Shown: positions 1 through 33,380 of the stretch, in pieces
How positions within the stretch are numbered: position 1 is the first letter of the stretch
Layout of the letters: every line of letters begins with the position of its first letter
DNA from: Bacteroidales bacterium
GTDB taxonomy: Bacteria; Bacteroidota; Bacteroidia; Bacteroidales; UBA932
Length of the DNA stretch: 33,380 bases
Direction of reading: 5' to 3'
NCBI GenBank assembly: GCA_017454335.1
Contig: JAFTDE010000040.1
Span: 1 to 33,380, forward strand
Notes under the pieces: model-generated
Told to the model about the DNA's origin: nothing
The model's database searches: none
Seen by the model: only the letters and a program-made list of their open reading frames with translations
Made by a program: the position numbers and the translations under genes

Positions 1-123
1 ACAGTCGGGCGCGAGGAGAGCCCTTAAGGCGAGCTCCCCGTAGCGTCCGTACTGTAGCCGTCGCACGTCGTATATTGCGGCGGCGATGCCGTGAAAATAG
101 TTGATAAAATGTTTGGAAAAGTC
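1..123 (-). other. Open reading frame at left edge, possible 5' part of a gene
   Basis: Downstream of the radical SAM gene the minus strand is open from 123 to the edge, after an in-frame TAA at 126-124. The translation looks protein-like, with aromatic and charged residues in a plausible mix (for example YDVRRLQYGRYGELALRALL). There is no ATG in this frame; the only conventional alternative start is GTG at 66. I do not recognise the family. It could be the beginning of a gene with a GTG start, a gene whose start has been lost, or a chance frame in GC-rich DNA. A second minus frame is also open here, which lowers confidence. Confidence 0.22.
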
Positions 124-152
124 TTAGAATACGCTCCGAGTTACCTCTATGC

Positions 153-1211
153 TTACTTCCCCAGAATCTTGCTGTAATGGCAGTTCAGGACGTCGGTGCA
201 GGGGCCGTGCCAGTTGTGCATGCCGTTTCCGAGGCAGTCGCGCCAGACTTTGCAGTCCTTGCAGCGGCCGCGGCGGGTCCAGCGGCGGTCGCGGAAGGGC
301 TGGAAGCGGTCCTGCCAGACCTGGTAGAAGTTGTCCTGGTAGATGTTGCCCTGGCTGAAGGCGTCGCGGTCAATGTTGGGACAGGCGCAGATGCGCCCGT
401 CGATCAGCACGGAGGCGATGTTGATGCCGGCGTGGCAGAAATACGGTACGTCCCGCACCTTGTTCTCGAAGCGCCCCAGGTAGCCCTCGCAGCTGAACGT
501 GACCCGCAAGGGGCCGGAGGTGGCGCGTTTCCCGGCAATGAATTCCATCAGGGCCGTGAACTCCGCGTCCGACAGGTGCATCTCGGGATCGTCGGCGGCG
601 CGCCCGATGGGAATGATGGTAAAGATGCGCCACTGCCGTACGCCCGCCTGCTGCAGGAGATCGAAGAGCGCATCCAGTTCGCCGATATTCCGCCTGTTGA
701 TGCAGCTGACCACGTCGAAATTGAGCTGCGGGGCCGCGGCGGCCAGCGAAATCGCCCGCATCGCCCGGTCGAAACTCCCCGGACGGCCGCGCATCCAGTC
801 GTGCGACCCGGCCAGCCCGTCCAGGCTGACCGTCAGGGCGCCCATCCCGGCATCCAGCAGTTTCCGCTGCATCTCCCCATCGTAGAACCAACCGTTGGAG
901 ACGATGCCCCAGCTGGCTCCGCGCCCGTGCAGGGCGCGTCCGATTTCGCAGATGTCCGGGCGCAGCAGCGGTTCCCCGCCCGTCAGCACGATCGTGAACG
1001 GATTGGCCCTCTCCTGTGCGGGAATGGTATCGAAAGCCCGCAGGAAGTCCTCCAGGGGCATGTCCACATCGCGGCTCGCCGCAAAACAATCACTGCCGCA
1101 ATGGCGGCAGTGAAGGTTGCAGCGGGTGGTGCACTCCCAGAAGAGGTAGTTCAGTTCGTGCACCGCCGTCTCGTTGGCGCGGAAGGCACGGTGGAGCAGG
1201 CGGCCGATCAT
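153..1211 (-). CDS. Radical SAM/SPASM enzyme of the rSAM/lipoprotein system
   Basis: This 352-aa protein is a predicted cytoplasmic radical SAM maturase. The radical SAM cluster motif CxxxCxxC is C31, C35, C38 (CNLHCRHC), flanked by extra cysteines C27 and C42. The SAM-contacting GGEP motif lies at about 78-81. The C-terminal third is a SPASM domain, expected to bind auxiliary Fe-S clusters, with cysteines at 241, 259, 275, 277, 317, 320, 326, 338 and 344. Family knowledge: it matches the Bacteroidetes class described as 'radical SAM enzyme, rSAM/lipoprotein system' (TIGR04133), whose members sit beside a small lipoprotein. Here the ATG overlaps the stop of such a lipoprotein gene (ATGA), so translation is probably coupled. 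The natural inference is that it modifies that lipoprotein, but the reaction is unknown. Close relatives include peptide maturases and anaerobic sulfatase-maturating enzymes; no sulfatase is nearby. Confidence 0.88.
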   Translation of the reverse strand: MIGRLLHRAFRANETAVHELNYLFWECTTRCNLHCRHCGSDCFAASRDVDMPLEDFLRAFDTIPAQERANPFTIVLTGGEPLLRPDICEIGRALHGRGASWGIVSNGWFYDGEMQRKLLDAGMGALTVSLDGLAGSHDWMRGRPGSFDRAMRAISLAAAAPQLNFDVVSCINRRNIGELDALFDLLQQAGVRQWRIFTIIPIGRAADDPEMHLSDAEFTALMEFIAGKRATSGPLRVTFSCEGYLGRFENKVRDVPYFCHAGINIASVLIDGRICACPNIDRDAFSQGNIYQDNFYQVWQDRFQPFRDRRWTRRGRCKDCKVWRDCLGNGMHNWHGPCTDVLNCHYSKILGK

Positions 1212-1408
1212 TCGGGTGCGACCTCCGTCAGTTCCACTTCTCCCGCTCCGTCGGGTGTCGCGACGGCTTCTTCCTCGACCAGTTCCACCTCCTCTTCAAC
1301 CGGCAGTTCCGGATAATTGGCGGGACCTGTGCCGTAGCAGGCCTGGAAGATGAAGAGCATCGAGGTGAACGAAGCACCTCTCAGCACACGGCGGATCCAT
1401 TTTCTCAT
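1208..1408 (-). CDS. Small acidic putative lipoprotein, partner of the radical SAM enzyme
   Basis: This 66-aa product has an Arg/Lys-rich n-region (about residues 2-10), a hydrophobic stretch (about 12-21) and a lipobox-like FQAC with the lipidation Cys at 24. The -3 residue is Phe, a weak match to the usual Leu. The mature part begins CYGTGP and continues as a Pro/Glu/Val-rich acidic tail with no further Cys. Bacteroidetes 'radical SAM-associated putative lipoproteins' (TIGR04134) characteristically start CYGTP after the signal, and this agreement plus the ATGA overlap with the radical SAM gene is the basis for the call. It is shorter than many family members and seems to lack a folded domain. 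It lies 18 nt downstream of the SDR gene, probably in the same transcript. Substrate status is inferred, not shown. Confidence 0.75.
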   Translation of the reverse strand: MRKWIRRVLRGASFTSMLFIFQACYGTGPANYPELPVEEEVELVEEEAVATPDGAGEVELTEVAPE

Positions 1409-1426
1409 AAGCAGTATCGATGGGTT

Positions 1427-2197
1427 TTATACGCAGGTGTAGCCCCCGTCGACGGCGATGTTCTGGCCGTTGACATAGGTGCTCGCAGGCGAAGCGAGGA
1501 ACAGGGCGCAGGTGTCCAGTTCGCCGCTGCGGCCGTAGCGCTCGAGCGGAATGCTCCGCTTGGCGATGGCCTGGAAATACTCGCTGTCGAGGGTCTCGGT
1601 GGTGAGGTCCGTGTAGAAGTATCCCGGGCAGATGGAATTCACGGTTATGCCGTGCTTGCCCCACTCGGCGGCCAGGGCGCGGGTCAGGTTCACGACGCCG
1701 CCCTTGGCTGCGTGATAGGGCGAGCTGCCGCAGATCATGTTGCCGACCAGGCCATACATCGAAGCGATGTTGATGATGCGGCCGAATCCGGCCTTGATCA
1801 TCTCCTTGCCGAATTCGCGGGCGCAGCAGAACGTACCGAACAGGTCGATGTCCATCTCTTTCTTGAACTGCTCGTCCGTGATGTCCTCGGCGTTGGCGAC
1901 GGCACCGGTGCCGGCATTGTTCACCAGGATATCCACGCGGCCGAAAGCATCCATCGTGGCCTTGACGGCAGCCTTGACTTTCTCGGTATCGGTGATATCG
2001 CAGGCGACGCCGATGGCCTTGACGCCGAATTCGGCGGAAATCGCCTTGGCATTCTCTTCCAGAAGATTCTGCCTGCGGGCCAGCAGGACCAGGTTGGCTC
2101 CCTGGCTGGCGAACGCCTTGGCCATCTGCAGGCCCAGGCCGGTGGACGCGCCGGTTACGACGGCTACACGTCCGGTAAGATCAAAGTAGTTTTTCAT
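1427..2197 (-). CDS. Short-chain dehydrogenase/reductase (gluconate 5-dehydrogenase-like)
   Basis: This 256-aa classical SDR has a Rossmann dinucleotide motif TGASTGLG (15-22), NNAG (93-96) and the catalytic Ser146, Tyr161, Lys165 (YHAAK), so it should be an active NAD(P)-dependent oxidoreductase. The C-terminal region (a PGYFYTDL segment and a final VDGGYTCV) is typical of the gluconate 5-dehydrogenase / 3-oxoacyl-ACP reductase branch. Position in a unit behind a beta-L-arabinofuranosidase (22-nt gap) suggests a sugar or sugar-acid substrate, but the family is too broad to name one. Length is normal and the protein has no signal peptide, so it is cytoplasmic. Confidence 0.85.
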   Translation of the reverse strand: MKNYFDLTGRVAVVTGASTGLGLQMAKAFASQGANLVLLARRQNLLEENAKAISAEFGVKAIGVACDITDTEKVKAAVKATMDAFGRVDILVNNAGTGAVANAEDITDEQFKKEMDIDLFGTFCCAREFGKEMIKAGFGRIINIASMYGLVGNMICGSSPYHAAKGGVVNLTRALAAEWGKHGITVNSICPGYFYTDLTTETLDSEYFQAIAKRSIPLERYGRSGELDTCALFLASPASTYVNGQNIAVDGGYTCV

Positions 2198-2219
2198 AAT
2201 AAAACAGTGTATAAAAGTG

Positions 2220-4616
2220 TCATGGAATGAATCGGAGGTAATGGGTGGAAGCCCCGGTCAGGCTGTAATCCGGCAGGAAACGGTGGCCGCCGAAACGCAG
2301 CGCGTACAGTCCGTCCTCCCCGCAGCCCTCGGGATCGATCCCGTCCGCCAGGCTGTCCAGCGGGAACTCGGCGGCATCCCAGCTGTGGATGTCCGTCGCA
2401 GCCATCACCAGCGGCCCGTACATCAGGGCGCCCGCCCAGGCGGGGGTGAACGCCGCGGCCGGGTCGCCGGGAACGGCGGCGGTCTCCATCCGGTCGGGAC
2501 CGAAGTCCACATGCGGACCGAACGGCATGTCGATTTCGATCACATCCCCAGCGGACCACGTCCGGCGCGGGATTTCCACATACGAGCAGGGCCGGTACGT
2601 CCGGGCGACGCTGCGTCCGTTCAGCCGGACGTCGAAGCCTTCGCCGGCCCAGTACGGCACCCGCAGTTTCAGCGCGAAGCTGCCGCCGGAAACCCGGATG
2701 CGGCTGTGCTCCGCAGGCCAGGCGCATTCCTGTGTCAGGGTGACGCCCTTTTCCCGCCAGAGCGCCTCGGAAGGCAGGTACAGCCCGACCCAGACACAGT
2801 CGTCCGAGACGAACCAGGCGGCCTCCTGGTACTTGACATGGTTCTCCGCCCCGGTTCCGCCGCAGCAGGACGACTGGGGCGTGGGGTTGCCGAAGGGCTT
2901 GCGGGCGTCCAGCCCGACCGCATACTGGTAGGTGACGCCGTAATGCTCGGGATGCAGGGAACCGACGATCTGGTTGTACAGCACGCGCTCGTAGTAATCC
3001 ATGTAACGGGCGTCATCGGGATCGAAACAGTTCAGATCCTTGCTGAGTTTCGCCAGGTTGTAGGCGCAGCAGGTCTCATTGAGGTTCGGGTCCGGTACGG
3101 TCTGGCCGCCCCGGCCCCGCGACACGTTGGTGTTCATGCTGAGTATCTGCGTATAGGGTTCCCGGAACATCTCGCCGTTGCCCACCCCGCCGGTGGCATA
3201 GGCGTAGCGGCCCTGGACCAGGTTCCAGAAATTGCGGGCGATGTCGTACAGGCGCGCGTCCGGAAGGGTCCGGTAGGCTCGCAGCGCGCCGGTGATCATC
3301 GGGATGTGCTGGTTGGCGTGGCGGCCGCGGATGTCGTCGATGTTGCGCGACAGGGGGCCGAAGAAAGCCGGCGCCTCGAAATACCCGGCCGCCTCGATCA
3401 GGCGGTCCCGGTCCGCGGGATCCGCCGAGAGCTCCGCCAGGCGGGAGAGGGATTCGGCCATGCCGCCCACCTCGCCGGCGATGTACATGTTCCACATCTC
3501 ATAGCGGTTACCCGGCCGGCTGCGGCGGGACTCCTGCGTTCCCTCCCCGTCCGAGAAAGTCCGGTAATGCAGGCGGTTCCAGACCCACAGGCCCATGTCC
3601 CGGGCGATCAGCAGGGCCTTGTCCGCGATGGACGGATCGTCCACGTTGCAGGCGATGTCGATCAGGCCGGCCAGTTGTTTGTGGATGGTATAGTACGGCG
3701 CCCAGACCCACTGGTCGTTGTTGTACGGACGGTATGCCTCGACCAGCACGGGATGCTGGGCCGGGATGGCGTTCAGGTAGCCGTACCCGTATCGGGTCCA
3801 GTCCCGCTTGTAGACGTCGAAATCCGCCCAGGAACCGCCCAGGGCGGAGAGTTCCGCCTCGGGAGCGAGGTCCCGGGCTTCCCGGTAACGGCCCAGCGAA
3901 TCGGACCAGACGAAGGTGCGTTCCTGGCAGATGCGCAGCTCGTCCACCATCGTGCGCAGCCGGGTCCGGATGCTGTCCCGCAGGGCGGGATCGCCGCAGC
4001 AGGCGTAGGCGAAGGCCATGGCGGACATGTAGTGTCCGCTGCCGTGGCCCTTGAGCTTGGTCGTCGGAGAGTCCCAGCCCGTCGAGACGGGATAACCCTC
4101 CGTGTCGAGTCCGTAGGTGTCGCGGTAATTGTACAGTTGCTGCCGCACGTCCAGGCCGAGCAGCTGGCGGATATCGAGTTCACGGTTGGAAGTCAGGCGG
4201 TTGTCTCCGGTCAGGCGCACATCCCCCAGCGGCAGCGGCCGGGCGACGGGCCTGGCGGGACGGGCTGCGGCACGGCGCGTGACCCGTACCTGTGCCCGGA
4301 CGGGGTAGCCCAGGGGCGTCGCGGCGTCTCCGGTGACGTATCCCGGAACGCTATAGCGGGTTCCGGCCGGATGCAGGGCGGCGTCCGCCAGGAAGGCTTC
4401 CATCTCCCGGTCCGAAATCTCCCAGACGGCCTGCCGCCAGGCGGAAGAGCCGTCCGCATAATGGACAAAAACCTGGTAAGGAAGCGCCGGAACCGTCCCG
4501 ACGGGAGCATCGACCCGGACCGGATCCACCCGGGAGATCACCCTGTTTCCGGCCCGGACGGGCAGGAACAGAACCAAGGTGCACACCAGTATGGACAACA
4601 GTCTGCGCATAGACAT
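2220..4616 (-). CDS. GH127/GH146-family beta-L-arabinofuranosidase, secreted
   Basis: This 798-aa protein begins with a signal peptide (about 1-22, ending VRAG) and is probably periplasmic. Residues about 30-115 look like a bacterial Ig-like domain. From about 130 it follows the DUF1680 / GH127 alpha/alpha-barrel. The zinc-thiolate site is visible as Glu514-x-Cys516 (ETCC) and the Cys584-Cys585 pair (SSCCGGTG), matching the Glu338/Cys340 and Cys417/Cys418 pattern of HypBA1, where Cys417 is the nucleophile. Glu482 in GNGEMF is the likely acid/base. A C-terminal beta-sandwich follows. It would release terminal beta-L-arabinofuranose from plant glycans such as extensin, pectic side chains or arabinans; GH127 and GH146 cannot be separated by eye. 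ATG codons at 4616 and 4610 both fit. Its gene heads a unit with the SDR, lipoprotein and radical SAM genes. Confidence 0.88.
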   Translation of the reverse strand: MSMRRLLSILVCTLVLFLPVRAGNRVISRVDPVRVDAPVGTVPALPYQVFVHYADGSSAWRQAVWEISDREMEAFLADAALHPAGTRYSVPGYVTGDAATPLGYPVRAQVRVTRRAAARPARPVARPLPLGDVRLTGDNRLTSNRELDIRQLLGLDVRQQLYNYRDTYGLDTEGYPVSTGWDSPTTKLKGHGSGHYMSAMAFAYACCGDPALRDSIRTRLRTMVDELRICQERTFVWSDSLGRYREARDLAPEAELSALGGSWADFDVYKRDWTRYGYGYLNAIPAQHPVLVEAYRPYNNDQWVWAPYYTIHKQLAGLIDIACNVDDPSIADKALLIARDMGLWVWNRLHYRTFSDGEGTQESRRSRPGNRYEMWNMYIAGEVGGMAESLSRLAELSADPADRDRLIEAAGYFEAPAFFGPLSRNIDDIRGRHANQHIPMITGALRAYRTLPDARLYDIARNFWNLVQGRYAYATGGVGNGEMFREPYTQILSMNTNVSRGRGGQTVPDPNLNETCCAYNLAKLSKDLNCFDPDDARYMDYYERVLYNQIVGSLHPEHYGVTYQYAVGLDARKPFGNPTPQSSCCGGTGAENHVKYQEAAWFVSDDCVWVGLYLPSEALWREKGVTLTQECAWPAEHSRIRVSGGSFALKLRVPYWAGEGFDVRLNGRSVARTYRPCSYVEIPRRTWSAGDVIEIDMPFGPHVDFGPDRMETAAVPGDPAAAFTPAWAGALMYGPLVMAATDIHSWDAAEFPLDSLADGIDPEGCGEDGLYALRFGGHRFLPDYSLTGASTHYLRFIP

Positions 4617-4625
4617 CTATTCATA

Positions 4626-4633
4626 CAAAGATA
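4626..4633 (-). promoter_or_regulatory. Bacteroidetes -7 box for the GH127 gene
   Basis: Read on the minus strand this is TATCTTTG, an exact match to TAnnTTTG. The expected start of transcription is about 4619, leaving only a few nucleotides before the first ATG (4616) or about 10 before the second (4610). No clear -33 TTTG is visible at the usual spacing. Confidence 0.7.
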
Positions 4634-4647
4634 GGAAATCATTTTCT

Positions 4648-4655
4648 TATCTTTG
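4648..4655 (+). promoter_or_regulatory. Bacteroidetes -7 box for the GH31 gene
   Basis: TATCTTTG on the plus strand, an exact TAnnTTTG match, lies 23 nt before the GH31 ATG, giving a leader of roughly 17 nt. It forms a perfect 8-bp inverted repeat with the minus-strand box at 4626-4633, with 14 bp between, so the two promoters are symmetric and overlap in footprint. Confidence 0.72.
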
Positions 4656-4678
4656 CATGAAAACCAGTACGAACATCG

Positions 4679-7483
4679 ATGAAAAAAGCGATTCTTGCCC
4701 TGCTGACTACCGTGGCACTGTGCGGTGCCTGCACGCGCAGCATCACCTTCCCGGGGGCGGACGAAGGCGCCGTCCGCATTACCGCCATCACCGACGACAT
4801 CATCCATGTCGAGGCCGTGCCCGCCGGGGCGTCCTTCTCCCGCACCCCCTCGCTGGCCGTCATCCGGAACCACCGCCCCTACGTCCGTTTCCGCCATCGC
4901 GAGGAAGCGGATGCCTTCGTGCTGGAAACGGGCGCCCTGCGCCTGCGCGTCGCCAAATCCGACGGATCGGTCAGCTACTACCGGCTGGAGGACGACAGCC
5001 TGATCGCGGCGGAAGAAGCCCGCAGTTTCTCCCCCGTCACGGTGGAAGGCCGGCAGGCCTGGACCGTCCGCCAGACCTTCCTCCCCCAGGACGAAGGATT
5101 CTACGGACTGGGCCAGCACCAGGCGGACGAGTGGGACTACAAGGGCCGCAACGAGGAACTGTACCAGTACAACACCAAGATCAGCGTCCCCTTCGTGGTG
5201 TCGTCGCGCCGCTACGGCATCCTCTGGGACAGCTACAGCCTCTGCCGCTGGGGCGATCCGCGTCCCTACGCCTCGCTGGGCGAAGTCTTCACCCTGCGGG
5301 ACAAGGACGGGGTCGAAGGCGCCCTGACCGGCACCTACGTACCCGCCCGGGGCGAAACGCTGGTCCGGCGGGAAACGGCCCTGGAGCAGGAATTCCTGCA
5401 TGTGCCGGACTGCGACTACGTGCTGAACGCCCCGCGCAGCTTCCGCTTCAGCGGATCGCACGTGACCTTCGAGGGCACGCTGGAGCCCCGGGAATCCGGG
5501 CTGTTCCATTTCTACCTCTATTACGCCGGATACACGCAGGTCTTCCTGGACGGCGAGGCGGTGACCCCCGAGATCTGGCGCACGGCCTGGAACCCGAACG
5601 GACGCAAATTCGAAGTCGAGCTGCAGGAAGGCCGGAGCGTTCCCATCCGCATCGAATGGCGGCCCGACGGCGGCACCAGCTACTGCGCCCTGCGGGTGCT
5701 CTCCCCCGTTCCCGAGGCCGATCAGGCCCGGATGTCCTGGTGGGGCGAGATGCAGGACCAGCTGGATTATTATTTCGTCGGCGGGGAGACCCTGGACGAG
5801 GTGATCGGCGGCTACCGCACCCTGACGGGCAAGGCCCCGGTCATGCCGAAATGGGCCATGGGATACTGGCAGAGCCGTGAACGCTACACCAACCAGGACG
5901 AACTGGTCGCCACCTTCGAGGAGTTCCGCGAACGCGGCATCCCCATCGACAACATCGTGCAGGACTGGCAGTACTGGCCCGCCGACCAGTGGGGCAGCCA
6001 TGCGTTCGAAGCCTCCCGCTACCCCGATCCCAAGGGCATGGTGGACCGCATCCACGAACTGGACGGCCGCTTCATGATCAGCGTCTGGCCCAAGTTCTAC
6101 ACCAACACGGAACATTTCCGCGAACTGGATGACCAGGGATGGATCTATCCCGCGAGCGTACGGGACAGCGTCGAGGACTGGCTGGGGCACCAGCAGGGAT
6201 TTTATGACGCCTATGCGCCCGGGGCCCGCGAGCTGTTCTGGCAGCAGATGCAGGACCACCTGTACCCGACCGGCGTGGACGCCTGGTGGATGGACGCCAG
6301 CGAGCCGAACATCCACGACTGCACCGACATGGACTACCGCAAGGAGCTGTGCGGCCCGACGGCGCTGGGCCCTTCGACCCAGTACTTCAACGCCTACGCC
6401 CTGGTGAACGCCCAGGCCATTTACGAAGGCCAGCGCGGCACCCGGGACAACCGGCGCGTGTTCCTGCTGACCCGCAACGGATTCGCCGGGCTGCAGCGCT
6501 ATTCCACCGCCAGCTGGAGCGGGGACATCGGCACGCGCTGGGAAGACATGAAGGCCCAGATCAGCGCCGGGCTGAACTATTCGATCTCCGGCATCCCCTT
6601 CTGGGGCCAGGACATCGGCGGATTCAGCGTCGAGAACCGCTTCGCCGCCGCGCAGCGCCTCTACGACCGCACCGGAGAGGTCAACGCAGACCTCGAAGAA
6701 TGGCGGGAAATGCAGGCCCGGTGGCACCAGTGGGGCGTTTTCTGCCCGCTGTACCGCGCCCACGGGCAGTGGCCTTATCGCGAACCCTGGAACATCGCGC
6801 CGGAGGGCGATCCCGCCTACCAGAGCATCCTGGAGAGCGACCAGACCCGCTACATCCTGATGCCGTACATCTACACGATGGCCGCGCGGGTGCACTTTGA
6901 CGACTACACCATCATGCGGCCGCTGGTGATGGATTTCACCGATGATGCGCGCGCCCGCGCCATCAGCGACGAATTCCTGTTCGGGGACGCGCTGCTGGTC
7001 TGTCCGGTCTATACCTACCAGGCCCGCAACCGCACGGTTTACCTGCCCCAGGGAAGCGACTGGTACGACGCCTACGACAACTACCGCTGCATCCGCGGCG
7101 GCACACAACTGGACGCGCCCGCTCCCTACGGGCACATCCCGCTGTACTGGCGCAGCGGCCAGATCGTCGTCAGCGGATCCCTGATCCAGAGCACGGCAGA
7201 CCCGCAGACCGACTACACCCTGCGCATTTTCAGCGGGGCCGACGCCCACTACCGCCTGTACGATGACGACGGAACGGATTACGATTATGAAAAGGGCGAT
7301 TACCGCTGGATCCCGATGCACTGGGACGAGGCCGCCCGCGCCCTGCACTTCGATGCGAGCGAAGGCAGCTGGCCCGGCATGCCCGAAAAGTACACCTTCA
7401 CCGTCCTGCTGGTCACCCCGGACGGCACTTCCCTCCCGCAGATCGTCAGCTACGACGGACGGGCGCAGAGCCTGTATTTCTAG
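4679..7483 (+). CDS. GH31 alpha-xylosidase-type glycosidase with PA14 insert, lipoprotein
   Basis: This 934-aa protein has a lipoprotein signal with the likely lipidated Cys at 18 (LCGAC). After the N-terminal beta-sandwich, a PA14-like domain is inserted at about 225-345 (FYLYYAGYTQVFLDG is characteristic). The GH31 barrel follows. The nucleophile is Asp539 in WWMDASEP and the acid/base is Asp616 in WSGDIG. A C-terminal DUF5110-type beta domain ends the protein. The PA14 insert is known from xyloglucan-active alpha-xylosidases such as CjXyl31A and Bacteroides ovatus BoGH31A, so alpha-xylosidase on xylo-oligosaccharides is the best guess; alpha-glucosidase remains possible. It is transcribed away from the GH127 gene and its stop codon shares the tetranucleotide CTAG with the stop of the convergent GH106 gene. 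Confidence 0.9.
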   Translation: MKKAILALLTTVALCGACTRSITFPGADEGAVRITAITDDIIHVEAVPAGASFSRTPSLAVIRNHRPYVRFRHREEADAFVLETGALRLRVAKSDGSVSYYRLEDDSLIAAEEARSFSPVTVEGRQAWTVRQTFLPQDEGFYGLGQHQADEWDYKGRNEELYQYNTKISVPFVVSSRRYGILWDSYSLCRWGDPRPYASLGEVFTLRDKDGVEGALTGTYVPARGETLVRRETALEQEFLHVPDCDYVLNAPRSFRFSGSHVTFEGTLEPRESGLFHFYLYYAGYTQVFLDGEAVTPEIWRTAWNPNGRKFEVELQEGRSVPIRIEWRPDGGTSYCALRVLSPVPEADQARMSWWGEMQDQLDYYFVGGETLDEVIGGYRTLTGKAPVMPKWAMGYWQSRERYTNQDELVATFEEFRERGIPIDNIVQDWQYWPADQWGSHAFEASRYPDPKGMVDRIHELDGRFMISVWPKFYTNTEHFRELDDQGWIYPASVRDSVEDWLGHQQGFYDAYAPGARELFWQQMQDHLYPTGVDAWWMDASEPNIHDCTDMDYRKELCGPTALGPSTQYFNAYALVNAQAIYEGQRGTRDNRRVFLLTRNGFAGLQRYSTASWSGDIGTRWEDMKAQISAGLNYSISGIPFWGQDIGGFSVENRFAAAQRLYDRTGEVNADLEEWREMQARWHQWGVFCPLYRAHGQWPYREPWNIAPEGDPAYQSILESDQTRYILMPYIYTMAARVHFDDYTIMRPLVMDFTDDARARAISDEFLFGDALLVCPVYTYQARNRTVYLPQGSDWYDAYDNYRCIRGGTQLDAPAPYGHIPLYWRSGQIVVSGSLIQSTADPQTDYTLRIFSGADAHYRLYDDDGTDYDYEKGDYRWIPMHWDEAARALHFDASEGSWPGMPEKYTFTVLLVTPDGTSLPQIVSYDGRAQSLYF

Positions 7484-10347
7484 TCGGCTGTCTGGGCGGC
7501 AAGCGGCGCGACGCTGACCGGTCCGACCAGGCCGGACGGCAGGGGCTGCCAGCCGGCGGCGGTGAACCAGCCGTCACTGCCGCGGTCCTGCGGCAGGCGC
7601 GCCTGGATGTTGGCGTTGTAGAAGATGCGCCAGAGCTGTCCCTCCCGGTCCATCCACGAAATCCGGTTCGCCATCAGGTTCGATACGCGGATGCACAGCC
7701 GACCGCCACGGGCCGCCTGCGCGGGTGTCAGCACCAGGGTGAAGGGGCGCGTGAACAAGGTTCCCAGCGGCTCGCCGTCCAGCGTCACGGACGCACTGCA
7801 GTCCACCTCTCCCAGATCCAGCAGCACCGGGTTTTCCCCCGGCTGCGGCGGCAGGGTCGTCACATACTCCGCCGTTCCGGAGAAGCGCGCGTATTCCGGA
7901 CCCCAGGCCGTCCAGGACTCGAGCCGGGAAACGCTGCGCTCCGCGGGCAGGGTCGGGCCGCCCTCCACAAAGGACACGGTCCAGGGGCCGGGCAGCGGGG
8001 TCGGAGCGGCGCAAACATCATAGAAGGGATAGGGTTCGGAAGCGCCGACCGCGGGGGCGTCGCCCGTGCGGACCAGCAGGGAGCCGCCGGGCTGCAAGGC
8101 CATCCAGACTTCCGTCCCGTCCGCCCCGTGGCGGATCTGCGCCGCGCCGATCTTCCCGCTCATCGGATCATACAGGTCCGCCGCAGCCGCCGCGACATCC
8201 AGCGGAATCCATCCGCGGACCGCTTCGCGCGAGGAATTGCGGACAAAATACACCACTCCCCCGTCATCGAGACGGCGGCTGATGCACTGCAGGCCCAGGT
8301 CGTACATCTTCTCCCGGCTCACGCCCACCGCATCCAGCAGCTGGTCCAGGTTGTCCCCGACCAGGATGCGGCCGCGGCCCGTCCGCGCCAGCCGGAAATC
8401 CCCCAGCCGGGCGAAATTCAGCGATGAAGTCAGCCGCTCCAGGGTCTTGCGGCCGGCGTCCAGTCGGCCCAGTCCGGGCACATCCTGCGGCAGTCCGCCT
8501 TCGATCAGGATGGTCGCGCCGCGGCGCGCCAGGCGTACGATCTGGGCGAAGGTTTCCGGAAGGATCTCCTGGCAGCGGGGCAGCACCAGGGCCTGGTACG
8601 AAGCCCCGTGGCCGTTCACGATGCGGCCGTCCCGGACGTCCAGGTTGTTCACGATCATCCGGTCGGTGACATAGTCCCAGGTATATCCGCGCCGGTACAG
8701 ATCCGAGGCGTAACGCCCGATGGCGCTGGTCTCGGCCGTGGTCTGGGACATGTGGTACAGGAGTTCGCGGCCGCGCTCGTTCAGCAGGTCCGTCGCATCG
8801 AAGAACAACAGCAGGTCGTTGTCGGGCTGGCCCGCCTGCAGGAAACTCTGGCAGCGGGCGACGTACTCGTTCAGCGCGGCGAAGTCCTTCCAGTTGGGAT
8901 TCGTGGGCTGGAAGTGCACGGCGGCATAGAACAGCCAGCCGGGCCAGGGCGCGTCGTCCGGCGACAGGCAGGTGCCGTGATAGAAAATATGGTTCACCCC
9001 GGCGAGGAAATACACGTCCAGGGCATTCTTGACATCGTCCAGCGTCGAGAGGAAATGCTCGTTCAGCCAGGTCGCCGATTCGGACGAGACCAGCAGATGC
9101 GCCGTCACGTGCGCTGCAGACGAGGCGGTCTTCATGCCCACGATGGAACGGCCTTCCGTCTCGGGGACATCGCTGACGGCATACAGGTCCAGGATATTCG
9201 CCGGCGACCCGTGGGCCTGGTTGCGTATGCCCTTGCCCTGGGCGGCCGCCCATTTCTGCCACAGCGTGGAATAATTCTCCAGCAGCAGTTCGCCGATGGT
9301 GGTGCGGTAGTCGAACAGCACGCGGCGTGCGGTCTCCGCATCGTCGCCGATGCCCAGCAGGTCCGGCATGTGCGCGCGCAGGTCGTATCCGCGGCGCGCA
9401 CGGAATTCATCGAAGAAGTCCTCGGTCCAGTCCGAACTGCCCCGGGCGTCGTCCACCTCGTAGGAATCGTTGAAATAATAGCGGATGTGGCTGACGTCGC
9501 GGCCCTGGAAGGCCTCGTCGAAACGTTCGAGGTAGTTGGTGATCGTCCTGGCGGAGAAATGGTCGATCACGTCGCCTTCCCCGCCCGGGCCGGCCCGCTC
9601 GACCATCTTGCCGTGCCAGCCGAGGAACAGGGCGCAGACCGTCCAGTCCCCCTCCGGCGCCGTCCAGTCCAGCACGCCATCCTCCACCCGGTCCGTCAGG
9701 TCCAGGTACTGCCCGTCCGGGCCGTTGGCCGTGACGGCCAGCAGCGGCAGCGGGACCGGATAGCGGACCTGCTCGAAGGCGATCTGCTGCAGGCTGTCAT
9801 TCTCCGTGATCGGGAAAGCGACTTCGTCGATGGAGCGGCTCAGGCCCAGCGTGCGCACCATGGGTTCCTGGATGTATTCGACGGGCTCGGTCACCCTTTC
9901 CCCGCCGTGCAGGAAATACTCCTTGTGCGCCAGGTAGCGGCAGGCGTCCTCCGGGTCCACCCAGGGACCGCCGAAAGGCCAGCCCGAAGCGTTGGCCAGG
10001 TCGACGCCGAGGTCCCGGCTGGCCGCCTCTTTCAGTGTAAAGCAGAAGAGGTCCATCCACTCGTCCGACAGGTAGTCGCGATAACGGTCCTCCCAGCCCT
10101 TCGCACCGTAGATCGTCGTCACCTCCATGCCGCCCAGGCCCGCCTGGGAATAGGCATCCAGCATGGAAACGATGTCCGATTCCTGCACGGCGCTGCCCGG
10201 CCACCACCAGCGCGTCCACGGGCGCGTCTGGGAGCTGATTTCGGGCCACTGGAGATCGAAAGACTGCGATGTTTGCGCCTGGCCGCAGGAGATGGCCAGC
10301 AGGAGGATCGGGACAAGCCGGAAAAGGGAAAGGTTCTTTCTGTTCAT
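7480..10347 (-). CDS. GH106-like alpha-L-rhamnosidase, lipoprotein
   Basis: This 955-aa protein has a lipoprotein signal with lipidation Cys at 21 (LLAISC). It starts its mature part with the RPWTRWWWPGSAV segment typical of GH106-like glycosyl hydrolases, and has the conserved DVIDHFSA segment and a long TIM-barrel-like catalytic region. The C-terminal part (about 790-945) resembles a galactose-binding-type beta-sandwich (LLDLGEVDCSASVTLDGEPLG). GH106 enzymes remove alpha-L-rhamnose from pectic glycans (rhamnogalacturonan II) and related polymers. I could not assign catalytic glutamates with certainty, so substrate is provisional. The ATG at 10347 is preceded by a good -7 box. It converges with the GH31 gene with a 4-nt overlap. 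Confidence 0.78.
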   Translation of the reverse strand: MNRKNLSLFRLVPILLLAISCGQAQTSQSFDLQWPEISSQTRPWTRWWWPGSAVQESDIVSMLDAYSQAGLGGMEVTTIYGAKGWEDRYRDYLSDEWMDLFCFTLKEAASRDLGVDLANASGWPFGGPWVDPEDACRYLAHKEYFLHGGERVTEPVEYIQEPMVRTLGLSRSIDEVAFPITENDSLQQIAFEQVRYPVPLPLLAVTANGPDGQYLDLTDRVEDGVLDWTAPEGDWTVCALFLGWHGKMVERAGPGGEGDVIDHFSARTITNYLERFDEAFQGRDVSHIRYYFNDSYEVDDARGSSDWTEDFFDEFRARRGYDLRAHMPDLLGIGDDAETARRVLFDYRTTIGELLLENYSTLWQKWAAAQGKGIRNQAHGSPANILDLYAVSDVPETEGRSIVGMKTASSAAHVTAHLLVSSESATWLNEHFLSTLDDVKNALDVYFLAGVNHIFYHGTCLSPDDAPWPGWLFYAAVHFQPTNPNWKDFAALNEYVARCQSFLQAGQPDNDLLLFFDATDLLNERGRELLYHMSQTTAETSAIGRYASDLYRRGYTWDYVTDRMIVNNLDVRDGRIVNGHGASYQALVLPRCQEILPETFAQIVRLARRGATILIEGGLPQDVPGLGRLDAGRKTLERLTSSLNFARLGDFRLARTGRGRILVGDNLDQLLDAVGVSREKMYDLGLQCISRRLDDGGVVYFVRNSSREAVRGWIPLDVAAAAADLYDPMSGKIGAAQIRHGADGTEVWMALQPGGSLLVRTGDAPAVGASEPYPFYDVCAAPTPLPGPWTVSFVEGGPTLPAERSVSRLESWTAWGPEYARFSGTAEYVTTLPPQPGENPVLLDLGEVDCSASVTLDGEPLGTLFTRPFTLVLTPAQAARGGRLCIRVSNLMANRISWMDREGQLWRIFYNANIQARLPQDRGSDGWFTAAGWQPLPSGLVGPVSVAPLAAQTAD

Positions 10348-10371
10348 AAGACGGTATTCAGTTCATTTATA

Positions 10372-10379
10372 CAAAATTA
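10372..10379 (-). promoter_or_regulatory. Bacteroidetes -7 box for the GH106-like gene
   Basis: Read on the minus strand it is TAATTTTG, an exact TAnnTTTG match, 24 nt before the ATG, predicting a leader of about 18 nt. No good -33 TTTG is seen. Confidence 0.62.
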
Positions 10380-10391
10380 CCATTTTTTCAC

Positions 10392-10399
10392 TATTTTTA
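10392..10399 (+). promoter_or_regulatory. Possible -7 box for the GH43 gene
   Basis: TATTTTTA differs from TAnnTTTG only at the last base. If used, transcription would begin near 10406, downstream of the first in-frame ATG (10399) and about 22 nt before the ATG at 10429, which favours the later start. It lies 12 bp from the divergent GH106 box. Confidence 0.35.
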
Positions 10400-10428
10400 T
10401 GTCCAGGAAAGACAAAACCGTCATAATC

Positions 10429-11982
10429 ATGAGAAAAAGCCCATTCCTTCTGCTGGCAGCCGCCCTCTGCGCCTGCACGGCCCCAAGCGGCGAAACGCCC
10501 GCCGGACCCGTTTCCTGGGGAGACCAGGGCAACGGAACCTACATCAACCCCATCCTGGTGGCCGACTACTCGGACCCGGGTGTCACCCGCGTGGGCGACA
10601 CCTATTACATGGTCGCCTCCGACTTCCATTACATGGGCATGCAGATCCTGGAATCCAAGGACCTGGTCAACTGGACCCTGCTCGCCCAGCTGTTCGACCA
10701 CATTGACGCGCCGGGCTACGACACGGGCGAGCGCTATGCCGCCGGCACCTGGGCACCTTCCATCCGCTACCACGACGGCAAATTCTACATGTTCGTCTGC
10801 ACGCCGACGGAAGGCCTGTACATGAGCTGCGCCGAGCGGCCCGAGGGCCCCTGGTCCGACCTGCTGCTCGTGCACGAGGGCACCGGACGCGGCTGGGAGG
10901 ATCCCTGCCCGTTATGGGATGAGGACGGCCAGGCCTACCTGGGCCGGAGCAACCGCGGCGCAGGCCCCATCATCATCCACAAGATGAGTCCGGACGGAAC
11001 GAAACTGCTGGACGAGGGCGTCGAAGTGTATCGCGGCCCGACCGCCGAAGGCACCAAGATCCACAAATGGAACGGCATGTATTACCTCAGCATCCCCGAA
11101 GGCGGTGTCGGACCGGGCTGGCAGACCGTCCTGCGTTCCGAGAGCATCTACGGCCCGTACGAGCGCAAGATCGTCCTGCAGACCGGCATGACGGGCATCA
11201 ACGGCCCGCACCAGGGCGCCATCGTGGACACGCCTGACGGACAGTGGTGGTTCTTCCATTTCCAGCGCCTGGAAGCGCTGGGACGCGTCGTTCACCTGCA
11301 GCCGATGTACTGGGCCGACGGCTGGCCGGTCATCGGCGTAGACCAGGACCGCAACGGCATCGGCGAACCCGTATACTGCTGGAAGATGCCCGTCGCGGGG
11401 ACGACCCCGTCCAAGCCGGCGGCTTCGGATGACTTCGACGCGCCCGAACTGGGCCTGCAGTGGCAGTTCAACCACAATCCCGTCAACAGCGCCTGGTCGC
11501 TGAGCGAGAAGCCCGGACGCCTGACCCTGCACGCCCTGCGGGCGGAATCCTTCCGCAAGGCCAAGAACAGCCTGACCCAGAAACTGATGGGTTATACGGG
11601 CGAGGTGACGGTCAAGATGGAGCTCGCCTCCCTGGCGGAAGGCCAGCGCTGCGGCCTGGCGGTCATCTGCCAGCGGGACCAGCTGATCGGCATCCGGAAA
11701 GTGGACGGCAAGACCGAACTGTTCCGCGAAGAAGCCGGGAAAGAAGCGGAGACCCTGCCCTTCTCCGGCAGGAAGGTCTGGTTCCGCCTCAGCTACGATG
11801 TGAAAGCGGACGATTTCGTCCTGTCATACTCCAGCGACAAGAAGGAATTCACCCCGGTGGGAGCCTCCTTCCAGCCGCGCTTCTCCAGTTGGAAGGGCGC
11901 CCGTCCGGCGCTGTTCTGCTACAACACCGAAGCCGACGAAGGCACGGTGTGCTTCGACAACTTCGAGTATGTGTTTGACTGA
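10429..11982 (+). CDS. GH43-family arabinofuranosidase/xylosidase, lipoprotein
   Basis: This 517-aa protein begins with a lipoprotein signal, Cys16 in LCAC. The five-bladed GH43 propeller shows the expected triad: base Asp49 (YSDPGV), pKa-tuning Asp116 (WAPSIRYHDGKFY) and acid Glu207 (PTAEGTKIHKW). Residues about 328-517 form a beta-sandwich of the GH43 C2 / DUF1349 type. It should cleave alpha-L-arabinofuranose or beta-xylose from plant oligosaccharides. The reading frame stays open far upstream, antisense to the GH106 gene, but that part is a shadow. ATG 10429 was chosen because it starts the signal peptide directly; ATG 10399 would add ten residues. It ends 2 bp before the convergent lspA stop. 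Confidence 0.87.
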   Translation: MRKSPFLLLAAALCACTAPSGETPAGPVSWGDQGNGTYINPILVADYSDPGVTRVGDTYYMVASDFHYMGMQILESKDLVNWTLLAQLFDHIDAPGYDTGERYAAGTWAPSIRYHDGKFYMFVCTPTEGLYMSCAERPEGPWSDLLLVHEGTGRGWEDPCPLWDEDGQAYLGRSNRGAGPIIIHKMSPDGTKLLDEGVEVYRGPTAEGTKIHKWNGMYYLSIPEGGVGPGWQTVLRSESIYGPYERKIVLQTGMTGINGPHQGAIVDTPDGQWWFFHFQRLEALGRVVHLQPMYWADGWPVIGVDQDRNGIGEPVYCWKMPVAGTTPSKPAASDDFDAPELGLQWQFNHNPVNSAWSLSEKPGRLTLHALRAESFRKAKNSLTQKLMGYTGEVTVKMELASLAEGQRCGLAVICQRDQLIGIRKVDGKTELFREEAGKEAETLPFSGRKVWFRLSYDVKADDFVLSYSSDKKEFTPVGASFQPRFSSWKGARPALFCYNTEADEGTVCFDNFEYVFD

Positions 11983-11984
11983 CG

Positions 11985-12536
11985 CTACTCTCCCTTGCTG
12001 AAGAAACGCCACTGGAACAGCAGCAGGTAGAAAGCCCCCACGGTGACGCAGCTGTCGGCGAAATTGAACACCGGGCTGAAGAAGATGACCTTGCCGGCCG
12101 CGTCGTGGATCAGCGGGAAGTAGAACATGTCGACCACACGGCCGAACAGCAGCGGGGCATAGCCCCAGATGACGCCGTAGAAGAGCGAGTCCAGGATGTT
12201 CCCGAACGCTCCGGCCGTAATGAGCGTAAGCCCCACCAGCACACCGGTCGGGGCTTTTTCTTTCCGGTACAGGGAACGGATCCACCAGACCAGCGCGCCG
12301 CACAGGACAATCCGGAACAGGGACAGCAACAGCTTGCCCACGGTTCCGCCGAACTTCATGCCGAAGGCCATGCCCTCGTTCTCGACGAAACAGAGCCGGA
12401 ACCAGTTGCCGATCACGTAGATCTGGTCGCCCAGGGACATGTGGGTCTTGACCAGGACCTTGATGACCTGGTCGATGACCACCAGAACGATGCCGAGCAA
12501 GACCAGTCTTGTTCCCTTCGAAAGACGCATGGCCAT
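11985..12536 (-). CDS. lspA: Lipoprotein signal peptidase (signal peptidase II)
   Basis: This 183-aa integral inner-membrane aspartyl protease cleaves prolipoprotein signal peptides after lipidation. It has four hydrophobic segments, the NEGMAFG motif (53-59), catalytic Asp116 in GNILD and catalytic Asp161 in FNFAD. It is last in the ileS, dksA-like, lspA unit, an order common in Bacteroidetes, and its ATG overlaps the upstream stop by one base. It is the processing enzyme that the several lipoproteins in this window would need. An alternative start at Met3 cannot be excluded. Confidence 0.96.
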   Translation of the reverse strand: MAMRLSKGTRLVLLGIVLVVIDQVIKVLVKTHMSLGDQIYVIGNWFRLCFVENEGMAFGMKFGGTVGKLLLSLFRIVLCGALVWWIRSLYRKEKAPTGVLVGLTLITAGAFGNILDSLFYGVIWGYAPLLFGRVVDMFYFPLIHDAAGKVIFFSPVFNFADSCVTVGAFYLLLFQWRFFSKGE

Positions 12537-12937
12537 CAGTTCTTGCCGGCCTTGGCCAGCATTTCCTTGGCTTCGACGGTCAGGGTGGCGTGCGGAACGA
12601 GGCGCAGGCGCTCCTTGGGGATCAGCTTGCCGGTCACACGGCAGATGCCGTAGGTCTTGTTCTCGATGCGGACCAGGGCCGCCTCGAGGTTCTGGATGAA
12701 CTTGTACTGGCGCTGGGCCAGCTGGCTCGCCTCTTCCTTGGACAGCTGGTTGGCACCGTCGTCCTCCACGGTCTTGAACGAGGGGGAGGTGTCCTCGATG
12801 TCGTTGGTGCCGTTGTGCATCACGACGTCGCGAAGCGTGTTGTATTCCGCCTTGGCCTTGGCCAGTTTTTCGAGGATGATTCCACGGAACTCCTCGAGTT
12901 CTTCGTCGGAATAGCGGGTTTTGATTTCTTCAGCCAT
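12536..12937 (-). CDS. DksA/TraR-family protein with degenerate zinc finger
   Basis: This 133-aa protein has a coiled-coil-like N-terminal half (about 10-95, with acidic residues DIED at 46-49) and a C-terminal DksA/TraR zinc-finger region YGICRVTGKLIPKERL (97-112). Canonical members carry four zinc cysteines in CxxC...CxxC. Here only Cys99 remains: the second position is Thr102 and the distal pair is missing (ATLTVE). The IPKERL and VPHAT signatures confirm the family. It may act on RNA polymerase like DksA, but zinc binding is unlikely. It lies 15 nt downstream of ileS. Confidence 0.88.
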   Translation of the reverse strand: MAEEIKTRYSDEELEEFRGIILEKLAKAKAEYNTLRDVVMHNGTNDIEDTSPSFKTVEDDGANQLSKEEASQLAQRQYKFIQNLEAALVRIENKTYGICRVTGKLIPKERLRLVPHATLTVEAKEMLAKAGKN

Positions 12938-12952
12938 AGTGGTGATATTGGT

Positions 12953-15900
12953 TTATTGTTTCGTTACTTTGATGGAGAGCGGTCCCTCGTCCCATTCGAC
13001 GGCCACGGCAGCGGGGTCCGCCGGGCCGGAAGCGATCCGGACCGAGGTGGCGAGTGTCTGGGCGCAGAGATAATCGCGGTACGATTCCAGCGCGGCTGCG
13101 ATGGCGGCGGCGTTTTCGTCCCCCGCGAAGATTTCGACCGCCACCTTGTCGGTGACGTCGAAACCGCTGTCCTTGCGCAGGTTCTGGATGCGGTTGACCA
13201 GTTCGCGGGCGATGCCCTCGCGGCGCAGCTCGTCGCTGACCTCGATGTCCAGGGCGATCGTCAGCGGACCGTCGCTGGAAACCAGCCAGCCCGGCATGTC
13301 CTCGGAAGAGATCTCATAATCCTCCAGCGACAGCTCCACGGGACCGGCGGGCAGGTCGATGACATACAGCCCGGCGGCCTGGATATCGGAGATGGTCTTC
13401 TGGTCGAATCCGGCGAAAGCCGCGGCGATCTCCTTCATCCGGGGACCGTATTTCTTGCCGAGCGTCTTGAAGTTCGGCTTGATCTTCTTGGTGATGATGC
13501 CCGTCGTATCGGTGATGAACTCCGCCTCCTTGACGTTGACTTCGGTCAGGATCAGGGGCTTGACCTGCTCCAGCCGCTCGCGGACCTGCGGGGAGATCAC
13601 GGGGATGACCAGCTTGGAAAGGGGCTGGCGCACCTTGATGTTCACCTTGCGGCGCAGGGCCAGCACCATCGAGGTAGCCCGCTGGGCCAGGGACATGCGC
13701 TCCTGCAGCTCGGTATCGACCAGCGACGCCACGGCATCGGGCATCCGCTGGAAGTGGACGCTGTCCCCTTCCGGTGCGCCCGTGAGGTCCAGCCACAGCC
13801 GGTCCATATAGAACGGGGCGATCGGAGCCGCCAGCAGGGCGACATCCTTCAGCACTTCGTACAGGGTCTGGTAGGCGGCCAGTTTGTCCTGGGTCAGGCC
13901 GCCGCCCCAGAAACGCTTGCGGTTCAGGCGGACGTACCAGTTGGACACGTGGTCGCAGACGAAATCCTGGATCAGGCGTCCGGCCAGCGTGAGGTCAAAG
14001 TCCTCGTACGCGGCGCGCACGTCGCGGATGAGCGAATGCAGCATCGACAGGATCCAGCGGTCGGTCTCCGGGCGCTTCGCGACGGGAACCGCTTCGGCCG
14101 CAGGGTCGAAGCCGTCCACGTTGGCGTACAGCGCGAAGAACGAGTAGGTATTGTACAGGGTGCCGAAGAACTTGCGCCGCACCTCGTCAACCCCGGCTTC
14201 GTCGAAACGGAGGTTGTCCCAGGGCTGGGCGTTGGTCAGCATGTACCAGCGCAGTGCGTCGGCGCCGTACTGGTCCATGGCCTGGAACGGATCGACCGCA
14301 TTGCCCAGGCGCTTGCTCATCTTCTCCCCCTTCTTGTCCAGCACCAGGCCGTTGGAGATGACGCGCAGGAAGGCCGGCGTCCCGCTGACCATCGTATGGA
14401 TGGCGTGCAGGGTGTAGAACCACCCGCGGGTCTGGTCCACGCCCTCGGCGATGAAATCGGCCGTGCAGCCGAAATCCGGACTGTCAATGCCCCGCAGGCC
14501 CGTCTGGGCATAGGGCATGGCACCGGAATCGAACCAGACGTCGATCAGGTCCGTCTCGCGGGTCATCTTGCGGCCCGTCGGGCTGACCAGGAATATATTG
14601 TCCACGTAGGGACGGTGCAGGTCGATCTTTTCGTAATTCTCCAGACTCATGTCGGCGGGGTCGAAACCGGCGGCCTTGAGCGGATTCTCCGCCATGAATC
14701 CGGCGGCGACGGAGCGCTCGATCTGGTCGTAGAGTTCCTTGACGCTGCCGATGCAGATTTCCTCCCTGCCGTCTTCGGTGCGCCAGATGGGCAGCGGCGT
14801 GCCCCAGTAGCGGGAACGGCTGAGGTTCCAGTCCTGGATGTTCTCCAGCCATTTGCCGAAGCGGCCCGTTCCGGTGGCCTCGGGCTTCCAGGTGATCTGC
14901 CCGTTCAGCTCGATCATCTGCTCGCGCACCGCGCTGGCCTTGATGAACCAGGAATTCAGCGGATAGTACAGCACGGGCTTGTCCGTACGCCAGCAGTGCG
15001 GGTAGGTATGGACATGCTTTTCGATGCGGAATGCCTTGCTCTCGGCCTTGAGCATCATGCAGATGTCCACGTCCAGGGTTGGATCGTCCGGGCCCAGGGA
15101 CGGGTCATAGGCGTTCTTGACATAGCGGCCGGCCCAGGGGGCGTAGCTGTCGCGCACATGGGCGGCGGCGTAGTCCGGATCCAGGTCTTCGATGCGGTAG
15201 AAACGGCCGCGCGGGTCCACCTGGGCCTGCGGGGCGCCGTCCTTGTCCTTCACGTACAGGCCCGGCACACCGGCAGCCTTGCCGACGCGGGCGTCATCGG
15301 CGCCGAAGGTCGGTGCGATGTGCACGATGCCGGTTCCCTCTTCCGTCGAAACGTAATCGCCCGGGATGACGCGGAAAGCGCCCTCTTCGGGAATGAACCA
15401 GGGAATCAGCTGTTCGTAACGCAGTCCCACCAGGTCGCGGCCCTTGATGACCTCCGGCAGCACCTCGAAGGGGGTCTTGCCGTTGAACCAGGCCCCGACC
15501 AGGTCCTTGGCCAGGATGTAGGTGGCGGGAACGCCGGTATAGGGATTCGCGCTGCGGACCTTGACATAGTCGATGTCCGGTCCCACGCACAAGGCGGTAT
15601 TCGAAGGCAGGGTCCAGGGCGTCGTCGTCCAGGCCAGGATGTACAGGTCTTCCTCCCCGATCACCTTGAACTGGGCGCAGACCGTCGTGTCCTTGACGTC
15701 CCGGTAACATCCGGGCTGGTTCAGCTCGTGCGAACTGAGCCCCGTGCCGGCGGCCGGGCTGTAGGGCTGGATGCTCTTGCCCTTGTACAGCAGGCCCTTG
15801 TCGTAGATACGGCGCAGCAGCCACCAGAGGGTCTCGATGTAGCGGTTGTCATAGGTGATGTACGGGTCGTCCATGTCCACCCAGTATCCGACGCGCTCGG

Positions 15901-16303
15901 TCAGCGTGCGCCACTCGGCGGTGTATTTCATCACCTCGCTGCGGCAGGTGCGGTTGTATTCCTCGACGCTGATCTTTTTACCGATATCCTCCTTGGTGAT
16001 GCCGAGCTTCTTCTCGACGCCCAGCTCGACCGGCAGGCCGTGGGTGTCCCAGCCCGCGCGGCGGCGGACCTTGTACCCGGTCTGGGTCTTGTAGCGGCAG
16101 ATGGCATCCTTGATGCTGCGGGCCATCACATGGTGGATGCCCGGCATCCCGTTCGCAGAAGGCGGACCCTCAAAGAAAATGAATTCGGGTGCCCCCTCGC
16201 GCAACGCGAGCGAGCGTTCGAAAGCGCCCTCTTTCTTCCATCGCTCCAGGATCTCATTCCCGACGGAAACCAGGTCCAGTCCTTTGTACTCTTTGAATGT
16301 CAT
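12953..16303 (-). CDS. ileS: Isoleucyl-tRNA synthetase
   Basis: This 1116-aa class I aminoacyl-tRNA synthetase activates isoleucine and charges tRNA-Ile. The ATP-site signature PGIHH at 54-58 takes the place of HIGH. GWDTHGLPVE is at 84-93, a large CP1 editing domain occupies about 180-400, the KMSKR loop is at 661-665, and an anticodon-binding domain follows. Length and sequence style fit the longer type of IleRS seen in many Bacteroidetes (the eukaryote-like class). No internal damage is visible. It heads the ileS, dksA-like, lspA unit and is divergent from cvpA. Confidence 0.97.
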   Translation of the reverse strand: MTFKEYKGLDLVSVGNEILERWKKEGAFERSLALREGAPEFIFFEGPPSANGMPGIHHVMARSIKDAICRYKTQTGYKVRRRAGWDTHGLPVELGVEKKLGITKEDIGKKISVEEYNRTCRSEVMKYTAEWRTLTERVGYWVDMDDPYITYDNRYIETLWWLLRRIYDKGLLYKGKSIQPYSPAAGTGLSSHELNQPGCYRDVKDTTVCAQFKVIGEEDLYILAWTTTPWTLPSNTALCVGPDIDYVKVRSANPYTGVPATYILAKDLVGAWFNGKTPFEVLPEVIKGRDLVGLRYEQLIPWFIPEEGAFRVIPGDYVSTEEGTGIVHIAPTFGADDARVGKAAGVPGLYVKDKDGAPQAQVDPRGRFYRIEDLDPDYAAAHVRDSYAPWAGRYVKNAYDPSLGPDDPTLDVDICMMLKAESKAFRIEKHVHTYPHCWRTDKPVLYYPLNSWFIKASAVREQMIELNGQITWKPEATGTGRFGKWLENIQDWNLSRSRYWGTPLPIWRTEDGREEICIGSVKELYDQIERSVAAGFMAENPLKAAGFDPADMSLENYEKIDLHRPYVDNIFLVSPTGRKMTRETDLIDVWFDSGAMPYAQTGLRGIDSPDFGCTADFIAEGVDQTRGWFYTLHAIHTMVSGTPAFLRVISNGLVLDKKGEKMSKRLGNAVDPFQAMDQYGADALRWYMLTNAQPWDNLRFDEAGVDEVRRKFFGTLYNTYSFFALYANVDGFDPAAEAVPVAKRPETDRWILSMLHSLIRDVRAAYEDFDLTLAGRLIQDFVCDHVSNWYVRLNRKRFWGGGLTQDKLAAYQTLYEVLKDVALLAAPIAPFYMDRLWLDLTGAPEGDSVHFQRMPDAVASLVDTELQERMSLAQRATSMVLALRRKVNIKVRQPLSKLVIPVISPQVRERLEQVKPLILTEVNVKEAEFITDTTGIITKKIKPNFKTLGKKYGPRMKEIAAAFAGFDQKTISDIQAAGLYVIDLPAGPVELSLEDYEISSEDMPGWLVSSDGPLTIALDIEVSDELRREGIARELVNRIQNLRKDSGFDVTDKVAVEIFAGDENAAAIAAALESYRDYLCAQTLATSVRIASGPADPAAVAVEWDEGPLSIKVTKQ

Positions 16304-16321
16304 TTTTTTTGCCTACTTTTG
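16292..16321 (+). promoter_or_regulatory. Promoter for cvpA-tsaB (-33 TTTG and -7 TACTTTTG)
   Basis: TTTG at 16292-16295 and TACTTTTG at 16314-16321 are separated by 18 bp, close to the Bacteroidetes consensus. Transcription would begin near 16328, with a leader of about 45 nt to the cvpA ATG. The -33 element lies inside the first codons of ileS. Confidence 0.7.
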
Positions 16322-16335
16322 CATCATTGAATCTG

Positions 16336-16343
16336 CAAATTTA
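16336..16343 (-). promoter_or_regulatory. Bacteroidetes -7 box for the ileS unit
   Basis: Minus-strand TAAATTTG matches TAnnTTTG, with a TTTG-like ATTG about 20 bp upstream. Transcription would start near 16329, about 26 nt before ileS. The predicted start is almost back to back with that of cvpA. Confidence 0.65.
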
Positions 16344-16372
16344 ATGAATTTCGCTTTAATTGCCAATTCGAT

Positions 16373-16867
16373 ATGGGAACTCTGGATATCATCCTGCTAA
16401 TCTGCTTCCTGCCAGCCCTTTACACGGGTCTGACCAAGGGCTTCATCCAGCAGATTATTTCGCTTGTATCCCTGCTGGCCGGAGCCTGGCTGGCCATCCA
16501 CTTTTCGGAGACCGTCACGCAGTGGCTGGCTCCGCACCTGACGATTAGCGAACAGTTCCTGCGCATCCTGAGTTTCGTGCTGATATTCACCGTCGTGGTG
16601 CTGATCCTTCACCTGATCGGAAAACTGCTGTCGAAGATCCTCTCCGCCGCCTCGCTGGGATGGGTGAACCGCCTGTTGGGCCTGGTTCTCGCCCTGGCCG
16701 AAACGGCGCTGGTCCTGGGTTTGCTGTCCGTGCTGTTCGAATCGCTGAACCAGCAGTGGGAACTCGTCAAGCCGGAGGTCCTGCAGGACTCCGTCATCTA
16801 CCAGTTCGTGCACAACCTGGCCGTCAAGATCCTCCCCGCCCTCAAGAGCCTGACCGTCCATGCCTAA
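16373..16867 (+). CDS. cvpA: CvpA family membrane protein
   Basis: This 164-aa protein has four predicted membrane segments (about 4-18, 25-45, 62-88, 100-125) and the CvpA-like start LDIILLICFLPALYTGLTKGFIQQ. The family was named from colicin V production in E. coli and is widespread; its molecular role in Bacteroidetes is not established, with envelope homeostasis suggested for relatives. The gene overlaps tsaB by 8 nt, so the two are cotranscribed. Confidence 0.85.
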   Translation: MGTLDIILLICFLPALYTGLTKGFIQQIISLVSLLAGAWLAIHFSETVTQWLAPHLTISEQFLRILSFVLIFTVVVLILHLIGKLLSKILSAASLGWVNRLLGLVLALAETALVLGLLSVLFESLNQQWELVKPEVLQDSVIYQFVHNLAVKILPALKSLTVHA

Positions 16868-17552
16868 CATCATCCTGATAGAGACTGCCACGGCCCGCTG
16901 TTCCACCGCCCTGGTCGCCGGGGACCGGGTGGTCAGCCGCCGCTGGAGCGAAGAACCCCGCGCCCACGCCTCGATGACGGCGCCTTTCGTGCAGGAAATG
17001 CTGGCCGAGCAGGGACTGACGGTGCGCGACTGCGATGCAGTCTGCGTCAGCAAAGGACCCGGATCCTATACCGGACTGCGCGTGGGCGTATCCACGGCCA
17101 AGGGGCTGTGCTTCGGTGCCGGCATCCCGCTGATCGCGGTCAGCACCCTGGAAGTCCTGGCCCGCCAGGCCCTCGAGACCGGGGTGGTTCCGGAAGGCTG
17201 CCGGCACATCATCCCAATGATCGACGCCCGCCGGATGGAGGTCTATACCGCCGTCTGCGGACCGGACGGTCAGCTTCGGAGCGAGATCAGCCCGGTCGTG
17301 ATCGTCCCGGAGAGTTTTGCCGCCGAACGCAGCGCCGGTCCGGTGCTGTTCATCGGCGACGGGGCGGAAAAATGCCGCGATGTCCTCGGCGGACCGGACT
17401 GTCATTTCGTCCAGACCTGCCCCGATGCCGCTGCCCTGGCCCGCCCGGCCCTGGCCGCCTTCCACGAAAAAAGGTTCGAAGACACCGCGTACTTCGAACC
17501 TCTCTATCTCAAACAGTTCATCGCTACCGTCAGCCGGAAAAACCTGTTCTAG
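16860..17552 (+). CDS. tsaB: tRNA threonylcarbamoyladenosine (t6A) biosynthesis protein TsaB
   Basis: This 230-aa ASKHA-fold protein is the scaffold partner of TsaD in forming t6A at position 37 of ANN-decoding tRNAs. The N-terminal ILIETATARCSTAL phosphate-loop-like segment and GPGSYTGLRVGVSTAKGL (about 63-80) are diagnostic. Bacterial TsaB is catalytically inactive itself and needs TsaD and TsaE, which are not in this window. Overlap with cvpA by 8 nt indicates a two-gene unit. Confidence 0.95.
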   Translation: MPNIILIETATARCSTALVAGDRVVSRRWSEEPRAHASMTAPFVQEMLAEQGLTVRDCDAVCVSKGPGSYTGLRVGVSTAKGLCFGAGIPLIAVSTLEVLARQALETGVVPEGCRHIIPMIDARRMEVYTAVCGPDGQLRSEISPVVIVPESFAAERSAGPVLFIGDGAEKCRDVLGGPDCHFVQTCPDAAALARPALAAFHEKRFEDTAYFEPLYLKQFIATVSRKNLF

Positions 17553-17594
17553 GGTTATTCCATGGCGTGAAATTCACAGCGCCGTCAGGGTGTC

Positions 17595-17624
17595 GTTACT
17601 CCCCCTTTTCCGGGAGGGAGTAAC
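17595..17624. terminator. Strong hairpin between convergent genes, possible bidirectional terminator
   Basis: A perfect 9-bp inverted repeat, GTTACTCCC with GGGAGTAAC, encloses a 12-nt interior. GTG/CAC pairs extend the stem after a two-base mismatch. It sits in the 117-bp gap between tsaB (+) and the thioredoxin-fold lipoprotein gene (-). There is no T-tract on either side, so it is not a standard intrinsic terminator; a REP-like palindrome is the other reading. The rest of the gap holds only a small GTGAAATTCAC palindrome (17567-17577). Confidence 0.45.
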
Positions 17625-17669
17625 AGCACTCACCGCGTTTCGCCGCCTACGAGTCACATGACGACGTTG

Positions 17670-18785
17670 CTATTTCAGGTATTTCCGGACCTCGCGGCGC
17701 AGGGCGGCAAGGGACGAGACATCCTCGATGCGGCCCTTCAGGTCGCCGTCCGCGATGACGAAGACCGCCGGAAGGGTCTCCACATTGTAGGAAGCCAGGG
17801 TCGGCGAGGAAGTCCCCAGACCGTCGTTGACGTTGATCCAGGGCAGCTTCTGACCATTGACCGTCGCGGCCCAGTCCGCCTTGTTGGCATTGATGCCGAC
17901 AGAGTAGATCTCCAGCCCGCGCGGATGCAGTTCCTCGTAAATGGGCAGCAGCACCTCGGTGTTGAAGATCTTGCCACCGGCATCGACCGCATTCCAGAAG
18001 CAGACCAGCACCAGCGGTGCCTTCACCTCGGACAGCAGCGCACGGCGGCCGTTGATGTCGTTGACCGAAAGGTCCAGGAAACCGGACTCGCCGGCCATGC
18101 CGATCCGGTTGACCAGCGCCAGGTTCTGCTCGCGGGTCTCGGTCTCTTTCTTCAGGGCCTTGACAAAGCGGGACTCAGGGTAGACCTCTGCCAGCGCCTC
18201 ATACGCATTGCGGAAATGCAGGGCGTCCGTAGGCTGCGAGAAAACCGGAGTGGAGGCATCCAGTTTCTGATACAGCACCGGAATCACCGTCAGCGACGAC
18301 GGATTCTCCATCACATACTTGACGCAGGCGCGGTAATGACGGACATACTCCTGGACGGCCGCGGAATTGTCTCCCGCTGCGGCCAGGTCCTCAAAACGCT
18401 TGCGGAAGGCCGCAAAATCGGCATTGACCTGCTGCAGCCTGACAGATTCTTCCGAACCCGTGATTTCACAGGCAGAGCCCAGCGTATCGGTGCGGACCGA
18501 CACCCGGTCCCCCGTCTCCAGCAGCAACTCCGCCAGCTGGCGGCCGTTGTAGCTGACATAGACGAATTCGGGCTGGCCTTCAGTCACGGGAACGTTGCAG
18601 CGGAAACGACCCGCGGCGTCCGTCTTGACCGTATCGACCAGGGCCAGGTTGTTGACATTGAGTTTCCAGATGGCGACCTTGCCTTTGGCAGCGCCGTCTA
18701 TGGTTCCTTCCACGCGGGTCTTGGGCGCACAGGACGAGAGGGCCAGGCAGCCCAGCAGGATGGCGATGATCTTAACGTTCTTCAT
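17670..18785 (-). CDS. Thioredoxin-fold lipoprotein (DUF4369-like N-terminus), active-site cysteines lost
   Basis: This 371-aa lipoprotein has lipidation Cys19 (LSSC). Residues about 22-105 resemble the DUF4369 beta domain that precedes TlpA/AhpC-type thioredoxin domains in Bacteroidetes. After a helical linker the thioredoxin fold occupies about 238-371, with the central strand ending VCFWNAVDAGG (261-271) and a cis-proline in ETLPAVFV (Pro339). At the place of CxxC it has no cysteines, so thiol-disulfide exchange is unlikely; a structural or binding role is inferred. The frame is open upstream, but ATG 18785 starts the signal peptide and overlaps the HIT gene by 14 nt. Confidence 0.85.
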   Translation of the reverse strand: MKNVKIIAILLGCLALSSCAPKTRVEGTIDGAAKGKVAIWKLNVNNLALVDTVKTDAAGRFRCNVPVTEGQPEFVYVSYNGRQLAELLLETGDRVSVRTDTLGSACEITGSEESVRLQQVNADFAAFRKRFEDLAAAGDNSAAVQEYVRHYRACVKYVMENPSSLTVIPVLYQKLDASTPVFSQPTDALHFRNAYEALAEVYPESRFVKALKKETETREQNLALVNRIGMAGESGFLDLSVNDINGRRALLSEVKAPLVLVCFWNAVDAGGKIFNTEVLLPIYEELHPRGLEIYSVGINANKADWAATVNGQKLPWINVNDGLGTSSPTLASYNVETLPAVFVIADGDLKGRIEDVSSLAALRREVRKYLK

Positions 18786-19176
18786 AAGCCTTGCGGATGG
18801 CGGCAGCGGTCTGGGCCTGCTGCTCGGGGGTAAACTGAGGCCGCTGCTTGCGGAAATCCAGATCGCCTTCGGACTGGAGCGGGACCAGGTGGATGTGCGT
18901 ATGGGGCACTTCCATTCCCAGCACGGCGACACCGACCCGCTTGCACGGGATGGCCTTCCGGATCGCCTGGGCCACTTCGCCGGCAAAATCCCACAGGCCG
19001 CGATAGGTCTCGGGGTCCAGGTGGAAAATATAATCGTCCTCTACATGTTTCGGAATCACCAGGGTATGGCCCTGGGCCAGGGGATTGATATCCAGGAAAG
19101 CGTAGAAATCATCGTTCTCCGCCACCTTGTACGAAGGGATCTCTCCGTTCGCAATTCTGGTAAAAATCGTAGCCAT
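18772..19176 (-). CDS. HIT family nucleotide hydrolase/transferase
   Basis: This 134-aa protein carries the histidine triad HTHIHLVP (92-99). The middle triad residue, His94, is expected to be the nucleophile that forms a nucleotidyl-histidine intermediate. The N-terminal IFTRIANGEIPSYKVAE is typical of the HINT-like branch, which hydrolyses nucleoside phosphoramidates and similar compounds. It sits 2 nt after greA and overlaps the following lipoprotein gene; greA-HIT pairing is common in Bacteroidetes. Confidence 0.93.
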   Translation of the reverse strand: MATIFTRIANGEIPSYKVAENDDFYAFLDINPLAQGHTLVIPKHVEDDYIFHLDPETYRGLWDFAGEVAQAIRKAIPCKRVGVAVLGMEVPHTHIHLVPLQSEGDLDFRKQRPQFTPEQQAQTAAAIRKAYEER

Positions 19177-19178
19177 CT

Positions 19179-19649
19179 TTACAGGGAAATATCAAGGATC
19201 TTGAACTGGATCGGGCCGGCGGGGACCTGCGCGACGACCACTTCACCCTTGGCGTGGCCCATCAGGGCGCGGGCGATCGGGGTCGTGGCGGCCAGTTTGC
19301 CGTGGGCGAAGTCCGCCTCGGTCTCACCGACGATGGTGAACTCCATGACCTGGTGGACGTTCAGGTTCTCCACCTTGACGCGGGTCAGCATCTGGACCTT
19401 GTCGGCGCTGAGCTGGGAAGAGTCCAGCACCTTTGCATTCGCCACCATGTTCTTCAGGTTGGCGATCTTCATTTCCAACAGTCCCTGCGCCTCCCGGGCC
19501 GATTCATACTCGGCGTTCTCCGACAGGTCACCCTTTTCGCGGGCCTCTGCGATGGCCGCGGCAATCACGGGGCGCTGGGCCAGCGCCTCGGAGAGTTCCT
19601 TCTTGATCTTGTCCAGCCCCTGCTGGCTCATATAATGCACTTCTGCCAT
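19179..19649 (-). CDS. greA: Transcription elongation factor GreA
   Basis: This 156-aa protein has an N-terminal coiled coil (about 8-75) whose tip carries GDLSENAEY, with Asp41 and Glu44 at the positions that stimulate RNA polymerase transcript cleavage in E. coli GreA, followed by an FKBP-like C-terminal domain. It rescues backtracked elongation complexes. It heads the greA, HIT, lipoprotein unit with its own promoter. Confidence 0.96.
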   Translation of the reverse strand: MAEVHYMSQQGLDKIKKELSEALAQRPVIAAAIAEAREKGDLSENAEYESAREAQGLLEMKIANLKNMVANAKVLDSSQLSADKVQMLTRVKVENLNVHQVMEFTIVGETEADFAHGKLAATTPIARALMGHAKGEVVVAQVPAGPIQFKILDISL

Positions 19650-19708
19650 AATTATGTTGTGAATAAAAGAGAGAGTCCTGTCTGGACGACAGAACCCCTT
19701 GTTCTTTG

Positions 19709-19716
19709 CAAAGATA
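19709..19716 (-). promoter_or_regulatory. Bacteroidetes -7 box for the greA unit
   Basis: Minus-strand TATCTTTG, exact TAnnTTTG. The predicted leader of about 50 nt contains a small hairpin (19678-19692, 5-bp stem CTGTC/GACAG). The box lies just after the last gene of the preceding operon, making greA separately expressed. Confidence 0.65.
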
Positions 19717-19730
19717 ATAATTATTTCGGA

Positions 19731-20114
19731 TTAATCCAGCCCCTCGTCAAACTTGGGCTTCATTATTTCGGAATAAAGGACCAGCTTCTTCGGGTCGATT
19801 TCCAGCGTCTCACGGGCCGGGGCTTCGGATTCCGCGGGATGGTGTTCCACCACACACTGTCCTTCCTGCTGCGGGTCCGTGAAAGGCTGGAAAGGCTGCG
19901 GCTGCGCAGCCACCTCTTCGGGACCGGGATCGAATTCGAATTCGGATTCGGATTCGGGATCGGGTTCGGGATCTTCAACCATGAACTCCCGGAGCGCACG
20001 GGCGCGGCGCTCCTGCGCCCTCTGGCGTTGCTGTTTCTTTTTCGAGAACAGCCCCACGACGGACAGCGCAACCATGATGACCGGAAGGACTACATCGACC
20101 CAATCTTTTTCCAT
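19731..20114 (-). CDS. Small membrane protein with acidic low-complexity region, unknown function
   Basis: This 127-aa protein has one N-terminal membrane segment (about 7-24, DVVLPVIMVALSVVGLF), a basic stretch (SKKKQQRQRAQERRARALR, 25-43) that should face the cytoplasm, then a Glu/Asp/Pro/Ser/Phe-rich acidic stretch (about 47-67). I do not recognise a named family. Its start overlaps ribF by 25 nt, so it is the last gene of the long glycogen operon. The acidic part is encoded by near-tandem ATTCGG-like hexamers (about 19931-19975). Confidence 0.7.
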   Translation of the reverse strand: MEKDWVDVVLPVIMVALSVVGLFSKKKQQRQRAQERRARALREFMVEDPEPDPESESEFEFDPGPEEVAAQPQPFQPFTDPQQEGQCVVEHHPAESEAPARETLEIDPKKLVLYSEIMKPKFDEGLD

Positions 20115-20974
20115 ACTGCTAATATACGGTTTTTACAGGCTTCTTCATCCAGTGCAAGCTGTTTTTTCAGCGCGTCCAGCGAATCGAAATGCTTCTCGCC
20201 CCGCAGGAGTTCGAAGAATTCGACACGGATGTCCAACCCGTAGATGTCTTCGCTGAATCCGAAGATGTGCGCCTCGATCTTGCCGTTCGGGTCGATGTTG
20301 GTCATCGCCCCGTAGCGCCGGCCGGAAACCTCGACGGCCGTGACATAGGCCCCGACGCCCGGCAGGAGCTTGAGCGGTTCGTACAGCTTGACATTGGCGG
20401 TCGGGAATCCGATGGTCCGGCCGATCCGGTTGCCGCCGACCACCACGCCGTGCAGCTGGTAGTTGTATCCCAGCATCTGCGCCGCTCCGGCCACATCCCC
20501 GCCGGCGACGGCGCTGCGGATCCGGGTCGAGCTGACCGGGCCGTCCGGCGTGGAAACCAGCTTCGGACGGATCACCTCCAGGCCCAGCGAAGCAGCCAGC
20601 GAGGCTACCTGGTCGCTGTCCAGCCCGTCGCTGCCGATCCGGTTGTCGTAGCCCAGCACGATGGCGCTTCCCCCGTAGCGCCCGATGACGACCTCGCGCA
20701 GGTAGGCTTCGGCGCTCATCGCCGCGAAGGAGCGGGAAAAAGGCAGCACCTCCACCCGGTCCACGCCCAAGGCGGTCAGCAACGCACGCTTTTCGTCCAG
20801 CGTCGTCAGCAGGCGCAACTCCCGCGCGCCCTTCTGCAGGACGGTGTGCGGATGCGGCCAGAACGTAAGGACGAGACTCTGCTCGGACCGCCGGCGGGCG
20901 GCATCGAGCAAAGTCTCCATTACGCTGCGGTGTCCGAGGTGGACGCCGTCGAAAAAGCCGGTGGCTACAACCAT
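20090..20974 (-). CDS. ribF: Bifunctional riboflavin kinase / FAD synthetase
   Basis: This 294-aa protein has an N-terminal adenylyltransferase domain (GFFDGVHLGH, 6-15; SSTRIR, 148-153) and a C-terminal flavokinase domain with GRTIGFPTAN (185-194). It converts riboflavin to FMN and FAD. It starts immediately before the nucleotide-binding loop, shorter than most family members, which have about 15 more residues. The frame stays open a little further upstream inside glgP without an ATG, so the listed ATG, overlapping glgP by 10 nt, is the best start. Confidence 0.93.
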   Translation of the reverse strand: MVVATGFFDGVHLGHRSVMETLLDAARRRSEQSLVLTFWPHPHTVLQKGARELRLLTTLDEKRALLTALGVDRVEVLPFSRSFAAMSAEAYLREVVIGRYGGSAIVLGYDNRIGSDGLDSDQVASLAASLGLEVIRPKLVSTPDGPVSSTRIRSAVAGGDVAGAAQMLGYNYQLHGVVVGGNRIGRTIGFPTANVKLYEPLKLLPGVGAYVTAVEVSGRRYGAMTNIDPNGKIEAHIFGFSEDIYGLDIRVEFFELLRGEKHFDSLDALKKQLALDEEACKNRILAVWKKIGSM

Positions 20975-23529
20975 TTCACAAGCGGGAAGTCCTGACGGTG
21001 AGGCAGCAGGTCATTCTTGGGATGGATGCGGGTGGCAACCTGGTACATACCGGTCTGCTCCGGCAGCACCTCCGTCCGGTAGGTGGCGATGCCGTCCTCA
21101 CAGCTGATCAGGTCAAACTCCCATTTCTCACGGATGTGCAGGCGCCCCTTCTCGTCGGAAGCGGCCAGCAGCAGCTCGACGCCGATGTCGGAAGGACTCA
21201 GTCCGGCGATGTCCAGCACGACCTCGCCGATCATCTTGTTGTCCTGGGACAGCACGTAAGCGGCATCCGGCTGGGTGATCGAGACCACGCGGATCTTGTT
21301 CCACTCCTCGGAAACCTTGCGCTTCCAGGCGGCGACTTCGCGCACCTGGGCATAATCCCCGGCGACCAGCCGGCCGAAGCGCTCGGCCTGCGGGATGTAG
21401 TACTGGTTGCAGTAATCGGTCAGCATCCGGTTGGTCGTGAAGTTGCAGGCCACCCGGGCGATCGTGTTCTTGATGTAGCGGATCCAGAGCGCGGAACGGC
21501 CCGTCGCCTTGTCCACATAGTAGAACAGCGGGGCGATCTCGTTCTCGATCGTCGAGTAGATGGTCGCGGAATCCAGCTCGTTCTGGTAGTTCGGATCGTC
21601 GTAGGTGCTCTCCAGGGGCAGGGCCCAGCCGGCCTGGTCCTTGTACCCTTCCACCCACCAGCCGTCCAGCACGGAGAAGTGCATGACGCCGTTCATCGCG
21701 GCCTTTTCGCCGGACGTGCCGGAAGCCTCCAGCGGACGCGTCGGGTTGTTCATCCAGACGTCCACGCCCTGGACCAGACGCTTGGCCAGCGTGATGTCGT
21801 ATCCGGGCACGAAAACGATGCGGCCCAGGAAACGGTCCTGCTTGGAGATCTCGACGATCTGCTTGATCAGGTCCTGGCCCGCGCCGTCGGCCGGATGGGC
21901 CTTGCCGGCGAAGATGAACTGGACCGGATGGTCGGGGTTATTGACGATGGCGTCCAGGCGGTCCAGGTCGCTGAACAGCAGGGTCGCGCGCTTGTAGGTC
22001 GCAAAGCGGCGGGCGAATCCAATCGTCAGCACGTCGTCGCGCAGGCGCTCCTTGATCTTGACGATCTGGCTGGGCGAATAATGGCTGCACTGGGACGGGT
22101 CGGACAGCTTCTCCTTGATGATGCGCATCAGCTCGGTCTTGAGCGTCTTGCGGACTTTCCAGATATCCTCGTCAGAGACATTGTAGATGCCTTCGAAGCA
22201 CTTCTTGTCGTAGTGGTGGGTCTTGAACTCGGGGCCGAACACCTGCGCATGCAGCTGCTTCCATTCCTTGGCAGCCCAGGTATCGTAGTGGACGCCGTTC
22301 GTCACATAGCTGACGTGCAGTTCCTCGGGCAGGTAGCCCGGGTACATGCTGGCGAAGATGTCCTGGCTGACCTTGCCGTGCAGCATGGACACGCCGTTGA
22401 CGTTCTGGCAGGTGTTGGCAGCCAGGGTGCTCATCGAGAAGCGCTCCTCGCGGTTCTCCGGATGGACCTTGCCCAGGGACATCAGGGTGTCCCATTCGAT
22501 GCCGAAGCGGGCCGGGTAATGGCCCAGGTACTTGGAGATCATGCCTTCGTCGAAGGCGTCATGCCCGGCGGGAACGGGAGTATGCGTCGTGAACAGTCCG
22601 GACGCGCGCACCAGTTCCAGCGCCTCGTTGAAGTCCAGGTTCCCCTGCTGCATGTATTCGCGCAGGCGCTCCAGGCCGGCGAAGGCGGCATGGCCCTCAT
22701 TGCAGTGGTAGATGGTCGCCTGGATGCCCAGGGCACGCAGCGCCCGGACACCGCCGATACCCAGCAGGAGTTCCTGCTTGAGACGGTTCTCCCAGTCGCC
22801 GCCGTACAGCTGGTGCGTCACCTGGCGGTCTTCGGGGATATTGGCCTCGTAGTCCGTGTCCAGCAGGTACAGGTCCGTGCGGCCCACGGCCACTTTCCAG
22901 ATGCGGGCGGTCAGGTCCCGGCCCGGCATCGCGATGCGGGCTGTCTTCCACTCCCCTTTCTCGTCCAGCACGGGCTCGGCGGGGATCTTCAGGAAATCCT
23001 GGGCGATGTAATCGGCCACCTGGTTCCCCTGCGGGGTCAGGCGCTGGTTGAAGTACCCGTAGCGGTACAGCAAGCCCACGGCCACCAGGTTGACGTTCAT
23101 GTCGGAGGTCTCCTTGAGGTAGTCGCCGGCCAGGATGCCCAGGCCGCCGGAGTAGATCTTCAGGGATGCGTCCAGACCGTATTCCATGCAGAAATAGGCC
23201 ACGGAGGGTTCCTTGCGCTCGGCCTTGGCGGCCATGTAGGTGTTGAATTCCTCCATCACGGCGTCCAGCCGCGCCAGGAAGATCTTGTCCTTGGCCAGTT
23301 CCTTGAAGCGCTTGAGCATCACGGAATCCAGGATGACGACCGGATTGTGCCCGGACTTGTGCCAGATGTCCGGATCGATATATTTGAAAAGTGCCTTCGC
23401 GCTGTCGTTCCAGCACCACCAGAGATTCTTGCTGAGCTCCTCCAGCCCGGAAAGGGCCTCAGGAAGGTGCCGCGTCACGCGGACGCTCTTCCAGGACGGA
23501 GCGTCTACTTCGATTTTGTTCGTCTGCAT
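20965..23529 (-). CDS. glgP: Alpha-glucan (glycogen) phosphorylase, GT35
   Basis: This 854-aa enzyme releases glucose 1-phosphate from glycogen or maltodextrins. The PLP-binding lysine is Lys609 in EASGTSGEKAAMNG. The N-terminal segment LSGLEELSKNLWWCWN and the overall length fit the short bacterial/archaeal alpha-glucan phosphorylase branch. The C-terminal 100 residues look like an extra beta domain. It follows the GH57 gene by 9 nt and overlaps ribF. With the debranching enzyme upstream it forms the degradation arm of the operon. Confidence 0.94.
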   Translation of the reverse strand: MQTNKIEVDAPSWKSVRVTRHLPEALSGLEELSKNLWWCWNDSAKALFKYIDPDIWHKSGHNPVVILDSVMLKRFKELAKDKIFLARLDAVMEEFNTYMAAKAERKEPSVAYFCMEYGLDASLKIYSGGLGILAGDYLKETSDMNVNLVAVGLLYRYGYFNQRLTPQGNQVADYIAQDFLKIPAEPVLDEKGEWKTARIAMPGRDLTARIWKVAVGRTDLYLLDTDYEANIPEDRQVTHQLYGGDWENRLKQELLLGIGGVRALRALGIQATIYHCNEGHAAFAGLERLREYMQQGNLDFNEALELVRASGLFTTHTPVPAGHDAFDEGMISKYLGHYPARFGIEWDTLMSLGKVHPENREERFSMSTLAANTCQNVNGVSMLHGKVSQDIFASMYPGYLPEELHVSYVTNGVHYDTWAAKEWKQLHAQVFGPEFKTHHYDKKCFEGIYNVSDEDIWKVRKTLKTELMRIIKEKLSDPSQCSHYSPSQIVKIKERLRDDVLTIGFARRFATYKRATLLFSDLDRLDAIVNNPDHPVQFIFAGKAHPADGAGQDLIKQIVEISKQDRFLGRIVFVPGYDITLAKRLVQGVDVWMNNPTRPLEASGTSGEKAAMNGVMHFSVLDGWWVEGYKDQAGWALPLESTYDDPNYQNELDSATIYSTIENEIAPLFYYVDKATGRSALWIRYIKNTIARVACNFTTNRMLTDYCNQYYIPQAERFGRLVAGDYAQVREVAAWKRKVSEEWNKIRVVSITQPDAAYVLSQDNKMIGEVVLDIAGLSPSDIGVELLLAASDEKGRLHIREKWEFDLISCEDGIATYRTEVLPEQTGMYQVATRIHPKNDLLPHRQDFPLVKWL

Positions 23530-23538
23530 AAATGTCTT

Positions 23539-24735
23539 TTATTGTTTGGTTGCTATGGCTTCGTTCACCCGGATGATGAAATCGCTCAACACGTTCATGT
23601 AGTTGATGAACGCCTCGAACGGGGTGTCATAGGGGTTGAAGTAGCGGTGCACTTCGCCGTCCGAGAAGAACTTGGTGCACATATAGTACAGGTGATCGCT
23701 CTCGGCCAGGTGTCCGAAATCTCCCCAGAGCACAGGGTCATTGAGGATGGACAGCTTCTCGGTCAGGCCGTAGAGCTTGTTGAATGCGTCTTGCTGCAGT
23801 TCGTTGCCGAGCCAGGCGGAGGTGTCGCGCTCTTCGTCGGCCCAGGAGATCGCCTCGGGCACGGACAGTTCGTCCACCGCCTTGTGGCGGCGGGTAGCCT
23901 CGGACGGAGTCACGAATTCCAGGCCGCCGTCGGCCAGGGCCAGGGCGGGCAGGGCCTTCATGAACTCCATGATGCCGGAATCGGCACTGCGGTGCTCGCC
24001 GAAGGTCTCGTAATCCATGAACAGGTTGACGATCTCGCCGTCGGCGGCTTTCAGCCAGCCGAGGTACTTCTCCGCGGTCAGCGGCCACTCGCACCACGCC
24101 GGGTTGTCGAAGCGGAAGGAGATGTCGTCGCTCAGCTGGTAGTTGCGGAGCAGGAGTTTGAGGGACTTCTTCCCTTCGCAGGAATAGACGTAGTCGGGGC
24201 TCTTCCAGCCCATGATGTGGCGGGCGCCTTCGGTCAGCATCGTCTTGAAGCCGAGGTCATAGACCTGGGCGCCGATGTCGTTGGAGTAGATCAGCTCGGT
24301 GTTGCGGAACGCCGTGGGCGTCACGCCGAAGTACTGCTGGACCATGTCCTTGTGCTTGAGCACCTGGTGCTTGAATTCGCTGGGGGCGATCAGCGAGCTC
24401 AGCGAGTGGTAGTAGGTCTCGCCGAGGATCTCGACACAGCCCGTCTGCACCAGCTCGCGGAAGCTGTCGATGACTTCCGGGGCATAGCGGTCGAACTGCT
24501 CCAGCACGGAACCGGACAGGGAAAAAGCCACTTTGAACTTGCCGCCGTTCTCCTTGATGGCTTCGAGGAGGACTTTGTTCATCGGAAGGTAGCAGCGCTC
24601 GGCCACCCGCTTGAGGATGGTCCGGTTGGTGAAATCGTCGTAGTAGTGGGAGTCCTTCCCGATATCGAAGAACCTGTACTGACGGAGCCGGGTCGGCTGG
24701 TGTACCTGGAAATAAAGGCAGATTGACTTTTTCAT
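23539..24735 (-). CDS. GH57 family alpha-amylase / glucanotransferase-like enzyme
   Basis: This 398-aa cytoplasmic protein opens with the GH57 hallmark FQVHQP (9-14), and has later conserved segments GCVEILGETYYHSL (99-112) and DYETFGEH. GH57 includes alpha-amylase, 4-alpha-glucanotransferase and branching enzymes; I could not decide between them. The start at 24735 was chosen because its ATGA overlap with the preceding transferase gene and the HQP position fit the family; an upstream ATG at 24783 would add 16 unlikely residues. The order debranching enzyme, GT4, GH57 is a familiar block in Bacteroidetes. Confidence 0.88.
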   Translation of the reverse strand: MKKSICLYFQVHQPTRLRQYRFFDIGKDSHYYDDFTNRTILKRVAERCYLPMNKVLLEAIKENGGKFKVAFSLSGSVLEQFDRYAPEVIDSFRELVQTGCVEILGETYYHSLSSLIAPSEFKHQVLKHKDMVQQYFGVTPTAFRNTELIYSNDIGAQVYDLGFKTMLTEGARHIMGWKSPDYVYSCEGKKSLKLLLRNYQLSDDISFRFDNPAWCEWPLTAEKYLGWLKAADGEIVNLFMDYETFGEHRSADSGIMEFMKALPALALADGGLEFVTPSEATRRHKAVDELSVPEAISWADEERDTSAWLGNELQQDAFNKLYGLTEKLSILNDPVLWGDFGHLAESDHLYYMCTKFFSDGEVHRYFNPYDTPFEAFINYMNVLSDFIIRVNEAIATKQ

Positions 24736-26018
24736 AACAGCGATTCGTAAACTTTTTTCAATTTGGCAGTGGCATTGTTCCACTTGAGATTGTTGACCTC
24801 GTCGTATCCTTCCTTCTCGGCGAAAGAGGCCAGGGCGGGATACTGGATCAGCGCATAAATGTCGTCAGCCAGGGCGTCGACGTCCCAGAAGTCCACCTTG
24901 AGGGCGTACTTGAGGACCTCGGCCGCGCCGGACTGCTTGGAAATGATGGACGGCACGTTGGAGCGCATCGCTTCGAGCGGCGAGATGCCGAAAGGCTCGG
25001 AGACGGAAGGCATGATGTACACATCGGACAGAGCGAACATCTTCTGGACGTCGGCGCCCCGCAGGAAACCGGTGAAGTGGAAGCGGTCGGAAATGCCCAG
25101 CCGGGCCACCTGGCGGATGGCGCGGTTCATCATGTCCCCGCTGCCCGCCATGACGAAACGGACGTTCTTGGTGCGCTTGAGCACCTTGGCGGCCGCCTCG
25201 ATGAAATACTCGGGACCCTTCTGGAACGTGATGCGGCCCAGGAAGGTGACCACTTTCTCATGCACGCCCCGCTCGACCGAGATGTTCTCGCGGCCGCTGA
25301 AGTCCACCGCGTTGTGGACCGTCACGACCTTGGCGGGATCGATGCCGTACTTGTTGATGACAATGCTGCGGGTCAGGTCACTGACCGTCACGACGCGGTC
25401 GGCGGCTTCCATGCCGCGCTTCTCGATCGCGAACACGCGCGTATCGATCATGTCTTCGGAACCGCGGTCGAAGGACGTGGCGTGCACGTGCACGACCAGG
25501 GGCTTGCCGGTCAGTTCCTTGGCGGCGATACCCGCCAGGTAGGTCAGCCAGTCATGGGCGTGGATCAGGTCGAACTCGTCCGCATGCTGCATCGCGATCG
25601 TGCCGCCCACCTGGGCGTAGCGGGACACCTCTTCGAGGAGGTTTGCGCCGTACTTGCCCGAGAACTTGAACTTCTGGCCGAATCCGACCGTGGTCTCGTG
25701 CACCTGCTCCTTCTTCATCTTCTCGATCGCCTCGAAATACTCTTCGGGATCGACGTACGGGACGATGCTGGAATCGACCTGGAGGAACTTGACCTTGTCC
25801 AGGAATTCATCGACCGTGTCGCTGGCATAGGCCACGGCCACATCGCTGGCATTGAGAATGGTCGTCGCGCTCTGATCCTCGTCGCCCGAAGCGGAAGGCA
25901 TCACGAAGAGCGTCTCGACCCCGTTGTGCGCCAGACCTTTGACGATGCCCTCGCAGGCCGTACCCAGACCGCCCGCGATGTGGGGAGGAAACTCCCAACC
26001 GAACATCAAAACTCTCAT
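24732..26018 (-). CDS. GT4-type glycogen synthase-like glycosyltransferase
   Basis: This 428-aa GT-B fold enzyme has the N-terminal donor/acceptor loop WEFPPHIAGGLGT (8-20), a central GRITFQKGPEYF (261-272) and the EX7E motif at Glu341 to Glu349 (EPFGISPLE). It is probably the glucan chain-elongating enzyme of this operon, since no GT5 GlgA or GT3 synthase is present here. No ADP-glucose pyrophosphorylase gene is in the window, so UDP-glucose is a possible donor, as reported for some Bacteroidetes. The 3-nt gap upstream and 4-nt overlap downstream tie it to the debranching and GH57 genes. Confidence 0.85.
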   Translation of the reverse strand: MRVLMFGWEFPPHIAGGLGTACEGIVKGLAHNGVETLFVMPSASGDEDQSATTILNASDVAVAYASDTVDEFLDKVKFLQVDSSIVPYVDPEEYFEAIEKMKKEQVHETTVGFGQKFKFSGKYGANLLEEVSRYAQVGGTIAMQHADEFDLIHAHDWLTYLAGIAAKELTGKPLVVHVHATSFDRGSEDMIDTRVFAIEKRGMEAADRVVTVSDLTRSIVINKYGIDPAKVVTVHNAVDFSGRENISVERGVHEKVVTFLGRITFQKGPEYFIEAAAKVLKRTKNVRFVMAGSGDMMNRAIRQVARLGISDRFHFTGFLRGADVQKMFALSDVYIMPSVSEPFGISPLEAMRSNVPSIISKQSGAAEVLKYALKVDFWDVDALADDIYALIQYPALASFAEKEGYDEVNNLKWNNATAKLKKVYESLL

Positions 26019-26021
26019 TTG

Positions 26022-27959
26022 CTATTTCTCCTTGTATTTGTTCATCAGATAATCGATGGCCAGCAGGGCCGCGGTGCTGAGCGCCGAAGAAATGGCTCCG
26101 TGCGGCTCGTGGGGCGGATCTCCGTCGTAGAGTTCGGAGAAGGCGCCGACGCCATGCTTGCCCAGGTCGGCATAGAATCCTTCCGTCAGCCATTCGGCAC
26201 GCTTCCAGAAGGAGGGGCCTTTGACGCGGAAGCTCAGCTCCACATAGGGTTCCAGCAGGTAGGGACGGGTGCAGCCCTGGTGGTAGGCCAGGTCGCGTTC
26301 CACCTGCGTTCCCTCATACACGCCCTTGTATTTGACGTCTCGAGGGGACAGCGTGCGGATGCCCCGCGAGGTGACCAGTTCGTTGTCGATGACCCGCAGC
26401 ACCGCCGGGGCGAACAGTTCGTCCACCGGGGAGTGCTTGACCCAGACCGCATACAGCTGGTTCGGGCGGACATCGGTATTCTGGCCGTTGTTGTCCACGT
26501 AGTCGGCGAAATAGCCCTTCTTGGGGATCCAGAAGGTCTTCTCGAAATTCAGGCGGATCATGTCGCGGATGGCGGACCACTTGGCGACGAACTCGCCCTT
26601 CGGCGATCCGAACTTGCTCTCCATCTCGATGGCGAAGCAGATGGCATTGTACCAGAGGGCATTGGTCTCGACCTGGTATCCGGGACGCTCGGTCACGGGC
26701 CGCCCGTCTATGTAGGCGTTCATCCAGGACAGGGCGACGCCGTCCATCTGGGCCCACAGCAGGCCGTTGGGCTGCATCGAGACCTCGCGGCGTTCGCCGG
26801 GCAGGTAACTCTCGATGACGCCGCGGACGATGACGCCGTACTTGTTCCAGACCTTCTTCTCGTTGGCGCCGTAGTCGATGTAGGCCTGCAGGACACAGGC
26901 CAGCAGCAGCGGCGCTTCCACCTGCGTAGTGCGGCGGAAGAGGCGCTCCTGCTCGTCGGCGACCAGGTTGTCGAGGATCTCCTCGAACAGCTTGGGATCG
27001 TTCAGGCCGTAGAGGGCCAGGCCGGGCAGGGCCTGCAGCGTCTCGCGCAGCAGCCCGGTGTACATCCAGGAGAAACCGGCATTGATGCGGCTGCGTCCGT
27101 TGTGCTTGGTGATCAGCATGTTGGCGCAGCGGACCAGCTGGTCACGGTTGTTGGTGATCTCGCCGCGGCGCTCGACACAGGTGGCGAACTTGCGGGAGAA
27201 TCCGGAAGGCTTTTCCTCATGGAGCGATCCGGACAGGATGACCGAATCGCCTTCGCGCATCGTCAGGTCGAAATAGCCCGGGACCAGCAGGTCCTCGCGG
27301 CAGTCGTACCCGCGGCGATATTCGTCGGAATAGGTGATGTTGTTGTTCCAGTGGGGTGCGGCGACAAAGCGCGAGGAAGCGGTGCTGAGCTGCAGCACCA
27401 GGTCGGGGAAGTTTGCATAGAGCCGGAACGCGACACCGTTCTGGACGGGCTGGCCCGTGACATTGGCGTCGTCGTTCTGGTGCGTCAGGTCATGGATGTT
27501 GCGGAAAGCCAGGAAAGGCTTGAGCTGGATCTCGGCTTTGGCCGGGGATTTCAGCAGCTCGTACTTGATCATCACCTGGTCATAGTCCTGGACCAGCAGG
27601 ATGCTCTTGCGGAAGACGATCCCGCCCACCTTGTAGGTGATCTGCGGCGTGGGGTCGGCGCTGAAGTCCACGACATACTTGTGGCCGCGCGGCTCGTAGA
27701 TGTCTCCGTAGCAGTGGATGCCCAGGTTGAACTGCTTGCCGTCCACGATCAGGCTCTCGTCCACGGCGGACAACAGCATGAATTTGTCCCCGCCGAAACG
27801 GTCCAGCGTCACGGCCAGCAGGCCGTGGTAACGCCGGGTGTTGCAGGTGACGATGGAGGTGTTGCAATAGGCTCCGTTCTTGCTGGCTCCGAGGATCTCG
27901 CGCTTGAGCGAGTATTCCAGGTTGACAAGCTCCGATTTGTTGAATTTCAAAAAAGCCAT
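26022..27959 (-). CDS. Glycogen debranching enzyme (amylo-alpha-1,6-glucosidase type, GH133)
   Basis: This 645-aa protein combines an N-terminal GDE beta domain (CNTRRYHGLL, about 39-48, is diagnostic) with a C-terminal six-hairpin glycosidase domain (INAGFSWMYTGLLRETLQALPGLALYG region). It removes alpha-1,6 branches so that phosphorylase can proceed. It is separated from glgB by a single base and from the transferase gene by 3 nt. No signal peptide, so cytoplasmic. Confidence 0.9.
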   Translation of the reverse strand: MAFLKFNKSELVNLEYSLKREILGASKNGAYCNTSIVTCNTRRYHGLLAVTLDRFGGDKFMLLSAVDESLIVDGKQFNLGIHCYGDIYEPRGHKYVVDFSADPTPQITYKVGGIVFRKSILLVQDYDQVMIKYELLKSPAKAEIQLKPFLAFRNIHDLTHQNDDANVTGQPVQNGVAFRLYANFPDLVLQLSTASSRFVAAPHWNNNITYSDEYRRGYDCREDLLVPGYFDLTMREGDSVILSGSLHEEKPSGFSRKFATCVERRGEITNNRDQLVRCANMLITKHNGRSRINAGFSWMYTGLLRETLQALPGLALYGLNDPKLFEEILDNLVADEQERLFRRTTQVEAPLLLACVLQAYIDYGANEKKVWNKYGVIVRGVIESYLPGERREVSMQPNGLLWAQMDGVALSWMNAYIDGRPVTERPGYQVETNALWYNAICFAIEMESKFGSPKGEFVAKWSAIRDMIRLNFEKTFWIPKKGYFADYVDNNGQNTDVRPNQLYAVWVKHSPVDELFAPAVLRVIDNELVTSRGIRTLSPRDVKYKGVYEGTQVERDLAYHQGCTRPYLLEPYVELSFRVKGPSFWKRAEWLTEGFYADLGKHGVGAFSELYDGDPPHEPHGAISSALSTAALLAIDYLMNKYKEK

Positions 27960-27960
27960 A

Positions 27961-29976
27961 TCATTTCACTTGTTTAAGCACAATTGCACATCTGCTGGGC
28001 AGATACAGTTTCATCGTATGGTCGAAGTACTGATTGCCGTTGGGGCAGCGTACGTCTTCCGACACGTGTCTTTCTCCGACGTTCAGGCGGCCGAAACCGT
28101 CGAAGCGGGGCTCGTCGGAGTGGAACGCGACTTCCCATTCGCCCGCGGGCGCGCAGAAGCCGTAATCCCCGAAAGAACCCTCCGGATGGAAATTCAGCGC
28201 AAAAATACTGTTTTTCCGCTTGAAAATCAATATTTTCTTTTCCTCATCCGCCACCAGCAGCTCCGGCGGCGCCTGCAGGACGCGCTCCCGCTTGAGGAAA
28301 TGCACCATCTGGGCGTCGAAGGCAGCCAGCGCTCCGTAGCGCAGAAGGCCGTTTTCGGCCAGCGACCACTGCCGCCGGGCGTACTTGTACGACCAGCCGT
28401 TCCCCTCGCGCGGGAAGTCGATCCATTCCGGATGGCCGAACTCGTTGCCCATGAAGTTCAGGTACCCGCCGCCGCAGGTGGCCGCCGTGACCAGGCGGAT
28501 CAGCTTGTGCAGGGCGATGCCCCGGTCCACGAGGAGGTTCTGCGAGCTCTTGTTCATCGAATAATACATCTCCTTGTCCATCAGTCGGAAGATGATGGTC
28601 TTGTCCCCGACCAGCGCCTGGTCGTGGCATTCGGCATAGCTGACCGTACGTTCGTCGGCGCGCTTGTTCGTGAGCTCGTACCAGATTTCGCCCGGGCTCC
28701 ACTGTTCGTCGGAGCGCTCCTTGATCCACTTGATCCAGTGGTCGGCGATGCCCATCGCCATGCGGAAGTCGAATCCGACGCCGCCGGCCTTGAATGGCGC
28801 CGCAAGGCCCGCCATGCCGCTGACATCCTCGGCAATCGTGATGGCGTCCGGATCGACCTCGTGGATCAGCATGTTGGCCAGCGCCAGGTAGGTGACGGCA
28901 TTTTCGTCCACCCCCTGGTCGAAGTAGTAGCGGTAGTCCCCGAAATCCTTGCCCAGCCCGTGGTCCCAGTACAGCATGCTGGTCACCCCGTCGAAGCGGA
29001 ATCCGTCCAGATGATACTCCTGCATCCAGTATTTGCAGTTGGACAGCAGGAAGTATTTCACCTCGTCCTTGCCGTAGTCGAAGCAGCGGGATCCCCAGGC
29101 CGGATGATGTCCCTGCGGTCCGCCGTAGAAGTACAGGTCGTCGCGGCCGTCCAGCCGGCCCAGGCCCTCGATCTCGTTGGAAACGGCATGGGAATGCACG
29201 ATGTCCATGATGACCGCGATCCCGCGGCCGTGGGCGTCGTCCACCAGGGCCTTGAACTCTTCGGGCGTGCCGAAACGCGAACTCAGCGCAAAGAAATTGG
29301 ACACCTGGTATCCAAAGGATCCGTAGTACGGGTGCTCCTGGAGCGCCATGATCTGCAGGACGTTGTATCCCAGTTTCGCCACCTTGGGCAGCACCTTCAG
29401 GCGGAAGTCCACGAACGAGGCGACCTTCTCCTCTTCCGAACTCATGCCGATGTGGCACTCGTAGATGAAGGGATTGCGGATCTTGCGCGGGGCCTTGTGC
29501 TGCCATTCATACGGCGCGGGGTGCCAGACCTGCGCGCTGAACACCTTGGTCTCGGGGTCCTGCACCACCCGCGTGACGTAGGCGGGCAGGCGCTCCCCGC
29601 CCCCGCCGGGCCATTCGATGAACAGCTTGTACAGCTGGCCGTGGCGCAGGAACATCTCCGGAACGCGCAGTTCCCAGTTGCCCCCTCCGACCGGGTGGAA
29701 CGCCCAGGATTCGGTGCGTTTCCAGTTGTTGCACTCCCCGATCAGATAGACCCGGGTCGCATTGGGCGCCCATTCGCGGATGACCCACTCCTGCGCTTCG
29801 AGATGCAGGGGGTAGTACAGGTGGTTGTTGACCGCGTCCGTGAGCGAAGCTCCGGGACCGGCCACGTTGCCGATCAGTTTGTCGCGTTCGTCCAGGATGC
29901 GCTGGTGACGCGCGTCGATGGCCGGGCGGAAAGGTTCCAGCCACGGGTCCGTCTGGTAAATCATCTGGGTTTTCAT
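27961..29976 (-). CDS. glgB: 1,4-alpha-glucan branching enzyme, GH13
   Basis: This 671-aa enzyme transfers alpha-1,4 segments to form alpha-1,6 branches. Residues about 55-145 form a CBM48. The GH13 motifs are IMDIVHSH (256-263), GFRFDGV with nucleophile Asp329, IAEDVSG with acid/base Glu383, and ECHDQAL with Asp452. The sequence style (ESHDQAL-like region IV, length under 700) is closer to the eukaryote-type branching enzymes than to E. coli GlgB. ATG 29976 overlaps the xseB stop as ATGA and is preferred over an in-frame upstream ATG at 30027. Confidence 0.93.
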   Translation of the reverse strand: MKTQMIYQTDPWLEPFRPAIDARHQRILDERDKLIGNVAGPGASLTDAVNNHLYYPLHLEAQEWVIREWAPNATRVYLIGECNNWKRTESWAFHPVGGGNWELRVPEMFLRHGQLYKLFIEWPGGGGERLPAYVTRVVQDPETKVFSAQVWHPAPYEWQHKAPRKIRNPFIYECHIGMSSEEEKVASFVDFRLKVLPKVAKLGYNVLQIMALQEHPYYGSFGYQVSNFFALSSRFGTPEEFKALVDDAHGRGIAVIMDIVHSHAVSNEIEGLGRLDGRDDLYFYGGPQGHHPAWGSRCFDYGKDEVKYFLLSNCKYWMQEYHLDGFRFDGVTSMLYWDHGLGKDFGDYRYYFDQGVDENAVTYLALANMLIHEVDPDAITIAEDVSGMAGLAAPFKAGGVGFDFRMAMGIADHWIKWIKERSDEQWSPGEIWYELTNKRADERTVSYAECHDQALVGDKTIIFRLMDKEMYYSMNKSSQNLLVDRGIALHKLIRLVTAATCGGGYLNFMGNEFGHPEWIDFPREGNGWSYKYARRQWSLAENGLLRYGALAAFDAQMVHFLKRERVLQAPPELLVADEEKKILIFKRKNSIFALNFHPEGSFGDYGFCAPAGEWEVAFHSDEPRFDGFGRLNVGERHVSEDVRCPNGNQYFDHTMKLYLPSRCAIVLKQVK

Positions 29977-30155
29977 ACGTCCAACTGTTTGATTTTTTCG
30001 CGGGCCGTCCGCAAATACTCCCGGCATTTGCCGATCAGCTCATCCGACCGGCGGATAGCGCCGTCGATGTCGTCAAGCCCCGTCGCCGGGTCTTCCACCC
30101 GGGCGGCAAGACGCTCCAGTTCGGCGATCGCCTGTGTATAGTCAAAATTATCCAT
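29973..30155 (-). CDS. xseB: Exodeoxyribonuclease VII small subunit
   Basis: This 60-aa helical protein has the XseB pattern: a first helix with the YTQAIAELERLAARVEDP segment, an acidic turn GLDDIDGAI, then a basic second helix ending KIKQLDV. It binds the large subunit in the ExoVII complex, which degrades single-stranded DNA. It overlaps xseA by 8 nt and glgB by 4 nt. Confidence 0.9.
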   Translation of the reverse strand: MDNFDYTQAIAELERLAARVEDPATGLDDIDGAIRRSDELIGKCREYLRTAREKIKQLDV

Positions 30156-31272
30156 TGCCTTGAATCTCTTTTACTTCTGCCATGACCCGCCCGTCCGCGA
30201 ACAGCACCGTCAGGCGGTCGCCGGGATGGAGCCTGCGGGCCGATTTCAGCACGACACCCGCCGCATCCGTCGCCAGGGAATAGCCCCGCGAAAGGATGGC
30301 GCGCGGGTCGGCGCCGCGGATGCGGGAAGCGAGCTGGTCCAGCCGGGATTCCATCTGCGCGACCTTGTTGCTGAAGGCCAGGCGCAGCCGCGTTCCGAAA
30401 GCGCTGATCCGCTCGTCCTCCGCCGCATAGCAGTCGATGAATTCGTCCGCCAGGGCCGTCGGGGTCTTGACGAAGGCATACGCGACCATGTCCGCCACGT
30501 GGAAATCCTTGTCGTGCCCGATGGCCGTGAAGACCGGCACGGGGCAGTTCGCGATGGCGAAGCCCAGGCCGTAGTCGTCGAAGCAGGCCAGGTCCAGGGC
30601 CGATCCCCCGCCGCGCAGGATCAGCACGGCGTCATAGGCGCCGTCGGCCGTTTCAATCCGGGACAGCGCGTCCACGATGGACGCGGGGGCCTCTTTCCCC
30701 TGCATCGTCGCTTCGAACAGGTCCACCTGGAACACAAAACCGTATTCGTTTTCCGTCAAGTGCCTTTTGAAATCCCCATACCCGGCGGCGTCCCGCGCTG
30801 AGATGACCGCCAGGCGGTACGGCAGGGGCACCAGGGACAGTTCCTTCTGGCGCTCCATCAACCCGTCCTGAGTCAGTTTCTCAATGGTCCGGCGGCGTTC
30901 CAGTTCCGCCTGACCCAGGGTGAAGGTCGGTTCCACCTCGTCCACGACCAGCGACAGGCCGTACACCTCGCTGTAATTGACCTGGACCCGCAGCAGGACT
31001 TGCATCCCGGCCTGCAGGTCATTCCCCGTCGCCTCGTGGAAATAGGCCGCCACCGGAAGGTAGCGGCTGCGCCAGATGACAGCCTTGGCCTTCGCCTTCA
31101 CGGTACCCCTGGCATCGCTTTGCGAGAGGTCCATGTAGCAGTGGCCGTTGGCCTTGACCTGCACCGAAGCGATCTCCGCACACACCCACACCCGCCCCGG
31201 GAAGAGCTCTTCCAGTCCATCCCGCAGCTGCCGCTGCAGCTCGTACAGATCAATGAAATCCTCCACCATCAT
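30148..31272 (-). CDS. xseA: Exodeoxyribonuclease VII large subunit
   Basis: This 374-aa catalytic subunit has an N-terminal OB-fold (about 25-110), the central nuclease domain with AVISARDAAGYGDF (about 161-174), LILRGGGSALDLACFDD (about 215-231) and TAIGHDKDFHVADMVA (about 245-260), then a shorter coiled-coil and tail than the about 450-aa E. coli enzyme, as usual in Bacteroidetes. The gene starts MM; ATG 31272 or 31269 may be used. It heads the nine-gene operon running to 19731. Confidence 0.93.
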   Translation of the reverse strand: MMVEDFIDLYELQRQLRDGLEELFPGRVWVCAEIASVQVKANGHCYMDLSQSDARGTVKAKAKAVIWRSRYLPVAAYFHEATGNDLQAGMQVLLRVQVNYSEVYGLSLVVDEVEPTFTLGQAELERRRTIEKLTQDGLMERQKELSLVPLPYRLAVISARDAAGYGDFKRHLTENEYGFVFQVDLFEATMQGKEAPASIVDALSRIETADGAYDAVLILRGGGSALDLACFDDYGLGFAIANCPVPVFTAIGHDKDFHVADMVAYAFVKTPTALADEFIDCYAAEDERISAFGTRLRLAFSNKVAQMESRLDQLASRIRGADPRAILSRGYSLATDAAGVVLKSARRLHPGDRLTVLFADGRVMAEVKEIQGNG

Positions 31273-31278
31273 ATTTTA

Positions 31279-31286
31279 CAAATATA
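31279..31286 (-). promoter_or_regulatory. Bacteroidetes -7 box for the xseA-glycogen operon
   Basis: Minus-strand TATATTTG, exact TAnnTTTG, only 7 nt before the first ATG. The predicted transcription start would coincide with the start codon, giving a nearly leaderless mRNA. No convincing -33 box; the upstream DNA is an A-tract on this strand. Confidence 0.5.
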
Positions 31287-31310
31287 ATTTTTTTTTGGTT
31301 ATATTTTCTA

Positions 31311-31318
31311 TATCTTTG
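31311..31318 (+). promoter_or_regulatory. Bacteroidetes -7 box for the beta-propeller lipoprotein gene
   Basis: TATCTTTG, exact TAnnTTTG, 47 nt before the ATG at 31365, predicting a leader of about 40 nt. A TTTG at 31294-31297 is only 13 bp upstream, too close for a normal -33 element. Confidence 0.58.
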
Positions 31319-31364
31319 GCGTGTGCCGCCAACCATTTTGGAGAACCATTGCATTATACGAATT

Positions 31365-32393
31365 ATGAAACAAGTGATACTTTTTCTTTGCACCGCTTTG
31401 ATGCTGGCCGCCTGCGTGCGGCAAGAGGGATTGAAAACGCTGGATTTGAGTGCATCCTCCGGGATCGATTTCTATACGGACCCATTAATGCCCTCGGTCG
31501 CAGAATTGGACGGGACGCCGGTGCATGATCTTTTATTATCCGATCCGCGGATCGCGGATGTCTGGGATGATTGTTATGTGTTACAGAATGACAAGGTTTT
31601 TTATTTTGTAAACCGCGAGACTGGGGCCGCCGAAGGGGGAATTGACCATGTGGGCCGGGGCCCGGGAGAGTATATTTTCCCGATCAATTATTCCCGATTG
31701 GGTTCTGTTGCAGCTATCACGGACAATTTAAACGGGAAGGTAATTCTGTACAACCGCGCCGGAGAATGGATTGGGCAAAGGGAGATCCCCTCGTCATCCA
31801 TGTTTTATTTCTGGAAAGAAAACGGTTCCGTCGTCACCTATTCCTCCACTTCGGACCACGACTTGGACTTTTATGAAGGGGACGAACGGATCGACAGTGT
31901 TGACGTTGCCTCCGGACCGGACAAAACGGGTTCGGTGTTCATGACGAATTTGGATTTGTTCAACGGGCAGTATTTCTTCAAACCGACCATTGGCGATACG
32001 ATGTACCGGGTGACGGACGAGGCGAAACTGGTTCCATACCTCATTCTTGACAAGGGAAATTTGCGGATGCCGGAAGCGTATTATACCAAAATGTCCGATT
32101 GGTATGCGCACAGCGACGACTACATCACACTGGAATACGCCCGCATTGCCGGGGATTATGCCTTTGTCGAATACAATTTCCACGAGCACATGGTCCGGGA
32201 ACTATGGCACCTACCCACCGAAAAAATGCTGTTCAAGACGACCCCGCAGACCAGTCTGATGGAGTTGGGTTTTCCTGTTGAATTCAATGGCGAAACGATT
32301 CCTTTCTGGCCGACTTATGTGAATGGCAAGGATGCGTATGCCGTCTGGGGTGAGGAGGATCCAGTGATTCTGCGGCTGCGCCTTTCGGACTAG
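31365..32393 (+). CDS. 6-bladed beta-propeller lipoprotein
   Basis: This 342-aa lipoprotein has lipidation Cys17 (LAAC) and the signature HVGRGPGEY (95-103) of the Bacteroidetes 6-bladed beta-propeller family (DUF4934-like), followed by repeated hydrophobic strands with Asp-rich turns. Members occur in large paralogous sets in gut Bacteroidetes and have no defined function. The gene is visibly AT-richer than its neighbours, suggesting a different origin or relaxed codon use. The frame opens earlier at a GTG (31323), but ATG 31365 begins the signal peptide. A decayed relative lies about 540 bp downstream on the other strand. Confidence 0.86.
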   Translation: MKQVILFLCTALMLAACVRQEGLKTLDLSASSGIDFYTDPLMPSVAELDGTPVHDLLLSDPRIADVWDDCYVLQNDKVFYFVNRETGAAEGGIDHVGRGPGEYIFPINYSRLGSVAAITDNLNGKVILYNRAGEWIGQREIPSSSMFYFWKENGSVVTYSSTSDHDLDFYEGDERIDSVDVASGPDKTGSVFMTNLDLFNGQYFFKPTIGDTMYRVTDEAKLVPYLILDKGNLRMPEAYYTKMSDWYAHSDDYITLEYARIAGDYAFVEYNFHEHMVRELWHLPTEKMLFKTTPQTSLMELGFPVEFNGETIPFWPTYVNGKDAYAVWGEEDPVILRLRLSD

Positions 32394-32405
32394 AGGGTCC
32401 GCCGC
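32372..32405 (+). terminator. Weak hairpin at the end of the beta-propeller gene
   Basis: Nested inverted repeats, CGGAC (32386-32390) with GTCCG (32397-32401) and an outer GCGGC/GCCGC, span the stop codon. A short T-run follows only about 13 nt later, so a terminator role is tentative. Confidence 0.25.
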
Positions 32406-32620
32406 TTCGGTTGCCTTGCTATTTTTACACCTTGCGAATAAAACGGCCCTTTTTCTAGCGAGGTGATTCAAAAAACATGGTTCGGACAGGATCGAGGGAT
32501 TTTCCGGGCGGAATTGTCTTTCCAAGAAGAATTGACCCGCAATCACAAGTCTATTGACAAATAATCACCGATTATTTTGCAAACTAATGCTTCGATGAGG
32601 ACGTGACGGCCGTCGTAAAG

Positions 32621-32767
32621 CTATTTGCGGCCTTCGCCGAATTCCTGTTGCTGCTGGTGAACTTGCCGGAGCTGTTCGCGGATATCGGAAGGGGTGGGAT
32701 TCCCGGTCAAGCCGGGAATGAGGGAAGGGGTGGTGTCGCCCTGGTGTTCGATGTTGACGTAAGAATC
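32621..32767 (-). pseudogene. C-terminal fragment of an unidentified gene
   Basis: The minus strand encodes 48 residues ending in a Gln/Glu-rich tail (REQLRQVHQQQQEFGEG) and a TAG, preceded directly by an in-frame TAA and lacking a start codon. The composition looks like a genuine protein terminus (NIEHQGDTTPSLIPGLTG), so I read it as the 3' remnant of a lost gene. I do not recognise the parent. The frame includes the palindrome at 32699-32719. Confidence 0.4.
32699..32719. repeat. Palindromic repeat ATTCCCGG/CCGGGAAT
   Basis: A perfect 8-bp inverted repeat with a 5-nt loop (TCAAG). Palindromes of this general look (CATTCCCGGCTTGACCGGG-like) are scattered in many bacterial genomes as REP-type elements; whether this one is dispersed here cannot be seen from one window. 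Confidence 0.5.
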
Positions 32768-32824
32768 TTATGTCTTTTAGCGATACTGATCCCGGCCCTC
32801 GTGTTGGAAGTCAGGCGGGCAAGT

Positions 32825-32913
32825 GTGCTTACCCTTCCTCTACAGCGATAGGCTAGGCACGAAAACCCCGGGAAAACGTGCTTACCCTGCGGATGCCAGG
32901 GCAGGGTAAGCAC
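32825..32913. mobile_element. Possible 89-bp MITE-like element with terminal inverted repeats
   Basis: GTGCTTACCCT at 32825-32835 and its inverted copy AGGGTAAGCAC at 32903-32913 form 11-bp termini, flanked on both sides by the trinucleotide AGT (32822-32824 and 32914-32916), which could be a target duplication. A third copy at 32878-32888 forms, with the right end, a perfect 13-bp hairpin with a 10-nt loop (32878-32913). The element adjoins a truncated gene. The 3-bp flank match could be chance. Confidence 0.4.
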
Positions 32914-32931
32914 AGTGCCCTGTTGTCGCAC

Positions 32932-33126
32932 ATGAGCCAGTTCGTAACGAGCCAGTATCTGTCCATCCCAATTGAAAACCTGTAGTTCAGGTCGTTGCGA
33001 GTTCTGTACTCCACGGTAGGTCAGCGCGATGATGAAATCCTCGTTCGGCACCGGTTTGACCACGTAATAAGTATTCTTCGGCCCCGAGTCTTTCCCGTCA
33101 AAATACTCTGCATAAGAATTTTCAAG
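32932..33126 (-). pseudogene. Fragment of a 6-bladed beta-propeller (BF3164-like) lipoprotein gene
   Basis: A 65-codon minus-strand stretch reads like the last blades of a Bacteroidetes propeller protein: NTYYVVKPVPNEDFIIALTY followed by a strand-turn-strand LQVFNWDGQILARYEL. An in-frame TAA (33129-33127) closes it on the 5' side, and there is no start or signal peptide. On the 3' side the similarity ends near 32932, just before the MITE-like repeat. It is a remnant of the same broad family as the intact gene at 31365-32393 but on the opposite strand. Confidence 0.55.
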
Positions 33127-33199
33127 TTAGGGTCTGAGCCACAAATAAAAGCCTCGCCGCAGAACTACGGTCATGCATCCAATCATGTAATGTTCAAAC

Positions 33200-33220
33200 A
33201 AAAAGGGAAGGATCCTCCTT
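33200..33220 (-). terminator. Possible terminator after the right-edge Rpn gene
   Basis: On the minus strand a 5-bp stem AAGGA/TCCTT with a 3-nt loop is followed by CCC and five T, 31 nt after the stop. The stem is short, so confidence is low. Confidence 0.3.
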
Positions 33221-33250
33221 TGCTACTCGGTTACAATTCCATTTCACCGC

Positions 33251-33380
33251 TTACAGCGCCTTGATCTGTTCTTCGGACAGGCCAGAATACTTGGCGATGG
33301 TCTCCATGGGGACATGGTCCGCCAGCATCCGCCGGGCGGTGGCTTCGAGGGCCAATCTTTGCCCCTCTTCACGCCCTTCG
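33251..33380 (-). CDS. Rpn/PD-(D/E)XK nuclease-family protein, C-terminal part (runs off right edge)
   Basis: Only the last 42 codons are present. They read EGREEGQRLALEA, then RRMLADHVPMETIAKYSGLSEEQIKAL and stop. The charged EG-repeat helix followed by a 'METIAKYSGLSEEQI' type helical tail is typical of the C-terminus of Rpn-family recombination-promoting nucleases/putative transposases, abundant in Bacteroidetes. The nuclease core would lie beyond the window, so activity cannot be judged. Confidence 0.7.
   Translation of the reverse strand, partial: EGREEGQRLALEATARRMLADHVPMETIAKYSGLSEEQIKAL

Follow-up and report, generated by a model that had tools for sequence, protein, structure and literature searches.

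A TIGR04133-family radical SAM/SPASM enzyme translationally coupled to a Tyr-Gly lipoprotein in Bacteroidales: a candidate prolipoprotein splicease

The window, i.e., the whole 33,380-nucleotide stretch of Bacteroidales DNA that was analyzed (contig JAFTDE010000040.1 of assembly GCA_017454335.1), carries two overlapping genes on its minus strand. The first of these (1208..1408, minus strand), with its ATG at 1408 and its TGA stop at 1210-1208, encodes a 66-residue prolipoprotein, the proposed substrate, while the second (153..1211, minus strand), whose ATG start occupies 1211-1209, encodes a 352-residue radical SAM/SPASM enzyme, the proposed lipoprotein splicease. The genes are coupled through an ATGA stop/start overlap (1208..1211, minus strand), and the open reading frames, strand and junction are as described in the original prediction. 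Long antisense ORFs across the locus (e.g., 177-1316 on the plus strand) were regarded as shadow ORFs of GC-rich DNA. An SDR gene 18 nt upstream was rejected as part of the system, as tblastn across the fetched loci at E<=1e-20 matched only its own locus and one other (31% identity).

The enzyme is a member of the NCBIfam family TIGR04133, scoring 458.6 bits against a curated cut-off of 425, and it also matches the Pfam profiles Radical_SAM (E 2.7e-18) and SPASM (E 8e-08). It represents the single TIGR04133 copy in the source genome assembly, which is 78.8% complete. Its radical SAM motif, Cys31-x3-Cys35-x2-Cys38 (1098..1121, minus strand), is unchanged throughout an alignment of 59 family members, as are the directly following G39-S40 and Cys42 (1086-1088) and two further extra cysteines, Cys170 and Cys241. 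Of the two cysteines beside this motif to which attention had earlier been drawn, Cys42 therefore holds its place, while Cys27 is replaced by Ser or Ile in two of 15 aligned relatives. The SPASM region (180..437, minus strand), defined by the Pfam match and by alignment, extends from Cys259 to Cys344 and includes cysteines 259, 277, 317, 320, 326 and 344; the usual SPASM 'GGC' cysteine is missing, and the nearby His332 is invariant. Inspection of the enzyme sequence revealed no signal peptide. A search of solved structures returned no close relative, the best match being BlsE (E 2.8e-22) across the radical SAM core; BlsE is likewise the best match of the TIGR04133 family profile (E 1.6e-23), and SkfB is that of a Nostoc enzyme of family TIGR04103 (E 1.2e-24).

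The prolipoprotein matches no family of NCBIfam or of Pfam at E<=1. Its signal peptide and lipobox (1340..1408, minus strand), which were read by inspection and whose end is conserved in relatives, comprise MRKWIRRVLRGASFTSMLFIFQA before cysteine C24, and the lipobox FQA-C24 is followed by Y25-G26-T-G-P, which bears out the CYGTGP start noted previously. The C24-Y25-G26 triplet (1331..1339, minus strand) is an X-Tyr-Gly motif in which X is the lipobox cysteine, and motif comparison makes it the proposed site of modification. The mature protein, which would be lipidated and placed in the outer membrane, has 43 residues, of which 13 are Asp or Glu and none Lys or Arg, and the lipobox cysteine is its sole cysteine. 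Residues T27 to E66 (1211..1330, minus strand) form a tail that is classed as variable and acidic on account of column identity and D/E content among short relatives; a function of such an acidic tail as a lipoprotein surface-export signal is kept here as a possibility (PMC5080379, PMC6222051). Pairing of the two genes under TIGR04133 and TIGR04134 had been predicted, and this assignment is upheld for the enzyme and fails for the lipoprotein, which is unmatched by TIGR04134 (150 positions, cut-off 39.8 bits) at E<=1; a search of the source assembly with that profile likewise gave zero matches at E<=0.001.

Of 151 TIGR04133 loci scanned, four (L119, L160, L161 and L169) yielded no enzyme with the regular expression used, and removal of identical enzymes reduced the remaining 147 to 140 distinct loci. 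Three of the loci left out of the counts (L119, L160 and L169) nonetheless have YG lipoproteins. An adjacent, same-strand lipoprotein-like ORF, chosen without regard to motif, is present in 117 of the 140 loci; a lipoprotein partner is recurrent in relatives. Among 102 distinct same-strand pairs, the stop-to-start offset is +4 (ATGA) in 28, +1 in 25 and 0 in 13, and such recurrence of near-zero offsets in relatives indicates that the gene overlap in the window is not due to chance.

The mature part of 112 of the 117 partners contains YG, compared to a shuffle expectation of 35.2 and to 33 partners with the reversed GY, while YG-x(1,2)-P occurs in 102 (shuffle expectation 3.64; reversed motif 8). 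Since plain YG is expected in approximately 30% of such proteins, weight is placed on YGxP, on CYG and on position. The five nearest ORFs without YG include two with Y-A-V-P, one with C-Y-A and two that are apparently unrelated, and at locus L189, where the nearest ORF is without YG, a CYG lipoprotein is the second neighbor. At least two partners counted among the 112 (L037 and L070) are probably wrong picks. For the 23 loci in which the filter had found no same-strand adjacent lipoprotein-like ORF, a relaxed, motif-conditioned look recovered a YG partner in 17; these partners lie on the same strand but are more distant or had escaped the filter, have no lipobox, or lie on the opposite strand. 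With this relaxed look included, a YG partner is present in 130 of the 140 loci; none was found in L003, L005, L028, L038, L042, L051, L069, L080, L171 and L193, of which L080 and L171 sit at contig edges. Of 97 non-adjacent lipoprotein-like ORFs in the same loci, 37 contain YG and 20 YG-x(1,2)-P, and as 17 of these 20 are, by our own reading, further small partners of like kind, the non-adjacent ORFs do not provide a clean background.

In 78 of the 117 partners, as in the window, the lipobox cysteine immediately precedes YG, a frequency that would suit a reaction at this cysteine itself, such as a thioether of the sacti- or ranthipeptide type. We consider this highly improbable, as the residue before YG in 120 motif instances is Cys in 78 and Glu (22), Met (10), Ala (3), Lys (3), Leu (2), Val (1) or Asn (1) in the other 42, and as the thiol of the lipobox cysteine is required for diacylglyceryl transfer. 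Moreover, sacti- and ranthipeptides possess several core cysteines as thioether donors, while the mature window lipoprotein has one cysteine. The second position after the tyrosine in the 120 instances is variable, being Thr in 68, Val in 12, Ala in 10, Pro and Ser in 8 each, Met in 5, Cys in 4, Gln and Ile in 2 each, and Gly in 1.

The motif is maintained on differing scaffolds. In 27 distinct short CYG lipoproteins the Cys, Tyr and Gly are each present in 27/27, as is Ala at -1, with Gln at -2 in 21/27 and Phe at -5 in 22/27; the tail columns from +6 onwards mostly display 8-18% pairwise identity, and Asp and Glu make up 29% of the mature tails in 34 short ORFs (two of which are without YG). 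The motif of this short class is C-Y-G plus a frequent Pro. In 36 mostly longer lipoproteins, Cys and Gly are fully invariant, while conservation is at least 90% for Tyr and for a single Gly within the body. The scaffolds comprise an acidic tail, a carboxypeptidase-regulatory-like body, a linker with a C-terminal motif, and tandem motifs; the motif is located directly after the lipobox, some ten residues further or at the C-terminus, in some cases in two to three copies, and at two loci it resides in a Sec-type protein without a lipobox. Because the motif also lies at a distance from the lipid anchor, as well as in Sec-type proteins, we rejected the idea that YG serves lipoprotein sorting in general. 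When the 112 enzymes that have a YG partner are placed on a tree, the partner label switches seven times between CYG and other and 13 times between short and long, which indicates that scaffolds have been exchanged while the motif was kept.

Of 198 Bacteroidales genomes sampled, 44 have a TIGR04133 enzyme. The DNA pattern for FQ[AS]CYG was found in 14 of these 44 and in seven of the 154 genomes without the enzyme (p 4e-6). Six of the latter seven have no lipoprotein at the site, while in the seventh (G057), which has no intact enzyme, a real lipoprotein adjoins a decayed enzyme gene; of the 14 genomes that have both pattern and enzyme, G357 has its match outside any lipoprotein, and the match in G414 does not belong to a known partner.

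The best non-self NCBIfam match of the window enzyme is TIGR04103, at 137 bits and far below the cut-off of 725; the heme b synthase AhbD (133 bits) and NirJ (115 bits) are near in score. AhbD and NirJ act on tetrapyrroles, and the proximity of their scores to that of TIGR04103 would agree with a lipoprotein that is not a substrate, but a binding partner, a sensor, or an anchor for the product or the enzyme, with YG as a binding determinant. This we judge improbable: the motif shifts in position and scaffold and occurs in tandem, the short lipoproteins consist of little beyond lipobox-CYG and an acidic tail, and a signal peptide is borne by the lipoprotein and not, by inspection, by the enzyme, which would place the two apart. 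The motif evidence, drawn from sequence comparison, lends good support to that part of the original prediction in which the enzyme acts on the lipoprotein, which is very probably its substrate, while no support was found for an enzyme anchored through it. Within Bacteroidota, TIGR04103 was detected in one of 296 genomes at E<=1e-100, under its cut-off and in a protein that scores better as TIGR03913, and AhbD in one of 148 genomes at E<=1e-70, also under its cut-off.

The same motif recurs beside TIGR04103-side enzymes, a family of which we take PlpX to be a member. The Nif11 precursor adjoining the Nostoc TIGR04103 enzyme has the C-terminal end LYGLPPELF, i.e., X-Y-G-x-P; a 35-residue ORF just upstream of an Agathobacter enzyme of the TIGR04103 side ends in GPVMYGTGVRM. 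Counting against the splicease reading, DUF1843 peptides beside related enzymes contain YG in six of ten cases, YA in two and YM in two. PlpX, for which InterPro entry IPR026482 is given, excises tyramine at Xaa-Tyr-Gly (PMC11002830). Loss of this C8H9NO unit corresponds to -135.0757 Da, and PlpXY splice tags contain LYGLPI or GYGLPI (PMC10533398). A further report indicates that XYG can direct several events within one precursor (PMC10373908). The leader is dispensable for PlpXY, and one PlpXY tag type, AVAAGYGVVFP, has no x-P after YG. In FtsZ, only two of the 16 tag variants tested with PlpXY were accepted, and the short LYGLPI tag was not one of these two. The rejection of most FtsZ variants and the tag type without x-P imply that the motif alone is insufficient to define a substrate.

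Selected residues were compared across 29 TIGR04133 enzymes, seven comparators from the TIGR04103/TIGR03913 side and five outgroups. The HCGS sequence is present in 7/7 comparators; G39 occurs in 7/7 of these and 0/5 outgroups, G243 in 27/29 TIGR04133 enzymes, 7/7 comparators and 0/5 outgroups, S40 and W194 in 7/7 and 1/5, and A205 and R253 in 6/7 and 1/5, respectively. P81 (of GGEP) is found in 29/29 TIGR04133 enzymes and 5/5 outgroups and in only 1/7 comparators, and R204 in 29/29, 4/5 and 0/7, respectively. By hhalign, the TIGR04103 side matches at E 1.9e-52 over 335 columns, and an alignment of MftC, NirJ, TIGR04053 and PqqE at E 6.8e-42 over 298 columns. A tree with long PqqE, MftC, NirJ and TIGR04053 branches settled no joining of TIGR04133 with the TIGR04103/TIGR03913 group.

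The altered SPASM cysteine set and the P81 and R204 residues common to outgroups may signify a changed chemistry, and the YG evidence is compatible with any Tyr-Gly-directed reaction, including a Tyr crosslink of the cyclophane or triceptide type, oxidation or side-chain cleavage of Tyr, or a reaction at the alpha-carbon. The related SPASM enzymes MftC and PqqE perform other Tyr chemistry, and the tree did not settle the sister group. Triceptide and cyclophane RiPPs are built on a three-residue core of an aromatic residue, x and a fitting third residue as partner; the residues at this third position are those listed above for the 120 instances. Neither the 36 mostly longer lipoproteins nor the short class has a conserved third residue that could act as a general crosslink partner, and X-Y-G-x-P is encountered in PlpXY tags and next to an enzyme of TIGR04103 as well. 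We therefore regard such other chemistry as a serious though rather unlikely alternative. TIGR04133 enzymes are best read as, at the least, Tyr-Gly-directed modifiers of prolipoproteins, and we lean, if only slightly, towards their being prolipoprotein spliceases that excise tyramine. The original prediction knew of no product for the pair; both the X-Y-G motif and the relatives of the enzyme now point to this excision.

Under this splicease proposal, the lipoprotein and the enzyme would form a substrate/enzyme unit. In the cytoplasm, prior to Sec export, the enzyme would need no separate RiPP leader to bind the prolipoprotein around X-Tyr-Gly(-x-Pro), and it may read the conserved end of the signal peptide, which could thus serve as its recognition leader; the order of this reaction relative to export and lipidation is the one that we would expect. 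As X is the lipobox cysteine in the window, the resulting ketoamide would lie directly at the lipid-bearing N-terminus of the mature lipoprotein, followed by the acidic tail. Repeated swapping of short acidic-tailed and long partners on the enzyme tree would then mean that the ketoamide, rather than the fold, is the functional part. A mature envelope protein that is essentially a lipid anchor with a disposable body, and whose extreme N-terminus bears a ketoamide electrophile, is a tentative picture, to which we give somewhat less than even weight. Spliceotide products are reported as protease inhibitors (PMC11117315, PMC10373908), so that an envelope electrophile acting, for example, as a membrane-anchored protease trap would be a testable role.

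If correct, the proposal may reveal an unrecognized route of chemical editing of envelope lipoproteins. With a lipoprotein splicease, ribosomal beta-amino acids would no longer be confined to small natural products but would also occur in lipoproteins of the envelope in gut and rumen bacteria, often at the very site where the lipid is attached. The predicted signature is a ketoamide-reactive lipoprotein with a mass shift of -135.08 Da.

With regard to known systems, the window enzyme belongs to TIGR04133 (rSAM_w_lipo), and its genes in the fetched loci usually have a lipoprotein gene next to them; the family is without a named function, and it is the present analysis that proposes a function and a target motif. 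The window lipoprotein resembles TIGR04134 (radical SAM-associated putative lipoprotein) in its position beside a TIGR04133 enzyme and in its Tyr-Gly motif, also seen beside such enzymes in TIGR04134 proteins from Treponema and Parabacteroides, yet at 66 residues it lacks the body that the model, with its 150 positions, describes. TIGR03913, the GDL-motif/DUF1843 peptide maturases, comprises related enzymes with small partners that bear an N-terminal [LMP]-Y-G in six of ten cases, but these partners have no signal peptide by inspection, four of ten have YA or YM, and the enzymes are 474-516 residues in length. In contrast to the Nif11/NHLP precursor of PlpX, the window partner is a prolipoprotein in which a Nif11/NHLP leader is absent (no NCBIfam match) and a lipoprotein signal peptide stands in its place; no PlpY-like gene was recognized on reading the ORF listings of the neighbors in the loci, and only 152 bases of the window contig remain past the enzyme. 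TIGR04133 furthermore differs from the PlpX side in its invariant Cys42, Cys170 and Cys241, in the absence of one SPASM cysteine, and in having GGEP and R204 where the PlpX side has GGEA and Asn. What the window pair shares with the PlpX-type spliceases is a radical SAM/SPASM enzyme, an X-Y-G target (with x-P after it in the Nostoc precursor and in one PlpXY tag type), a reaction for which, in the case of PlpXY, the leader is dispensable, and, with the PlpX side, the HCGS, W194 and G243 residues.

The pair in the window consists of a 66-aa prolipoprotein (ORF 1408-1208, minus strand), whose lipobox was assigned by sequence, and a 352-aa radical SAM/SPASM enzyme (ORF 1211-153, minus strand), the two ORFs overlapping by the ATGA that had been predicted originally. 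The enzyme contains the Pfam domains Radical_SAM and SPASM, and its proposed membership of TIGR04133 was confirmed by HMM comparison (458.6 bits; cut-off, 425 bits); it is the sole TIGR04133 copy in this genome (2.16 Mb, 78.8% complete). The lipoprotein displays a positive N-terminus, a hydrophobic stretch, the lipobox FQA-Cys24, the expected CYGTGP start of the mature protein (Cys24-Tyr25-Gly26-Thr-Gly-Pro) and an acidic tail, with 13 Asp/Glu and no Lys/Arg residues among the 43 aa of the mature part. Its suggested assignment to TIGR04134, a model of 150 positions for radical SAM-associated putative lipoproteins, had to be abandoned, as no NCBIfam or Pfam model, TIGR04134 included, matched at E<=1. 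The end of an SDR oxidoreductase gene (1427-2197, minus strand) lies 18 nt before the lipoprotein gene, on its upstream side, and this gene was not conserved beside the pair across the loci compared; glycoside hydrolase genes (2220-10347; GH127-like, GH31 and GH106-like) also adjoin the pair.

At E<=1e-80, 44 of 198 Bacteroidales genomes have a TIGR04133 match, which exceeds the cut-off in 41. A relative is encoded by 578 stretches of the genome collection, the best 80 of which were retained, and TIGR04133 also occurs on plasmid records, among them one of the spirochaete Treponema saccharophilum. The latter, megaplasmid pTS1 (L116), carries a TIGR04133 pair with a CYGMPENY lipoprotein, which suggests transfer between phyla. 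A neighbourhood survey, proposed as a check in the original prediction, covered 151 loci, of which 147 yielded an enzyme and 140 were distinct, and an adjacent same-strand lipoprotein-like ORF, chosen blind to the motif, was present in 117 of the 140. Tyr-Gly occurs in the mature part of 112 of these 117 partners, compared to 35.2 in shuffled sequences, and YG-x(1,2)-P in 102, compared to 3.64, while the reversed motifs GY and P-x(1,2)-GY were found in 33 and 8, respectively; in 78 partners the motif is Cys-Tyr-Gly with the lipobox Cys (the CYG class). A motif-conditioned inspection of the 23 remaining loci returned a YG partner missed by the rule in 17, several of them divergent on the opposite strand, and ten of the 140 loci had no YG partner.

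Beyond the Tyr-Gly motif region, the partners have little in common. In the short class (27 distinct partners) Cys-Tyr-Gly and Ala-1 are present in all 27 and Pro at +5 in 21, while the tail columns mostly show 8-18% identity; in an alignment of 36 proteins, mostly longer partners, Cys and Gly are fully conserved, and Tyr and one body Gly are kept in at least 90%. Of the longer partners, three were compared with Pfam, and their similarity to carboxypeptidase regulatory-like or Ig-like domains stayed under the cut-offs in every case. At some loci the motif lies approximately ten residues past the lipobox (EYGVPHSDF) or is C-terminal in short linker-bearing lipoproteins (MYGVPPARF, KYGIPNNTY), and some single partners carry it two or three times. 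The sister enzymes of L031 and L055 have partners of 118 and 61 aa, both with CYG at the lipobox, and the tree of the 112 enzymes with a YG partner shows seven changes between 'CYG' and 'other' and 13 between 'short' and 'long'. Such variation of body, length and position around a retained Tyr-Gly is the pattern expected of an enzyme target rather than of a fold. The two substrate classes are linked by a 64-aa lipoprotein (L020) in which CYGPAP follows the lipobox and EYGVP, the other motif type, occurs later in the chain. At L172, L174, L177 and L178, several small linker lipoproteins near the enzyme carry up to three [KM]-Y-G-x-P motifs per protein, often near the C-terminus. The partners downstream of the enzymes of L175 and L180 are apparently Sec-type secreted without a lipobox, and their motif (AQ-YGAP, AQ-YGSW) coincides with the probable site of signal peptidase cleavage.

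At the DNA level, the pattern FQ[AS]CYG was detected in 21 of the 198 genomes, namely in 14 of the 44 enzyme-encoding genomes and seven of the 154 others (Fisher p 4e-6), the reversed control pattern occurring in eight genomes at ten places. In six of the seven enzyme-less genomes the site does not encode a lipoprotein (L199, L201, L205, L209, L210, L212, L213). The seventh, G057 (L198, G057:C80), encodes a genuine CYGTPQDF lipoprotein at 3389, followed by a decayed TIGR04133 gene of which the core is lost, the radical SAM cysteines are lost or changed, and N-terminal and SPASM-end pieces persist in different frames. A check of the 14 enzyme-bearing genomes other than G402 and G365 showed that the site is not a lipoprotein in G357 and not a known partner in G414. 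TIGR04134 matches were obtained in 36 of the 198 genomes, 30 of them with TIGR04133; in the six others, G057 included, all matches lie below the TIGR04134 cut-off.

Twelve cysteines are invariant in 59 TIGR04133 members (31, 35, 38, 42, 170, 241, 259, 277, 317, 320, 326 and 344), among them the extra Cys42 beside the radical SAM motif that had been singled out as notable. Residues were compared with seven TIGR04103/TIGR03913-side enzymes and five outgroups (MftC, NirJ, TIGR04053, PqqE, AhbD-like): G39 and G243 are found in 7/7 and 0/5, S40 and W194 in 7/7 and 1/5, and A205 and R253 in 6/7 and 1/5, respectively. Counter to this kinship, P81 (TIGR04133 29/29, outgroups 5/5) and R204 (29/29 and 4/5) occur in only 1/7 and 0/7 of the TIGR04103 side. 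In hhalign comparisons, the TIGR04103 side (6 sequences) aligned over 335 columns at E 1.9e-52, and a mixed set of MftC, NirJ, TIGR04053 and PqqE (4 sequences) over 298 columns at E 6.8e-42. TIGR04133 and the TIGR04103 side each form one clade (97/99 and 95/90), and the tree does not settle how the two join. The kinship is thus compatible with shared chemistry and no proof of it. The TIGR04103 side has a SPASM Cys within 'GGC' or 'AGC', whereas TIGR04133 enzymes lack that Cys and have an invariant His332; they may have an open site on an auxiliary cluster.

Gene coupling, motif conservation and family relations are observed here; that the lipoprotein is the substrate of the enzyme is, in our view, very probable, and tyramine excision is the chemistry that we somewhat favour. 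The TIGR04133 enzyme would meet the unfolded prolipoprotein in the cytosol, recognize X-Y-G-x-P and its flanks, including the conserved signal-peptide end FQA in the CYG class, and remove tyramine, after which the product would be exported and lipidated; in the window, the lipobox cysteine would be the modified residue. Both this timing and the biological role are inferred.

The literature searched contained no mention of TIGR04133, TIGR04134 or a radical SAM-associated lipoprotein, and none of the matches listed combined a splicease with a lipoprotein. The passages covered from a graspetide paper describe other SPASM enzymes in ATP-grasp loci and do not name TIGR04133. The 939 predicted splicease systems of Scott et al. 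2022, as cited in excerpts of PMC10533398, possibly include TIGR04133.

The best non-self NCBIfam match of the window enzyme is TIGR04103 (137 bits; AhbD, 133), and a Nostoc TIGR04103 enzyme (853 bits) adjoins a Nif11 precursor ending in ALYGLPPELF and a 71-aa ORF. Ten DUF1843-type peptides beside TIGR03913-side enzymes carry YG (6), YA (2) or YM (2), and on account of a common N-terminal [LMP]-Y-(G/A/M) motif, seen at L115, L121, L125 and L129, such peptides may be targets of related chemistry. On an Agathobacter rectalis plasmid, an unannotated 35-aa ORF ending in GPVMYGTGVRM (L118:3812-3919, plus strand), just upstream of a related radical SAM gene at 4001, is a candidate X-Y-G precursor of that enzyme. 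We take IPR026482 to be TIGR04103. According to passages of PMC11002830, PlpX, whose family is given as IPR026482, acts with PlpY to excise tyramine at Xaa-Tyr-Gly and rejoin the backbone as an alpha-ketoamide, and XYG can direct several events per precursor (PMC10373908, in part). As described in excerpts of PMC10533398, the leader is dispensable for PlpXY and a ten-residue tag can suffice, the splice tags being based on PIRP-LYGLPI or PIRP-GYGLPI, with a second type, AVAAGYGVVFP, that has no Pro at that place; in FtsZ only two of 16 tag variants were accepted, so that the flanks of the motif matter. An electrophile role for the product would fit the protease inhibition reported for spliceotides (PMC11117315, in part); in partners of the CYG class, however, the ketoamide would be located at the membrane, and a role other than that of electrophile is equally possible. 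With YGxP present in TIGR04133 partners, the Nostoc precursor and PlpXY tags, X-Y-G-x-P is common to the partners of both enzyme groups, and we propose, with slightly better than even confidence, that the pair represents a splicease-like system outside TIGR04103 membership.
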